In this document: positions 1 to 64,000 of the stretch, one piece after another | How positions within the stretch are numbered: the first letter of the stretch is position 1 | Layout of the letters: each line of letters opens with the position of its first letter | From: Hydrotalea sandarakina | GTDB lineage: Bacteria > Bacteroidota > Bacteroidia > Chitinophagales > Chitinophagaceae | NCBI RefSeq assembly: GCF_003254115.1 | Contig: NZ_QKZV01000002.1 | Location: forward strand, 389,736-453,735 | Length of the DNA stretch: 64,000 bases | Direction of reading: 5' to 3' | Translations under genes and position numbers: made by a program | The notes under the pieces: generated by a model | Databases searched by the model: none | What the model saw: only the letters and a program-made list of their open reading frames with translations | Told to the model about the DNA's origin: nothing

Positions 1-1
1 A

Positions 2-1495
2 GCGATAACACCATTAACACCGAGTGTTAGTGGTGGGGCAGTAACCGGTTACAGTATAAGTGGAACATTACCTGCGGGTTTAAACTTTAATACAACTACA
101 GGTGTAATTAGTGGAACACCGACAGCAATAAGTGCAGCGACAGATTATACGATTTCAGCAACCAATAGTGGCGGTAGTACAACAGCTACTGTAAATATTA
201 CGGTAGTCAATAGTGTGGTACCCACATTTGTGAATGTGAATAATAATAATATATGTGTAGGCCAGGTAATACAGTATAGCACTCAGTCAGGTTATTATAA
301 TTATAGTTGGAACATACCCGGAACTTTAAATGTAGATTATAAGATAGTGAGTGGGGGTATAGGAAGTACAGACAATCAGGTTACGTTGCAATGGTTAAGT
401 TCGGGTAATAAAACTGTATCAGTTAATTATGCGGATGTGAACGGATTTACAGGGACATTAGCAGCAGTAGTTACTAATACGGTAAATGGTTTGCCAAGTG
501 GTACCATAGTGGCACCACAGGGAACAATATTGTGTTCAGGTACAAATTTACCTCTTAGCGTTAGTGGAGGAGTAAGTTATGCCTGGCAATTAAATGGAGT
601 AGGGATAAGTGGCGGAACCAATGGTCAATTGTCTGCTAATACAGTAGGGACATATAGTGTATTGATTACAGATGCGAATGGATGTAGTAACAATGCCGGC
701 AATACGGTTACGTTAACGGGAATTAGTGCACCGGTAGCATCCTATACTGTTAATAGTTATTGTGTTAATCAGCCGCTACAAGTTAGCAATACCTCACAGA
801 CTACAAATAGCGGTATGGTAAGTTATACATGGAGTGATAATTTGGGTAATACGAGCAGTAGTTCAGTTCCATCGTTTAGTTATAGTCAGCCGGGGAATGT
901 ACAGTTGCAGTTAACAGTAACGCCGCAGTTGTGTCCACAATTAGCTAATAGTGTTACGCAAAGTATAACAATAGCATCACCGCAAGCGGGGTTACGGATG
1001 TCTCCGGTAAATGTGATAATGGGAAACAATACAACCTTGAATGCTCGTCAAATTAGTGGTGTTATTAATTACAGTTGGGTTCCTTCAACCGGCTTAAGTA
1101 ATGGAAGTGTATCTAATCCAACGGTAAATATCAATCAGGAGCAGTTGTATTATATCAATATGACTACATCATCAGGATGTGTAACAACGGATACACTATT
1201 GGTACGTGTATTTGCGGGATGGGACATATTTGTTCCGAATGTATTCTCACCGAATGGAGATGGTGTCAATGATATATTGAATGTGAACTTGGTAGGTGTG
1301 AAGAGTTTACATTACTTCCGGATATACAATAGGTGGAGTAAAAAGGTATTTGAGACCTCGAATGCGGGAACAGGATGGGATGGAAAAGTAAATGGGGTAT
1401 TACAACCAATGGCTACGTATGTATGGGTAGCGGAGGGTGTAGACAATAACGGGAATATAGTACACAAAGAGGGAACCGTTACATTATTAAGATAA
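2..1495 (+). CDS. Modular surface adhesin with T9SS type B sorting domain (5' end outside window)
   Basis: The frame is open from the first bases of the window, so this is the C-terminal ~497 residues of a larger secreted protein. The first ~65 residues look like a putative-Ig (He_PIG) module, with a LPAGLNFNTTTGVISGTP signature. PKD/Ig-like beta modules follow. The last ~85 residues form the gliding-motility-associated C-terminal domain: VFSPNGDGVND, then FRIYNRWSKKVFET, GWDGKVNG and TYVWVAEG. In this family that domain targets proteins to the type IX secretion system (type B signal). It lies 23 bases upstream of a PorP/SprF gene, a typical pairing. The tail is clearly paralogous to the protein at 3042-5180. 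The substrate or ligand is unknown. Confidence 0.88.
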   Translation, partial: AITPLTPSVSGGAVTGYSISGTLPAGLNFNTTTGVISGTPTAISAATDYTISATNSGGSTTATVNITVVNSVVPTFVNVNNNNICVGQVIQYSTQSGYYNYSWNIPGTLNVDYKIVSGGIGSTDNQVTLQWLSSGNKTVSVNYADVNGFTGTLAAVVTNTVNGLPSGTIVAPQGTILCSGTNLPLSVSGGVSYAWQLNGVGISGGTNGQLSANTVGTYSVLITDANGCSNNAGNTVTLTGISAPVASYTVNSYCVNQPLQVSNTSQTTNSGMVSYTWSDNLGNTSSSSVPSFSYSQPGNVQLQLTVTPQLCPQLANSVTQSITIASPQAGLRMSPVNVIMGNNTTLNARQISGVINYSWVPSTGLSNGSVSNPTVNINQEQLYYINMTTSSGCVTTDTLLVRVFAGWDIFVPNVFSPNGDGVNDILNVNLVGVKSLHYFRIYNRWSKKVFETSNAGTGWDGKVNGVLQPMATYVWVAEGVDNNGNIVHKEGTVTLLR

Positions 1496-1518
1496 AAAAG
1501 AATTGAAACCAAAACGAT

Positions 1519-2547
1519 ATGGAAAAGTACAGTATTTATAAAAAAATAGTTATTACAGCAACAGTTGTAATAGCATTCATGAGTGGGATAAAGGCGCAGG
1601 ATCCGCATTTTTCCCAATACTTTAGTTCACCAATGACAATTAACCCATCGTTAATAGGAAAGGATGTAGAAGATTGGCGTTTAACGAGCACGTTGCGCAG
1701 ACAGTGGTGGGGTGGTACGGTAGCGCCATATAATACATACACAGCTTCGATAGAGAAGCGAATAGCGATGAGTAGTACAGGGGATAACCAGTTAGGGATT
1801 GGTATGATGGCATTTAGTGACGAGTCGAATAATGGTTTATTGAAGGATACTTATTTGAGTTTAGGAGCTGCCTATAATATGACATTAGATGGTACCGGTC
1901 AGCATCATTTAGGAGCCGGATTAACGGCGAACTATGCGGGACGTTTGGTAGATCCGAGCAAGTTTGAGTTTCAATCGCAATTTGGGAGTATGGGATTTCA
2001 ACGCAGTGTTCCTTCAAATGATCCTGTGACAATACAAAGCAATCATTACCTGGAAGTGAATGCGGGCTTGAATTACAGTTATGATAGTAAGAAGTGGGGA
2101 TTTAATTTGGGTGCAGCGGTATTTCACGCATCAAGGCCCAAGGGTGGTGTTTATTTAAACTCAACATATACAATAGATGCACGCTATAGTATACAGGGTG
2201 GATTGTATTTCAATTTAGCAAATAAGAATCAGATATTATTGAGTGAGATATCGGAGATGCAGGGACAGAACAGCATACATAGTGTAGGGATGGTGTATAA
2301 GATAAGTGTAAAGGATAAAACATTGCGGAGTTTGAATGTAGGGTTATGGGAGCGCTTTGGTGATGCGACATATCCTTATATTGGATTAGAATCAGAGCGT
2401 TGGATAGCCGGGTTAACATATGATGTAGTTACATCGGGTGTAAAAACAACATCGAATAGTGTACAGAGCATGGAGCTAAGTTTCGCATGGCAGTTTTTTT
2501 CTGCCAAACATCAACCTAAACCTGTAAAACGCATTATACAATATTAG
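1519..2547 (+). CDS. PorP/SprF family type IX secretion system outer-membrane protein
   Basis: This 342-residue protein has a signal peptide ending near IKAQ. It then carries the family hallmark QDPHFSQYFSSPMTINPSL and a repeated beta-strand pattern expected of an outer-membrane barrel. PorP/SprF proteins act with the type IX secretion system; SprF of Flavobacterium johnsoniae is needed to deliver the adhesin SprB, which has a type B signal. The position just downstream of an adhesin with that signal suggests a dedicated secretion or anchoring partner. An intrinsic terminator follows at 2605-2645, so adhesin and barrel gene probably form the end of one operon. Confidence 0.9.
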   Translation: MEKYSIYKKIVITATVVIAFMSGIKAQDPHFSQYFSSPMTINPSLIGKDVEDWRLTSTLRRQWWGGTVAPYNTYTASIEKRIAMSSTGDNQLGIGMMAFSDESNNGLLKDTYLSLGAAYNMTLDGTGQHHLGAGLTANYAGRLVDPSKFEFQSQFGSMGFQRSVPSNDPVTIQSNHYLEVNAGLNYSYDSKKWGFNLGAAVFHASRPKGGVYLNSTYTIDARYSIQGGLYFNLANKNQILLSEISEMQGQNSIHSVGMVYKISVKDKTLRSLNVGLWERFGDATYPYIGLESERWIAGLTYDVVTSGVKTTSNSVQSMELSFAWQFFSAKHQPKPVKRIIQY

Positions 2548-2604
2548 CTATCATTTAAATCGATCTTTTGATGTAAACTTAATTCTATATCCTTTGGGAA
2601 TGAT

Positions 2605-2645
2605 GAAGAACCGGGTTAAGCGAATTGCTTCCCGGTTTTTTTTAT
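2605..2645 (+). terminator. Intrinsic terminator after the PorP/SprF gene
   Basis: AACCGGG (2609-2615) pairs with CCCGGTT (2631-2637). An inner AAG/CTT extension surrounds a short loop, and a run of eight T follows from 2636. It closes the adhesin-PorP/SprF unit. Confidence 0.85.
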
Positions 2646-3041
2646 ATCTATTGTCTATGTTTCTTAATAACAAATTTTGCCAATTGTCAATTTAATTATA
2701 GGTATAAAAAAATATACTTATTAAAAAAGTATTTTATAAAATTTAAATCATGACAACTTGTAGTATTACTTGAATTTTAAGATGAGGATTGTACTACATA
2801 GATGCTGTATGACTTATATTTTTTACCCATTTTTTGGCTGTTTTTTATGACAAAAATCATATTTCTTAAATATAATCCATAATTAGTTTTTGCATCTTCT
2901 TTTTTAAAAAAATTGTGGCGAAAAATTACTACAAATATTGGTAGCTTACTGCTACGTTTTCTTGTTGCATTGCTTTACGGCACTTCATTTTATACTGTAA
3001 TAACTTTATACTCAGATAGCAATATCCCCGTCTGAAAATTC
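2646..3041. other. Intergenic region without recognisable gene
   Basis: Very AT-rich spacer between the terminator and the next adhesin gene. No coding frame of note and no tRNA. A small inverted repeat, GTAGC-TTACT-GCTAC, lies at about 2941-2955. The region must hold the promoter for the gene at 3042, but I could not place a convincing TAnnTTTG element. Confidence 0.5.
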
Positions 3042-5180
3042 ATGAAAATCCTAAAAAACCATAGTGATTCATTTCAATATCCATTCTTTTCAAAAATATT
3101 ATTGAGTATCATAGGAATGGTTTTTTCATTTTGTGCTACTAGCCAATCTTTTCAATTTGAAAAAGGCTATAGTGATTTTCCATTTACATATAATCATATT
3201 ATTGTTTCTGCATCTGGTTCCGGCTCTTATGTTCCTTATGATAATGCTTGGATCAGTTGTGGAGTTGCTACCAAGGCAGGAAGTATTTGGTTAGGTGCTT
3301 ATGGCCCGGCTTCATTTACCAATCAGTTTTCACAACCGGTGAATGATATGGTTTATAATATCAATGCAGCCGATACTACTGAAACTTTCACTTTTTCTGT
3401 AAATAATGGAAATATTCAATTAAATATTTTATCAGGTTGTTCTGACAAATGGCTTATAAATGGTAATCAATTGGTATGTCAGGGCGTAAATGCAGGCTTA
3501 CGTATTCAAATTCATTCTTCACAACCGTTTACACAAGTTGATATTCAACATAATGGTTTAATGGATGGCTCTTTAGTTACTATGGTATTAGATGAAGTTT
3601 TAGAATTTGCAGATACACATTCCTCTATAAAAGTGCAACCCATACCGCCGCAAAAAATTTGTTTAGGAAATGCTATACCCGACATTCCTATTGCTATTTC
3701 GGGAGATAATAATGAACTTGGTTTAATAAATTGTAGTGTTAGTTCTTCTGATCAACAATTAATCGCCGATTCAAATATTACAGTTGTAGGAACAAAGGGA
3801 GATAGATATATACATTTTACAAAAACTCCTGCCTATGCTGGTATTGTTTCATTACTTTTAAATATTCGTGATGATGATGGACTATATATTCAAATACCCA
3901 TTACGCTGGAAGTACTTAAAGGAAATGTGAAGGTGATGATAAAAACAAAATCTAACTTATGCAAAGGTGAAACCGTTACATTAGACGGAACGCCTGCTAA
4001 AGGTATTTGGAACATTAATCAAAATACAATGTCCGATGACCTAACAACAAATAGTGCAGGTTTAAGTATGCAAAATGGCAAATTAATTGCCAATAATGTT
4101 GGTAAGTATCAATTGTCTTATACAGTAGTTGATAGCAGCACAGGTTGTTCTTTATCAACTAATACATCTATTCAGGTGCATGATTTGCCGGTGAATAAAG
4201 TATTTACTGCAAAAGGAACTTTGCTTTGCGAGGGCAGTGAGCTGCCTTTGTCAGCACCCAATGCCGCAAGTTATCAATGGTTTAAAAATCAACAACCATT
4301 GCAGGAGAAAACTCAAGTTATTCAAGTAAAGACAAGTGGAAATTATGCAGTTCAAATTAAAGACTCAAATGGATGTGTGAACCCTGCTTTAATTCAGGTA
4401 TCCATAACCGGTATTGCTAAGCCCAAAGCTGCATTTGTAATAAATTCTTATTGTACCAACTTGCCAATTCAATTACAAAATCAATCAGATGTAAGTCAAA
4501 GCGGCCCTGTTAATTTTCAATGGATTGATAGTAGAGGGAATAGTAGTTATGATGCTACACCGTCATTTATTTACCAAACTGCAGGTGAAGTAAAAATTCA
4601 ATTAAAAATTACTTCACAGGTTTGCCCCTCTTTAATATCCGATGCGGTAAAAACAATGTTAATAGAAAGTCCTGATAAGGGGAAAACTTTACCAGAGTTA
4701 ACCACTCAAGAAACAACAGTTAGGTTGCAGTCAGGAAGAGCAGGTAAACAATATCAATGGCAGCCTGCAAGTGCATTTGTTAATGCAAGTGTGCCAAATC
4801 CAATATTGAATGTTACTGAAGGTAAACACGAATATACTGTTACAGTTACTAATGCTTCAGGTTGTACTGTTACAGATACATTAGTGGTAAACGCTGCTGC
4901 TAATAATGGTATTTATGTAGCCAATGTATTTTCACCCAACGGTGATGGACAGAATGACAAGTTAATAGTGAATTTAATTGGGTATACTCATTTAAAATTT
5001 TTTAGGGTATATGATAGGAAAGGGCGTTTACTATTCCAAACCTCAAATGTTGGTGAGGGTTGGGATGGAACAGTAAACGGTTCACTACAACCTTTAGATA
5101 CTTATGTATGGGTTGCAGAAGCCCTAAATGATAAAGGTCAACGTATTTACAGGGAAGGAAGTACTACCTTACTTCGATAG
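3042..5180 (+). CDS. Secreted modular protein with T9SS type B (gliding-motility C-terminal) domain
   Basis: This is a complete 712-residue protein. A hydrophobic segment at about residues 20-33 followed by ATSQS is a signal peptide. The middle contains Ig/PKD-like modules, and the C-terminal ~85 residues hold VFSPNGDGQND, FRVYDRKGRLLFQTS, GWDGTVNG and TYVWVAEA, the type B sorting domain of type IX secretion. Residues from about 450 onward align along their length with the adhesin ending at 1495 (shared NSYC, PSF.Y and VTNASGC-type blocks), so the two are paralogues. Codon use differs: the first gene is rich in GTA, AGT and ACG, this one less so. Probably surface-exposed; ligand unknown. Confidence 0.88.
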   Translation: MKILKNHSDSFQYPFFSKILLSIIGMVFSFCATSQSFQFEKGYSDFPFTYNHIIVSASGSGSYVPYDNAWISCGVATKAGSIWLGAYGPASFTNQFSQPVNDMVYNINAADTTETFTFSVNNGNIQLNILSGCSDKWLINGNQLVCQGVNAGLRIQIHSSQPFTQVDIQHNGLMDGSLVTMVLDEVLEFADTHSSIKVQPIPPQKICLGNAIPDIPIAISGDNNELGLINCSVSSSDQQLIADSNITVVGTKGDRYIHFTKTPAYAGIVSLLLNIRDDDGLYIQIPITLEVLKGNVKVMIKTKSNLCKGETVTLDGTPAKGIWNINQNTMSDDLTTNSAGLSMQNGKLIANNVGKYQLSYTVVDSSTGCSLSTNTSIQVHDLPVNKVFTAKGTLLCEGSELPLSAPNAASYQWFKNQQPLQEKTQVIQVKTSGNYAVQIKDSNGCVNPALIQVSITGIAKPKAAFVINSYCTNLPIQLQNQSDVSQSGPVNFQWIDSRGNSSYDATPSFIYQTAGEVKIQLKITSQVCPSLISDAVKTMLIESPDKGKTLPELTTQETTVRLQSGRAGKQYQWQPASAFVNASVPNPILNVTEGKHEYTVTVTNASGCTVTDTLVVNAAANNGIYVANVFSPNGDGQNDKLIVNLIGYTHLKFFRVYDRKGRLLFQTSNVGEGWDGTVNGSLQPLDTYVWVAEALNDKGQRIYREGSTTLLR

Positions 5181-5237
5181 AAGGAAGTTTGTTAAAATAA
5201 TTTTTATACCAAATATTAAATTCCACTCAACTGAAAT

Positions 5238-6494
5238 TTATATCTTAATCCCCGCTAATTCCAAACTTCTTTTTTTTATTTTTTTAATTTCTACATTTTC
5301 AATAATGGGTTCCGGCATAACAATTAATGAAGTTTGATTTGTTTTCCACCATTGTTGTCCGTATAAATGTTGCGCATGTATTACACCCACCAAATATTTT
5401 CTTTCCTCACCGGCATGCCATTCTTCAATCCATTCAAATTTTTCCTTTGGAATATGATTCCAATCTGTAAAGCTTAAGTAAACCTTTAAATAAAAGTCAT
5501 GTGAAAGTGTGTGTGGTTGGTGGTGGTAAAGTTTTTTGTATTCATATTTGTATTGATAACGTAACGCAGCAATGTCACTTAATACTGCCGACGCTGTTGG
5601 AAAACTTCCGGCACCTTTTCCATAAAAAAATTGCTTATCGGCAAATCCGCTTTCAATTACAACACCATTGTATTCATTTTTTACAAACGACAAGGGTTCA
5701 TCTACTTTGGTAAATTGTGGAAGTACAAATGCTGCAACATTTCCATCTTTCAACTTTTTTGCTTGTGCTACTAATTTTATCTCAAACTTTTTTTCTTGTG
5801 CAACTTGTGCATCTGTTGTTTGTATATTTTGAATACCCGTAAATAAAATATTATTCGGATGTTCAATTATTCCATAAGCATGATTTAACAGGAGCGACCA
5901 TTTGTTTACTGCATCATATCCTTCAACATCTAATTTTGGATTGCTTTCAGCAAAACCTGATTGTTGTGCCAATAAAAGTGCTTCAGCAAAACTCAAATTT
6001 TCTTCAAACATTTTAGTTAAAATAAAGTTTGTTGAACCGTTCACAATTGCTTTTATTGCATGCAACAAATCATTGTCATAATATTCTTCTAAATTTCTAA
6101 TTACCGGAATTGATGCACAAGCCGCACTTTCATACAGTAATGAATTACCGGTTTCTAACTGTAATTGTAATAATTCAGGTAAATGTTCCGCTAACATTTT
6201 TTTATTGGCGCTTACTACTGCTTTTCCTTGTTGTAAAGCAGTACTAACTATATCAAATGCTGCATCTGCATCATCAGTTACTTCAACAATTACGTTTATA
6301 TTGTTATCATTCAATAAAATGCTTTTATCGGTACAAAATAATTCTGCCGGCGCATTTCTTTTTTTTTCAGGGTGTTTAATACACACTTTTACTAATTCGG
6401 CTTTTAGTGAAGGGGTTTGTTGTAAAACCTTGTATAATCCTTCGCCTACTACTCCAAAACCAAACAAACCAATGCGCAATGATTGCTGCTGCAT
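5238..6494 (-). CDS. hom: Homoserine dehydrogenase
   Basis: 418 residues. It reduces aspartate semialdehyde to homoserine, the branch point to threonine and methionine. The N-terminal Rossmann motif is G12-F-G14-V-V-G17. VSANKKM, NGSTNFILTKM and the substrate-domain block ESNPKLDVEGYDAVNKW match the family (the usual form is ADPTLDVEG-D). No aspartokinase domain is fused, so it is monofunctional. The last ~90 residues (YHHQPHTLSHDFYLKVYL onward) do not look like the usual ACT domain. The gene sits alone behind a SAM-I riboswitch (6622-6719), which ties its expression to methionine/SAM status. Confidence 0.93.
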   Translation of the reverse strand: MQQQSLRIGLFGFGVVGEGLYKVLQQTPSLKAELVKVCIKHPEKKRNAPAELFCTDKSILLNDNNINVIVEVTDDADAAFDIVSTALQQGKAVVSANKKMLAEHLPELLQLQLETGNSLLYESAACASIPVIRNLEEYYDNDLLHAIKAIVNGSTNFILTKMFEENLSFAEALLLAQQSGFAESNPKLDVEGYDAVNKWSLLLNHAYGIIEHPNNILFTGIQNIQTTDAQVAQEKKFEIKLVAQAKKLKDGNVAAFVLPQFTKVDEPLSFVKNEYNGVVIESGFADKQFFYGKGAGSFPTASAVLSDIAALRYQYKYEYKKLYHHQPHTLSHDFYLKVYLSFTDWNHIPKEKFEWIEEWHAGEERKYLVGVIHAQHLYGQQWWKTNQTSLIVMPEPIIENVEIKKIKKRSLELAGIKI

Positions 6495-6548
6495 AATTAA
6501 TTATTTATAAAATGAAAAAAGTTTTAAAGAGGAAATCTGTAACGCAAT

Positions 6549-6584
6549 AAAAAAGCCTGCACCGATAAAGTCAGGCAGGCTTTT
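6549..6584 (-). terminator. Riboswitch-controlled intrinsic terminator before hom
   Basis: On the minus strand AGCCTGC (6581-6575) pairs with GCAGGCT (6560-6554) and a run of T follows (6553-6549). It lies between the SAM-I aptamer and the hom start codon, where the expression platform is expected. Confidence 0.85.
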
Positions 6585-6621
6585 AAACATATATTTATAA
6601 GAATGTAATAAAAACTTCTGA

Positions 6622-6719
6622 CTTATCTTTCCCGTTTCCGGGATGGAGTTGGCACCTTCATGTAAAACATGGGTTGCCAAGGCTTCATTGGGCCAATTCC
6701 CTCTGCCTTTCTTGATAAG
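6622..6719 (-). promoter_or_regulatory. SAM-I (S-box) riboswitch
   Basis: Read on the minus strand, the segment begins CTTATCAAGA and ends AAGATAAG, so its ends pair as the P1 helix. Between them are the S-box core blocks: GAGGGAATTGGCCC, ATGAAGCCTTGGCAACC, a P3-like CATGTTTTACATG hairpin, AAGGTGCCAACTCC, and a CCCGGAAACGGG P4 hairpin. Such aptamers bind S-adenosylmethionine and generally switch methionine genes off. The downstream terminator and hom gene fit this. Confidence 0.95.
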
Positions 6720-6740
6720 TATTTTTCAAATAAGCTGGCG

Positions 6741-6772
6741 CAAAAGTAATAGATGGTGAGTAATACTTCCAA
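6741..6772 (-). promoter_or_regulatory. Predicted Bacteroidota promoter for the riboswitch-hom transcript
   Basis: On the minus strand a TTG (6772-6770) precedes TACTTTTG (6748-6741) by 21 bases. This matches the Bacteroidota -33/-7 pattern TTG...TAnnTTTG. The predicted start of transcription falls about 15 bases before the riboswitch P1 helix. Confidence 0.65.
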
Positions 6773-6852
6773 ATTTTTTTATTTTTTGAATTAGAATTTA
6801 ATGAAGCTCAACATTTCGCAAGCATGCTTGTTCCTATATTTGAAAGAATTTT

Positions 6853-9780
6853 ATGGGTACATCAATGAAACATCAGAAAAATCATAATTCATCGGCTTTA
6901 TTGGAATTTATTGAAATTATGGGGGCAAGGGAACATAATTTAAAAAATATTGATGTTTCTATTCCCAAAAATAAATTGGTTGTAATTACCGGCTTAAGTG
7001 GAAGTGGTAAATCTTCTTTGGCTTTTGATACCATTTACAATGAAGGGCAACGTCGCTATATGGAAAGTTTTAGTGCCTATGCTCGACAGTTTATTGGCGA
7101 TATGGAGCGCCCCGATGTTGATAAAATAACGGGCTTATCGCCAGTTATTTCAATTGAACAAAAAACTACCAATAAAAATCCTCGTTCAACAGTAGGTACA
7201 ATAACCGAAGTGTACGACTTTTTGCGTTTATTGTATGCTCGTGTAGCCGAAGCATATAGTTATGAAACAGGTAAGAAAATGGTGAAGTTTTCTGAAAAAG
7301 AAATCATTGATCACATTTATGCTTCATTTCCTAATCAAAAAATCTCCATATTGGCACCTTTGGTAAGGGGGCGTAAAGGACATTATCGAGAATTGTTTGA
7401 GGAAATTAGGAAAAAAGGTTTTCTAAAAGTTAGAATTGATGGTGAAATTAAAGATGTAACTGCAAAGCTTCAAGTGGATAGATATAAAGTACATGATATT
7501 GAGGTAGTTGTTGATAGAATGGCGGTTACAACTGATATGCGTTTGCGTATTGTGCAGAGTGTTGAAACTGCACTTAAGTTGGGAAAAGATTTAATGTTTA
7601 TTTTACTGAATGATACCAATAAAATTGTTCAGTACAGCAGTAAGTTAATGTGCGTTGATACGGGTATAAGTTACGAAGAACCTTCCCCCAATGCATTTTC
7701 ATTTAATTCTCCTTATGGTGCCTGTACAACTTGTAAAGGATTGGGTTCAATTTATTCCGTTAGTTTAACACAAATCATTCCTGATAAAAGTATTTCCATA
7801 AAGGAGGGTGGTATTGTGCCTTTAGGTGCTGAAAGAAATGCACAGCTATATCAACAAATGGCAGCATTTGCAAAAAAAAATAAAATTAATATTAATGTTC
7901 CTATTAATCAATTGAAGGAAGAGCAAATCAATCTGCTACTTTTTGCTACAGAAAATCCCGGTGACATTGATAATGCATTAATTGCTAATAGTGATGCTTC
8001 AGAAACCAATTATTTGTATGATGGTACTTTTGAAGGCGTTATACCCATGTTGAAAAGATGGTTCACTGCTTCAGGCAGTACTGAAACTACTCGTGAATGG
8101 GTTGAACAGTTCATGGAATTGAAAACTTGCCCTACTTGCAATGGGGCAAGGTTAAAAAAAGAAAGTTTGTGGTTTAAAATTAATAACAAGAATATTGCTG
8201 AATTGGGCGAATTTAGTTTAGAGGATTTAGCCAATTGGTTTAAACATTTACCTGCACATTTAACTGCCAAACAACAAATCATTGCTAAAGATGTGTTGAA
8301 AGAAATCAATGATAGATTGGGTTTTTTGAATGATGTCGGACTAACCTATCTTCATTTAAACAGATCGTCGCGCACACTAAGTGGTGGAGAAAGCCAACGG
8401 ATACGGCTTGCTACACAAATTGGGTCACAATTGCAAGGCATCACATATATTTTAGATGAGCCTTCTATTGGTTTACATCAGCGTGATAATCATCGCTTAA
8501 TTCAGGCGCTGCAAAATTTACGTGATATAGGTAATACCGTAATTGTTGTTGAACACGATAAAGATATAATGCTTGCGGCTGACTATTTAATTGACATTGG
8601 CCCGAAAGCTGGTAAAATGGGTGGACAGGTAGTTGCAGCAGGTACCCCTTCTGAAGTTATGAAAATGCATACACCCACTGCAGGTTATTTAAATGGTTCC
8701 ATACAAATACCGGTTCCAACACAAAGACGTAAAGGCAATGGTAATTTTATAGAGATTAAAGGTGCTTCGGGGAATAATTTAAAAAATGTACATGTAAAAT
8801 TTCCTTTGGGTACATTAATTTTAGTAACAGGGGTAAGTGGCAGCGGAAAGTCAACCTTAATCAATGAAACTTTATATCCATTGCTGGCAGCTCATGCTTA
8901 TGATTCTCGAACAAAACCCATGCCATTTAAATCTATTACAGGTTTAGAAAATATTGATAAGGTTATAGAAATTGATCAATCCCCCATAGGACGTACGCCA
9001 CGAAGTAATCCTGCTACATATTGTGGTTTTTTTACGGATATAAGAACACTATTTGCATCGGTACCGGAAGCTAAAATAAGAGGGTATAATGCAGGAAGAT
9101 TTTCATTTAATGTTAAAACTGGGCGGTGCGATGTTTGTGAGGGTGGAGGAATGCGTGTAATTGAAATGAATTTTTTACCCGATGTTTATGTGCCTTGTGA
9201 AAAATGCAATGGTAAAAGGTATAATAGAGAAACTTTGGAAATAAGATATAAGGGGAAGTCAATTAGTGATGTGCTCGATATGTCTGTTGATGAAGCTTGC
9301 GATTTTTTTCAGCCGGTGCCCTGGATACATCGTAAAATTAAAATACTACAAGAAGTGGGCTTGGGTTACATTACCTTGGGTCAAAGTGCTGTTACTTTAA
9401 GCGGTGGTGAAGCACAACGCGTTAAACTTGCTACTGAATTGGGTAAAAAAGATACCGGAAAAACTTTTTATATACTTGATGAACCTACAACCGGATTGCA
9501 TTTTCAAGATATTATGATGTTGATGGAGGTTGTTCAGAAATTAGTAAACAGAGGCAATACTGTTTTAATTATTGAGCACAATTTAGATGTAATTAAACAA
9601 GCCGATTATATTATTGATTTAGGCCCCGAAGGTGGTTCCGGTGGCGGAAAATTACTATTTGCCGGTACACCTGAAGAATTGTGTAAAGTAAAAGAAAGCT
9701 ATACTGCATTATACTTAAAGAAGGAGTTAGAAGAGAATAAGGCAACACAAAAAACATTAAAAACAAATAAAAAAATATAA
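6853..9780 (+). CDS. uvrA: Excinuclease ABC subunit A
   Basis: 975 residues, slightly longer than typical (~940). DNA-damage recognition ATPase of nucleotide excision repair. The first Walker A is GLSGSGKSS (47-55) and the second is GVSGSGKST near residue 660. ABC signatures LSGGESQR (~509) and LSGGEAQR (~848) are each followed by an LDEP Walker B. Zinc-binding Cys pairs appear as CTTCKG, CPTCNG, CDVCEGG and CEKCNG. The start ATG at 6853 lies only 11 bases after a TATATTTG element (6835-6842); ATG 6865 is a second possible start. An AT-rich hairpin (AAACTTAC/GTAAGTTT, 9785-9804) follows the stop. Confidence 0.97.
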   Translation: MGTSMKHQKNHNSSALLEFIEIMGAREHNLKNIDVSIPKNKLVVITGLSGSGKSSLAFDTIYNEGQRRYMESFSAYARQFIGDMERPDVDKITGLSPVISIEQKTTNKNPRSTVGTITEVYDFLRLLYARVAEAYSYETGKKMVKFSEKEIIDHIYASFPNQKISILAPLVRGRKGHYRELFEEIRKKGFLKVRIDGEIKDVTAKLQVDRYKVHDIEVVVDRMAVTTDMRLRIVQSVETALKLGKDLMFILLNDTNKIVQYSSKLMCVDTGISYEEPSPNAFSFNSPYGACTTCKGLGSIYSVSLTQIIPDKSISIKEGGIVPLGAERNAQLYQQMAAFAKKNKININVPINQLKEEQINLLLFATENPGDIDNALIANSDASETNYLYDGTFEGVIPMLKRWFTASGSTETTREWVEQFMELKTCPTCNGARLKKESLWFKINNKNIAELGEFSLEDLANWFKHLPAHLTAKQQIIAKDVLKEINDRLGFLNDVGLTYLHLNRSSRTLSGGESQRIRLATQIGSQLQGITYILDEPSIGLHQRDNHRLIQALQNLRDIGNTVIVVEHDKDIMLAADYLIDIGPKAGKMGGQVVAAGTPSEVMKMHTPTAGYLNGSIQIPVPTQRRKGNGNFIEIKGASGNNLKNVHVKFPLGTLILVTGVSGSGKSTLINETLYPLLAAHAYDSRTKPMPFKSITGLENIDKVIEIDQSPIGRTPRSNPATYCGFFTDIRTLFASVPEAKIRGYNAGRFSFNVKTGRCDVCEGGGMRVIEMNFLPDVYVPCEKCNGKRYNRETLEIRYKGKSISDVLDMSVDEACDFFQPVPWIHRKIKILQEVGLGYITLGQSAVTLSGGEAQRVKLATELGKKDTGKTFYILDEPTTGLHFQDIMMLMEVVQKLVNRGNTVLIIEHNLDVIKQADYIIDLGPEGGSGGGKLLFAGTPEELCKVKESYTALYLKKELEENKATQKTLKTNKKI

Positions 9781-9942
9781 AATTAAACTTACACTTGTAA
9801 GTTTGAATTGATTTTTGTCAAGCAGTTGCAATGAAATGACATAAAAATTGAAATTCTAATCTGCTTCTAATCTATATTTCGTATTTCTAACAAAAAATTT
9901 TATGCTTCGTATTTAGTTTTGTGCTAGAAAATGCAGTAACCC

Positions 9943-10335
9943 ATGCATCGCTTTTATAAAGCATATAATTTAATTATCAAGTTACTTTTTTTTACCCTGT
10001 ATATTTTATTTTTTGGGGTGCAGTTACTTTTTAATTTCGATGCAGTATCTGAAGATCAATTAATTGATACAGAATTACATGCTCACGCTTCCTTTCATAA
10101 CCGGCATTTTTTCCATCAATCCGTATATACGCATAATACTTCGCAGCAAGGTGATAACATACGTTTGAACAAGCGTTATCAGCCCGAAACTGTTGCAATT
10201 ATAACATTATTTGTATTAACTGTTTCCCCATTAATATTTTTTCGAGTAATTTATTCTTATTATAAAGAATCATTTGTATCTTTCTTACAGCATACAACTA
10301 CCCTGCGAGGCCCACCGGTTAGTATGCCTTTTTAA
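9943..10335 (+). CDS. Small His-rich two-helix membrane protein at head of efflux operon
   Basis: 130 residues, not assigned to a named family. A hydrophobic segment lies at about 10-30 and a second at about 83-103. Between them is a soluble stretch with a His cluster (HAHASFHNRHFFHQSVYTH). The protein ends with TTLRGPPVSMPF. It starts the co-directional cluster of TolC-like protein, RND pump and adaptor, 39 bases before the TolC gene. The histidines suggest, but do not prove, a metal-binding periplasmic role. A TAGTTTTG (9914-9921) just upstream could be the -7 element of the operon, although no convincing -33 was found. Confidence 0.7.
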   Translation: MHRFYKAYNLIIKLLFFTLYILFFGVQLLFNFDAVSEDQLIDTELHAHASFHNRHFFHQSVYTHNTSQQGDNIRLNKRYQPETVAIITLFVLTVSPLIFFRVIYSYYKESFVSFLQHTTTLRGPPVSMPF

Positions 10336-10374
10336 AGTTCTCTTTTATTTCATTTTTAAAAACCTAAAGGTTAT

Positions 10375-11781
10375 ATGTTTTCATTTAACAAAAAGTCAAT
10401 AATTGGCTCTATGCTACTTGTTGTGTGGTTAGGTAGTATAGTAACAGTTTTCGGCCAAACAACACCATCGTATTTTTCATTACCACAATTAACCGATTCT
10501 GCTTTGCATTTTTATCCATCAGTAATGAGTAAACAAGCATTGGTTGCTAGTGCTCGTGCCGGCATTATGGATGCAAAGCATGCTGCTCTACCTTCTTTAG
10601 ATGTACATGACCAGGTAACTACATCTACTGCTAATGGCGTAACCGGTACTTTTTTGCCATTGGGTATTGCCATTCCCACAGCAGGGGGTATAACTGCTAA
10701 TAACAATTGGCAACCTGCTGCCGGTAATATTGGTTTAATATACAGTCAATATGAGTTATACAACTTTGGTTTAAACAAAGCAAGGGTTATGGATGCTATT
10801 GCCAATGCTCGTTTTGCTGAATCAGATTATGCAAAAGAAACCTATTTATTAAAATTAAATGTTGCCAATTACTATTTGGCTTTATTAAAAAACATTCAAC
10901 AATTGGGTGTTGAGCAAGATAATGTACGCCGATATGAAACCCTGTTTACAGTAATTAGAGCACAGGCTGCCAGTGGCTTAAAACCCGGCGTTGATTCATC
11001 TTTGGCAAAGGCTGAGTTAGCAAAAGCACGCATTAATTATAACAATCAATCAGATTTAGTTTTACGCTTACGCGAACAGTTATCCATGCTTACCGGTATA
11101 TCTATTGATAGATTGAATGTTGATACCGCTGTAGGCAGGTTTAACGATTTAATTATTCAGAATAATTTTTCTAGTGAAGTTGACACATTAAATAACCCTT
11201 TGGTTGATTATTATCGTCAAATTAAAAATCGTTATATCGCCCAAGGAAAATTAATACAAAAAACTTATCAGCCTAAAATTTACTTAGCCGGTGGATTTTG
11301 GGGAAGAGGTTCAAGTATTGATTATCAAGACCAGTACAAAGCCTTTGCTTCCGGTTTGGGCTATCAAAGGTTTAATTATTCTGTTGGTTTAGCATTTACG
11401 TATAATTTATTCGATGGTATTCATAGAAAAGATCAAATGACAGTTAACAAGTTTGCAACACAAAGCAGTGACTACGATTTGCAGGAACAGAAATTGTATT
11501 TGTCTAACTCCTATCAAAAAGCAATGGCTTCCATTGATATCATTCAGAAAAATTTATTGGAAATACCCATTCAACTTCAATCAGCACGCGATGCTTATCA
11601 TCAAAAAGTAGCACAGTACAATGCCGGTTTAATTAACTTAATTGATTTAACCAACTCTGCATTTGTATTGTACCGAAGCCAAACCGATTATATTCAAACC
11701 ATAACAAATTGGTTACAAGCTAATTTAGATAAATCAGCTGCAGCAGGTACAATTGATTCATTCATTCAAACAATAAAATAA
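10375..11781 (+). CDS. TolC-family outer-membrane efflux protein
   Basis: 468 residues with a signal peptide ending about FGQ (residue ~27). The rest has the duplicated long-helix pattern of TolC/OprM proteins: Ala/Gln-rich helices around residues 60-75, 140-240 and 370-450, and beta stretches such as YSVGLAFTYNLFDG. It forms the outer-membrane duct of a tripartite efflux pump. The RND gene starts 5 bases after its stop, so the two are certainly co-transcribed. Confidence 0.9.
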   Translation: MFSFNKKSIIGSMLLVVWLGSIVTVFGQTTPSYFSLPQLTDSALHFYPSVMSKQALVASARAGIMDAKHAALPSLDVHDQVTTSTANGVTGTFLPLGIAIPTAGGITANNNWQPAAGNIGLIYSQYELYNFGLNKARVMDAIANARFAESDYAKETYLLKLNVANYYLALLKNIQQLGVEQDNVRRYETLFTVIRAQAASGLKPGVDSSLAKAELAKARINYNNQSDLVLRLREQLSMLTGISIDRLNVDTAVGRFNDLIIQNNFSSEVDTLNNPLVDYYRQIKNRYIAQGKLIQKTYQPKIYLAGGFWGRGSSIDYQDQYKAFASGLGYQRFNYSVGLAFTYNLFDGIHRKDQMTVNKFATQSSDYDLQEQKLYLSNSYQKAMASIDIIQKNLLEIPIQLQSARDAYHQKVAQYNAGLINLIDLTNSAFVLYRSQTDYIQTITNWLQANLDKSAAAGTIDSFIQTIK

Positions 11782-11786
11782 TTAAT

Positions 11787-14700
11787 ATGGTACGTTCTGC
11801 CCTTAAAAGGCCTATTACAGTAATTGTTTTGTTTGCAGGGTTATTACTATTTGCGGTAATGGCTTTGCGTACAATTCCTATTGATATATTCCCCAAACTT
11901 AACTCACCTACCATTTATGTAATTGAACAATATGGTGGTATGTCGGCAGCACAAATGGAAGGATTTTTTGCCACCCGTATGGCCGACCAATTTTTGTATA
12001 TTGATGGAGTAAAAAATATTGAAAGTAAAAATATTCAGGGGTTAACACTTATTAAATTAACCTTTTATGAAGATGCTGATATGGCAGAAGCTTCAGCCGA
12101 GGTAGCCTTACAGGTAAATAGAACCATGGCCTTCTTCCCGCCAAGTGCTTTACCACCTACCGTAATTCGTTTCGACGCATCTTCATTACCGGTTGGTGAG
12201 TTGGTATTTAGCAGTAAAACCCGTCCATTAAGTGAAATATTTGACCTTGCGGTTACGCGTATTCGTCCACTATTTGCAACCGTACCGGGTCTTTCTGCAC
12301 CACCGCCATTCGGTTCAAATGCTCGTACTGTTTTAATTAATATTAATCCTACTAAACTCAGTTCCTATAATTTGTCTGCTGATCAGGTAGTTGAAGCTAT
12401 TGCTAAAAATAACTCCATTTCACCTTCAGGAAACATACGGATTGATAGTACCATGTATGTTACTTCGGTAAATTCATTGGAAACTAAAGTAAAAGACTTT
12501 GAAGATATTCCCATTGTTAGTAATAATTCTACTTCCATTTTTGTAAAAGATGTTGCCACTGTTACCGATGGTGCTGATATTACAGTTGACTATGCCTTAA
12601 TTAATGGGAAACGTTCAGTGTATATTCCGGTTGTAAAAACTGCCAGTGCTTCAACTTGGGATGTTGTGCAAAAATTGCGGGCTAAGCTACCTGAAATGCA
12701 AAGCTTATTGCCGAAAGATGTTCATATTGAATATGCTTTCGACCAATCGGTATTCGTAATCAATTCCGCCAAAAGTTTAATGACGGAAGGTATTTTAGGT
12801 GCGGTACTAACCGGATTAATGGTGTTATTGTTTTTGCAAGACTGGCGTAGTAGTGTTGTGGTAATTATTACCATTCCGGTAGCTATTTTAAGTGCCGTAT
12901 TCTTTTTAAAACTTTCCGGACAAACCATTAATATAATGACCTTAAGTGGTTTGGCTTTGGCTATTGGTATTCTGGTTGACCAGGCTACGGTGACCATTGA
13001 AAACATTCACCAACATTTGGAAATGGGTAAGTCGAAGAAGCAAGCCATTTTAGATGCGTGTCAGGAAATATCATTCCCATTATTATTAATCTTGTTATGT
13101 ATATTGGCGGTATTTGCACCTGCGTTTGTAATGAATGGCGTTCCTAAAGCCATGTTCCTGCCATTGTCATTATCTATCGCATTTGCTATGATTATATCTT
13201 ACATAGGTGCGCAAACTTTAGTGCCGGTAATTTCAAACTGGTTACTAAAAGAAGATATGTTTAATAAGTATCATCATGAACAACCTCATGCACATGCAGG
13301 TTTAGCTTTAGATAATGAGGAAAAAAATGAAGTAGTTCACCATACACATCAAGATGAAACCCATAAAGAAGAAGACAACTTCTTCCAACGGTTAAAAATG
13401 GCGTTGGCTCGTCGCCTTGAAAAATGGATGCCCAGAAGAAAGATAATTGTAATTGTTTATTTAATTGTGGCTTTTAGTGCAGCCGGATTCTGTTTCGTAA
13501 TTATTGGTAAAGATTTATTGCCCAAAACCAATGCAGGTCAATTACAATTGCGTTTACGTGAACCCGATGGTACTCGCTTAGAAGTAACTGAGCGTGCTAC
13601 AAAAGGAGTACTAAACATTATTAATAAAACTGTTGATGATAATGTAGAAATTTCATCTGCATATGTAGGGTTAGTACCTGCCAACTTTGGTACCAGTAAC
13701 TTATATATTTTTAATAGCGGTACCCATGAAGCGGTTATTCAAATAAACTTGAATGAAAAGTATAAAGTAAACATGGAAAATTTAAAGGAAAAGCTAAGAC
13801 ATGAAATTGCAAAGGCTTATCCTGACATGAAAATTTCATTCGAGCCAATTGAATTAACAGAAAAAATTATGGCTCAAGGTGCTTCTACACCCATTGAAGT
13901 TAGGGTGGCAGGAAAGAATATGAATGATATTGAGAATTATGCCGATAGAGTTATGGCGAATATGAAAGCCATCCCATTCTTGCGTGATGTACAAATAGCC
14001 GAGCCTTTGAAATATCCTACCATTAATATTAAAGTTGACAGAGAAAAATTAGCATTGATGGGATTAAGTATTGACAATGTTACACGTAGTATTACTGCCA
14101 GTACTTCTTCAAGCCGTTATACCAATAAAAACTTCTGGCTCGATCCCAATAACTCATACACGTATCAAACTCAAGTTCAAATTCCGGAATATGCAATGAA
14201 TTCTTTGCAAGAATTAGAAGCTACCCCATTGGTAAAAGGGCAGGCCAGACCGGTATTATCAGATGTTGCAACAATATCAGTAGATAGTTTACCCGGCGAA
14301 TATGATAGAAGTGGTCCAAGAAGATATGTTGTAATTAGTGCTAATATTTATAAAAAAGATTTAGGAACTGCAACTACCGCAGTGCAAAAAGCAATAAAAG
14401 AATCCGGAACTCCTCCAACAGGGTTAATTACAGAGGTAAAAGGAATGTCATCATTACTAATAGAAACATTAGATTCTTTACAGAGTGGTTTGTTGGCAGC
14501 AATTGTAGTTATTTTATTGTTGTTGGCTGCTAATTATCAATCGTTTGGATTAGCCATATCTGTACTTGCTACAGTGCCGGCGGTATTGTTGGGTGCATTA
14601 TTAATGTTATTAGCTACAGGTGCAACGTTAAACCTCCAATCTTACATGGGTATTATCATGTCCACAGGTGTATCTGTTGCAAACGCAATTCTAATTGTTA

Positions 14701-15029
14701 CGAATGCAGAAGCATTACGATTAAAATATAAAAATGCTTTCAAAGCGGCTTCTGTAGCTGCGAGTATTCGTTTGCGCCCAATATTAATGACCAGCTTGGC
14801 TATGATAGCCGGTATGATACCCATGGCCAGTGGTTTGGGTGAATCAGGTGATGAATCTGCACCATTAGGAAGAGCTGTAATAGGCGGTTTGGCTGCCTCT
14901 ACAGTAGCAGCTTTGTTTATTGTGCCATTGGTATATGGTTGGATTCAACAAAAAGCTTCATTTAAAGATGTATCATTACTGCCTGAAGATGAGGTAAAAG
15001 ATGAACATACTGAACATGAAAATGATTAA
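11787..15029 (+). CDS. RND family efflux pump inner-membrane subunit
   Basis: 1080 residues with AcrB-like architecture: one N-terminal helix, a large periplasmic domain, helices 2-6, a second periplasmic domain and helices 8-12. The helix-4 motif reads GLALAIGILVDQATVTIEN, so the AcrB Asp-Asp pair is Asp-Gln. In helix 10, GVSVANAILIVTNAE has Ala where AcrB has the relay Lys (GLSAKNAIL). A loop at about residues 494-535, on the cytoplasmic side between helices 6 and 7, is very rich in His and acidic residues (HHEQPHAHAG, HHTHQDETHKEED). Substrate unknown; the loop hints at metal sensing. Confidence 0.92.
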   Translation: MVRSALKRPITVIVLFAGLLLFAVMALRTIPIDIFPKLNSPTIYVIEQYGGMSAAQMEGFFATRMADQFLYIDGVKNIESKNIQGLTLIKLTFYEDADMAEASAEVALQVNRTMAFFPPSALPPTVIRFDASSLPVGELVFSSKTRPLSEIFDLAVTRIRPLFATVPGLSAPPPFGSNARTVLININPTKLSSYNLSADQVVEAIAKNNSISPSGNIRIDSTMYVTSVNSLETKVKDFEDIPIVSNNSTSIFVKDVATVTDGADITVDYALINGKRSVYIPVVKTASASTWDVVQKLRAKLPEMQSLLPKDVHIEYAFDQSVFVINSAKSLMTEGILGAVLTGLMVLLFLQDWRSSVVVIITIPVAILSAVFFLKLSGQTINIMTLSGLALAIGILVDQATVTIENIHQHLEMGKSKKQAILDACQEISFPLLLILLCILAVFAPAFVMNGVPKAMFLPLSLSIAFAMIISYIGAQTLVPVISNWLLKEDMFNKYHHEQPHAHAGLALDNEEKNEVVHHTHQDETHKEEDNFFQRLKMALARRLEKWMPRRKIIVIVYLIVAFSAAGFCFVIIGKDLLPKTNAGQLQLRLREPDGTRLEVTERATKGVLNIINKTVDDNVEISSAYVGLVPANFGTSNLYIFNSGTHEAVIQINLNEKYKVNMENLKEKLRHEIAKAYPDMKISFEPIELTEKIMAQGASTPIEVRVAGKNMNDIENYADRVMANMKAIPFLRDVQIAEPLKYPTINIKVDREKLALMGLSIDNVTRSITASTSSSRYTNKNFWLDPNNSYTYQTQVQIPEYAMNSLQELEATPLVKGQARPVLSDVATISVDSLPGEYDRSGPRRYVVISANIYKKDLGTATTAVQKAIKESGTPPTGLITEVKGMSSLLIETLDSLQSGLLAAIVVILLLLAANYQSFGLAISVLATVPAVLLGALLMLLATGATLNLQSYMGIIMSTGVSVANAILIVTNAEALRLKYKNAFKAASVAASIRLRPILMTSLAMIAGMIPMASGLGESGDESAPLGRAVIGGLAASTVAALFIVPLVYGWIQQKASFKDVSLLPEDEVKDEHTEHEND

Positions 15030-15084
15030 CTCAATTTTTTGTAACTTGATGATAATACTAAATTAACTTTTAAAATAAATAAAA

Positions 15085-16167
15085 ATGAAATATAATATTT
15101 TTTTACTTGGTGGTTTAATTTTGTTAGCCTCCTGCTCTTCAAATAAGGAAAATAAGCCCAAAGATCCCCCTGTTTCCGACTCTTCAGTTCATTATTCTGT
15201 TGCTACCGTTAAAAGCGGCGGAGTAAATGAAGTTTTGAAACTGCCGGCTAAACTGGCTGCCTATCAAGAGGTAAGCATATTTCCAAAAGTGAATGGATAC
15301 GTTAAAAGCGTGTTGGTTGATATAGGTTCAAAAGTTACGAAAGGCCAACTGTTAATGGTGTTAGAAGATCCTGAATTGGAACAAGCAATGTTACAAGCAA
15401 AAGAAAGGTATGAACGTTCTAAAGCTGATTTGTCTATTGACCGCGAAAATTATGTTAGGCTATTAGAAGCAGCAAAAACCCCTGGTGCCATTTCGCCATT
15501 AGATGTGTCAGCAGCCCGTACTAAGGTACAAGCTGATAGCTCATTAAGCAATGCTGAAAAGGCAAATTGGAAATATCAGGAAACAATGATGGGTTATTTA
15601 AAAGTATATGCTCCTTTTTCCGGCGTAATTACCGAAAGAAATGTACACCCCGGGGCTTTGGTAAGTGCTGCTATAAAAGACCAGCGCATGCTTGAATTGA
15701 AAGATATAGCCCATTTGCGTTTGCAAATAGATGTTCCCGAAGATATTGCTGCTCATTTTAAAGATCGTGATACTGTTGCTTTTTATACCAGTGCTTATCC
15801 CGGTAAACGCAACATAGGATTTGTGAGTAGAAATTCATACAATGTAAACCCGCAATTTAGAACACAACGGATGGAAGTTGACGTATATAATAATAATTAT
15901 ACACTTTCACCCGGAATGTTTGTTGAAGTGCAGTTGTACACAAAAGGTAATCCTAATGCAATGACAGTTCCCAAATCTGCCATTGTAACAACAACAGAAA
16001 GAAAATATGTTATTGTTGTTAGAAATGGTAAGGCTGTAAAAGTGGATGTGCATACAGGAAACGATAATGCTACACAGGTTGAAGTATATGGCGATTTAAA
16101 ACCCGGTGAAGAAGTTATTACAAATCCATCTGATGATATTAAAGATGGAAGCACCATACATGTATAA
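15085..16167 (+). CDS. Periplasmic adaptor (membrane fusion) lipoprotein of RND pump
   Basis: 360 residues. The lipobox LLASC puts the lipidated Cys at 17, so the protein is anchored in the periplasm. A lipoyl-like half motif (KVNGYVKSVLVDIGSKVTKG), a helical hairpin at about 95-155 and the closing half YAPFSGVITERNVHPG mark it as an HlyD/AcrA-type adaptor. It is the last gene of the efflux operon, 55 bases after the pump gene, in the order outer-membrane protein, pump, adaptor. A strong terminator follows. Confidence 0.92.
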   Translation: MKYNIFLLGGLILLASCSSNKENKPKDPPVSDSSVHYSVATVKSGGVNEVLKLPAKLAAYQEVSIFPKVNGYVKSVLVDIGSKVTKGQLLMVLEDPELEQAMLQAKERYERSKADLSIDRENYVRLLEAAKTPGAISPLDVSAARTKVQADSSLSNAEKANWKYQETMMGYLKVYAPFSGVITERNVHPGALVSAAIKDQRMLELKDIAHLRLQIDVPEDIAAHFKDRDTVAFYTSAYPGKRNIGFVSRNSYNVNPQFRTQRMEVDVYNNNYTLSPGMFVEVQLYTKGNPNAMTVPKSAIVTTTERKYVIVVRNGKAVKVDVHTGNDNATQVEVYGDLKPGEEVITNPSDDIKDGSTIHV

Positions 16168-16191
16168 TAGGTATAAGTTGGTTAAAACTTT

Positions 16192-16225
16192 AAAAGGCTG
16201 TCTTTATAATTAGACAGCCTTTTTT
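16192..16225. terminator. Bidirectional intrinsic terminator between efflux operon and lysR
   Basis: AAAAGGCTGTCT pairs perfectly with AGACAGCCTTTT, with T-runs on both strands. It can end both the plus-strand efflux operon and the minus-strand operon ending in the LysR gene. Confidence 0.9.
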
Positions 16226-16282
16226 GCATTCTATCAAATAATAATTGTGCTAAAGATTATGTGTTTATAGAGCTTGTAATGC

Positions 16283-17185
16283 TTATTTCCCGGAAATGGG
16301 TTGCTGCTTTGATGCAAAGCGCATAAATAAATTTGTACTGTTATTGGGTTGTCCATGTAAGTGAATAAGGTAGAATGGTCTTTTAATTTCTAAAAATTTA
16401 ACTTCCACTCTTTTAAATACATTATTCTGCAGTTCACTTTGTATAGCATGAACGGAAATAAAAGCATAGCAATTGCTGTGCATAAGATAAGTTTTAATGC
16501 TTTCAGTGCTGCCTAATTGCATTTCAACGTTTAAATGAGAAAGTTTAATGTTGAAAGGTTGTAAAGCATGTAAAATAACTTCTAACGTTCCTGATCCATG
16601 TTCTCTTAATAATAAAGGAAGTTGTTTTAATTCTTCAGGCTTTGAAATAATTTTTTTGGCAGTTGCATTTTGGGCATTGGTTATTAATACAATTTCATCA
16701 TCTAAAAAAGAAGTGTATTTAATAAGCTTGTTTTTGGAATGACCTTCAATAATCCCCAAATCAATTTCTTTGTTGGTTAAAGCTTGTTCAATTTGTTCGG
16801 TATTGCCATTGTGTAGGGCAATTTCAATATTGGGATATTTTTTATGAAAGCCCGCTAAAAGTGGTGGAATGACATATTGTGCCACAGTTGAGCTTGCGCC
16901 AAGTTTAAGTAAGCCTTGATGCCGATTGGCTAAATCATTCATTTCCTCTTCCATATTTCTATACAAGGCCAATAACTGTTCGGTATGCTGCAGTAAAACT
17001 TCACCGGCTGCAGTTAGTTGAATTTGATTGCCGGTACGTTCAAACAATTTTAATTGAAAATGTTGCTCTAACTCCTGAATATGTTTAGTAACTGCCGGTT
17101 GTGTTATAAACAATGCATTAGCAGCTTTAGTAAAATTTAGCCGTTTGGCTACTGTATAAAAAACCTGCAGTCTAAAATCAAACAT
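16283..17185 (-). CDS. LysR-type transcriptional regulator
   Basis: 300 residues from the chosen start at 17185 (MFDFRLQVF), the usual beginning of this family; an in-frame ATG at 17236 would add 17 residues. The helix-turn-helix spans about residues 1-60 (FTKAANALFITQPAVTKHIQ). The C-terminal part is the two-lobed effector domain (LKLGASSTVAQYVIPPLL, IDLGIIEG). It is the last gene of a minus-strand cluster after a TsdA-like cytochrome and a DsrE-like protein. The stop of the DsrE-like gene lies 69 bases before the chosen start. A role in sensing a sulfur compound is an inference from the neighbours only. Confidence 0.9.
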   Translation of the reverse strand: MFDFRLQVFYTVAKRLNFTKAANALFITQPAVTKHIQELEQHFQLKLFERTGNQIQLTAAGEVLLQHTEQLLALYRNMEEEMNDLANRHQGLLKLGASSTVAQYVIPPLLAGFHKKYPNIEIALHNGNTEQIEQALTNKEIDLGIIEGHSKNKLIKYTSFLDDEIVLITNAQNATAKKIISKPEELKQLPLLLREHGSGTLEVILHALQPFNIKLSHLNVEMQLGSTESIKTYLMHSNCYAFISVHAIQSELQNNVFKRVEVKFLEIKRPFYLIHLHGQPNNSTNLFMRFASKQQPISGK

Positions 17186-17254
17186 GCCGTGAATATACTC
17201 GTTTTCACGCTTGTTTAAAACTAAAACTGCAGGCATAATAAATTATTTTTACAA

Positions 17255-17707
17255 TTAAGGATGAACGGTTGCCCAACCCTGATAATGCCGTATAATAATT
17301 TCACCGTTTCCACTGGGCACGAAACTAATGTAAGGCCATAATTCATCTTTGGTAATATGACGTTCACGCATGGTATTGCTGCATTGAGCCAGTATTACCC
17401 CTTTTTGTTTTAATGCTGTTAATAATGAATCGTATGGATTTGTTTTTTTGTACACTTCTACACCGTCGCCAAAAGCAATTAACTCTATGGTTATTTTACC
17501 TTTTAAACGAGGATCTTCCAATGCGTTATTGATGTTTCGTAAAGTGCCCCTAATCTTTTTATCGTCTTTATCATCTAAAATATATAAAGCATTGTAATGT
17601 TTAAGATTGGCTTCAGCACCTGTAAATACTTCATTGTTAGTTTGTGCCTTAGCGTGTTGATAAGTTATGCTGGTAATAAATAACAGCAAAAATGTAATTT
17701 TTTTCAT
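17255..17707 (-). CDS. Secreted DsrE/DsrF-like protein
   Basis: 150 residues with a signal peptide (cleavage near AKA, residue 21). The body matches the DsrE-like fold: YNALYILDDKDDKKIRGTL, then IELIAFGDGVEVY, then GVILAQCSNTM, where Cys109 sits at the position of the conserved sulfur-carrying Cys in several DsrE proteins. Family members bind or transfer sulfane sulfur, but periplasmic versions are poorly characterised. It lies 38 bases downstream of a TsdA-like cytochrome gene and is probably in its operon. Confidence 0.8.
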   Translation of the reverse strand: MKKITFLLLFITSITYQHAKAQTNNEVFTGAEANLKHYNALYILDDKDDKKIRGTLRNINNALEDPRLKGKITIELIAFGDGVEVYKKTNPYDSLLTALKQKGVILAQCSNTMRERHITKDELWPYISFVPSGNGEIIIRHYQGWATVHP

Positions 17708-17745
17708 GGTGTTTTTTTTAATGTGAAAAATGTGGTTATAAAATT

Positions 17746-18762
17746 TTACTTCAGCGATACATTATTTTTAGCTTGTTTTTTTGCATCAATAATAGGTTGA
17801 TAGGGGCCGTATTTGTGTTGTTGTTCAGAAAAACTATCTGCGTATGGCCCAAAAGGAAAATCAAAGGGTTTGGTTGATAAATCTTTCCAATCATTACTTT
17901 GATTTATATGCGGCCTGGGCTGTGAGTTAATAAATGCTGCAACATTCCAAGCATCTTCAGTTGAAATAGAGGGATGGTGGTAGGTAGTGGTACCAAAGGG
18001 CATATTTGGAAAAATAAAACCGGCTAAACTACTAATCCTATACATACCTGCACCATCATTATAGCTATGTTCACCCCATAAAGGCGGATAAGTATAACCG
18101 GTGCCATCCATGTTCAGCAACCCCTGTCCGTTAGGGCCATGGCAACTTTGACAATGTGTTGTAAAAACTAGTTTGCCAAGTGCAGGATCAGCAGGTTTGT
18201 CCATCATTTTTATTTTCATAATTCCTGTTCCGGCAGGTTTGGTGCCTTTCGGAACATCCTTGCCTAACCATTCCATATAAGCCACTATTGCTTTCATTTC
18301 GTGTGAATTAGAGTCTAAGGAATGGCCATTCATACTTCGTTCAAAACAATCATTCACCCTTGCACTAATACTTTGCCATCCGTTATTGCGTGCCCTGTAT
18401 TCCGGATAATTAGCTGCTACTTTTCCAAAATTATTCCCATATGGTAAAGTTCCTGCTTGTAAATGACAATTCTGACAATTCATTCCATTGGTTATTTGAG
18501 CCACGGTACCTTTTGGGCCCAAATAATAACTGGTATTGGTAATTAAATTATAACCATATAAAATTAAATCGCCTTCCGGTGTACCAATGGGTATTTGCGA
18601 TTTTGATTTTCCAATCCATACTTCGGGTTGGGCATCTTCTTTTAAAAGTTCCTGAATATTTTTTTCTTCTTTGCTGCGCTCCATATAAAATTCAGTACCC
18701 TTTATGCCTATAACAATAATAACTACCAGTATTAATAAAATGATAAATCCGTTTTTTCGCAT
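17746..18762 (-). CDS. Dihaem c-type cytochrome, thiosulfate dehydrogenase (TsdA)-like
   Basis: 338 residues with an N-terminal membrane anchor (about residues 5-22). The two haem c sites are C96-QN-C99-H100 and C204-QS-C207-H208. Cys139 lies in VNDCFERSMNG, the position of the haem-1 Cys ligand that marks TsdA enzymes, which interconvert thiosulfate and tetrathionate. Met254 (FPNMPFG) could ligate haem 2. It heads a minus-strand cluster with a DsrE-like protein and a LysR regulator. A TAACTTTG (18796-18789) upstream could be a -7 element. A SoxA-like or general electron-transfer role remains possible. Confidence 0.82.
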   Translation of the reverse strand: MRKNGFIILLILVVIIVIGIKGTEFYMERSKEEKNIQELLKEDAQPEVWIGKSKSQIPIGTPEGDLILYGYNLITNTSYYLGPKGTVAQITNGMNCQNCHLQAGTLPYGNNFGKVAANYPEYRARNNGWQSISARVNDCFERSMNGHSLDSNSHEMKAIVAYMEWLGKDVPKGTKPAGTGIMKIKMMDKPADPALGKLVFTTHCQSCHGPNGQGLLNMDGTGYTYPPLWGEHSYNDGAGMYRISSLAGFIFPNMPFGTTTYHHPSISTEDAWNVAAFINSQPRPHINQSNDWKDLSTKPFDFPFGPYADSFSEQQHKYGPYQPIIDAKKQAKNNVSLK

Positions 18763-18881
18763 AGGTTAAAATATATTCATTTATAAAGCAAAGTTATTGC
18801 CATTGCTGCTGTGTCGTTTATCATATCCCTTTATGTTCAATAACTTTAAATTATTACTATGCCGGTTTAATAGATTTTTGT

Positions 18882-19355
18882 TTATACTGAATCAGGTTGC
18901 TTAATCATTTCAATATGATCGATGCCATCTTCATCATAAACAGGACTGCTTTGTACAAAACCAAATGACTCGTAAAATTTTTTAAGATAGAGTTGTGCAC
19001 CTATTTGTATAGGTGCTTTTCCAAATAGTGTATAGCAGGTTTGTATAGATTCATGCATGAGTATTCTGCCAATATTTTTTTTTCTAAAACCTGGCGATGT
19101 TACCACTCTTCCAATACTCATGTAGGGATACACTTTTTGTGGTGGAATTAAACGAGTATATGCTACCAGTTCTTCACCAATGAATGCCATGTTGTGATAA
19201 CTGAACTGGTCTTTATTATCCATGTCTAAGAAAACACAGTTTTGTTCTACTACAAATACCTCACTTCTTAATCGCAGTAATGCATATAATTCAGTCGGAG
19301 TTAAGTTTTCAAAAGTTTTCAATTTCCATCGTAAGTTTAAATTATTGGCTTGCAT
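18882..19355 (-). CDS. elaA: ElaA-family GNAT N-acetyltransferase
   Basis: 157 residues. ElaA features are LYALLRLRSEVFVVEQNC near the N-terminus, LVAYTRLIPP, the acetyl-CoA loop IGRVVTSPGFRKKNIGRIL, and FYESFGFVQSSPVYDEDGI at the end. Members transfer acetyl groups from acetyl-CoA, but the substrate is not known. The gene is 11 bases downstream of the esterase gene and probably co-transcribed with it. Confidence 0.88.
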   Translation of the reverse strand: MQANNLNLRWKLKTFENLTPTELYALLRLRSEVFVVEQNCVFLDMDNKDQFSYHNMAFIGEELVAYTRLIPPQKVYPYMSIGRVVTSPGFRKKNIGRILMHESIQTCYTLFGKAPIQIGAQLYLKKFYESFGFVQSSPVYDEDGIDHIEMIKQPDSV

Positions 19356-19366
19356 ATTGTAATAAA

Positions 19367-20239
19367 TTAATTAGGCATTATTTTTTGTAAAAATTGAATG
19401 GATTTTGAATAGGTGTCAATAAGATTATTTCCTGTCCAACCATGTCCGGCTCCTTGGTATTGTATGTATTCATGATATACATTTAAATTGTTTAAACGAT
19501 TGTTCAAACTATCACTTTGACTGATTGGCACTACATCATCTGCCGTTCCATGAAATATAATGGTAGGAGGAATTTGGGTGTTTGTTGCCAAAAATAACGG
19601 ACTGGCACTTGTGTAGGATGCGGGATTGGTAACCGGTGTTCCATTTAAAAATATACTTAATAGTGATGGATAATATGGGTTGGGTGCATTATAATATAAT
19701 GCAGCTAAATCTGTTGGTCCAAATAAATCAATAACTGCTTTAATATTATTATTAATGGTATAACCCAGCAACAGTGCTAATTGTGCGCCTGCACTGGCAC
19801 CAAAAGCTGCAACTTGCTTTTTGTTAAAAACATATTTATTGCTTTGTTGCAAAATGAATTGGTAAGCCTGTTGCACATCATTTAACTGAGTAGGCCATAA
19901 GTTAGTTCCTTGAATGGAAGCTAATCTATAATTAATGTTGGCTATTACATAATTGGGTAAGCTTGTTTTAAGCGTTGTAATAGCGGTGTCGAAATCTGTT
20001 TTATCGCCGCTGGTCCACGCACCGCCATGAATTAAGAGTAAAAGCTTAGTATGTATGGTATCTCTTCCCGCCGGTAAATAAATATCCATTGTTTGTAATG
20101 GGTTATTGCCATACGCTACATTTAAAAGGGTTTGTTCCTGCAGTGTATTATTCGGCAGTACATTTTTTTTGTTACAACTAATTATGGATATTGTAAGTGT
20201 AACAAAAAAAAGATAACAGATACCTTTTGACAATTGCAT
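19367..20239 (-). CDS. Alpha/beta-hydrolase lipoprotein (esterase/lipase, BD-FAE type)
   Basis: 290 residues. The lipobox IISC places the lipidated Cys at 22. The oxyanion HGGAW motif starts at His71, and the nucleophile elbow GASAG contains Ser149. Likely acid and base are Asp in GTADDVVPI and His in GAGHGWTG. This matches carboxylesterases of the HGG family, which cleave acyl or feruloyl esters. Localisation is probably periplasmic or outer membrane. Substrate cannot be told from sequence. Confidence 0.85.
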   Translation of the reverse strand: MQLSKGICYLFFVTLTISIISCNKKNVLPNNTLQEQTLLNVAYGNNPLQTMDIYLPAGRDTIHTKLLLLIHGGAWTSGDKTDFDTAITTLKTSLPNYVIANINYRLASIQGTNLWPTQLNDVQQAYQFILQQSNKYVFNKKQVAAFGASAGAQLALLLGYTINNNIKAVIDLFGPTDLAALYYNAPNPYYPSLLSIFLNGTPVTNPASYTSASPLFLATNTQIPPTIIFHGTADDVVPISQSDSLNNRLNNLNVYHEYIQYQGAGHGWTGNNLIDTYSKSIQFLQKIMPN

Positions 20240-20347
20240 ACAGTTATTTTTGTTTAAAGTTAACTAAAACCTGAATGTTAATAACTGTATGTTCTATTGT
20301 GTTGGAAGCTGTTATCTTTTTAACGCTTTAAAGCTGTTTAAGTTGTT

Positions 20348-21703
20348 TTATCTTCCGGCAATACCGGGAACAACAGGCAAACTTTCATTGCCATCTTCAC
20401 CTACAGATTGTACAGCAAAAAAGTAGTTATCTTTTGAGTAGGGTAAGTCGGCTTTCGTATCAGTTGTAAAAATCTTCTTTTGCCAGTAAGCACTGGTTGT
20501 TTCGCGCATTAAAATGTAGTACCCTTTCACTTTTCCGGTTGCCGGCTTATCCCAATGCAAATTGGTATAATTGCTCAGTTTTTTTACTTCTACAGTTACA
20601 TTTTGTGGCATAGCCGGTGCTTTAGCCAAGTTGGCCAAATTACTGAGATTAACTGCTGTATTTTTTCTTAAATATTCAAAGTCCATAAACTCCGGTAAAT
20701 CGCCATATTGAATGCCATTTTCTTTACGTACGTCTTGGTGTTGATGGTTATAGTTTTCGTTCATTTCCGTAATTCTTACAGCCGCAAATCCGTTTTCAAC
20801 ATAAGGTAAATGATCGCCACCACGCAAAAAGCGATCATTCCTGTATATCATTACTACTTGAATGTTATCTACATAACGTTCACCAATTTCTTTTACATAA
20901 CGTGCTAACTGACGTGCCTTGCCGTCGTTTTCCAAGCCTAATGCACGAATACGTTTTGCTTGTTTCTCAGTTTCATAAGCCGGTAAGCCTTCACTAAATA
21001 CGCGAAGGCGGGTATTGTCAATAATATTAGTTTCATTACTATTATTGCTTCCCATAATATCATTATTCAACACTGCTTCAATATCCCATCCTTCTTTTTT
21101 GGCTTTATTAGCCATATAATAGGCACCTAATAAGCCTTGTTCCTCACCACTTACAGTAACAAATATGATAGTTGCCGGAAAAGCATGTTTGCTCATTACT
21201 CTTGCGCATTCAATTACAGCAGCCGAACCACTTCCATCATCGTTGGCGCCGGGGGCGTCATTTACTCTGTCCATAACATTGGTGCGCATATTATCTAAGT
21301 GTCCGCTAATTATAAAAATGCGATGGTCGTTGGGGTCAGTTCCTTTCAAAGTGGCTACCACATTTCCTAAAATAATGGTGCTATCAACACGTTTACCATC
21401 GGGATGGTAGGTTACCGTATCAATAAAAGCCGTCATTCTACCATTGCTATTGGCTGCAAATTCATTAAACTTTTGAAGTACCCATTTTCGTGCAGCACCA
21501 ATACCTCTTTTCGGATTGGTTTGCGTACTTAATGTATTGCGGGTGCCGAAATTGACCATGGTGTTAATGTAACTGCGCAATGAATCGGCCGATACTTCTT
21601 TTACCATTGATGCAATTTCCGGATCGCGATCAATAATAGTTTGGCCATAGCCAACTGAACTACAAAGTGCAGTAACCAATACTGCTGTAAAAATTTTTCT
21701 CAT
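20348..21703 (-). CDS. M28-family zinc aminopeptidase, secreted
   Basis: 451 residues with a signal peptide cleaved near residue 20 (VGYG-Q). The dinuclear zinc site of M28 peptidases is visible: SGHLDN (His135), GANDDGSG (Asp155), SGEEQG (catalytic Glu187 and ligand Glu188), NNDIMG (Asp215) and NYNHQHQD (His). The C-terminal ~85 residues look like a fibronectin type III domain (PAMPQNVTVEV, NLHWDKP, YFFAVQSVGEDGNES). No type IX sorting domain is present, so it is probably periplasmic. Confidence 0.9.
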   Translation of the reverse strand: MRKIFTAVLVTALCSSVGYGQTIIDRDPEIASMVKEVSADSLRSYINTMVNFGTRNTLSTQTNPKRGIGAARKWVLQKFNEFAANSNGRMTAFIDTVTYHPDGKRVDSTIILGNVVATLKGTDPNDHRIFIISGHLDNMRTNVMDRVNDAPGANDDGSGSAAVIECARVMSKHAFPATIIFVTVSGEEQGLLGAYYMANKAKKEGWDIEAVLNNDIMGSNNSNETNIIDNTRLRVFSEGLPAYETEKQAKRIRALGLENDGKARQLARYVKEIGERYVDNIQVVMIYRNDRFLRGGDHLPYVENGFAAVRITEMNENYNHQHQDVRKENGIQYGDLPEFMDFEYLRKNTAVNLSNLANLAKAPAMPQNVTVEVKKLSNYTNLHWDKPATGKVKGYYILMRETTSAYWQKKIFTTDTKADLPYSKDNYFFAVQSVGEDGNESLPVVPGIAGR

Positions 21704-21749
21704 GGCAATAGTTTAAGGTTTAAAGATAAAACAAAGCAACATTGTTTGA

Positions 21750-23015
21750 TTAATAACCGTATTTGTTTTTCCAACGGACTTGTAAAAATTTTCTTATTTC
21801 CACTTCACGGGCATTATTACCCGGCTGATACAATGTGGTTCCAGATATAGCCGTGGGTAAGTATTCCTGCTCAACAAAATTTAAAGGGTATTGATGAGGG
21901 TATTGATATGCTTTACCATAATCCAAATTTTTCATTAAGCGGGTGGGCGCATTATGTAAGTGCAAGGGCACAGGTAAATCGCCGGTAGTTTGCACCAGTT
22001 GCTGTGCATTATTTATGGCCTCATAGGCGGCATTGCTTTTGGGTGAACCGGCTAGGTAAGTGGCGCATTGACTTAAAATTATGCGACTTTCCGGATAACC
22101 AATTTTATTTACCGCATCGAACGTGGCATTGGCTAATAATAACGCATTGGGATTTGCGTTGCCAATATCTTCACTGGCAAAAATAATCATGCGGCGTGCA
22201 ATAAATGATACATCTTCTCCGCCTTCAATCATTCTGGCTAACCAATACACAGCAGCATTGGGATCGCTGCCGCGCATGCTTTTAATAAAGGCAGAAATAA
22301 TATCATAATGTTGTTCACCGCCTTTATCGTACAAAGCCGTTTTCTGTTGTGCAATAGCGTTTACCATTTCATTGGTGATGGTAATACTTTTTTCTTTAGA
22401 AGAAAGCACTACCAATTCAAACAGGTTTAATAATTTTCTGGCATCGCCGCCGGAAAATTGCAGTAAGGCATCCGTTTGTTGCAACCGAATATGGTATTGC
22501 TTCAAAATATCATCTTTCTCCAAGGCATTTTGTAAAAGCTGCAATAAATCTTCATTCTGTAAAGGTTTTAGAATATATACCTGGCAACGACTTAGTAATG
22601 CGGCATTTACCTCAAATGAAGGATTTTCGGTTGTGGCACCAATTAAGGTAATAATGCCTTGTTCAACTGCTGCCAGCAATGCATCCTGCTGGCTTTTATT
22701 AAAGCGATGAATTTCGTCGATAAACAACAATGCACGCTTGGTTTTTCTAGCAGTATCAATTACTTCTCTTACTTCTTTAACGCCACTGCTAATAGCACTT
22801 AATTGAAAAAAAGGTACTTGAAGTGTTTGTGCAATAATTTGTGCCAAGGTTGTTTTTCCAACACCGGGTGGTCCCCAAAGTATCATTGAAGGAATATAAC
22901 CTTGTTGTAAGGATTTATTCAATATACTGTTATCGCCGGTAAGGTGTTGCTGGCCATATAAGTCGTGCAATGTTTTGGGGCGCATTCTTTCCGCCAATGG
23001 AGGCATGTTATTCAT
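21750..23015 (-). CDS. rarA: Replication-associated recombination protein A (MgsA/WRNIP1 family AAA ATPase)
   Basis: 421 residues. Walker A is GPPGVGKTT (48-56), Walker B is [10 protein letters not shown] (Asp100-Glu101), and sensor 1 is [20 protein letters not shown]. The C-terminal part has the RarA tetramerisation region with [20 protein letters not shown] and [10 protein letters not shown]. RarA acts at stalled replication forks. The start is [13 protein letters not shown], a normal family beginning. Confidence 0.96.
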
Positions 23016-23055
23016 ACCTGAAAAGTAAAAAATTTTAGCCTGTAATTATCTAAAA

Positions 23056-23565
23056 TTATTTACTGAAAAGTACACTGTATTTTTTTAATAAACGGAAGGT
23101 AATTAAAACATGAATGAAAAGGATAATCGAAAACGGCAATAAAATAATTAATGAACTACGCATAGCCATTAATAACTCCTGCGATGAATAGCTGGGCGGT
23201 AAGCCCGCCGGCCTTGAACTATTCAACATTTCAATGAATTGGTTATACATAGCTTTATTGCTCATTAGGTATAAAATTGAAATGCAACTTATAATAGCCA
23301 AAGCGGCAAAAATTATAGCAATAACTGCATTGACTTTTATCCAATCTTTCAGGCTTGCTCTACAAAAGGTGTTTTTTAGAATGCCTTTAAATAGAAAGAA
23401 GGCCGAAGTGAAAATATAAATTACTACACAGGCAAGAATGACTGCACTTAGCATAACTGCGGGATTGCCAAAACCGGCGAAGATAGATAATACACTATCT
23501 AACCCAAATAGTGCTGCAAATGGTAATAATACAATTGTAAATATCCTATAAATGTTTAATGTCAT
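23056..23565 (-). CDS. Small four-helix membrane protein of unknown function
   Basis: 169 residues, no family recognised. Hydrophobic segments at about 8-28, 35-60, 75-100 and 133-155 suggest four transmembrane helices. A polar loop (NSSRPAGLPPSYSSQELLMAMRSS) precedes the last helix. It lies between aspS (28 bases upstream) and rarA (40 bases downstream) on the same strand and may be co-transcribed with them. Confidence 0.75.
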   Translation of the reverse strand: MTLNIYRIFTIVLLPFAALFGLDSVLSIFAGFGNPAVMLSAVILACVVIYIFTSAFFLFKGILKNTFCRASLKDWIKVNAVIAIIFAALAIISCISILYLMSNKAMYNQFIEMLNSSRPAGLPPSYSSQELLMAMRSSLIILLPFSIILFIHVLITFRLLKKYSVLFSK

Positions 23566-23593
23566 AATTTGTTGGCAACTGTTTATTTATCAG

Positions 23594-25420
23594 TTATTGC
23601 AAGTTTAATTTTATTTGTAATTCTTGCATTTGTTTTTCATCAATTGGGCCCGGTGCATCTAACATTACATCGCGGCCACTATTGTTTTTAGGGAAGGCAA
23701 TAAAGTCGCGAATACTTTCGCTGCCGCCTAAAATGGCACAAAGTCTGTCAAAACCAAAAGCCAATCCGCCGTGTGGTGGGGCACCATATTCAAAAGCACC
23801 TAACAAAAAGCCAAATTTTTGTTGTTGTTCTTCCTTACTCATACCTAAGGCTTGGAACATTTTTTCTTGCAGATTTCTTTGATAAATTCTTATTGAGCCT
23901 CCGCCAATTTCGTTACCGTTGAGTACCATATCGTATGCGTTGGCTTTAATATTAGCATAAGGATGTTCTAAATATTTTTCAGGATTGGTAATAACCGGTG
24001 AATGCTGAATCATGGTTTCAATATCCTGAGGTTTAGGCGAAGTAAAAGGATGGTGACGTGCTACCCAACGATTTTCTTCTGCATCATATTCAAATAAAGG
24101 AAAATCGAGTACCCACAATAATTTAAATTCATCTTTTTTACGCAAACCCAATCTGTTAGCCATTTCTAAGCGTAGTTCACTAATAGCTTTGCGGGTTTTT
24201 TCTTCAGTTCCTGCTAAAATTACAATTAAGTCGCCGAGCTTTGCATTTGCTGCAAGTGCAATGGCTTTAAGTTTATCTTCAGTGTAAAATTTATCAACAC
24301 TACTTTTTAAAGTACCGTCGGTATTGTATTTAATGAATACCAAACCTTTCATGCCTATTTGTGGCCGCTTAACCCATTCAGTTAATTCATCGGTTTGTTT
24401 GCGGGTATATTCGCTGCAACCCGGAATTGCTAATGCTATGACAGTTTCTGCCTCTTCAAACACTTGGAATCCGGCACCCTGTACTAAGTGCGCTAAATTA
24501 GTTTTTGTTGGAAAAGTGTGTGCAGGGAATTTAATGTTACATAATTGCATATTGAAACGAATGTCGGGCTTGTCATTACCATATTGCCACATGGCTTCTT
24601 CCCACGACATGCGTTGTACAGGTTCATTATAGTTAATGTTTTTTACTTCTTTGAAAATGAATTTCACCAATCCCTCAAACATATTTAGAATGTCTTCTTG
24701 CTCAACAAAACTCATTTCACAATCTATTTGTGTAAACTCGGGTTGGCGATCGGCACGTAAATCTTCATCTCTAAAACATTTTACTATTTGATAGTAACGG
24801 TCGTAACCACTTACCATCAATAATTGTTTAAAAGTTTGGGGACTTTGCGGTAAAGCATAAAATTGTCCCGGATTCATTCGGCTTGGAACAACAAAGTCGC
24901 GGGCACCCTCGGGGGTTGATTTAATTAAAAACGGTGTTTCAATATCTAAAAATCCGTTTTGGTGTAAATAGTTACGCGTAGCACGGCCTACTTCATATCT
25001 TAATATTAAATTCTTTTTTACTGCATTTCTTCGCAAATCTAAAAAGCGATATTTCATTCTTAAATCGTCTCCACCATCGGTATCGTCTTGAATGGTAAAT
25101 GGTGGAACAGCCGATTTATTTAAGATGGTAAAATTTGTAACCAGTATTTCTATATCACCGGTGGCTAATTGTGGATTTTTATTGCTTCTTTCTTGCACGG
25201 TTCCTGTAGCTTGAATAACATACTCGCGACCTAAAGGATTGGCATCAAGTGCTTCATTCAAATTTTCGTTAAACAACAATTGTGTTATTCCATAGCGATC
25301 CCTAATATCAACAAAGGTAATGCTGCCAAATTTTCTAACTGTTTGTACCCATCCGGCCAAAGTAACTGTTTGTTGTACATGCTGAATGTTTAATTCGCCA
25401 CAGGTATGCGTTCTGAACAT
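23594..25420 (-). CDS. aspS: Aspartyl-tRNA synthetase
   Basis: 608 residues, a class II synthetase of the bacterial type. It has an N-terminal OB-fold anticodon domain ([26 protein letters not shown]) and motif 2 ([18 protein letters not shown]). The bacterial GAD insertion spans about residues 290-420, and motif 3 is [16 protein letters not shown]. Whether it is discriminating or also charges tRNA-Asn cannot be told here. The 237-base leader upstream holds a hairpin and a 41-codon open frame (25430-25555). Confidence 0.96.
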
Positions 25421-25429
25421 ATATTTAAA

Positions 25430-25555
25430 TTATATTAATATGCTTTGTAAAATTGTTCGGTTGTAAATTTTTTGGTTTGTAATGCTCGGTAATGAACAAG
25501 GCGTTGCAGTGTGCGACGCAACGATGCTGAATACTTGTACAAATGCCGGTAACAT
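25430..25555 (-). other. Possible leader ORF (41 codons) upstream of aspS
   Basis: An ATG at 25555 opens 41 sense codons ending TAA at 25432-25430. It is in frame with aspS and stops 9 bases before its ATG. The frame holds a hairpin (GTTGC/GCAAC, 25502-25523). A TATATTTG element (25581-25574) lies 19 bases before the ATG and could be the aspS promoter -7. No family resemblance is recognised. It could equally be a non-coding leader or a dispersed repeat. Confidence 0.3.
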
Positions 25556-25657
25556 AACTAACCTATTGGGCTGCAAATATAGCTGAATTGCATGGGATGG
25601 ATGCAGTTTTATGCTGTTAAAACAGGGAATTATTGCGCCCGGTTTTTAAGGAATGTT

Positions 25658-26011
25658 TTACATGCTGTCTAATGCATTTTTGTGCGTAGGTTTCCAATAC
25701 AGATAGTAATATGCTAAAATTAAAACGCCAATGGTAAACGGAATCATGGCCAAATGTTTGAATGTTACGCCGGGGAAGGCTAAGCGATCATCAAAGTGTA
25801 GAAATTCGCTAATCATCCAATAAGAGTTGGCACTTATCCAAACCGTAATTGCTAAGTTATGGCATAATTCTGACATGTATTGACGAGTGCGATAGGCAAT
25901 AATGATGGAAATTATTAATGTGGGAAATATCATGGCAATGCCCAGTGGACGCCAAAACATGCACCAACTTATGTCTTTAAAAAGCCAAAACACAATATGT
26001 AGGTTTTCCAT
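25658..26011 (-). CDS. Small membrane protein of unknown function
   Basis: 117 residues from the ATG at 26011 (MENLHIVFWLFKD); an in-frame ATG at 26122 would add 37 polar residues and is less likely. Hydrophobic segments at about 21-39, 49-65 and 80-105 suggest three or four helices. Motifs include CMFWRPLGIAM and SANSYWMISEFLHFDD. It resembles small conserved Bacteroidota membrane proteins without assigned function. Confidence 0.7.
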   Translation of the reverse strand: MENLHIVFWLFKDISWCMFWRPLGIAMIFPTLIISIIIAYRTRQYMSELCHNLAITVWISANSYWMISEFLHFDDRLAFPGVTFKHLAMIPFTIGVLILAYYYLYWKPTHKNALDSM

Positions 26012-26186
26012 TTTTCGATACTTTAATGGAATATTATATTGTTTTTCGGCCGGTAGTAAAGGCACAACGTTAGCTGAATTGTTGGGAAGAGCTTGTTGTG
26101 CATTGATGATTGGTTGTGGCACTTTGCTGAATTTTTGAATGTTTTGAAAAGCAAATAACCAGCAATATTAAATTTTTATGAACAAA

Positions 26187-27242
26187 TTATGGCTGTAAAA
26201 TTTTTTGGAATCGGTTTATGGCTGCTTCAGCTAAAATTGGATGACCATTTGTTAAATGCTGCACTAATGCATATGCAAAATAAGGTGCTAATGAGCAGCC
26301 CTTGGTGCCAAAACCGTTTAAAATGCCAATTTGCGGAAAATAGGGATGCATACCTACAAATGGTCGTCGTTCCAAAGTAGCAGGCCTTTCAGATGCTATG
26401 TGTTGTTGCAATTGAAAAGGCATTTTTAACCACTGTTGTAATTGCTGCATTGTTTTTTGTTGAAAGTTTTGTGTAGGCAGTGCATTGCTGTAACTCCACT
26501 CGTATGAAGAACCTGCCCACCACAAATCATTTTGCCAGGGTATTAAACTAATGCCATGTTTGTACAAGTATTGAGTGGGCAAATTGGGCAAATACAAAAT
26601 AAGTGCTTCACCTTTATTGGGGGCAAATGGAAGTTTATTAAAATAAGGTAAATGCATGGCCTGTACACCATTGCAAAAAATTATGGCTTTTGCTTTAATA
26701 TTTCTGTAAGTAATGCTATTTGATGATAAGGTTAAATTTTGTAAACTAAATACTTCTTGAATGAGGATTTGCTGCTGTTGTAGATAATTGCGCCATGTGC
26801 TTAATAAGGTTTGTAGTTGAATGTGAAAAACGGGTTGAATAGTGCCAATGCCATGTGCGTATTGAAAATATTGTTGCCAATGGTTGGTGTTTGTTAATTC
26901 AGAAACATAGGTGTTGTCATCGTTAGCACGCTGTTGAAATGCTTGTTGCATTTGCTGCGTTGTATGAAAATCAATTAATTGAGTTTGTTGAATAATGGAA
27001 ATGTTTAAAAGCTTTTCTAATGCTTGATAGGCTTTCTGTGCAAAGGGCATTAAGGTTTCAATCATCCAGGTTGTAACAAATCGTCTGCCTGTAACGGGAT
27101 TAATAACACCACTGGCTACCTGAGAGGCACTATTAGGGTTAAATTCATCTACTACAATAACGGTATTTCCTTGCTGTAGCAAATAATAGCTTAGCATGGT
27201 GCCTGCAATACCTTGTCCAACAATTACATAATCAACTTCCAT
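26187..27242 (-). CDS. FAD-dependent oxidoreductase (DAO superfamily)
   Basis: 351 residues. The N-terminal dinucleotide-binding motif is VIVGQGIAGTMLSYYL, with the ribose-binding acid in VVDEFNP. GVINPVTGRRFV, KGEALILY and the C-terminal NGFGTKGCSLAPYFA resemble the D-amino-acid oxidase/glycine oxidase group, including the oxidase half of MnmC. Substrate not determinable. It lies 29 bases downstream of the alpha-2-macroglobulin-like gene on the same strand. Confidence 0.85.
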   Translation of the reverse strand: MEVDYVIVGQGIAGTMLSYYLLQQGNTVIVVDEFNPNSASQVASGVINPVTGRRFVTTWMIETLMPFAQKAYQALEKLLNISIIQQTQLIDFHTTQQMQQAFQQRANDDNTYVSELTNTNHWQQYFQYAHGIGTIQPVFHIQLQTLLSTWRNYLQQQQILIQEVFSLQNLTLSSNSITYRNIKAKAIIFCNGVQAMHLPYFNKLPFAPNKGEALILYLPNLPTQYLYKHGISLIPWQNDLWWAGSSYEWSYSNALPTQNFQQKTMQQLQQWLKMPFQLQQHIASERPATLERRPFVGMHPYFPQIGILNGFGTKGCSLAPYFAYALVQHLTNGHPILAEAAINRFQKILQP

Positions 27243-27271
27243 TCTTCAAAAATAAAAACAGTTTTGTTATT

Positions 27272-29290
27272 TTATTTATGCTCTGCTACTTGTATAAGAG
27301 TAGGAGCTGCATAGCTCATTTTTTCTTCATCTTCTTGAATGGTTGCTATGCCGCCTGAAAACTGTCCGGGTGTTGTTATTATGCCGTAATATCGAATAAT
27401 TTGTTTTGTAGAAGTTACGTTAAGTTTATATTGAAAGCCAGAATAAATGCCAGAATTAGTATGGGTTTCGATATTTGAAGCCAATCGGTATATTTTTATG
27501 CAAGAAGGAAAATTGTCTGTTAACAGGCAATTGGTAATGGTATGATTACTTTGTACACCTATTTCAATCATAACGGTATCGCCTATGTGTAATGTTTCCT
27601 TGCTTTGATAAGTTTCCCAAATGTTTTCTTTACTTGGATTCTTAACAAAGAATTTTTTTGAAATTTTTATAGCTTGGTTAGTTAATTTTCCGGGAATGTT
27701 ATCAACATTTTGTAAATATTGCCATTGAAAATTTCCGTACCAATCATTGCCCGATTTTGTAGGCAGGTTTAGTTGCATTTTAACAGGTGAATTTTCTAAT
27801 TGTTGAATCGGTATTTCCTGAATACTATTTTCCCTAAACGCAAAGGCGGTATTGTTAATGTTGGCAGTAATGTTGAATGGATTATTAGCAGCAAAGCTTA
27901 ACAGGGAAGCGCCGGTAATAACAGTTGAAAAACGGTCAACCGAAGCTGATTTTAAAAAATTATTACTAATGTTTTGCAGATATGTATTTATAAAATTTGT
28001 TGAAAATAGTGCCGGATTTTTTTGTATTAATTGTAAGATGTATGCATGGGTTAATGTATTAGTCTCGCCAAAGTTAGTTTTGGTAATTAAGCGCTTAATA
28101 ATGGTCTTGAAAACTACATCGGTATCATTACATTGTTGTAAAGTTACAGCCAATAAGGCTTGTTCATGAAAGCTTAAGTTAGAAGCTTTTTGCTTTAAGA
28201 ATTGCAGTTGTAAAGAGTCGGTATTGCTAAATTTAGTAACAAATTGAAAAGTTGCTTTGCTAAATAAGCAGTATAAACTAGTAAAAGTATTTGTGGCGCT
28301 TGGATTGCTAAACTGTTGATTTAGCCCATTAATACCGGGTTGTATTAAATTAGTAATGCTTTGTTGTATGTTATGATGATGATGGTTTAATGAGTAACTG
28401 CACGCTAATAAATACAAAATTTTTGCGTTTAAAAGGGTAGTGGTTGCATTGTTGTCTTTATAAAAACTGCCATTGGGTTGTTGTAATAGTCTTAGTTCAC
28501 GCAAATAGTAGTCCGTTAATGGGTGTTGTATGTTTTTTTGTATAGTATCAAAATGCCCCAAATTAGTAACTGAAAATTGTGACTCTTGTTTTTTCTCTGT
28601 TGTAATGCTGCTAATGAATGTTTCTTTTCGATTTAATAAACTGCCGGCTACTATTTGTAGGGCTTTGTCAATCGGTTGTTCACGGTTACTACTTATTAAT
28701 TCTTTTAGCCTTTTTTGTATGGCATAATAAGGAATCCGATTAAGACCAATTGCGAGTGCAATGGGTGAAATGCTTTCATTAGAAATTTGCAACAATGAAT
28801 CTAAATTGGCGGTATAATTATTTTTTTGTTGAAAATTATACAGCAATGTTTGCTGAATGAATGCTCTATTGGTATACACGGGTAAAATTGTTGCAGTGCT
28901 ATCAGTATATTGGTTGTATTTTATGAAAAGTGTACTCTTTACAGTGTTGTAAAAACTATAAGGAACTTGTATGGGGAAATGGACTAAAACACTATCATTG
29001 GCAGGTACAGTAAAGTATTGAACAGGAAAGCTATTGGTAAACCAGCCATCTACACTGGTGCCGGATAAATAGTTGGTAATTTGTAATTGTGTTTGTCCTG
29101 TAAGTTCAATATTACTTGTATTTTTAATTTTTCCTACAATAAATACTTTATCGCCTTCTCTTAAAAATTCAGGCGTTAATAAACTTATCTTAATTTTTGG
29201 GTCTTCTGAATGCCATTTAAAAAACGGATAGGCATATGAGGCTGTGATATTCAACATTCCAATCAATATAAGAAATAATAGTCGGTACAT
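27272..29290 (-). CDS. Short alpha-2-macroglobulin-like secreted protein (C-terminal half only)
   Basis: 672 residues with a signal peptide ending about ASAYA (residue ~20). Residues ~30-150 (TPEFLREGDKVFIVGKIKN, FTVPANDSVLVHFPI, LPVYTNRAFIQQTLLY) look like the A2M domain of bacterial alpha-2-macroglobulins. Residues ~150-470 are helical, as in the alpha/alpha-toroid (LRLLQQPNGSFY), and the end (ESKETLHIGDTVMIEIGV, NCLLTDNFPSC) resembles the receptor-binding region. There is no CGEQ thioester motif. The N-terminal MG domains and bait region of full-length homologues (usually >1500 residues) are absent, and the gene upstream is the intact sucD. No PBP1C gene is nearby. Function unknown. Confidence 0.7.
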   Translation of the reverse strand: MYRLLFLILIGMLNITASYAYPFFKWHSEDPKIKISLLTPEFLREGDKVFIVGKIKNTSNIELTGQTQLQITNYLSGTSVDGWFTNSFPVQYFTVPANDSVLVHFPIQVPYSFYNTVKSTLFIKYNQYTDSTATILPVYTNRAFIQQTLLYNFQQKNNYTANLDSLLQISNESISPIALAIGLNRIPYYAIQKRLKELISSNREQPIDKALQIVAGSLLNRKETFISSITTEKKQESQFSVTNLGHFDTIQKNIQHPLTDYYLRELRLLQQPNGSFYKDNNATTTLLNAKILYLLACSYSLNHHHHNIQQSITNLIQPGINGLNQQFSNPSATNTFTSLYCLFSKATFQFVTKFSNTDSLQLQFLKQKASNLSFHEQALLAVTLQQCNDTDVVFKTIIKRLITKTNFGETNTLTHAYILQLIQKNPALFSTNFINTYLQNISNNFLKSASVDRFSTVITGASLLSFAANNPFNITANINNTAFAFRENSIQEIPIQQLENSPVKMQLNLPTKSGNDWYGNFQWQYLQNVDNIPGKLTNQAIKISKKFFVKNPSKENIWETYQSKETLHIGDTVMIEIGVQSNHTITNCLLTDNFPSCIKIYRLASNIETHTNSGIYSGFQYKLNVTSTKQIIRYYGIITTPGQFSGGIATIQEDEEKMSYAAPTLIQVAEHK

Positions 29291-29330
29291 GCAACAATAT
29301 TAGTGAAAAAGAAATTGCTGGGGGTAGTAC

Positions 29331-29358
29331 AAAAAAAATCCCGCCGATAGGGCGGGAT
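29331..29358 (-). terminator. Intrinsic terminator after sucD
   Basis: ATCCCGCC (29339-29346) pairs with GGCGGGAT (29351-29358). On the minus strand a run of eight T follows. It separates sucD from the alpha-2-macroglobulin-like gene. Confidence 0.88.
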
Positions 29359-29378
29359 ATATGTGAGAAAATTTAAAC

Positions 29379-30251
29379 TTATTTTTTCAATGCTGCGGCC
29401 ATGGTTTTACCAATATCGGCAGGGCTTGCAACAACATGAATACCGCATTCACTCATAATTTTCATTTTAGCTGCTGCAGTATCTTCCGCACCACCAATAA
29501 TAGCGCCGGCGTGTCCCATTCTGCGACCTGCCGGTGCAGTTTGTCCGGCAATAAATCCCACTACAGGTTTCTTGGCATTTTCTTTAATCCAACGAGCAGC
29601 ATCAGCTTCCATACTGCCACCAATTTCACCAATCATTACAATACCTTCAGTTTCGGGGTCGTTCATTAGTAATTTTACTGCTTCAACAGTAGGTGTTCCA
29701 ATAATTGGGTCGCCACCAATACCAATTGCAGTACTAATACCCAAACCTGCTTTTACAATTTGATCGGCAGCTTCATATGTTAAGGTACCCGATTTGGAAA
29801 CAATACCTATTTTGCCGGGTTTAAAAATAAAGCCGGGCATAATACCAATTTTCGCTTCGCCGGCAGTAATTACACCGGGGCAGTTGGGCCCAATTAAACG
29901 AGTTTTTGAACCTTGTAAGTAATTTTTCACTTTCACCATGTCCTGCACCGGAATACCTTCAGTAATGCAAATAACCAATTCAATGCCTGCTTCAGCAGCT
30001 TCCATAATTGCATCGGCAGCAAAGGCAGGGGGAACAAAAATTATACTAACATTGGCTTGGGTAGCTTTTACCGCATCGGCCACGGTATTAAATACAGGTT
30101 TATCCAGGTGAGTAGTGCCACCTTTGTTAGGTGTTACACCGCCTACTACATTTGTACCATATTCTATCATTTGTGTGGCATGAAAAGTGCCTTCCGTTCC
30201 TGTGAAGCCTTGTACCAAAACTCTGGAACTTTTATTAACTAATACAGACAT
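29379..30251 (-). CDS. sucD: Succinyl-CoA synthetase alpha subunit
   Basis: 290 residues, the usual length. The CoA-binding N-terminal domain is [19 protein letters not shown], and [20 protein letters not shown] is characteristic. The phosphorylated active-site His is His247 in [10 protein letters not shown]. It forms the alpha half of the TCA-cycle enzyme; the beta subunit gene sucC is not in this window. A TATTTTTG (30287-30280) upstream may be its -7 element. An intrinsic terminator follows the gene. Confidence 0.97.
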
Positions 30252-30401
30252 AATAAAAAATTGAGATTAATAAGATTTGCAAAAATAAAGAAATCTTACC
30301 CAATGCTTACATTACTAATTTATTTTAAAATGCTATAGAAATTTTTAATGTTGTATTTAAGTTGTTTCATTTGCCTTGTTATGAATTAAAATTGCTTTTC
30401 C

Positions 30402-30409
30402 TACATTTG
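30402..30409 (+). promoter_or_regulatory. Predicted -7 promoter element of efp
   Basis: TACATTTG matches the Bacteroidota -7 consensus TAnnTTTG, 35 bases before the efp ATG. A TTG at 30376-30378 is a possible but loosely spaced -33 element. Confidence 0.5.
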
Positions 30410-30444
30410 CAGTCTTATTTTATTCTCTTTTAAAAATTTTTATA

Positions 30445-31011
30445 ATGGCAACAACAGCAGATATTAGTCGTGGCTTAATCATTAAATTAGATGGTAGCCT
30501 TTATAGTGTAATTGATTTCGGTGAAAACAAAACCGCTAGAGCTGCAGCAAAAGTTTGGGCTAAGTTAAAAGGTGTAGATAATAATCGCACTATTGAAAAA
30601 ACATGGAATAGTGGTGAAACAATTCATCCGGTAAGGGTTGAAAAGAAAGCATTTCAATATTTATATAAAGATGAGAGCGGATATAATTTAATGAATAATG
30701 AAACTTTTGAGCAAATTACTTTAGGTGAGGAAATGATAGATTCCCCTCAATTTTTAAAAGAAGGTTCTGAAGTGTTTGTTTACATTAACACCGAAACTGA
30801 AATGCCTATAGGTGCAGAATTGCCGGAAAAAATTGTAGTAAAAATAACTTATTGCGAACCCGGCTTAAGGGGTGACACGGCAACCAGAGCATTAAAAACC
30901 GCAACCATAGAAACCGGGGCTACCGTGCAAGTTCCATTATTTGTGGAGGAGGGTGAATTAATTCGTATTAATACCAAAACCGGCGATTATATTGAACGAG
31001 TGAAAGAATAG
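30445..31011 (+). CDS. efp: Translation elongation factor P
   Basis: 188 residues, standard length, with the KOW-like N-terminal domain and two OB domains (FVYINTETEMPIGAELPEKI, TYCEPGLRGDTATRALKTA, the family signature). EF-P relieves ribosome stalling at polyproline. In the first-domain loop that reaches the P-site tRNA, Escherichia coli has KPGKG with the modified Lys34. Here the loop reads ENKTARAAAKV and the aligned tip residue appears to be Arg32. No modification enzyme gene (earP, epmA or similar) is visible nearby. A terminator follows. Confidence 0.96.
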   Translation: MATTADISRGLIIKLDGSLYSVIDFGENKTARAAAKVWAKLKGVDNNRTIEKTWNSGETIHPVRVEKKAFQYLYKDESGYNLMNNETFEQITLGEEMIDSPQFLKEGSEVFVYINTETEMPIGAELPEKIVVKITYCEPGLRGDTATRALKTATIETGATVQVPLFVEEGELIRINTKTGDYIERVKE

Positions 31012-31028
31012 ATTCACATTTTTTATAA

Positions 31029-31058
31029 AATAGCTTCGCAAATTGCGAGGCTATTTTT
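31029..31058 (+). terminator. Intrinsic terminator after efp
   Basis: AATAGC-TTCGCAA pairs with TTGCGAGGCTATT, followed by T residues (31053-31058). It separates efp from accB. Confidence 0.8.
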
Positions 31059-31191
31059 GTTCTATAAGTTTTTTTTATTGTGGTCATAAATATTTCAAAT
31101 TCCAAAAAAACCCTTAATTTGAACAAAAATTGCCTATTTTGCCCCACTTTTCATACCTAAATCCCCTTTTTTAAGCAAAAAACACATCAAT

Positions 31192-31680
31192 ATGGACTTA
31201 AAACAAATTCACGAATTAATTAAGATTATTAATAAAAGCAACATTGGAGAAATAAGTATTGAAGACAAGGACGGAAAAGTTACTATTAAGCAAAAGGAAG
31301 AACAAGTAATTAATGTGGCACCACCACAACAGGTATACAATGTAGCTCCACCCGTTGCAAACATACCTCAACAAGCGCCCGCAGCGCCCGCACCTGCAAC
31401 ACCTGCTGCACCACCCACTCCAAAATCTGATGAAAGTAAGCTATTAACCATTAAAAGTCCAATGATTGGAACTTTTTATAGAAAATCTGCTCCGGGTAAA
31501 CCTAATTTTGTTGAGGTAGGCAGTGAAGTTGAAATAGGAACTGTTGTTTGTATTATTGAAGCTATGAAACTGTTTAATGAAATTGAAAGTGAGGTAAAAG
31601 GTACAATTGTAAAAGTTTTAGTGGAAGATAGTACGCCGGTGGAATATGATCAGCCCTTGTTTTTAGTGCAGCCCAGTTAA
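31192..31680 (+). CDS. accB: Acetyl-CoA carboxylase biotin carboxyl carrier protein
   Basis: 162 residues. The N-terminal part (MDLKQIHELIKIINKSNIGE) is followed by a flexible Pro/Ala-rich linker (about 43-78). The C-terminal biotinyl domain has the attachment motif EAMKL with Lys126. It carries the carboxyl group in the first step of fatty acid synthesis. accC follows after a 133-base gap on the same strand, so the pair probably forms one operon. Confidence 0.96.
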   Translation: MDLKQIHELIKIINKSNIGEISIEDKDGKVTIKQKEEQVINVAPPQQVYNVAPPVANIPQQAPAAPAPATPAAPPTPKSDESKLLTIKSPMIGTFYRKSAPGKPNFVEVGSEVEIGTVVCIIEAMKLFNEIESEVKGTIVKVLVEDSTPVEYDQPLFLVQPS

Positions 31681-31813
31681 AATATTATTCCTGTTTCAAT
31701 GGAATTTCAAGGGTTAGATAGCTGAAACATTTCATTGTTTTGCTATGCTTTATGATTGACCATACAGCAAACTTTTAAATTATTTGTTTTTATCAATTGT
31801 ACAATTTTAAACA

Positions 31814-33151
31814 ATGTTCAAAAAAATATTAATTGCTAACAGGGGTGAAATTGCTTTAAGAGTTATTAGAACCTGTAGAGAAATGGGTATAAAAACGGTA
31901 GCTGTTTATTCAACTGCCGATAAAGACAGCCTTCATGTACGTTTTGCCGACGAAGCGGTTTGTATCGGTAAACCTGCCAGTTCAGAATCTTATTTAAATA
32001 TACCCCATATAATGGCTGCTGCAGAAATTACCAATGCAGATGCCATACATCCGGGTTATGGTTTTTTGGCAGAAAATGCTAAGTTTTCACAAATCTGTGC
32101 TGACCATGGCATAAAATTTATTGGCCCTACTCCCGACATGATTAACGCCATGGGTGATAAAATTACCGCCAAAGAAACAATGATTAAAGCAGGGGTTCCG
32201 GTTGTTCCCGGAAGTGGCGGTTTGTTAGAGAGTATTGAACAAGCAAAATCATTAGCCAAAGAGATTGGTTATCCTGTAATGTTAAAAGCTACTGCCGGCG
32301 GGGGAGGAAAGGGTATGCGTATTGTTTGGGAAGAAAGTGAAATGGAACGCGCATATAATACTGCGAAAGCAGAAGCAGGAGCTGCTTTTAAAAATGATGG
32401 GGTTTATATGGAAAAATTTGTAGAAGAGCCTCGTCATATTGAAATTCAGGTAGCTGGCGACCAATATGGAACAGTTTGCCATTTAAGTGAGCGCGATTGT
32501 TCCATTCAAAGGCGTCACCAAAAATTGGTTGAAGAATCTCCTTCACCTTTCATGACCCCCGAACTGAGGGAAGCTATGGGAGCTGCTGCTATTAAAGCTG
32601 CTTCTGCCATTAATTATGAAAGCGTTGGTACCATTGAATTTTTGGTTGACAAACACCGCAATTTTTACTTCATGGAAATGAATACGCGTATTCAAGTTGA
32701 ACATTGCGTTACTGAAGAAGTAATTAACCATGATTTAATTAAAGAACAAATAAAAATTGCTTTAGGCGAACGTATTTCCGGACGGAACTATTTCCCTCAA
32801 ATGCATGCTATTGAATGTAGAATTAATGCGGAAGATCCCTACAATGATTTCAGACCTTCACCCGGTAAAATAACTACTTTACATACACCCGGTGGACATG
32901 GTGTAAGAGTAGATAGCCATGTTTATGCAGGATATGTTATTCCGCCATTCTACGATTCTATGATTGGAAAATTAATTACCGTAGCACAAACCCGCGAAGA
33001 AGCTATTGATACCATGTATCGTGCCTTAAGCGAATATGTAATTGAAGGTGTTAAAACCACTATTCCTTTTCATTTACAACTAATGAAAAATGAAGATTTC
33101 AGAAGTGGTAATTTCACTACTAAATTCTTAGATACCTTTAAGATGCAATAG
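31814..33151 (+). CDS. accC: Acetyl-CoA carboxylase biotin carboxylase subunit
   Basis: 445 residues, standard length. The N-terminus [16 protein letters not shown] is diagnostic. The ATP-grasp domain has the Gly-rich loop [10 protein letters not shown], and [14 protein letters not shown] holds catalytic residues (usually NTRLQVEH). It carboxylates biotin on AccB using ATP and bicarbonate. Ends before a palindromic terminator. Confidence 0.97.
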
Positions 33152-33182
33152 TATTCCAATCAATATTACATCATTATAAAAA

Positions 33183-33210
33183 TAAACCCTCCAATACAAG
33201 GAGGGTTTAT
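33183..33210. terminator. Bidirectional intrinsic terminator after accC
   Basis: AAACCCTCC (33184-33192) and GGAGGGTTT (33200-33208) form a 9-bp stem with a 7-base loop. It lies between the convergent accC (+) and the small secreted protein gene (-). T-runs on either side are short, so strength is uncertain. Confidence 0.7.
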
Positions 33211-33265
33211 TACATTAGAACATATCTAAAACAAGCGGGGGTAAGTTTCGCTAAAAGTGTAAAAA

Positions 33266-33637
33266 CTATTGTTGACCACGATTTTGCATTCTTTGTTTCC
33301 GTTGCTGTTCATAAAAATCTTCTACTTTCTGTGCCAATGCTTTATCGTTGTTTAAAGCTGCAGTCCAACGTTTCAATCTTAACTCATTTAATTCTTTCAT
33401 TTTACTCATTCGCTCATCAGGGCTTAAATCGCGCATTCCACGCATTTGTTGCATCATATCCATATTAATGGAAACTATTGAATCCATTTGTACATCTGTT
33501 AAATTCAGATTTGAAGATTTAAGTTGTTCAATTTGTCTTGCTTTCATTTGGGCAGGGTCAAAGCCACCGCGCTGTGCCATGGTTTTGCCTGCAAAGCCAA
33601 TGGTGAAAATAATTAATACAATAAAAATTTTTTTCAT
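33266..33637 (-). CDS. Small secreted protein, Spy/CpxP-like character
   Basis: 123 residues from the ATG at 33637 (MKKIFIVLIIFTIGFAGKTMAQ, a clear signal peptide ending AQ); an upstream in-frame ATG at 33682 would spoil it. The mature part is helical and charged, with LTDVQMDSIVSIN, MRGMRDLSPDERMSKMKEL and a Gln/Arg-rich end. The LTxxQ pattern resembles periplasmic Spy/CpxP-like or DUF4890-type proteins of Bacteroidota. Function not established. Confidence 0.75.
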   Translation of the reverse strand: MKKIFIVLIIFTIGFAGKTMAQRGGFDPAQMKARQIEQLKSSNLNLTDVQMDSIVSINMDMMQQMRGMRDLSPDERMSKMKELNELRLKRWTAALNNDKALAQKVEDFYEQQRKQRMQNRGQQ

Positions 33638-33800
33638 ACAAATGCTGTTTAGTTTAATGAATAAATGTTTCATTAGTGACATTAAAGCTACAAAGGGATT
33701 TATTGTTGTTATTGAATTTTCGGTGAAACGAGAAAAAAGCGGGTTAAATATAATTTCATGAAAAATATTGGATGGATTTATTCATTAGTTAGGGTAGATA

Positions 33801-33839
33801 AAAAAAACTGCGTTCTATTTATTGGAACGCAGTTTTTTT
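33801..33839 (-). terminator. Intrinsic terminator after glnN
   Basis: AAAAAACTGCGTTC pairs with GAACGCAGTTTTTT around a 9-base loop. On the minus strand it ends in a T-run just after the glnN stop at 33860. Confidence 0.9.
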
Positions 33840-33859
33840 AGAAGATAGCAGTAGACTTA

Positions 33860-36049
33860 TTATCGTAAGAATAATAATTCTCTGTATTTCGGTAAACTCC
33901 AATGTTCATCATCTACCAAAGCTTCTAATTTATCAACGTGGTATCGAATAACATCAAAATACGTTTCTTTAACCTGTGTGCAATAGGCTATGGCCTTAGT
34001 TCTTGTATTTTCAATATTATTCGCAATTTTTCTGGCTTCAACTAAAGCATGTACTTTTTCATACACAATTTGTACGTGCTCACTTATTTTATTTAAAATT
34101 TCTAATTGTGTTTTATAATGGCTTTCCGGTAAACCTGCCGCTTTTAATCCATTTATATTTTGCAGTAATTCGTTTTGATATTTAATAGCAGTAGGAATAA
34201 TATGGTTTAAGGCTAAATCGCCCATTATTCTGGCTTCAATTTGAACCTTTTTGATATATTTTTCCAATTCAATTTCGTGGCGTGCTTCCAATTCAGCTAC
34301 CGAGAATACATTATTTTTTTCAAATAAATGTTTAGCTTTACTTGTTACCATTGCATCTAACGCTAAAGGAGTAGTTGGTACATTAGGTAAACCTCTGCGT
34401 TCAGCTTCATGGTGCCATGCTTCGCTGTAACCATCGCCTTCAAATAACACATTCTTACTTTCAACAATATATTTTTGAATGGTTTGCATAATGGCAATTT
34501 CTTTTTTATCGCCTTTTTCAATTAATGCATCTACATCTTTTTTAAATTGTTGAAGTGTTTCAGCCATAATCACATTTAGCACCGTCATGGGATTAGCACA
34601 ATTTGCCGAAGAGCCTACAGCTCTAAATTCAAATTTGTTTCCGGTAAATGCAAAAGGCGATGTACGGTTTCTATCAGTATTATCCAACATTAACTCCGGA
34701 ATAGAGCGATGTATATCTAATTTAAGAATGGCTTCATCCTGTTCATCAAACTTATCGCTTACCCTTGTTTCTATTTCGTTTAGTACTTTAGATAAATACT
34801 GACCAACAAAAACAGAAATAATGGCCGGTGGAGCTTCATTTGCGCCTAAACGATGGTCGTTGCCTGCAGAGGCAATAGAAGCACGAAGTAAATCGGCATA
34901 ATCATGCACCGCTTTAATGGTATTCACAAAAAATGTTAGGAACATTAAATTGGTTTTGGGTGTTTTGCCCGGCGATAACAAGTTTACACCTGTATCGGTA
35001 GCCATGCTCCAGTTATTGTGTTTACCGTTTCCATTAATACCTGCAAATGGTTTTTCATGTATCAATACTTTTAATTTGTGGCGGCGTGCAACACGGTCCA
35101 TTACATCCATTAATAAAGCATTGTGGTCAACTGCAACACTTACTTCTTCAAAAATGGGTGCCACTTCAAATTGTGAGGGTGCCACTTCGTTATGGCGAGT
35201 TTTTAAAGGAATGCCCAGTTTATAGCATTCATTTTCAAAATCGCGCATAAAGTGGTAAACCCTTTCAGGAATTGATCCGAAATAATGGTCTTCTAATTGT
35301 TGCCCTTTTGCAGGTGCAGCACCAAATACTGTTCGTCCACACTGAACCAAATCGGGTCTTGCGTTGGCCAAACGCTCATCTATAATGAAATATTCTTGTT
35401 CCCAGCCTAATGTAGCGGTAACTTTAGTAACATTTTTATCAAAATAATTACAAACTTCAACTGCCGCTTTATTCAACGCTTCTAATGCTTTTAATAAAGG
35501 TGCTTTATAGTCTAATGATTCGCCGGTATATGACACGAAAATGGTTGGAATACAAAGGGTTTTTCCGGAACCAATTTCAATAATAAACGCAGGTGATGAG
35601 GGATCCCAGGCAGTATATCCTCTTGCTTCAAAAGTAGCCCTTAATCCGCCGCTGGGGAAAGAAGATGCATCCGGTTCTTGCTGAATTAATGCATCCCCGT
35701 CAAATTGTTCCAAGGCTGTTCCATCACTTTTAATAGTAAAAAAACTGTCATGCTTTTCGGCAGTAGTACCTGTAAGTGGTTGAAACCAGTGTGTAAAGTG
35801 TGTTACGCCTTTACTTTCAGCCCATGCACGCATACCATTTGCAATTGAACCGGCAACTGCCCTGTCAATTTTTTTCCCGCCTTTAATGCTGGCTAATAAA
35901 CTCTTGTAGGCTTCATCACTTAAATATTCTCTGGCTGTTTTTAGTGTAAAAACGTTCTCGCCAAAAATGGTAGAAATTTTACGGCTACTTACCTCAACAT
36001 CATTTGTTTGATTTGATAAGTCGTTAATTGCCTGAAATCGTAATGACAT
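33860..36049 (-). CDS. glnN: Glutamine synthetase type III
   Basis: 729 residues, the length of GSIII enzymes (types I and II are much shorter). It makes glutamine from glutamate, ammonia and ATP. Family blocks include the N-terminal GSIII extension, TLGWEQEYFIID, TRHNEVAPSQFEVAPIFEE, KPFAGINGNGKHNNWSM, GNDHRLGANEAPPAIISVF and NRTSPFAFTGNKFEFRAVGS. It is a single gene with its own terminator. No clear PII gene or regulator site is visible in the 190 bases upstream. Confidence 0.97.
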   Translation of the reverse strand: MSLRFQAINDLSNQTNDVEVSSRKISTIFGENVFTLKTAREYLSDEAYKSLLASIKGGKKIDRAVAGSIANGMRAWAESKGVTHFTHWFQPLTGTTAEKHDSFFTIKSDGTALEQFDGDALIQQEPDASSFPSGGLRATFEARGYTAWDPSSPAFIIEIGSGKTLCIPTIFVSYTGESLDYKAPLLKALEALNKAAVEVCNYFDKNVTKVTATLGWEQEYFIIDERLANARPDLVQCGRTVFGAAPAKGQQLEDHYFGSIPERVYHFMRDFENECYKLGIPLKTRHNEVAPSQFEVAPIFEEVSVAVDHNALLMDVMDRVARRHKLKVLIHEKPFAGINGNGKHNNWSMATDTGVNLLSPGKTPKTNLMFLTFFVNTIKAVHDYADLLRASIASAGNDHRLGANEAPPAIISVFVGQYLSKVLNEIETRVSDKFDEQDEAILKLDIHRSIPELMLDNTDRNRTSPFAFTGNKFEFRAVGSSANCANPMTVLNVIMAETLQQFKKDVDALIEKGDKKEIAIMQTIQKYIVESKNVLFEGDGYSEAWHHEAERRGLPNVPTTPLALDAMVTSKAKHLFEKNNVFSVAELEARHEIELEKYIKKVQIEARIMGDLALNHIIPTAIKYQNELLQNINGLKAAGLPESHYKTQLEILNKISEHVQIVYEKVHALVEARKIANNIENTRTKAIAYCTQVKETYFDVIRYHVDKLEALVDDEHWSLPKYRELLFLR

Positions 36050-36240
36050 ATTTTTTGAATTTTGAGCTACAAAATAAACGAATCTTTCTAAAAAAAATCA
36101 AAATATTTTCTGTTTCATTCAAAAAAAAATAGTTTTTCGGCAATTTTATAAATATATAATAATTTTTAATGTTTTTATGTATTGAAAAAAATGTAATATT
36201 TTCTGCCTTAATTTGCATTGTTTTAGTAGGTAATTCCGGC

Positions 36241-36456
36241 TTATTTGATGGGGTTTAATAAATGGGTTAGCCCATTTAATTTAATTTCATACATGGTGGC
36301 CAATAAAGTTCCCAACCTTCCTTTTGGAAAACCTTTTTTTGCAAACCATTCTAAATAAGGCATGGGTAAATTGCAGATTAAAACATCTTTATACTTTCCA
36401 AATGGCATTTTTACGCTAACTAAGTCATTTAAAATAGAAGGGTCGCCAGTTTCCAT
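36241..36456 (-). CDS. DUF3820 family protein
   Basis: 71 residues. The core KMPFGKYKDVLICNLPMPYL, WFAKKGFPKGRLGTLLATMYEI is the DUF3820 pattern (FGKYKG...L.DLP..YL.WF...GFP.G.LG). Biochemical function is unknown; homologues are small cytoplasmic proteins in many bacteria. Confidence 0.88.
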   Translation of the reverse strand: METGDPSILNDLVSVKMPFGKYKDVLICNLPMPYLEWFAKKGFPKGRLGTLLATMYEIKLNGLTHLLNPIK

Positions 36457-36811
36457 TAAGGTTCATTTTAAAAAAAAATACATGATAAATGTATTGAATA
36501 AACTGCTTATTCCGTAGTACTGCCTTTATTGTTGTAAAGCATTTTTTTAAATAACCACAATAATTTGAATTAGTGAGCGTTATATGCTGAAATACAAATG
36601 TTTTTTTAATAGCATATTTTTTATTACATATACATTTTGCTTTTGTTTTAATGTGTCTTTAGCTTTTTTCACCCTTTATTCTATGAAGAACCACCTATAC
36701 TGTGCCTTGGGTGTGTGTTTTCAATAATTCATAAGTGTATTTCTTAAAAACAGCACTCAAATAAATGTTTGATGATAATGCTAACATTCAGATAAACTTA
36801 AAACTGGTTTT
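36457..36811. other. AT-rich intergenic region without recognisable gene
   Basis: Divergent spacer between the DUF3820 gene (-) and the first small paralogue (+). It is rich in A/T runs. A 14-codon frame beginning ATGAAGAACCACC near 36683 is too short to call. No tRNA, riboswitch or clear terminator was seen. It should contain promoters for both flanking genes. Confidence 0.45.
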
Positions 36812-37141
36812 ATGCTATTGTACTTTCGACCCTGGTTTAAAAAAGAGCAATTCTGTAAGAAAATACGGTTTGCTAAATTAGTTTTATCCATTACTGAACG
36901 AATTATTCAGCAGAAATATGAGGGGCAGGTTGGAAAGGTTGCTGATGCTACGGAAAGCATTATTTGGAATTACAGCATGTTGAAAAGCAGGTATATGTAT
37001 AAAGTTTATTGGGTTGATGTGGCACCTTGCAGTAGCAATGAACGTTACCTAAAGAAATTAGTACCATATATAGCAGATGAATTAAATTCCTACTTGTCTG
37101 ATGATGAGTTAGTTGAGCAATTCAGTAGAATTGCCTCTTAA
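36812..37141 (+). CDS. Small protein of unknown function, paralogue A of a tandem pair
   Basis: 109 residues with no recognised domain and no signal peptide. It is paralogous to the protein at 37297. Shared blocks are PWF near the start, E..IQQK, ES..W.Y.MLKSRYM.K..W.D, SSNERYL..LVP and EL.E...IAS at the end, about 45% identity by eye. The N-terminal half is basic and helical; the C-terminal end is acidic. The strong conservation of MLKSRYM and SSNERYL argues that it is a real protein. Confidence 0.78.
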   Translation: MLLYFRPWFKKEQFCKKIRFAKLVLSITERIIQQKYEGQVGKVADATESIIWNYSMLKSRYMYKVYWVDVAPCSSNERYLKKLVPYIADELNSYLSDDELVEQFSRIAS

Positions 37142-37296
37142 TTTCCTTAACTTTTGGCGTGGTTTTTGCTCAGTTTTGACATCTAATTTGGTAAAGTTTT
37201 TTTGTTTGAATTAAAATAAATAGTATATTAGACAAATTATATACTAATTTTTTTTAATTATAACTTTATCCAAATCCATCTGTAAAACCAAAAGTT

Positions 37297-37635
37297 ATGT
37301 TATTTGTAAAACCATGGTTCCGTCAACGGCCATATTCCCCCAAAATTAAACTGGCCGGTTTAGTAGTTAAGCTTTCTGAAAAGCTAATTCAGCAAAAAAT
37401 TGATATTACCAAAAATGGGCTTTCTTCCGAAGCAGAAAGTTTTGTTTGGAGTTATACTATGCTAAAAAGCAGGTATATGAACAAAATGTTTTGGATGGAT
37501 GCCATTTCCGGCAAAAGCAGCAATGAACGTTATTTGCATCAATTAGTGCCACTGCTTTCTGAAGAGTTAAGAAGTGAGGTGGATGATGTTGAATTAATGG
37601 AGGTATATGAACAAATTGCTTCCACTGCAGTGTAA
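37297..37635 (+). CDS. Small protein of unknown function, paralogue B of a tandem pair
   Basis: 112 residues, homologous over its whole length to the protein at 36812-37141; a 155-base AT-rich spacer separates them. It keeps PWF, IQQK, MLKSRYMNK and SSNERYLHQLVP, and ends in acidic residues before IASTAV. No membrane segment or signal peptide. It lies 125 bases before purL but the intervening TTACCTTTGC element suggests purL has its own promoter. Function unknown. Confidence 0.8.
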   Translation: MLFVKPWFRQRPYSPKIKLAGLVVKLSEKLIQQKIDITKNGLSSEAESFVWSYTMLKSRYMNKMFWMDAISGKSSNERYLHQLVPLLSEELRSEVDDVELMEVYEQIASTAV

Positions 37636-37680
37636 CTTGTTTTTATAGTTTTGTTACTTTTTTATAGCTGGCATCTTACA

Positions 37681-37713
37681 TTGGTCGGCTTCCATTGCTT
37701 TGCATTACCTTTG
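37681..37713 (+). promoter_or_regulatory. Predicted purL promoter
   Basis: TTG (37681-37683) and TACCTTTG (37706-37713) with a 22-base spacer fit the Bacteroidota -33/-7 pattern. The ATG chosen for purL is 48 bases after the -7 element, which supports the internal start at 37761. Confidence 0.6.
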
Positions 37714-37760
37714 CACCATATTTAGGTAAATCAACTCTCATATTCTTTACAATTAATGCA

Positions 37761-39971
37761 ATGGAAATAACCGTTACAACTGCCCAACAACTTCGTTTAA
37801 CTGAAGAAGAATTTGAATTAATTCAACAAAAACTTTCTCGTACACCCAACTTTACTGAGCTATGTTGTTTCAGTGCCATGTGGAGTGAACATTGTAGTTA
37901 TAAAAACTCAATTAAGTGGTTAAAAACATTGCCTCGCGAAGGTGGCAGAATGTTGGTTGCCGCAGGCGAAGAAAATGCGGGTTTAATGGATATGGGTAAC
38001 GGTTACGGTGTTGTATTTAAAATAGAAAGTCATAATCATCCTTCTGCAATTGAGCCTTTTCAAGGTGCAGCTACCGGAGTAGGCGGTATACAACGCGATA
38101 TTTTTACCATGGGTGCTCGCCCCATTGCTTCCTTAAATAGTTTACGATTCGGTAATTTAACCGATGCCAAAACCCAACGACTGCTAAAAGGCGTTGTAAA
38201 AGGCATTGGCCATTATGGTAACTGTTTTGGAGTTCCTACGGTGGCGGGTGAAGTTTATTTTGAAGATTGCTATCATACCAATCCATTGGTAAATGCCATG
38301 AGTGTTGGTATTGTGAAAGCCAATAAAATGGTAAGTGCAACTGCAAAAGGAGTTGGTAATCCGGTATTTTATGTAGGAAGTGCTACGGGGAAAGATGGCA
38401 TTGGCGGTGCCAGTTTTGCCAGTGCTAATATTACAGAAGAAAGTGTGGAAGAATTGCCTGCCGTGCAAGTGGGTGACCCTTTTCAAGAAAAAAAATTATT
38501 AGAGGCCTGTTTGGAAGTAATTGAAACAGGTGCTGTTGTAGGTATGCAAGATATGGGGGCTGCCGGTATTATTTGCTCAACCTCCGAAATGAGTGCCAAA
38601 GGGGGTGTTGGTATGCGTATTGATTTAGATAAAGTGCCTACGCGCCAACAAAACATGAAAGCCTGGGAATTACTATTAAGCGAAAGCCAGGAGAGAATGT
38701 TGTTGGTAGTGGAAAAGGGCCGTGAAGCGGAAGTTATAGCGGTTTTTGAAAAATGGGATTTAAGTGTCAGTAACATTGGTGAAGTTACCAATGATGGTTT
38801 ATTGCATTTTTATTACCATGGTAATTTGGAAGCAGTTATCCCCGCAGAATCATTGGTGTTGGGTGGGGGGGCACCTCAATACGACCGTGAATACAAAAAA
38901 CCTGCTTATTTATCAAATATTGAAAATTTTGACATCAATAGCATCAATGATATTACCGACCTGCAATCAACCACTAAAGCATTAATTCAAATTCCTAACA
39001 TAGCCAGCAAAAAATGGGTGGCCGAGCAGTATGATAGTATGGTTGGCACAGCCAATGCAAGTACCAATGCCCCCAGTGATGCTGCTGTGGTTTTAGCCAA
39101 AGGTACCGGTAAGGCATTGGCTATGACGGTAGATTGTAATAGTAAGTACGTTTTTGCCAATCCTTATATCGGTTGTTCCATTGCTGTTGCTGAGGCTGCT
39201 CGCAACATTGTGTGTTCCGGTGGTGAGCCCCTAGGTCTAACCAATTGTTTAAACTTTGGCAACCCTTATGATCCTGAGGTTTATTATCAATTTGTTGAAG
39301 CCATCAAAGGCATGGGTAATGCATGTAGGGCTTTTAATACACCTGTTACCGGTGGTAATGTAAGTTTTTATAATCAAAATCCCGATGGTCCTGTTTATCC
39401 CACACCTACCATAGGTATGGTTGGTATAATTGATGATTTTAAAAATAGAATGACACTCGATTTCAAAAATGTTGATGATGTTATAGTATTAGTAGGTCAT
39501 CAAGTAAATGATATCGGTTCATCAGAATATTTGCATAAAATAAGAAAGCAATACTTTTCTCCTGCACCTTATTTTAATTTGGAAGAAGAATTACGGATGC
39601 AGCGGTTTCTGTTGCAATTAATTAAAAATCATGCAATCTTAAGTGCTCACGATATTAGTGAAGGCGGATTGATTATTACATTAATGGAAAAAGGATTTAA
39701 TCGCTCATTAGGATTTGAGGTGTCTAAAACTGAATTTCAACATTTGCGTAATGATGCCTTTTGGATGGGCGAAGCACAAGGCCGCGCTGTAATTACCTGT
39801 TCAGCTATTCAATGGCCCGGTATTCAGCAATTAGCCAATGAATTAAATGTGCCGGTTTACAAAATAGGAAAAGTAACAAATGATATTGTTAGCGTAAATA
39901 ATGAAAATTGGGGTAGCATTAATGCGTGGAAAGAATTATATGAAAATGCAATTGGAAAATTAATACAATAA
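37761..39971 (+). CDS. purL: Phosphoribosylformylglycinamidine synthase subunit PurL
   Basis: 736 residues from ATG 37761 (MEITVTTAQQLRL), matching the usual small PurL length; the upstream in-frame ATG at 37695 lies inside the predicted promoter. Catalyses the fourth step of purine synthesis together with PurQ and PurS, which are not in this window. Motifs include FSAMWSEHCSYKNS, FKIESHNHPSAIEPFQGAATG and ALAMTVDCNSKYVFANPY. Its stop overlaps the hldD start as TAATG. Confidence 0.96.
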   Translation: MEITVTTAQQLRLTEEEFELIQQKLSRTPNFTELCCFSAMWSEHCSYKNSIKWLKTLPREGGRMLVAAGEENAGLMDMGNGYGVVFKIESHNHPSAIEPFQGAATGVGGIQRDIFTMGARPIASLNSLRFGNLTDAKTQRLLKGVVKGIGHYGNCFGVPTVAGEVYFEDCYHTNPLVNAMSVGIVKANKMVSATAKGVGNPVFYVGSATGKDGIGGASFASANITEESVEELPAVQVGDPFQEKKLLEACLEVIETGAVVGMQDMGAAGIICSTSEMSAKGGVGMRIDLDKVPTRQQNMKAWELLLSESQERMLLVVEKGREAEVIAVFEKWDLSVSNIGEVTNDGLLHFYYHGNLEAVIPAESLVLGGGAPQYDREYKKPAYLSNIENFDINSINDITDLQSTTKALIQIPNIASKKWVAEQYDSMVGTANASTNAPSDAAVVLAKGTGKALAMTVDCNSKYVFANPYIGCSIAVAEAARNIVCSGGEPLGLTNCLNFGNPYDPEVYYQFVEAIKGMGNACRAFNTPVTGGNVSFYNQNPDGPVYPTPTIGMVGIIDDFKNRMTLDFKNVDDVIVLVGHQVNDIGSSEYLHKIRKQYFSPAPYFNLEEELRMQRFLLQLIKNHAILSAHDISEGGLIITLMEKGFNRSLGFEVSKTEFQHLRNDAFWMGEAQGRAVITCSAIQWPGIQQLANELNVPVYKIGKVTNDIVSVNNENWGSINAWKELYENAIGKLIQ

Positions 39972-41002
39972 TGGCAAATAATATTGTAAAAAAAAATCAA
40001 GAAATAATTATTGTAACCGGTGCAGCCGGTTTCATAGCATCATGCCTTGTTCAGCAACTTAATAATGCAGGAATTGCAAATATTGTTTTGGTGGATGATT
40101 TTGGTGTTGAACAAAAAAGAAAGAATTGGGAATCAAAACAATTTTTAACTACGGTTGAAAGATTGAGTTTGTTTGATTGGTTGGCAGAAATTCAACCCAA
40201 AGTAAACATGTTTTTGCATATAGGTGCACGTACCGATACTACTGAATTTAATTATGCCGTTCACGAAACTTTAAATGTGCAATACTCACAAGATGTTTGG
40301 CAATACTGTACCGTCAATTCAGTGCCGTTAATTTATGCTTCTTCGGCTGCCACTTATGGCGATGGTCACTTAGGGTATAATGATGATCATGCCATTGTTT
40401 CTAAACTACAACCACTCAATCCATATGGTGTTAGCAAAAATGAATTTGATAAATGGGCATTAGAGCAAGCTTTTACAAAGCATCAACAACCGCCTTATTG
40501 GGTCGGCTTAAAATTTTTCAATGTTTACGGACCTAATGAATATCATAAAGGAAGAATGGCCAGTGTAATTTTTCATTCATTTAACCAAATACAAAATCAG
40601 GGTTTTGTAAAATTGTTTAAAAGTCATAAGCCTGAGTATAAAGATGGAGAACAATTGCGTGACTTTGTATATGTGAAAGATGTGATTGCAGTAATTAGCT
40701 GGATGATGCAAGAGATGCTTACCGGTAAATGGTTACCTGCAAATAATGGGTTATATAATTTAGGAACCGGAAAAGCCCGAACATTTTACGATTTAGCTAA
40801 AGCAACATTTGCGGCTATTAACCAAAGTCCCAACATTCAGTTTATTGATATGCCCACTGATATACGCGATAAGTATCAATATTTTACAGAAGCCAATATG
40901 CAAAAACTTAAACAGGCGGGTTATCACCAGCCTTTTTATAGTTTGGAGGAAGGTGTAGATGATTATGTACGCAACTATTTAGTAAATGGAAAGTATTTTT
41001 AG
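39971..41002 (+). CDS. hldD: ADP-L-glycero-D-manno-heptose 6-epimerase
   Basis: 343 residues, an extended short-chain dehydrogenase. The NAD(P) loop is VTGAAGFIAS. The catalytic Ser/Tyr-x3-Lys region is YASSAATYG and NPYGVSKNEFDKW. Heptose-epimerase blocks are GARTDTTE, FFNVYGPNEYHKGRMASV and DGEQLRDFVYVKDV. It supplies the heptose of the lipopolysaccharide core. Its ATG overlaps the last base of the purL stop, so it is translationally coupled, an unrelated pathway pairing. Confidence 0.95.
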   Translation: MANNIVKKNQEIIIVTGAAGFIASCLVQQLNNAGIANIVLVDDFGVEQKRKNWESKQFLTTVERLSLFDWLAEIQPKVNMFLHIGARTDTTEFNYAVHETLNVQYSQDVWQYCTVNSVPLIYASSAATYGDGHLGYNDDHAIVSKLQPLNPYGVSKNEFDKWALEQAFTKHQQPPYWVGLKFFNVYGPNEYHKGRMASVIFHSFNQIQNQGFVKLFKSHKPEYKDGEQLRDFVYVKDVIAVISWMMQEMLTGKWLPANNGLYNLGTGKARTFYDLAKATFAAINQSPNIQFIDMPTDIRDKYQYFTEANMQKLKQAGYHQPFYSLEEGVDDYVRNYLVNGKYF

Positions 41003-41058
41003 GAAAAGAATGAATATGATATCTTGAATTCATTACTATATTATAAGTAAAAATTGAT

Positions 41059-41865
41059 ATGCAAGCACCATTTAAAATTACTATTATTGGCGGAGGAAAC
41101 TTAGGTACAGCAATTGCAGAAGGCCTGCTAACCAGTGGTTTTGTTACTCCGAATAACCTTTGTATTACCAAGCGAAATATTGATACACTTAAATTATTTC
41201 AACAAAAAGGTGTTACAATATTGTCTGATAATGCACAAGCCGTTCAATGGGCCGATTATATAATTTTTGCCATTAAGCCTTTTCAAATGCACGATGTGTT
41301 GCAACAATTGCAACCACATTTATTGCCTAATAAACATGTGTTAATTAGCGTTGCTACCGGCGTTTGGATAAAAGATATTCAAGAGGTAATAGGTAATCAG
41401 TTTGCTTTATTCAGGGCAATGCCGAATACCGCTATTGCTATACAACAAAGTTTAACCTGTATTAGCAGTTATAATGCTTCTGTGCAACAAACTGCATTTG
41501 TCACTGATTTATTCAATAAACTGGGAAAAACTGTTTTTATTGAAGAAAAATTAATGGATGCCGCCACAGTTTTGGGCGCATGTGGTACCGCTTATGCTAT
41601 GCGTTACATTCGAGCCAATATTCAAGGTGGGATTGAAATAGGGTTTAGCGCATCAGTTGCATCACTCATTGCAGCACAAACTGTTAAAGGTGCTGCTGAA
41701 TTGTTATTGCAAAATAATACCCATCCTGAACAAGAAATTGATAAGGTAACCACTCCTAAAGGATGTACCATTGCAGGTTTAAATGAAATGGAGCACCAAG
41801 GTTTTAGTTCATCCTTAATTAAAGGTATTGTAACCAGTTATAAAAAAATTTTGGATGATATGTAA
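41059..41865 (+). CDS. proC: Pyrroline-5-carboxylate reductase
   Basis: 268 residues, standard length. It has an N-terminal dinucleotide motif IIGGGNLGTAIAEGL, KPFQMHDVLQQL, RAMPNTAIAIQQSLTC and the conserved C-terminal block with ACGTAYAMRYI, KGAAELLLQ and TTPKGCTIAGLNEME. It makes proline from pyrroline-5-carboxylate. Alone on the plus strand, 56 bases after hldD. Confidence 0.95.
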   Translation: MQAPFKITIIGGGNLGTAIAEGLLTSGFVTPNNLCITKRNIDTLKLFQQKGVTILSDNAQAVQWADYIIFAIKPFQMHDVLQQLQPHLLPNKHVLISVATGVWIKDIQEVIGNQFALFRAMPNTAIAIQQSLTCISSYNASVQQTAFVTDLFNKLGKTVFIEEKLMDAATVLGACGTAYAMRYIRANIQGGIEIGFSASVASLIAAQTVKGAAELLLQNNTHPEQEIDKVTTPKGCTIAGLNEMEHQGFSSSLIKGIVTSYKKILDDM

Positions 41866-41959
41866 AACTTTTTGTTATTGCCTAAAGCAGAAATGAGGCT
41901 TAACAACATTTTCTTAAACCATTTTTATAAAAAATTGTCTATCAAAAAAAATTGCCTGT

Positions 41960-43198
41960 TTGAGTAGAAAGTATTCATATATCGTTTTAATATTATTTTT
42001 TTTATTGATGAATGTTTGCGCTCATTCTCAAACTACTTTTAATTCAAGTGCAGCGGTTCGATCGGTTTATAAAGGAGTTGACAGTTCTTTAGAGCGTGAT
42101 TTGGTTGATGTTACACATAAATTATTTCACAAAAAGCATACGGAAGATTCTTCTAATATTCGTCCCGAACACAAATACAATTTAGCCATTGTTCCAGCTG
42201 TTGGTTACACTTTGCAAACCGGATTTGCAGGGATTATTAGTGCTAATGTGGGTTATTTCAATAATGGGTCTAACAAAATTTCAAGTATTACTACAAGTGT
42301 AACCTATTCTCAATACCAACAAACCATAGTGCCTTTGGTAATTGATATTTGGACCAAGAATGATAAATTCAATATTGTTTCTGATAATCGATTCATCGAT
42401 TATCCATCCAGCATTTACGGTTTAGGTGGAAGAACTGATCCCAATAAAGGGCATACAATTGATTTTATAGGGTTGAAACTGCACGAAAGTGTACTTATGA
42501 CAGTAGGGAAAAATATTTATGCAGGCATAGGTTATTATTATGATCAGTTTTGGAATATTCGTGCTTTAAACCCTGCTACACGCCGAATTAATACAATTAT
42601 TACAAATGAATTGGGGCATTATGAAATTGCTTCGGGGCCGGTATTAAAGTTTTTATATGATAATCGCGAAAATCAAATAAACCCTTCACAGGGCTTATAT
42701 GCAAATTTTGTTTGGCGTAATAGTATGGAATGGATGGGTGGCAACCCCAACTATCAATCACTTTTAGTTGATGTACGAAAGTATTTGCCTTTTCCGCATA
42801 AATATTCTAAAAATACACTGGCATTATGGAGTTACAACTGGTTAACAGTTGCAGGTACACCACCATATTTGTTATTGCCAAGTACAGGTTGGGATGATCA
42901 ATACAATACCGGTAGGGGATATATTCAAGGACGTTTTCGTGGGAAAAATATGGTTTACTTAGAAGGAGAATACCGTTATCGTATTACCCGTAATGGTTTA
43001 ATTGGTGGTGTTGTTTTTGCCAATGTTGAAAATTTTTCAGGTGATCTTTCGCAACAATACAATACGCTTTTGCCGGGCTATGGCTTAGGTATTCGTGTAA
43101 AATTAAATAAACATTCAGGCACTAATCTTTGTGTTGATTATGGCTTCGGTAAAAATGGCTCCGGTGGCTTTTATGTGAACATTGGTGAAGTATTTTAA
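41960..43198 (+). CDS. BamA/D15-type outer-membrane beta-barrel protein
   Basis: 412 residues from a TTG at 41960; this start gives a clean signal peptide (SRKYSYIVLILFFLLMNVCAHSQ), and no ATG or GTG start does so as well. The body alternates beta strands and ends in a surface-antigen (Omp85 barrel) pattern: LKFLYDNRENQINPSQGLYANF, YRYRITRNGLIGGVVFANVENF, LPGYGLGIRVKLN, and a C-terminal F. No POTRA domains are apparent. Role unknown; members include lipid or protein export barrels. Confidence 0.8.
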   Translation: MSRKYSYIVLILFFLLMNVCAHSQTTFNSSAAVRSVYKGVDSSLERDLVDVTHKLFHKKHTEDSSNIRPEHKYNLAIVPAVGYTLQTGFAGIISANVGYFNNGSNKISSITTSVTYSQYQQTIVPLVIDIWTKNDKFNIVSDNRFIDYPSSIYGLGGRTDPNKGHTIDFIGLKLHESVLMTVGKNIYAGIGYYYDQFWNIRALNPATRRINTIITNELGHYEIASGPVLKFLYDNRENQINPSQGLYANFVWRNSMEWMGGNPNYQSLLVDVRKYLPFPHKYSKNTLALWSYNWLTVAGTPPYLLLPSTGWDDQYNTGRGYIQGRFRGKNMVYLEGEYRYRITRNGLIGGVVFANVENFSGDLSQQYNTLLPGYGLGIRVKLNKHSGTNLCVDYGFGKNGSGGFYVNIGEVF

Positions 43199-43314
43199 TT
43201 GCGCTAACTTTACACAGTTTTATTGCTTAATAGTTGTATAATGTAATGCCTTATTAAGCAATGTTTTGTTAAGTATAACAGTGGCTCATTTCCTTACCCT
43301 TTAACTGTAACCTT

Positions 43315-45111
43315 ATGAAATATTTTATGCTTTGCTCATTAGCCGCCATATCATTATTTTTTTCATCATGTAGCAATAACTCAAGTCAACAAAAGTCAGA
43401 TGTTGATTCTTCCGGAAATAAAAAAAATGATTGGTGGAAAGAAGTGGTTGTTTACCAAATATATCCCCGCAGTTTTAAAGATAGCAATGGTGATGGTATA
43501 GGTGATTTAAAGGGTATAATTTCAAAACTCGATTATATTAAAAGTTTGGGCATTGATGTAGTGTGGTTGAATCCCATTTTTGAGTCGCCTAATAAAGATA
43601 ATGGTTATGATATAAGTAACTATGAAGCCATTATGAAAGAATTTGGTACCATGGCCGATTTTGATACTTTATTGCAAGGTATGCATGAAAGAGGTATCAA
43701 ATTGGTATTGGATTTAGTGGCAAACCATAGCAGCGACCAACATCCATGGTTTATTGAAGCCAGGAAAAGCAGAAAAAATCCATATTACGAATATTACCAT
43801 TGGTGGCCTGCTGAAAAAGGTAAACCCCCTTTTCGTCAGGGTTTTTTTGATGTAGATGGAAGTGCTTGGACATTTAATGCACCCACAAATTCATATTACC
43901 TTCATTATTTCAGTCAATATCAACCCGATTTAAATTGGGAAAATCCTAAAGTGCGCGAAGAGATTTTCAATATTATGAAATTCTGGTTTAACAAAGGTAT
44001 TGATGGTTTTAGAATGGACGTTATTCCTTTCATTTCAAAAGATACCAGCTTTCCTGTTATTACTCCCGAAATATTAAAAGAAAAATACAATGGTGATTGG
44101 GCACAGTATTATGCCAGTGGTCCGAACTTACATACCTACTTACGCGAAATGAATGCTGAAGTATTGAGTAAATACAACGATATGTCTGTTGCGGAAGGTG
44201 CCGGTGTAACCTTGGCTACAGCCAATGATTTTGTTGATGCAGATCGCCATGAATTAAATATGCTTTACAATTTTGATGGTGTGAATTATGGATACTTACC
44301 GGGGAAATTTAAAACACCCGATCCAAATGGTTATAAATTACCGGGATTTAAAAGAATATACACAGAATGGGATAGCGTGTTTGCAAATAAAGGTTGGGGC
44401 ACTATTTATTTAGGAAATCATGATCAACCCAGAATGGTTTCACGTTGGGGTAATGACAGCCCTGAATTTAGAGAGCCATCTTCAAAAATGCTAACTACTT
44501 TTTTACTTTCCATGCGAGCTACCCCTTATTATTATTTCGGTGATGAGTTAGGAATGAGTAATATTAAATTCGACAAAATTGAAGATTACCGTGATATTGA
44601 AACCATTAATATGTATAAGCAAATACAATTAAAGGGGGGTAATTTGCAAGAATTCCTGAATGCACAAAAAATTTCTGCCCGCGATAACAGCCGTACACCT
44701 TTTCAGTGGAATAATTCACCTAATGCAGGGTTTACAACAGGAACACCATGGATAAAAGTAAATCCCAATTATACTACGGTAAATGTTGAAGATGAGGCTA
44801 AAGACCCTAACTCTTGCCTCAACTATTTTAAGAAAATGGTACTGCTACGCAAATTGCATAAGGATGTATTGGTTTATGGAAAATACCAGTTGTTAGATCC
44901 CGATAATCCAAAAATTTATGCCTATACTCGTGGTGAAGGTGCTAAAAAAATGTTGGTTGTACTGAACTTTAGTAAAGATAGAGTTGGTTGGGATTTGCCG
45001 GCAGGTATGCAAATAAAACCTGTACCATTAATCAATAATTATAATACATTCATTCCCGGAAAAACATTGTCGCTGGAACCTTATCAAGCAGTTATTTTAG
45101 AATTGAAATAA
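43315..45111 (+). CDS. GH13 alpha-glucosidase lipoprotein
   Basis: 598 residues. The lipobox FFSSC places it on a membrane facing the periplasm or surface. The catalytic triad of GH13 appears as Asp235 in GFRMDVI, Glu294 in VAEGAG and Asp370 in NHDQPR. Blocks WWKEVVVYQIYPRSFKDSNG, DGIGDLKGI and VWLNPIFESP are typical of oligo-1,6-glucosidases and related alpha-glucosidases. Likely releases glucose from alpha-glucan oligosaccharides outside the cytoplasm. No sus transporter genes are adjacent. Confidence 0.93.
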   Translation: MKYFMLCSLAAISLFFSSCSNNSSQQKSDVDSSGNKKNDWWKEVVVYQIYPRSFKDSNGDGIGDLKGIISKLDYIKSLGIDVVWLNPIFESPNKDNGYDISNYEAIMKEFGTMADFDTLLQGMHERGIKLVLDLVANHSSDQHPWFIEARKSRKNPYYEYYHWWPAEKGKPPFRQGFFDVDGSAWTFNAPTNSYYLHYFSQYQPDLNWENPKVREEIFNIMKFWFNKGIDGFRMDVIPFISKDTSFPVITPEILKEKYNGDWAQYYASGPNLHTYLREMNAEVLSKYNDMSVAEGAGVTLATANDFVDADRHELNMLYNFDGVNYGYLPGKFKTPDPNGYKLPGFKRIYTEWDSVFANKGWGTIYLGNHDQPRMVSRWGNDSPEFREPSSKMLTTFLLSMRATPYYYFGDELGMSNIKFDKIEDYRDIETINMYKQIQLKGGNLQEFLNAQKISARDNSRTPFQWNNSPNAGFTTGTPWIKVNPNYTTVNVEDEAKDPNSCLNYFKKMVLLRKLHKDVLVYGKYQLLDPDNPKIYAYTRGEGAKKMLVVLNFSKDRVGWDLPAGMQIKPVPLINNYNTFIPGKTLSLEPYQAVILELK

Positions 45112-45129
45112 TATTACAATACATTACAT

Positions 45130-45165
45130 TAAAAAGCCCGGATTCAATTATCCGGGCTTTGCTTT
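45130..45165. terminator. Bidirectional intrinsic terminator
   Basis: AAAGCCCGGA (45133-45142) pairs with TCCGGGCTTT (45151-45160), with A/T runs on both sides. It sits between the convergent GH13 gene and the dienelactone hydrolase family gene. Confidence 0.88.
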
Positions 45166-45181
45166 TAATAAACGGCCTTGA

Positions 45182-46057
45182 TTAATGTGATTTCAAAAAT
45201 GCCAGTGCTTTCGCATTTGCATCTGCAGCAGCCTCTTTATTATAAATAGGGTTAGATGGGTTTGCAAAACCATGTCCTGCATTGTATCTGTAAACGGTAA
45301 GTTTTTTGCCGGCTGCTTTCATATCATCTTCAAAACGAGTTACCACTTGTGGGTTAATTCCTTGGTCTTGATTAGCAAAGAAACCTATCACATCACAATT
45401 CAATTGTTTTAAACGATCAATATTATTTTCCGGGCGCCCATAATACATAACACAACCGGCTGCTTGTTTGCCAGCTAATAATGCCGCCTGTAAACTCCAT
45501 CCACCTCCAAAGCACCAGCCAATGGTATATATTTTTGCATTTTTACCGGCGTAACCAATGGCACCATTTACAATAGCATCAAGGCGGTCGGCGTTAGCAT
45601 TACGCATATAAACCATAGCACTATCTGGGGTTGTTGCCACTTTACCATCATACATATCAGGTGCTAAAACGTTCACATCACCTAGTTCTGAGTACAATTT
45701 ATCGGCTTCATTTTTAATATTATCGTTTAATCCCCACCATTCTTGAAAAACTAATAACCATTTATCAGTAGGTTTTTTGGCTTTAATAAAATAGCCTGAA
45801 GCCATTTTTCCATCAGCAGTTTTATAATGAATGGTTTCACCCAATGCTGTATAATTTTGTAAAATAATGGGGTTAGGGTGTAGTTTTCCAAATCCCGGTT
45901 TTGCTGCATCTAATTCAATTAATTGACGCGTTTCAGTTGTAAAACAACTAATATAACATTCAGGTGTTAATGGGGCGGGTGCTTTTGTTTTAAAGGTGGC
46001 ACTTAACAATAAGGCTGTTAGCATGGCTGCACCGGCTAAGTACAAAATTTTTTTCAT
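45182..46057 (-). CDS. Dienelactone hydrolase family protein, exported
   Basis: 291 residues with an N-terminal hydrophobic export segment (about 4-21). The hydrolase core has VFQEWWGLND, the Cys nucleophile in GWCFGGGW (Cys182), Asp in FFANQDQGI and His in NAGHGFANP, the Cys-Asp-His triad of dienelactone hydrolases. The natural substrate is uncertain; many Bacteroidota homologues are simply annotated by family. Confidence 0.88.
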   Translation of the reverse strand: MKKILYLAGAAMLTALLLSATFKTKAPAPLTPECYISCFTTETRQLIELDAAKPGFGKLHPNPIILQNYTALGETIHYKTADGKMASGYFIKAKKPTDKWLLVFQEWWGLNDNIKNEADKLYSELGDVNVLAPDMYDGKVATTPDSAMVYMRNANADRLDAIVNGAIGYAGKNAKIYTIGWCFGGGWSLQAALLAGKQAAGCVMYYGRPENNIDRLKQLNCDVIGFFANQDQGINPQVVTRFEDDMKAAGKKLTVYRYNAGHGFANPSNPIYNKEAAADANAKALAFLKSH

Positions 46058-48065
<2,008 letters not shown>

Positions 48066-48094
48066 TAACATAATAAATATTGTATATTTAATTA

Positions 48095-48125
48095 AAAAAG
48101 GGGAGAATTTGAATCTCCCCTTTTT
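48095..48125 (+). terminator. Intrinsic terminator after pyrG
   Basis: AAAAAGGGGAGA pairs with TCTCCCCTTTTT around a 7-base loop, 30 bases after the pyrG stop. Confidence 0.92.
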
Positions 48126-48206
48126 AATTAGCATTTAAATGTAGTTCTGAAAGCAAAGTGTATCTTTATAACACTTCATTATCGTACAAAAAACAAATAA
48201 ATACAT

Positions 48207-50390
48207 ATGAAATTTTTACTAAGCATATTCACGATTTGCTTTTTAACGGTAGTTGTGGCACAACCTCCACATGGCTTACATTGGAATAAAGCCGGAAATA
48301 TATTGTACACGGTAGAAAATAATAATATTATTGCTACTGCATTTCCTTCCATGCAAAGCAATGTTTTAGTGTCAGAAGCCGAGTTAACTCCTGCAGGGCA
48401 ATCACAGCCACTGCATGTCCGTAATTTCTTCTTTAGTAATGATGAAAAAAAATTACTTATCTATACAAATTCAAAAAAGGTTTGGCGTTATGATACACGT
48501 GGTGATTACTGGGTATTAAATTTAGTTACGAAAAATTTGAAACAACTTGGTAAAGGGAAACCTGCATCATCACTCATGTTTGCAAAGTTTTCGCCCGATG
48601 GCAATAAAGTGGCTTATGTATGCGAACACAATATTTATGTAGAAGATTTAAATAATAATACCATAAAACCATTAACTACGAATGGTAATCGTTATTTAAT
48701 TAATGGTACTTTCGATTGGGTTTATGAAGAAGAATTTTTTTGTCGCGATGGCTTTCGTTGGAGTCCCGATGGTACTAAAATTGCTTATTGGCAAATTAAT
48801 GCTAAGAATACACCCAATTATTTAATGATTAATAATACCGATTCTGCTTATCCTTTTATTAAACCGGTAGAATATCCTATTGCAGGTATCGCACCTTCTC
48901 CTTTTAAAATAGGCGTTGTTGATATAAGCACTGCTAAAACTAATTGGATGAATATTCCAACTGATCCTGTTTTACAATCTTATGTACCCAGAATGGAGTG
49001 GGCAAACAATAGTGATGAAATTATATTGCAACATTTAAATCGCAAGCAAAATGTTTCCGATATTTTATTGTGTAACATAAAAACCGGTCAGCCCAAAACA
49101 ATTTATCATGAAACGGACAGCGCCTGGATTGATGTTTTGGCCTTGTGGGACGAAGATTATTCATATGGCGGTTGGGATTGGTTAAATAACGGTAAAGCAT
49201 TTATGTGGGCCAGTGAACAAGATGGATGGAGACATTTGTATAGTATAAGCCGTGATGGAAAAACAGTTACTAAAATTACCAATGGTAATTTTGATGTAAT
49301 GGGTATTAGTGCAATTGACGAAAAAAATGGATATGTTTATTTCTTGGCTTCACCTAATAATGCTACGCAAAAATATTTGTATCGTACTAAACTAAATGGA
49401 GCACAACCCGCTGAACGTATTTCACCGGCTAATCAAAATGGTTTTCATGAATATGCAGTATCGCCCAATGCGCTTTTTGCAGAACATATTTTTTCCAATC
49501 ATTATACACCTTATGTTCGTGAATGGATTTCCTTACCCAATCATAATGGTTTAGATGGTAATTTGGTAAATGAGGCAATAGCAAAAGCTGATTCTGGTAG
49601 TTCAAACGTGCAATTTTTTACCATCAAAAATAGAGAAGGCATAAGCATGGATGGTTGGAAGGTAATGCCAGAGCATTTTGATTCTACAAAAAAATATCCT
49701 GTAGTATTTTATGTATATACTGAGCCCTGGGGACAAAATGTAAAAGATGAATACGGTATAGCATATAATTTTTTATACAATGGTAATATGGCAAAAGATG
49801 GGTATATCTATATTTCTATCGATAATAGGGGTACGCCTGTTCCTAAGGGGCGCGAATGGCGTAAATGCATTTATCGAAAAATTGGCCGTGTGAATATTAA
49901 TGATCAAGCCGATGCTGCTAAACAAATTTTGCAGTGGCCATTTGTAGATACTTCCCGAATTGCGGTATGGGGTTGGAGCGGTGGTGGCTCTGCAACACAA
50001 AACTTAATGTTTCAATATCCTGATATTTACAAAACTGGTATAGCGATAGCCGGGGTAGCCAGCCAGTTTACTTATGACAATATTTATCAGGAACGTTATA
50101 TGGGGCTTCCTCAGGAAGATAGTGCCGACTTTAAAGCTGGTTCACCTTTAACTTACGCTAAAAATTTACAAGGCCATTTATTACTTATTCATGGCACAGG
50201 CGATGATAACGTACATTATCAGAATATGGAATTACTGATTAATGAGTTAGTAAAATATGGTAAACAATTCGATATGATGAGCTATCCGAACAGAACCCAC
50301 AGTATTTCGGAAGGCCCTGGTACTCGCGAACATTTAATGAACCTATACACTCGTTATTTAAGGGAGTATTGTCCGCCCGGGGGCAGATAG
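48207..50390 (+). CDS. S9B dipeptidyl peptidase IV family serine peptidase, secreted
   Basis: 727 residues with a signal peptide (LLSIFTICFLTVVVA). The N-terminal beta-propeller carries the double-Glu substrate anchor region DWVYEEEF. The C-terminal alpha/beta-hydrolase domain has the nucleophile Ser591 in GWSGGGS, where many homologues have GWSYGG, then Asp in HGTGDDNVH and His in NRTHSIS. It removes dipeptides from N-termini, preferring Pro or Ala at position 2. Probably periplasmic. Confidence 0.93.
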   Translation: MKFLLSIFTICFLTVVVAQPPHGLHWNKAGNILYTVENNNIIATAFPSMQSNVLVSEAELTPAGQSQPLHVRNFFFSNDEKKLLIYTNSKKVWRYDTRGDYWVLNLVTKNLKQLGKGKPASSLMFAKFSPDGNKVAYVCEHNIYVEDLNNNTIKPLTTNGNRYLINGTFDWVYEEEFFCRDGFRWSPDGTKIAYWQINAKNTPNYLMINNTDSAYPFIKPVEYPIAGIAPSPFKIGVVDISTAKTNWMNIPTDPVLQSYVPRMEWANNSDEIILQHLNRKQNVSDILLCNIKTGQPKTIYHETDSAWIDVLALWDEDYSYGGWDWLNNGKAFMWASEQDGWRHLYSISRDGKTVTKITNGNFDVMGISAIDEKNGYVYFLASPNNATQKYLYRTKLNGAQPAERISPANQNGFHEYAVSPNALFAEHIFSNHYTPYVREWISLPNHNGLDGNLVNEAIAKADSGSSNVQFFTIKNREGISMDGWKVMPEHFDSTKKYPVVFYVYTEPWGQNVKDEYGIAYNFLYNGNMAKDGYIYISIDNRGTPVPKGREWRKCIYRKIGRVNINDQADAAKQILQWPFVDTSRIAVWGWSGGGSATQNLMFQYPDIYKTGIAIAGVASQFTYDNIYQERYMGLPQEDSADFKAGSPLTYAKNLQGHLLLIHGTGDDNVHYQNMELLINELVKYGKQFDMMSYPNRTHSISEGPGTREHLMNLYTRYLREYCPPGGR

Positions 50391-50507
50391 AAAAAGAATA
50401 GGTGATTAATTGTTTTATTTTTATAATATGATTGCTGTTATGGGTCTTAAATCACCCACTTGTACTAATATTTGGGGGTTTACAATGGTGCTTTACATTG
50501 CAAACCC

Positions 50508-50515
50508 TACCTTTG
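50508..50515 (+). promoter_or_regulatory. Predicted -7 promoter element of yidC
   Basis: TACCTTTG followed by C, identical to the elements before fusA and rpsJ, 21 bases before the yidC ATG at 50537. No TTG is found at the ideal -33 distance. Supports the internal start of yidC. Confidence 0.5.
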
Positions 50516-50536
50516 CCGCTCAATATTTTTAAAAAT

Positions 50537-52390
50537 ATGAATTTTGACAAGAATACCATTATTGGTTTTGGATTACTAGCCATTTTATTTTTTGGTTTCT
50601 TTTGGTACAATAACAAAGCACAGCAAGAGTTACTGAAGCAAGAAAAACATGTGCAAGATTCTATTGCACATGTTAATGCCATGCGTGCAGCTGAAAATCC
50701 GCAAAAATTGTTGCAAGATTCTCTTCACCAAGATTCTTTAATGAAGCAAACTTCTGCCGGTAATTTTGCTACTGCTGCCATTGGTGTACCCCGTTTCGAC
50801 ACTATTGAGAATGAAGTAATGAAAGTTGTATTTACTAACAAGGGTGGTAGAATACAATCAGTTATTTTAAAAAATTATAAAGCTTACAATGGGGAAGATG
50901 TTACGTTAGGTAGCGCACATGATACTTTAGGCTATAATATCAATACAGATAACAATAATTCAGCCAATACAAACAATCTCTTTTTTACTGCTTCAGATAT
51001 TACCAAAAATGCTGATGGAAGCCAACAAATTGAATTTAAATTGAGTGATGCATCCGGCCAAAGTATTGTTCATCAGTTTACTGTATTGCCTAACAATTAT
51101 ATGGTGAACTGGAATATTTTATTGCAAGGTGCCAACAGGTTGGTAAATAATAATCAACTAAATTTTACGTGGATTGATCATGCCCACCAGGTTGAACGTT
51201 CTGCTCACTATGAAAGAGTAACCAGTAACTTGTGTTTTTATGAAGGAGATAATTTCGATTATATATCTGCAAAATCAAGCCACCAATTTGAAAAGCCGAT
51301 TAGTTGGTTTTCCAATGTGCAACAATTTTTCAATATAACACTGGTTGCCAAAAATAATTTTACAGGCGGCCAAATTGAATGGAAAAGAGAATCGGAAGAC
51401 ACTTCAAGAATGCTTTTCCACAGTACTGCCAATTTGCAAATGAAATTGCCTGCCGAAAATACTGTAAGCATACCCATGCAAATGTACTATGGGCCAAATT
51501 CCTATGCTATTCTTAAAAAAGAGGCAAAAGGAATGGATCAAATTGTGAATTTAGGTAGAAGTTTATATGCCTTTGTACGACCTATTAACCTGTACATCAT
51601 AATGCCCGTGTTTAATTTCTTTGCAAGCTTTATATCTAATTATGGTTGGGTAATTTTATTGCTAACTTTGTTTATACGTTTAATTACTTCGCCACTTACT
51701 TACAGTAGTTATTTAAGTGGTGCAAAAATGAAGGTACTAAAACCTGAATTAGATGCTTTAAAACAAAAATTTGGTTCCGATCAGCAAGGTTTTGCCATGG
51801 AACAAATGAAATTATACCGTGAAGCCGGTGTAAATCCATTAGGGGGCTGTATTCCCGCATTATTACAAATTCCTATATTCTTTGCTTTATATAGCTTTTT
51901 CAATTCAAACATAGCATTACGTGGTCAGCCTTTTTTATGGAGCAAAGACCTGTCATCTTATGATGTAATTGCTCGTTTACCATTTAGTTTGCCTTTCAAC
52001 TTTGGCGACCATATCAGTTTGTTTACTTTAACGGCTGTATTAACCAGTTTCTTAATTTCATTTTATAATATGGCTTCAACGCCAACCCAAGATAATCCGG
52101 CGTTGAAATACATGCCATATATATTTCCATTCTTTATGTTGTTTTTCTTTAATGGATTGCCTTCAGCTTTAACCTGGTATTATACTGTTTCAAATACAGT
52201 TACATTAATTATTCAATTCGTTATTCAAAAGAAAATTATTGATCACGACAAAATATTGGCTAAAATTGAACAAAAACGTAAGTCGCCAAAAGCAAAAACA
52301 AAAAGTAAATGGCAAGAACGTTATGAACAAATGGTGGAATCGCAGAAAAAATTACAAGAATTGAAAGAACGTACACAAAAGAAAAAGTAG
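50537..52390 (+). CDS. yidC: Membrane protein insertase YidC
   Basis: 617 residues from ATG 50537 (MNFDKNTIIGFGLLAILF, an N-terminal helix), the family start; an in-frame ATG at 50432 precedes the promoter element. A large periplasmic domain spans about 70-360, followed by the conserved five-helix insertase core (GWVILLLTLFIRLITSPLTY, GVNPLGGCIPALLQIPIFFALY, FPFFMLFFFNGLPSALTWYY). The C-terminal tail is strongly basic and may contact ribosomes. It inserts and folds inner-membrane proteins. A terminator follows. Confidence 0.97.
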   Translation: MNFDKNTIIGFGLLAILFFGFFWYNNKAQQELLKQEKHVQDSIAHVNAMRAAENPQKLLQDSLHQDSLMKQTSAGNFATAAIGVPRFDTIENEVMKVVFTNKGGRIQSVILKNYKAYNGEDVTLGSAHDTLGYNINTDNNNSANTNNLFFTASDITKNADGSQQIEFKLSDASGQSIVHQFTVLPNNYMVNWNILLQGANRLVNNNQLNFTWIDHAHQVERSAHYERVTSNLCFYEGDNFDYISAKSSHQFEKPISWFSNVQQFFNITLVAKNNFTGGQIEWKRESEDTSRMLFHSTANLQMKLPAENTVSIPMQMYYGPNSYAILKKEAKGMDQIVNLGRSLYAFVRPINLYIIMPVFNFFASFISNYGWVILLLTLFIRLITSPLTYSSYLSGAKMKVLKPELDALKQKFGSDQQGFAMEQMKLYREAGVNPLGGCIPALLQIPIFFALYSFFNSNIALRGQPFLWSKDLSSYDVIARLPFSLPFNFGDHISLFTLTAVLTSFLISFYNMASTPTQDNPALKYMPYIFPFFMLFFFNGLPSALTWYYTVSNTVTLIIQFVIQKKIIDHDKILAKIEQKRKSPKAKTKSKWQERYEQMVESQKKLQELKERTQKKK

Positions 52391-52410
52391 CATTAGAAAT
52401 ATACAATATA

Positions 52411-52447
52411 AAAAAAAGCTGTTCTAATTTTTTGGAACAGCTTTTTT
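52411..52447 (+). terminator. Intrinsic terminator after yidC
   Basis: AAAAAAGCTGTTC pairs with GAACAGCTTTTTT around a ten-base loop, ending in seven T. Confidence 0.92.
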
Positions 52448-52587
52448 ATCATTCAGCAATTATTATATGAAGTATGAAGTGTGCATAGCTTGTACGCTAT
52501 TAACACATATTTGTGTTATAATTGTAGGTTTATTTTTAAATTAGCAACTGTACGAAATTAATAGGTAAACTAATTAAATTGAAATAA

Positions 52588-53208
52588 ATGAAGTTTTTAA
52601 TATTTTTATTATTAATGCCTATTGCAACCGTTTTTTCGCAACAGCGAACGGTAGCTGAGTGTACTATTTATTATGATAATGTTATACCTGCCGGTGCAGA
52701 AAAAGGCACAACAGAAGTTATACATAAAACAGTATATATAAAAGGAAATAATAGTAGAGTGAATGTTTCAAGCCCTTCTTATCAAATTTCTACCATTATC
52801 GATCAATCAACCGGCAAAGTGGTTGTTTTGCGAAGTTTTGGTAATAACAAATATATGACTGTATTAACTAAAGCACAATGGGTAGAGGCAAACAAAAAAT
52901 TTGAAGGGATGAAATTCATTCCTTTGAATGATACCAAGAGTATTTTGGGTTATAATTGTAAAAATGCACAATTGTTATTAAAAGATAGTTCGGTTTACAA
53001 TATTTATTACACTACTGCCATTGTTCCTTCCGTTAAAGATTTCGAATACGAGTTTAAAGACGTACCTGGTTTTGTTTTAGAATATGAGGCAACAGATAAT
53101 AATGGCAATAAAATTCATTTTTTGGCCAATAAAATAAGTTTTGACCCCGTGCTATTGTCCGAGTTTGAAATACCAACAAAAGGGTATAGAATAATTAATT
53201 GGAAATAG
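52588..53208 (+). CDS. GLPGLI-like secreted protein
   Basis: 206 residues with a signal peptide (cleavage near VFSQ, residue 18). Residues 20-170 follow the GLPGLI/DUF4412 pattern of Bacteroidota: a start with CTIYYDNV, a strand-rich middle, LGYNCKNAQL, IYYTTAIVPS and DVPGFVLEYE in place of the family GLPG motif. Localisation periplasmic or outer membrane; function unknown. Its 3' end overlaps the tail of the convergent gene at 53195-53548 by 14 bases. Confidence 0.82.
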   Translation: MKFLIFLLLMPIATVFSQQRTVAECTIYYDNVIPAGAEKGTTEVIHKTVYIKGNNSRVNVSSPSYQISTIIDQSTGKVVVLRSFGNNKYMTVLTKAQWVEANKKFEGMKFIPLNDTKSILGYNCKNAQLLLKDSSVYNIYYTTAIVPSVKDFEYEFKDVPGFVLEYEATDNNGNKIHFLANKISFDPVLLSEFEIPTKGYRIINWK

Positions 53209-53548
53209 GAGAAGGTGTTTTGAATTTAGGCACATGCACCTTAAACTTATAAGGAAAAACATAAGTGGTATTCCCGCTTTTATACTGCATAATGGAATGA
53301 ACCTCAGTACCTGAATTATAATTTTGAGATTTTAAAACATTCAAGCCATCATATTCCAAACTAGATTTGATAAGCGAAAGCGAGAAAGTTTTATGGCTGT
53401 AATGGCTCAAATTTTTAAGGGTGTATTTACTGTTGTTTTTTGATTCATCTGTGGTGCCACTGAAAGTAAAGGCAGCAACGGCACATTTCGCAAATATGAT
53501 AAACACAAATGCAAAAGTCAGTTTTGATATGAATCTGTTTCTAAACAT
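53195..53548 (-). CDS. Small exported protein of unknown function
   Basis: 117 residues with an N-terminal hydrophobic export signal (about residues 9-27, FAKCAVAA). The rest is polar, Ser/Lys-rich and strand-like (YTLKNLSHYSHKTFSLSLI, GNTTYVFPYKFKVHVPKF). No family recognised. Converges with and overlaps the GLPGLI-like gene by 14 bases. A believable gene because of its export signal and even composition, but unconfirmed. Confidence 0.62.
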   Translation of the reverse strand: MFRNRFISKLTFAFVFIIFAKCAVAAFTFSGTTDESKNNSKYTLKNLSHYSHKTFSLSLIKSSLEYDGLNVLKSQNYNSGTEVHSIMQYKSGNTTYVFPYKFKVHVPKFKTPSPISN

Positions 53549-53680
53549 CGATACAAAAGTATAACTTTTTTTACAATTTTTAACAATTATTGTTCATTAA
53601 ATCTATATTAACATTTTTCTTTTCCAAAATAATGCCAAAATTGTAAAAGTTTTACCGTATATTAGATAAACCTTAAAGCT

Positions 53681-55105
53681 ATGAGAACACCCTCTTATAA
53701 CGACGATGAAAGGAACTCGCTCAAAGAATTGCTTCAGCAATACCAAAATATGAAAATGGGACGGGGAAATTCATTTTTGGAGGAAGAAGCTTTTGAAAAA
53801 ATTGTAGACTATTTTGATGAGAGAGATGATTTAAATGAAGCCTTTAAAGCAGTTGAAACCGGATTGGAAATGTACCCCTATTCCGCACATTTAATGATTA
53901 AAAAGGCTGATTTGTTAATTGCGCGCAGAAAATATGCCCAATCGCTGGAATTATTGGAAAAAGCCGAATTATTCGACAGTACTGATATTAATTTATACAT
54001 TCTAAAAACAGATGCTTATTTAGCTTTAGATCAACAACCCAAAGCAGTTGAACTTTTGGAAACTGCCTTGCATTTATTTGATGGTGAAGAAAGAATTGAT
54101 TTATTGTTTGAACTTGCCGATGTTTATGATGATTACGAAGAATTTGATAAAGTTTTTGATTGCTTAAAGCTGATTTTAGAGGATGATCCCAACAATGAAG
54201 AGGCATTATACAAAATTTGTTTTTGGACCGATTTTACCGGACGAAATGAAGAAAGCATTAAAATTCATCAGAAAATAATTGATAATTATCCCTATAATGA
54301 AATAGCTTGGTTTAACCTTGCAGCTGCTTATCAGGGTTTGAAATTATATGAAAAAGCTATTGATGCATATCAGTATGCATTGGTAATTGATGAAAAGTTT
54401 GAGTATGCTTACCGAAATATGGGCGATGCATACTTACGCTTACACAAATACAAAGAAGCAATAGAATCTTTGGAAAAAGTGTTGGAGTTAGCCCGTCCCG
54501 AAGATGTAATTTATGAAGCCATTGGTCACTGTTATCACAAATTAGGACATACCGCTCAAGCTCGGTTTCATTATAAAAAAGCAGTGCATTTAAATGCGGA
54601 AGACAGTAAACTGCATTTTAAAATTGCCACCACTTATATGCAGGAAGGACAATGGAACAATGCCATAAGACATTTAGAAAATGCACTTCGCTTGCAACGT
54701 AATGTGGCAGAGTATAATTTAGCGATGGGTGAATGTAAATTGCATTTGCAACACTATAAAGAAGCGTTATTTTACTTTGGTTTTGTAGTAAAACATAAGC
54801 CAAAAAAAGTTGCAGGCTGGGAAGCTCTTATTCGTTGTTTATACTTGGCAGGTTATTATGAGGAAGCGGCAACACATTGTTTATTGGCTTTGAAGGCTAC
54901 TGATGAAAAACCCATTTTCATATTTTATCAATCAGCTATCTCATTTGCTCTAAATAAAAGTAAAGAGGGATTAATTTATTTAGAAACCGCAATGGAGAGA
55001 GCCCCCAAACAACTAAAAAAATTAATGGACCTAGCCCCATCATTGCTTCAAAATAGTAAAGTGATTGATATAATAGCCCGATACAAAAAAGGAAGGAAAT
55101 TTTAA
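53681..55105 (+). CDS. Tetratricopeptide-repeat protein
   Basis: 474 residues without signal peptide, built almost wholly of TPR units of about 34 residues. Examples are AWFNLAAAYQGLKLYEKAID, AYRNMGDAYLRLHKYKEAIE and ATTYMQEGQWNNAIRHLENA. Predicted to be a cytoplasmic scaffold for protein-protein contacts; the partner is not known. A terminator hairpin follows at 55134-55161. Confidence 0.9.
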   Translation: MRTPSYNDDERNSLKELLQQYQNMKMGRGNSFLEEEAFEKIVDYFDERDDLNEAFKAVETGLEMYPYSAHLMIKKADLLIARRKYAQSLELLEKAELFDSTDINLYILKTDAYLALDQQPKAVELLETALHLFDGEERIDLLFELADVYDDYEEFDKVFDCLKLILEDDPNNEEALYKICFWTDFTGRNEESIKIHQKIIDNYPYNEIAWFNLAAAYQGLKLYEKAIDAYQYALVIDEKFEYAYRNMGDAYLRLHKYKEAIESLEKVLELARPEDVIYEAIGHCYHKLGHTAQARFHYKKAVHLNAEDSKLHFKIATTYMQEGQWNNAIRHLENALRLQRNVAEYNLAMGECKLHLQHYKEALFYFGFVVKHKPKKVAGWEALIRCLYLAGYYEEAATHCLLALKATDEKPIFIFYQSAISFALNKSKEGLIYLETAMERAPKQLKKLMDLAPSLLQNSKVIDIIARYKKGRKF

Positions 55106-55133
55106 CGATACCAATATTCGAAATTTTTAATTA

Positions 55134-55166
55134 AAAGCAATTCACTTGTTTGAATTGCTTTAATTT
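55134..55166 (+). terminator. Intrinsic terminator after TPR gene
   Basis: AAAGCAATTCA (55134-55144) pairs with TGAATTGCTTT (55151-55161), followed by AATTTT. It overlaps an in-frame ATG at 55150, which argues for the comA start at 55192. A TAATTTTG (55161-55168) inside it may be the comA -7 element. Confidence 0.72.
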
Positions 55167-55191
55167 TGCGGGCAATTTAATAAACAACCCC

Positions 55192-55953
55192 ATGAATTTT
55201 AATTTAACTCAAATTCCCGACAGAGTACAAAAACCACGTACTTATGGTATAACCATGGTAATGGACAAAGGATTAAGTATTAATGAAGTTGAAAACTTTT
55301 TAAGTGTTGCCGGTCCGCACGTTGATATAGTTAAGCTGGGTTTTGGAACGTCGGCAGTTACTCCTAACTTAAGAGAAAAAATTGAGGTATATCATAAACA
55401 TAAAATGCCTATTTATTTTGGCGGCACTTTATTTGAAGCATTTTTAATTCGCAACCAAATTGATGACTACATTGCCATTTGTAAAGATTATAACATTTCC
55501 TACATGGAGGTAAGTGATGGTTCAATAACCATACCGCATGCCGAAAAATGTGGGTACATTGAAAAACTTACCAAATATGGCAAGGTATTAAGTGAAGTGG
55601 GAAGTAAGGATGCCACTAATATTATGGCCCCTTACAAGTGGATTGAATTAATGCGTGCAGAACTTTCAGCAGGTGCGTCATACGTTATTGCTGAAGCAAG
55701 GGAAGCAGGTAATGTGGGTATTTATCGTGATAGTGGTGAAGTTAGACAAGGTTTAGTAGCTGAAATTTTAACACAAATTCCTGAAGAAAAAATTTTATGG
55801 GAAGCACCACAAAAAGCACAACAATTATACTTTTTACAACTGTTGGGATGCAATGTTAATTTGGGTAATATTGCACCCAATGAAGTTATTCCACTGGAAG
55901 CAATGCGTATTGGTTTACGTGGCGATACTTTTGATTTGTACCGCAATAAATAA
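55192..55953 (+). CDS. comA: Phosphosulfolactate synthase (ComA family)
   Basis: 253 residues from ATG 55192 (MNFNLTQIPDR). It has family blocks KPRTYGITMVMDKGL, DIVKLGFGTSA, MPIYFGGTLFE, MEVSDGSITIPHAEK, LSEVGSKDA, WIELMRAELSAGASYVIAEA and ESG-type GIYRDSGEVR. ComA adds sulfite to phosphoenolpyruvate to give phosphosulfolactate, first known from methanogen coenzyme M synthesis. In Bacteroidota it might feed sulfonate or sulfonolipid precursors, which is inference. aroE starts 6 bases downstream. No ComB or sulfolactate dehydrogenase is next to it. Confidence 0.9.
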   Translation: MNFNLTQIPDRVQKPRTYGITMVMDKGLSINEVENFLSVAGPHVDIVKLGFGTSAVTPNLREKIEVYHKHKMPIYFGGTLFEAFLIRNQIDDYIAICKDYNISYMEVSDGSITIPHAEKCGYIEKLTKYGKVLSEVGSKDATNIMAPYKWIELMRAELSAGASYVIAEAREAGNVGIYRDSGEVRQGLVAEILTQIPEEKILWEAPQKAQQLYFLQLLGCNVNLGNIAPNEVIPLEAMRIGLRGDTFDLYRNK

Positions 55954-55959
55954 TATAGA

Positions 55960-56700
55960 ATGATGCGTATTTTCGGACTTATCGGGTTTCCTTTATCGCA
56001 TTCTTTTTCAAAAAAATATTTTGACCAGAAGTTTGCATCGGAACAAATAACCGATGCAAACTTTTTTCTATATCCAATACCCAAAATTCAGGACGTTGTA
56101 AGCTTAATACAATCCACGCCCAATTTACAGGGGTTAGCCGTTACCATTCCATACAAAAAACAAATTATTCCATATTTAAATAAAGTTAGCCCCGAAGTAC
56201 AGCAAATGCAGGCCTGTAATTGTGTGCACATTCAACAAGGTGAATTAATTGGTTACAATACGGATGTAATTGGTTTTAAAAAATCATTACTCCAACAACT
56301 GCAACCGCATCACAACGGTGCATTAATTTTAGGAACCGGCGGAGCAGCTGCAGCAGTTGCTTTTGTGTTCAATGAATTGAAGATCCCTTTTCAATTTGTT
56401 TCGCGTAACCCTTTATCGCATCACAACTGTATTGCTTACAAACAAATTAATGAGACTTTGTTAGGGCAATTCCCAATTATAGTCAATACAACACCGTTGG
56501 GAACTTTTCCCGATGTGAATAACTGCCCGCCAATTCCTTATGAATTTTTATCTGAAAAAAATTATTTGTTTGATTTGGTGTATAATCCTGCAGAAACCCT
56601 GTTTTTAAAAAAAGGTAAGGAAAAAGGTTGTTTAGTACAGAATGGATACGATATGTTGGTGGGTCAAGCTGAAGCCAATTGGGAAATTTGGAATGCTTAA
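55960..56700 (+). CDS. aroE: Shikimate dehydrogenase
   Basis: 246 residues; either of two adjacent ATG codons (55960, 55963) may be used. Substrate site PLSHSFS, catalytic Lys in VTIPYKKQI, Asn/Asp in GYNTDVIGFK, NADP loop LILGTGGAAAAV and the C-terminal NGYDMLVGQAEANWEIW are all present. It performs the fourth step of aromatic amino acid synthesis. Six bases after comA, so probably co-transcribed. It is shorter than the ~270-residue average but complete. Confidence 0.95.
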   Translation: MMRIFGLIGFPLSHSFSKKYFDQKFASEQITDANFFLYPIPKIQDVVSLIQSTPNLQGLAVTIPYKKQIIPYLNKVSPEVQQMQACNCVHIQQGELIGYNTDVIGFKKSLLQQLQPHHNGALILGTGGAAAAVAFVFNELKIPFQFVSRNPLSHHNCIAYKQINETLLGQFPIIVNTTPLGTFPDVNNCPPIPYEFLSEKNYLFDLVYNPAETLFLKKGKEKGCLVQNGYDMLVGQAEANWEIWNA

Positions 56701-56708
56701 TAAAATAC

Positions 56709-57137
56709 TTAGCTCATTTTTTCTACAAACTTTGCCGGAACCGGCGCCAATTTTTTTTCTTGGTAATTATAACACAACATACCGGTTTTGGCGGTTGCAG
56801 CTAATGTTAATTCGTTATTGTTTTTGATGTGTATTTTGTAATAAAGATCAAAGCCCATGGCATCAATACCCGTAATTGCTACATCTATTTGTATGGTTTG
56901 ATTGTAGTGCAATTCTTTTTTAAATTCAATGGCTGCATCGCGTATAATTAAACCAACACCTTCAACATTCAATTCACTATAACCGTAAAATGCTAAAAAT
57001 TCCATACGTGCTTCTTGCAATAACGCTAAAAATCTATCATTGCCAACATGGCCACCATAGTTTAAGTCAGTAACGCGAATTTTCATTTCCGTTGAAAATA
57101 TAAACACTTCCGGTAAAACTAATTTAATGCGTTCCAT
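56709..57137 (-). CDS. Acyl-CoA thioesterase, 4-hydroxybenzoyl-CoA thioesterase (hotdog) family
   Basis: 142 residues, a single hotdog domain. The YbgC/FadM-like motif is MKIRVTDLNYGGHVGNDRFL with the Asp and Gly-His-Val-x-Asn positions. Followed by ARMEFLAFYG and GLIIRDAAIEFKKEL. Predicted to hydrolyse acyl-CoA; substrate unknown. Its start overlaps the end of rdgB by 14 bases, so the two are translationally linked. Confidence 0.88.
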   Translation of the reverse strand: MERIKLVLPEVFIFSTEMKIRVTDLNYGGHVGNDRFLALLQEARMEFLAFYGYSELNVEGVGLIIRDAAIEFKKELHYNQTIQIDVAITGIDAMGFDLYYKIHIKNNNELTLAATAKTGMLCYNYQEKKLAPVPAKFVEKMS

Positions 57138-57726
57138 GGTTAAAAGTATATGTTTCTAAAAAAGCAATCATTTTATCCAATGCTTTCTTTCTGTGGCTAA
57201 ATTTACTTTTTTCAACTAAATCCATTTCTGCAAATGTATATTGACTGCCATTGGGAATAAATAATGGATCATATCCAAAACCTCGGTTGCCTATGGGGCT
57301 TAATGTAATAGTACCCTCGCAAATGCCTTCAAAATAGTAAGTTTTACCTTCCAATATTAAACAAATAACTGTTCTAAATTGGGCACAACGATTGTCTTTT
57401 TCCCGCATAGCCAACAATAACTTCTCATTATTTTTTTGGTAGTTTTGTTCTTCGCCTGCATATCGAGCGCTTTTAACCCCCGGCGCACCATTTAAACTAA
57501 CTACCTCTAAACCGGTATCTTCACTAAAGCAATGTTGGTTGGTTAATTGAAAAATAGTATTTGCTTTTTGAAAGGCATTTTCTTCAAGCGTATTAAATGG
57601 TTCTTCAATAGTTATATGAATGCCTGCTTGCTTTAAACTGGTTACTGTAAAAGTTTTTGGTAGCACGGCTTGTATTTCCTGAACTTTATGTTCATTGTTG
57701 GTGGCAAAAATTAACGAAGTAGTCAT
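57124..57726 (-). CDS. rdgB: XTP/dITP diphosphatase (RdgB/HAM1)
   Basis: 200 residues. The N-terminus FATNNEHKVQEIQAVLP, the central SEDTGLEVVSLNGAPGVKSARYAG and FGYDPLFIPNG, FSHRKKALDKM are diagnostic. It removes non-canonical purine nucleotides to protect DNA. Lies 9 bases after the unannotated gene at 57736-58323 and overlaps the thioesterase gene. All three run on the minus strand as one operon. Confidence 0.96.
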   Translation of the reverse strand: MTTSLIFATNNEHKVQEIQAVLPKTFTVTSLKQAGIHITIEEPFNTLEENAFQKANTIFQLTNQHCFSEDTGLEVVSLNGAPGVKSARYAGEEQNYQKNNEKLLLAMREKDNRCAQFRTVICLILEGKTYYFEGICEGTITLSPIGNRGFGYDPLFIPNGSQYTFAEMDLVEKSKFSHRKKALDKMIAFLETYTFNHGTH

Positions 57727-57735
57727 TCAGGTAAT

Positions 57736-58323
57736 TTAGTTAATGTGAAACATTAATTTTAAGGCATTCCACAAATTTCTTTTTGCTTGGTTGCTTTTTG
57801 TTACGTCAGCTACTAAATAGTTTTCTAAAGGTTCTGCAGGTAAATAGGTGCAATCATTGAATTCTTTTATTTGATAAGCCGGTACAATAAATGGTAAGTT
57901 TAGTTTTTGCAGCTCATCACTAAAAACAATACAATATTTTGTATTTAAGTTTTGATGCAATTGTTCATATGTAATAAGTTGATTTTGAATATTAATTACG
58001 GCAGCATCACCCACATTCAATTTACAGGCTAATAATATATTGCTAATAAATTGCAGCCATTCTTCTCGTATAATGGGTGCCGTTTCATCATGCACTAAAA
58101 TAGCAATTTGTTTTTCATTGTTACCCAAATAGTTAAGAGTTGAATTTGAAGTGGTATCCTCAACATTTTTGCTTTTTAACGAAGCCGATTGTTGCACTGG
58201 GGCATTTTCTTTTAAACTGTTGTTTAAATTTCTATTTGGCTGTTCAATAACCACCAATGTATCTTTGTACAGTGAAGCAATGTAGTTTGGAGGCAATTGT
58301 ATTTCTTCAAATTTCATTTCCAA
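57736..58323 (-). CDS. Unannotated protein; candidate DNA polymerase III psi (HolD)-like subunit
   Basis: 195 residues. Residues 1-28 form a conserved-looking peptide (FEEIQLPPNYIASLYKDTLV). A polar linker runs from ~30 to ~68, and residues ~70-195 form a compact alpha/beta domain (KQIAILVHDE, LLACKLNVGDAAVINI, KYCIVFSDE) ending TKSNQAKRNLWNALKLMF. This layout and the QAKRNLW ending resemble gammaproteobacterial psi, whose N-terminal peptide binds DnaX and which ends NPTARAALWQQI. I know of no annotated psi in Bacteroidota. The match is by eye and weak in the middle. First gene of the operon with rdgB. Confidence 0.45.
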   Translation of the reverse strand: MEMKFEEIQLPPNYIASLYKDTLVVIEQPNRNLNNSLKENAPVQQSASLKSKNVEDTTSNSTLNYLGNNEKQIAILVHDETAPIIREEWLQFISNILLACKLNVGDAAVINIQNQLITYEQLHQNLNTKYCIVFSDELQKLNLPFIVPAYQIKEFNDCTYLPAEPLENYLVADVTKSNQAKRNLWNALKLMFHIN

Positions 58324-58382
58324 AAACTTTTTTAATTAACACTTGTTAGTTTTTTGTTTCTTTGCACCAAAATTATAAAGAT

Positions 58383-59447
58383 ATGATTAAGACTTCAGGC
58401 TTTCCGGTAACTAAAGTTGCTGAAAGCAAATTAAACAGTTTAAGTTTAGAAAATATACCTTTTGGGAAGTACTTTTCAGATCATATGTTTATGGCTACTT
58501 ATAAAAACGGAGCCTGGCAAGATCCCCAAATTTTACCTTATCAGCCTTTACATATTGAGCCTTCACTAGCAGCATTGCATTATGGTCAAGCCATATTTGA
58601 AGGAATAAAAGCATACAAACATAGTTCCGGCGAAGCTTTTATTTTCAGACCCTATGATAACTTCAAGCGTTTTAATCTTTCGGCTGAACGCATGTGCATG
58701 CCCGAAGTACCTGAGTATATTTTCATGGATGGAATGCATCAATTATTAGCAATTGATAAAGATTGGATTCCCGCGAAAGCTGAACACTCATTATATATTC
58801 GCCCTGTAATGTTTGCTACCGATGTTGCTTTGGGGGTCCGTCCTTCTGAAACCTATGCTTTCATTATTATGCTTAGCCCAACCGGGCCCTATTACGCCAA
58901 ACCCATGAAAATTTATGTTGAAGAAACATATACACGTGCCGTAAAAGGCGGGGTAGGTTTTGCAAAAAATGCCGGGAACTATGGTGGTAGTATGATGGCA
59001 GCCAAAAAAGCCAATGAGCTTGGTTACGACCAAGTATTATGGACAGATGCAATTGAACACAAATGGTTGCAGGAAGTGGGAATGATGAATGTTGTATTTA
59101 TAATTGATAACAAGGCTATTACCCCTTCTTTAGAAGAAGGTACCATTTTAAATGGAGTTACTCGTAACAGTGTTTTGGTTCTTTTGCAAGAAATGGGCAT
59201 AGCAGTTGAAGAAAGAAAAATAAATATTGATGAAGTAATTGCTGCCTATAAAAATGGTACTTTACAAGAAGTTTTTGGTACAGGAACAGCGGCTACTATT
59301 GCTTTAATTAAGGAATTGCGCTATAAAGACGAACAAATGTTGTTCGATACTGAAAAATGGAAGGTGGCTCCAGCGGTTCGGGAAAAATTGAATCAAATCC
59401 GCTATGGGCTTGTGCCTGATGTGCATGAATGGCTTTATAAAATTTAG
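58383..59447 (+). CDS. ilvE: Branched-chain amino acid aminotransferase
   Basis: 354 residues from ATG 58383 (MIKTSGFPVTK); an in-frame ATG at 58362 is possible but close to the expected promoter. It has PLP fold-type IV features: HYGQAIFEGIKAY, YIRPVMFATD, VGFAKNAGNYGGSMMAAKKA, QVLWTDAIEH and EVFGTGTAATI. Interconverts leucine, isoleucine and valine with their keto acids. The plus-strand start is divergent from the psi-like gene, 59 bases apart. Confidence 0.95.
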   Translation: MIKTSGFPVTKVAESKLNSLSLENIPFGKYFSDHMFMATYKNGAWQDPQILPYQPLHIEPSLAALHYGQAIFEGIKAYKHSSGEAFIFRPYDNFKRFNLSAERMCMPEVPEYIFMDGMHQLLAIDKDWIPAKAEHSLYIRPVMFATDVALGVRPSETYAFIIMLSPTGPYYAKPMKIYVEETYTRAVKGGVGFAKNAGNYGGSMMAAKKANELGYDQVLWTDAIEHKWLQEVGMMNVVFIIDNKAITPSLEEGTILNGVTRNSVLVLLQEMGIAVEERKINIDEVIAAYKNGTLQEVFGTGTAATIALIKELRYKDEQMLFDTEKWKVAPAVREKLNQIRYGLVPDVHEWLYKI

Positions 59448-59506
59448 TTTATTCACGCATAAACGCTAGTTTTTGAAATAAATTTCATCTTTTATTATTT
59501 TTCTTT

Positions 59507-59537
59507 TTGGAATTTACGGTAAGTGCTATTACCTTTG
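59507..59537 (+). promoter_or_regulatory. Predicted promoter of rpsL-rpsG
   Basis: TTG (59507-59509) and TACCTTTG (59530-59537) are separated by 20 bases. The rpsL ATG is 27 bases after the -7 element, which supports the start at 59564. Confidence 0.65.
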
Positions 59538-59563
59538 CCGTCCTAAAATTTAAACAACGTAGA

Positions 59564-59944
59564 ATGCCTACTATACAACAATTAGTTAGAAAAGGCCGCG
59601 AAATTATCAGGGCTAAAAGTAAATCAAGAGCTTTAGATGCTTGTCCACAACGTCGTGGTGTTTGTACCCGTGTTTATACAACAACTCCCAAAAAGCCAAA
59701 CTCAGCTTTGCGTAAAGTGGCAAAAGTACGTTTAACCAATAAGGTAGAAGTTATTGCTTACATTCCGGGTGAAGGACACAATTTACAAGAACACTCAATT
59801 GTATTAATTAGAGGTGGTCGTGTAAAAGACTTGCCGGGTGTACGTTACCATATTGTAAGAGGTAGCTTGGATACTGCCGGTGTGAAAGACAGGAAAAAAA
59901 GTCGTTCTAAATACGGTACCAAAAAAGAAAAAGCCAAAAAATAA
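59564..59944 (+). CDS. rpsL: 30S ribosomal protein S12
   Basis: 126 residues from ATG 59564 ([15 protein letters not shown]), the invariant family start; an in-frame ATG at 59507 overlaps the promoter. [20 protein letters not shown] and [17 protein letters not shown] are the decoding-centre blocks. The conserved Lys residues linked to streptomycin response are intact ([14 protein letters not shown]). Co-transcribed with rpsG. Confidence 0.97.
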
Positions 59945-59973
59945 TTCTGTTAAACAGCTAATTTTTATATAAC

Positions 59974-60441
59974 ATGCGTAAAGCACAAGCCAAAAAATTA
60001 CCAGTTGCTCCCGATGGAAGATATAATGATGTAATGGTAAGTCGTTTCATCAACAATATTATGTGGAATGGCAAAAAAAGTACTGCCATCAACATTTTTT
60101 ATGATGCAATTGACAAGGTATCCAAATTAACTAACGAAGATGGTTATGAAGTTTGGAAAAAAGCTTTAGCCAATATAACACCTTCTGTTGAGGTGCGTAG
60201 TCGCAGAATAGGCGGTGCTACTTTTCAAATTCCTACCGAAGTAAGACCTGACAGGAAAATATCTTTAAGCATCAAATGGATGATACGTTACAGCCGTGAA
60301 AGAAACGGAAGAACAATGGCCGATAAATTGGCAAATGAAATTATTGCCGCTAGTAAAGGTGAAGGTGGCGCATTTAAAAAGAAAGAAGACGTGCATAGAA
60401 TGGCTGAAGCCAACAAGGCATTTTCACACTTCAAAGTTTAA
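59974..60441 (+). CDS. rpsG: 30S ribosomal protein S7
   Basis: 155 residues. MRKAQAKKLPVAPDGRYND, the RFINNIMWNGKKSTA block and VRSRRIGGATFQIPTEVRPDR match the family. It organises the 3' domain of 16S rRNA and is a known autoregulator in Escherichia coli. An intrinsic terminator follows, so the unit ends before fusA. Confidence 0.97.
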   Translation: MRKAQAKKLPVAPDGRYNDVMVSRFINNIMWNGKKSTAINIFYDAIDKVSKLTNEDGYEVWKKALANITPSVEVRSRRIGGATFQIPTEVRPDRKISLSIKWMIRYSRERNGRTMADKLANEIIAASKGEGGAFKKKEDVHRMAEANKAFSHFKV

Positions 60442-60462
60442 TTGCAACATAACTATTCATAT

Positions 60463-60490
60463 AAAGCTACCCATTTGTGGTAGCTTTTTT
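60463..60490 (+). terminator. Intrinsic terminator after rpsG
   Basis: AAAGCTACC (60464-60472) pairs with GGTAGCTTT (60479-60487) and more T follow. It splits the str operon between rpsG and fusA. Confidence 0.88.
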
Positions 60491-60596
60491 ATTTTAAGGT
60501 GCGCACCCAACCACTAAAAATCATTCAATTCGTACAATTCTCTCTTATTTTACAAAATAATTTTAAGAACTTACCATTAAATCTTTCATTAAAATC

Positions 60597-60625
60597 TTGT
60601 AGAATTACCTAAATCCCTACCTTTG
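60597..60625 (+). promoter_or_regulatory. Predicted promoter of fusA
   Basis: TTG (60597-60599), an 18-base spacer and TACCTTTG (60618-60625), then C. The fusA ATG lies 30 bases after the -7 element. Together with the terminator upstream it makes fusA a separate transcription unit. Confidence 0.68.
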
Positions 60626-60654
60626 CCGCCTGAAAAAAAATAAACAATCACTTT

Positions 60655-62805
60655 ATGGCGGATTTGAAATTTCAACGCAATTTTGGTATTGCCGCTCACA
60701 TCGATGCCGGTAAAACCACAACTACCGAGCGTATTTTGCGCTATACCGGTATGATACATAAAATTGGCGAAGTGCACGATGGTGCTGCCACAACTGACTG
60801 GATGGAGCAGGAGAAAGAAAGAGGTATTACCATCACATCAGCTGCTGTTAGCTGTCAATGGAACTTTCCTACCGTTTTAGGAAAAGCTACTCCAGAAACA
60901 AAAAAGTATTACTTTAATATTATTGATACTCCCGGTCACGTTGATTTTACCGTTGAGGTTGAACGTTCAATGAGGGTTTTAGACGGATTGATTGCTTTAT
61001 TTTCTGCCGTTGATGGGGTAGAGCCACAATCAGAAACGGTATGGCGTCAAGCTAACCGCTATCGTGTACCCAGAATTGGTTTCGTGAATAAAATGGACCG
61101 TTCAGGCGCCGACTTTTTAAATGTGGTAAAGCAAGTAAAAGAAATGTTGGGTGCTAAAGCTGTTCCTTTACAATTACCCATTGGTGCCGAAGATAATTTT
61201 AAAGGGGTAGTTGACCTTATTAAAATGAAAGGCATTGTATGGCATGCTGAAACAGAAGGAATGACTTTCGATGAATTACCTATTCCGGAAGATATGATGG
61301 AGGAGGTAACCTTCTGGCGTCAAAACTTAATTGAAGCAGTTGCTGAATATGATGACCATTTAATGGAAAAATTCTTCGATGATCCTAATTCAATTACTGA
61401 AGACGAAGTACATGCTGCTATTCGTAAAGCCACCATCGATTTGAGTATTGTACCTATGATGTGTGGTTCTTCATTCAAAAATAAAGGTGTTCAAACTGCT
61501 TTAGACGCCGTTTGTAGATACTTACCTTCACCGGTTGATATTGAAGCCGTAAAAGGTATTGATCCCGAAACAGGAAACGAAATTAGCCGCAAACCCGATC
61601 CTAAAGAACCGTTCTCAGCTTTGGCTTTCAAAATTATGACGGATCCTTTTGTAGGCCGTTTAGCATTTTTCCGCTGCTATAGCGGACATTTAGATGCGGG
61701 CAGCTATGTTTTAAATGTTCGTAGTGGTAAAAAAGAAAGGATTAGCCGTATTATGAAGATGTTTGCTAACAAGCAAAACCCAATCGACTTCATTGAAGCC
61801 GGTGATATTGGTGCTGCTGTTGGTTTCAAAGAAATTAAAACAGGTGATACTTTAACTGATGAAAATCATCCAATAGTTCTGGAAAATATGTTTATTCCGG
61901 AACCGGTAATAGCCATTGCCATTGAGCCTAAAACTCAGGCCGACGTTGATAAAATGAGTATTGCCATATCTAAATTGGTTGAAGAAGACCCAACATTAAG
62001 GGTAAATACCGATGAAGATACCGGACAAACCATTTTACGTGGTATGGGTGAGTTGCATTTGGAAATTATTATAGATCGTATGCGCCGCGAGTTTAAGGTA
62101 GAAGTGAATCAGGGTGCACCTCAAGTAGCATATAAAGAAGCTTTCCAGGCAACTTATCAGCATCGCGAAATTTTGAAGAAGCAAACAGGTGGTCGTGGTA
62201 AATTCGCCGACATTCAATTTGAAATTGGCCCTGCTGATGAAGAATGGCTAAAAGAAAATGAAGGCAAGAACTTCCAGTTTGTGAATGATATTTTTGGTGG
62301 AGCTATTCCTCGTGAATTTGTTCCTGCCATTCAAAAAGGTTTTGAAACAGCCATGAATACAGGGGTATTGGCAGGATATCCTGTCAATAACATGAAAATC
62401 CGTGTATTTGATGGTAGTTACCATGATGTTGACTCTGACTCAATGTCATTTGAATTGTGTGCTAAAGCAGGTTTTAGAGAAGCTGCCAAAAAAGCCAAAC
62501 CGGTATTACTTGAACCTATTATGAAAGTGGAAGTATTAACGCCCGACCAATATATGGGTGATGTAACCGGCGACTTAAACCGCAGAAGAGGTATGTTGGA
62601 AGGAATGGATAGCAGAAATAACCTGCAAGTAATTAAAGCAAAAGTGCCTTTAAGTGAAATGTTTGGTTATGTAACGCAATTACGTTCTTTGTCTTCCGGA
62701 CGTGCTACTTCTACAATGGAATTCTCTCATTATGCTCCGGCGCCTAATAACATTGCCGAAGAGGTAATTGCCAAAAACAAAGGCAGAGTAAAAGTAGAGG
62801 ACTAA
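60655..62805 (+). CDS. fusA: Elongation factor G
   Basis: 716 residues, slightly longer than the common ~700. G1 is [16 protein letters not shown], the switch 2 G3 motif is [10 protein letters not shown]4 is NKMDRSG, and the C-terminal domains have the usual [10 protein letters not shown] and RRGMLEGMD. The GTPase drives translocation of tRNA and mRNA. No elongation factor Tu gene follows, unlike in Escherichia coli. Bounded by its own promoter and terminator. Confidence 0.97.
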
Positions 62806-62836
62806 TGCAAGGTAAACTGTAAAGTACATTTATATT

Positions 62837-62873
62837 GAAAACCGGCTAATACATTGGCCGGTTTTCTTTTTTT
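62837..62873 (+). terminator. Intrinsic terminator after fusA
   Basis: AAAACCGGC (62838-62846) pairs with GCCGGTTTT (62857-62865), followed by CTTTTTTT. It ends the fusA unit 32 bases after its stop. Confidence 0.9.
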
Positions 62874-62901
62874 ATATGAAAGGATGCTTTTTTAAAGAAT
62901 T

Positions 62902-62965
62902 AAAAAAAAAAATTAAAAAAAAATCTTTTTTTCCTTGCCTATTCCAATTGCTCCCCCTACCTTTG
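62902..62965 (+). promoter_or_regulatory. Predicted rpsJ promoter with upstream A-tracts
   Basis: Two A-tracts (11 and 9 A) occupy 62902-62923. They precede TTG (62935-62937), a 20-base spacer and TACCTTTG (62958-62965). The position of the A-tracts resembles an UP element. The rpsJ ATG is 30 bases after the -7 element. Confidence 0.62.
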
Positions 62966-62994
62966 CAACCCAATCGGAAATTTGGGTAAAGATT

Positions 62995-63300
62995 ATGTCT
63001 CAAAGAATCAGAATAAAATTACAATCTTACGATCACAACTTGGTAGATAAATCTGCCGAGAAAATTGTGAAAACAGTTCGTAGTACTGGTGCCGTTGTAA
63101 CCGGACCTATTCCTTTGCCTACGCATAAAAGAATATTTACTGTATTGCGTTCGCCCCATGTGAATAAAAAGAGTAGGGAACAATTTCAGTTATGCACGCA
63201 CAAGCGTTTACTGGACATTTATACATCTTCATCAAGAACTGTAGATGCTTTGAGCAAATTAGATTTACCTTCCGGTGTAGAAGTGGAAATTAAAGCTTAA
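62995..63300 (+). CDS. rpsJ: 30S ribosomal protein S10
   Basis: 101 residues from ATG 62995 ([18 protein letters not shown]), the normal start; an in-frame ATG at 62935 overlaps the promoter. Includes [32 protein letters not shown] and the C-terminal [11 protein letters not shown]. It begins the S10-type ribosomal protein operon that continues into rplC. Confidence 0.97.
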
Positions 63301-63566
63301 TAGCTTAATAGTTAAGAAGTTGCCATCTCCCAATCTGAAAAATGAAAAAGGAGCTCTGGTGTTTAAATAAAATTTTTGACATATAAACAGGCCCTTCGAG
63401 GTTTGTTTACTTCCGGTACTTCCAGCGTCTTTAAAGCTTAAATGTTTTAAAGAACACAGTAACCACAAAAAGTGGTAAAAGGGAAAAGGTCGGCAGCAAA
63501 CAGGGATTGAATTTTGCAGCACTGCAAAATGTCCATTACACCTTCGCGGGGCAAAAACCGCAAAAC
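63301..63566 (+). promoter_or_regulatory. Structured spacer/leader between rpsJ and rplC
   Basis: This 266-base gap is unusually long for an S10 operon. It contains three plus-strand stem-loops: TCTTTAAA/TTTAAAGA (63428-63453), CCAC/GTGG (63463-63475) and ATTTTGCAG/CTGCAAAAT (63511-63530, loop CA). A GCGG/CCGC pair lies close to the rplC ATG (about 63546-63561). It may be a ribosomal-protein autoregulatory leader; the family is not identified. Confidence 0.5.
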
Positions 63567-64000
63567 ATGAAAGGTATTATTGGAAAAAAAATTGGAATGA
63601 CCAGCATTTTTGCCCAAGATGGTAAACAACTGGCTTGTACCATTATTGAGGCCGGTCCTTGTGTAGTTACACAAGTTAAAACAAAAGATGTAGATGGCTA
63701 CGAAGCCTTACAATTAGGTTTTGAAGACAAGAAAGAAAAGCATTCAACAAAATCCGAGCTTAATCATTTCTCTAAAGCTCAAACTGCTCCCAAACGTTTC
63801 GTTAAAGAATTCCGCAACTATACTATTGAAAAAGCGTTAGGCGAAACTATTACCCTCGATATATTTTCAGAAGGCGAAACTGTTGAAGTAATCGGTACCA
63901 CCAAAGGTAAAGGTTTTCAGGGTGTTGTAAAACGCCATGGTTTTGGTGGTGTTGGTGAAGCAACACACGGACAACACGACCGTTCAAGAGCACCGGGTTC
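63567..64000 (+). CDS. rplC: 50S ribosomal protein L3 (3' end outside window)
   Basis: Starts at ATG 63567 ([20 protein letters not shown]) and is still open at the window end, ~144 residues visible of ~205. Characteristic blocks are [38 protein letters not shown] and [14 protein letters not shown] (the region of the conserved Gln near the peptidyl transferase centre). It follows rpsJ after a long structured gap. Confidence 0.96.

Follow-up and report, generated by a model that had tools for sequence, protein, structure and literature searches.

How does an elongation factor P (EF-P) work when the lysine that is modified in other bacteria is apparently replaced by arginine? The question is raised by the efp gene of Hydrotalea sandarakina. 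A sequence-only reading of the window (the whole stretch of 64,000 nucleotides that was analysed) had placed Arg32 at the tip of the β3–β4 loop and offered three options: rhamnosylation by EarP as in Pseudomonas, another modification of the arginine, or an unmodified EF-P with an altered loop. Published accounts link Arg-tipped EF-P to EarP, the unmodified form being poor or inhibitory. The gene and its loop are laid out as follows:

30445–31011, + strand: efp, elongation factor P, 188 amino acids, single genomic copy
30496–30528, + strand: β3 strand of the KOW domain, residues 18–28 (AlphaFold model)
30529–30549, + strand: β3–β4 loop, seven residues, K29-T-A-R-A-A-A35 (alignment and AlphaFold model)
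30538–30540, + strand: codon AGA for the tip residue Arg32, which corresponds to Lys34 in E. coli EF-P
30550–30573, + strand: β4 strand, residues 36–43, KVWAKLKG, with K36, W38 and A39 family-specific (model)

The efp frame is intact (188 codons, no stops) and a whole-genome search found one EF-P copy. The protein scored 197.1 bits against the NCBIfam efp equivalog TIGR00038, over the cut-off of 185.8, and PF08207, PF01132 and PF09285 (KOW, OB and C-terminal) were also all over cut-off. The best solved matches of its model in Foldseek were EF-Ps (1ueb, TM 0.82; 6s8z, TM 0.84).

The loop, KTARAAA, stands between FGEN and KVWAKLKG. When the protein was compared with the EF-Ps in the PDB using phmmer, the loop region aligned without gaps, Arg32 pairing with the KPGKG lysine of 1yby, 6rji and 6s8z and with the KLGRGG arginine of 1ueb, the Thermus thermophilus protein. 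In an AlphaFold model (43 sequences, mean pLDDT 72.8, below 50 at residues 31–33, the loop tip), β3 comprised residues 18–28, the loop 29–35 and β4 36–43. As the strands are so placed, Arg32 is the centre of the loop, residue four of seven. Lys29 and Lys36 flank Arg32 on either side and neither is at the tip in the model, where pLDDT is low; a Lys placed there would have counted against the sequence-only reading. From the gapless alignment and the model, the claim that Arg replaces Lys at the tip was right, as was the assignment of the lineage to Bacteroidota. Cutting by trypsin at an unmodified Arg32 leaves the peptide TAR, and Lys-C leaves TARAAAK (residues 30–36).

The distribution of this loop was then followed across Bacteroidota, the family being Chitinophagaceae, apparently in the GTDB sense. 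A whole-protein search found one EF-P each in 60 of 61 genomes, that of Hydrotalea included. All 36 family EF-Ps that were read residue by residue, which are 64–100% identical to the query, carry Arg32 together with Thr30, so that the arginine is not a chance occurrence. In the order's other families 23 EF-Ps were read, and all have a Lys tip with Pro at −2 (KPGKG); one additional match from this search stopped short of the loop and is outside the 23. A DNA pattern for the loop was found in 14/14 family genomes and 0/382 others in a phylum sample, and in 116/118 family genomes and 0/181 others in an order sample. One exception, G566, differs by V37F but retains the loop; with it included, the loop is present in 117 of the 118. 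The same pattern matched named genomes of Chitinophaga, Niastella, Terrimonas, Sediminibacterium and Ferruginibacter, and also of Filimonas, Flavihumibacter, Cnuella, Niabella and relatives. Loci found by the pattern (most of L060–L192) carry the loop by construction and were excluded from the loop frequency. On these sequences the Arg-tip loop is a trait of the family Chitinophagaceae.

No EF-P match was found in one family genome of the order sample, G611, which is rated 100% complete; this may reflect a missing contig or a real loss. EF-Ps with the TAR loop were also seen in two metagenome-assembled genomes (MAGs) titled Azovibrio restrictus (L075) and Comamonas sp. (L080). Both proteins are Chitinophagaceae-like over their whole length, accB–accC adjoin efp in L075, and EarP had no match in either genome. 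These two records are taken as misnamed or mixed MAGs and not as cases of transfer. Many other Bacteroidota families hold EF-Ps with an Asn tip (loops RTPGNLRAF or NPGNWRAF; L334, L337, L339–L342, L344–L349). Asn tips are already known in EF-P. Tips of three kinds, Lys, Arg and Asn, therefore occur within Bacteroidota, in a pattern worth mapping. In the collection of papers that was searched, none dealt with EF-P in Chitinophagaceae, though the sequences may sit unremarked in published data sets, and a search for the PGKGP loop was without match.

The change is not limited to the tip. Fourteen residues are invariant within the family but almost never seen beyond it (I12, G26, N28, T30, A31, R32, K36, W38, A39, G43, D45, N46, P62 and N115), and 11 of them are within residues 26–46; the count includes loci found by the pattern, and so is partly so by construction, and the unbiased whole-protein set agrees. 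As the rewriting is concentrated in residues 26–46, the hairpin was evidently rewritten as a block. Strand β4 was altered as well (F36K, R38W, T39A), which could not be seen in the sequence-only reading. Two divergent family members, L035 and L036, keep the outgroup S43 and TGK turn, suggesting that residues 26–40 changed before the rest of the hairpin.

In a tree calculated without columns 24–46, the family EF-Ps form one clade (100/99), which sits inside the clade of EF-Ps from Bacteroidota of the same order (97/89), and the T. thermophilus, EarP-type and EfpL sequences fall outside the Bacteroidota clade. The surroundings of the gene were examined alongside the tree:

29379–30251, − strand: sucD-like subunit of succinyl-CoA ligase, a divergent neighbour of efp in some members of the family
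31027–31057, + strand: terminator-like hairpin of 14 pairs, just 3′ of efp
31192–31680, + strand: accB, biotin carboxyl carrier protein, conserved downstream neighbour
31814–33151, + strand: accC, biotin carboxylase, conserved downstream neighbour

Among the 87 family loci reaching far enough, 86 have accB after efp, as do 9 of 10 loci of other families; accC follows in 8 of those 10. The clade obtained without the loop columns and the kept gene order therefore indicate vertical descent with an in-place switch and no transfer. On the family's stem branch, KPGKGxA-F-V-R-T was rewritten in place to KTARAAA-K-V-W-A. As judged from sequence, the Arg-tip EF-P arose from a Lys-tip ancestor by this switch, a family-wide trait made at a conserved efp–accB–accC locus, which goes beyond what had been read from the window. 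The gene at 30445–31011 encodes a genuine EF-P, the sole one of this Chitinophagaceae bacterium, and was inherited vertically. The hairpin 3′ of efp suggests that the gene is largely its own transcript. At 27272–29290 (− strand) is a 672-residue protein in which the MG10 domain of bacterial alpha-2-macroglobulin occurs alone, at its end, and which could be the C-terminal portion of something longer.

The possibility that a known enzyme modifies Arg32 was investigated with profile searches. EarP (PF10093) was without a match in the Hydrotalea genome itself. The same result came from 10 additional genomes of the family, from the 10 genomes to which named loci belong, and from another set of 26 family genomes plus 9 from elsewhere in the order. 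These negatives cover at least 37 family genomes (its own and at least 36 more, nearly all of the latter over 95% complete). All three positive controls, which were run together with the 26 family and 9 other genomes, were recovered (Aeromonas 489 bits, Pseudoalteromonas 417, Fusobacterium 350). Across 19 genomes the EfpL and EpmA models gave nothing above cut-off, and control genomes passed. Matches to TIGR00462 (EpmA) below cut-off were in frames of about 480–610 residues, as expected for aminoacyl-tRNA synthetases. The Arg tip and the lack of a TIGR00462 match over cut-off in those 19 genomes speak against a protein modified by EpmA.

Three known types of Arg-tipped EF-P can be compared with that of Chitinophagaceae. 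EarP-type EF-Ps (Pseudomonas, Neisseria, Shewanella, Fusobacterium) share the seven-residue loop, the Arg tip, the absence of Pro at −2, Lys at −3 and Ala at +3, but the Chitinophagaceae proteins have Thr-Ala-Arg-Ala rather than Ser-Gly-Arg-Asn, continue into β4 with K36-V-W38-A, form a separate clade and come without EarP, both in the Hydrotalea genome and in the family genomes searched. EfpL (YeiP; E. coli 8s8u) shares the TAR core, the Arg tip and an Ala-rich second half of the loop, and its arginine is unmodified, as Arg32 is in the reading preferred here. Its loop, however, is two residues longer and keeps the upstream Pro, and EfpL is a second copy beside EF-P, whereas the Chitinophagaceae protein is the only EF-P in the genome. 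T. thermophilus EF-P (1ueb, loop KLGRGGAKVVAKFK) shares the Arg32 tip and seven-residue loop, and has the pattern K-x-x-R-x-x-A-K-V-x-A-K into β4 in common with 30529–30573. It differs in having Leu-Gly-Arg-Gly and no Trp38, and since it is distant in the tree the likeness looks convergent. EarP had no match in the control genome of Thermus composti, and K36 may go with an Arg tip lacking EarP. The canonical Bacteroidota EF-P (KPGKG) is the orthologue, with the same gene order and 38–53% identity in other families of the order, but has a Lys tip, Pro at −2 and F36/R38/T39 in β4.

The activity of the protein was considered through its likely substrates. ValS keeps its PPP motif (VMPPPNVTG), and among proteins sampled from 30 genomes of the family the PPP count matches chance (22 seen, 20 expected). 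The ratio of PP to expectation, with counts from simple ORF calls on about 8–224 kb per genome, was 0.71 in the family, 0.94 in other families of the order (p = 0.04) and 0.79 in the class; against order and class together the difference is not significant (Mann–Whitney p = 0.17). A first sample had suggested that polyproline is depleted, which could mark a weak EF-P; this idea was dropped, as the larger sample failed in this last comparison. The Chitinophagaceae EF-P looks active from these sequences: it is under constraint and substrates remain.

The explanation favoured here, on balance and with some reserve, is that this Arg-tip EF-P is active without being rhamnosylated and is probably unmodified, like E. 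coli EfpL. Arg32 most likely carries no modification because EarP is absent and because the TAR core is common to EfpL, whose Arg33, in that core, was unmodified by mass spectrometry (PMC11611912). Volkwein et al. described Arg-type EF-Ps without Pro at −2 and inferred that EarP came later than the Arg/no-Pro state (PMC6544042); the sequences fit Chitinophagaceae being a lineage in that state without EarP. By orthology, when a ribosome stalls at XPPX, EF-P would bind in its E site, with the domain I loop toward the CCA end of P-site tRNA-Pro. The side chain of Arg32 would stand in for the modified lysine and make the contact with the CCA end that this lysine makes in E. coli, and the altered loop and β4 (no Pro at −2, Ala-rich loop, K36, W38) may compensate for the missing modification. 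The central position of Arg32, its invariance down to 64% identity and the absence of EarP with a working control all agree with this. Several points speak against it. EarP-type EF-P lacking its modification, in the cases examined, had no activity or was inhibitory on E. coli ribosomes and showed only weak activity in Neisseria (PMC4739656, PMC6544042). EfpL presumably compensates by a loop two residues longer, a length that the Chitinophagaceae protein does not reach; confidence in the model is low at the tip; and the PP ratio, somewhat below that of the order's other families, is what a less effective EF-P might leave, although the difference is not significant against order plus class. A reasonable possibility, if not the expected outcome, is that Arg32 is modified by an enzyme other than EarP (e.g. 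with another sugar, a methyl group or ADP-ribose) that is restricted to Chitinophagaceae or was recruited by them. The loop and next strand are near-identical while family EF-Ps drift to 56% pairwise identity, which would suit a target of modification, but an unmodified catalytic loop is equally expected to be strictly conserved. The Pro at −2 has been lost as in EarP-type EF-Ps (PMC6544042), and the enzymes for most Lys-tip EF-Ps are likewise unknown (PMC4739656). In annotated EarP records earP directly precedes efp, whereas no comparable candidate gene adjoins efp in Chitinophagaceae loci, where the kept neighbours are accB and accC. Hardly less probable is a wider reading, in which such an undiscovered enzyme, unrelated to EarP, represents a further independent route of EF-P activation recruited after the switch from Lys to Arg.

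The remaining explanations fare much worse. The resemblance of NKTARAAA to the EarP target NKSGRNAA would suit rhamnosylation by an EarP encoded elsewhere in the genome, as in Pseudomonas, but the lack of a PF10093 match in the Hydrotalea genome and at least 36 further family genomes, with controls at 350–489 bits, and the separate clade of EarP-type EF-Ps make this very improbable. Similarly, the TAR core, which also occurs in the EfpL loop SPTARGAAT, might point to a paralogue of the EfpL (YeiP) type or to an EF-P gained by horizontal transfer. The scores are far below the cut-offs (EfpL 101.8 against 216 bits, yeiP 86.8 against 264), the yeiP score is under that of Lys-tip relatives (86 against 95–120 bits) and the loop has seven residues, not nine; as the only EF-P in its genome, nested within Bacteroidota without the loop columns and in the same gene order, the gene can hardly be either. 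That EF-P is degenerate or largely dispensable in the family could draw on the mild PP shortage relative to other families of the order and on G611, but the loop is invariant, there are no stops, all domains are present, the ValS PPP is kept and the PP difference from order plus class is not significant, so that this too is highly unlikely. Of the three options offered by the sequence-only reading, EarP is thus rejected as far as sequence goes, while another arginine modification and an unmodified EF-P with an altered loop both stand, the latter being favoured.

The KTARAAA loop provides a simple diagnostic mark of Chitinophagaceae. A whole, well-sampled family with culturable members has a single Arg-tip EF-P and no EarP, and so presents a natural test: either a bare arginine with the right loop suffices, or a further modification of arginine exists.
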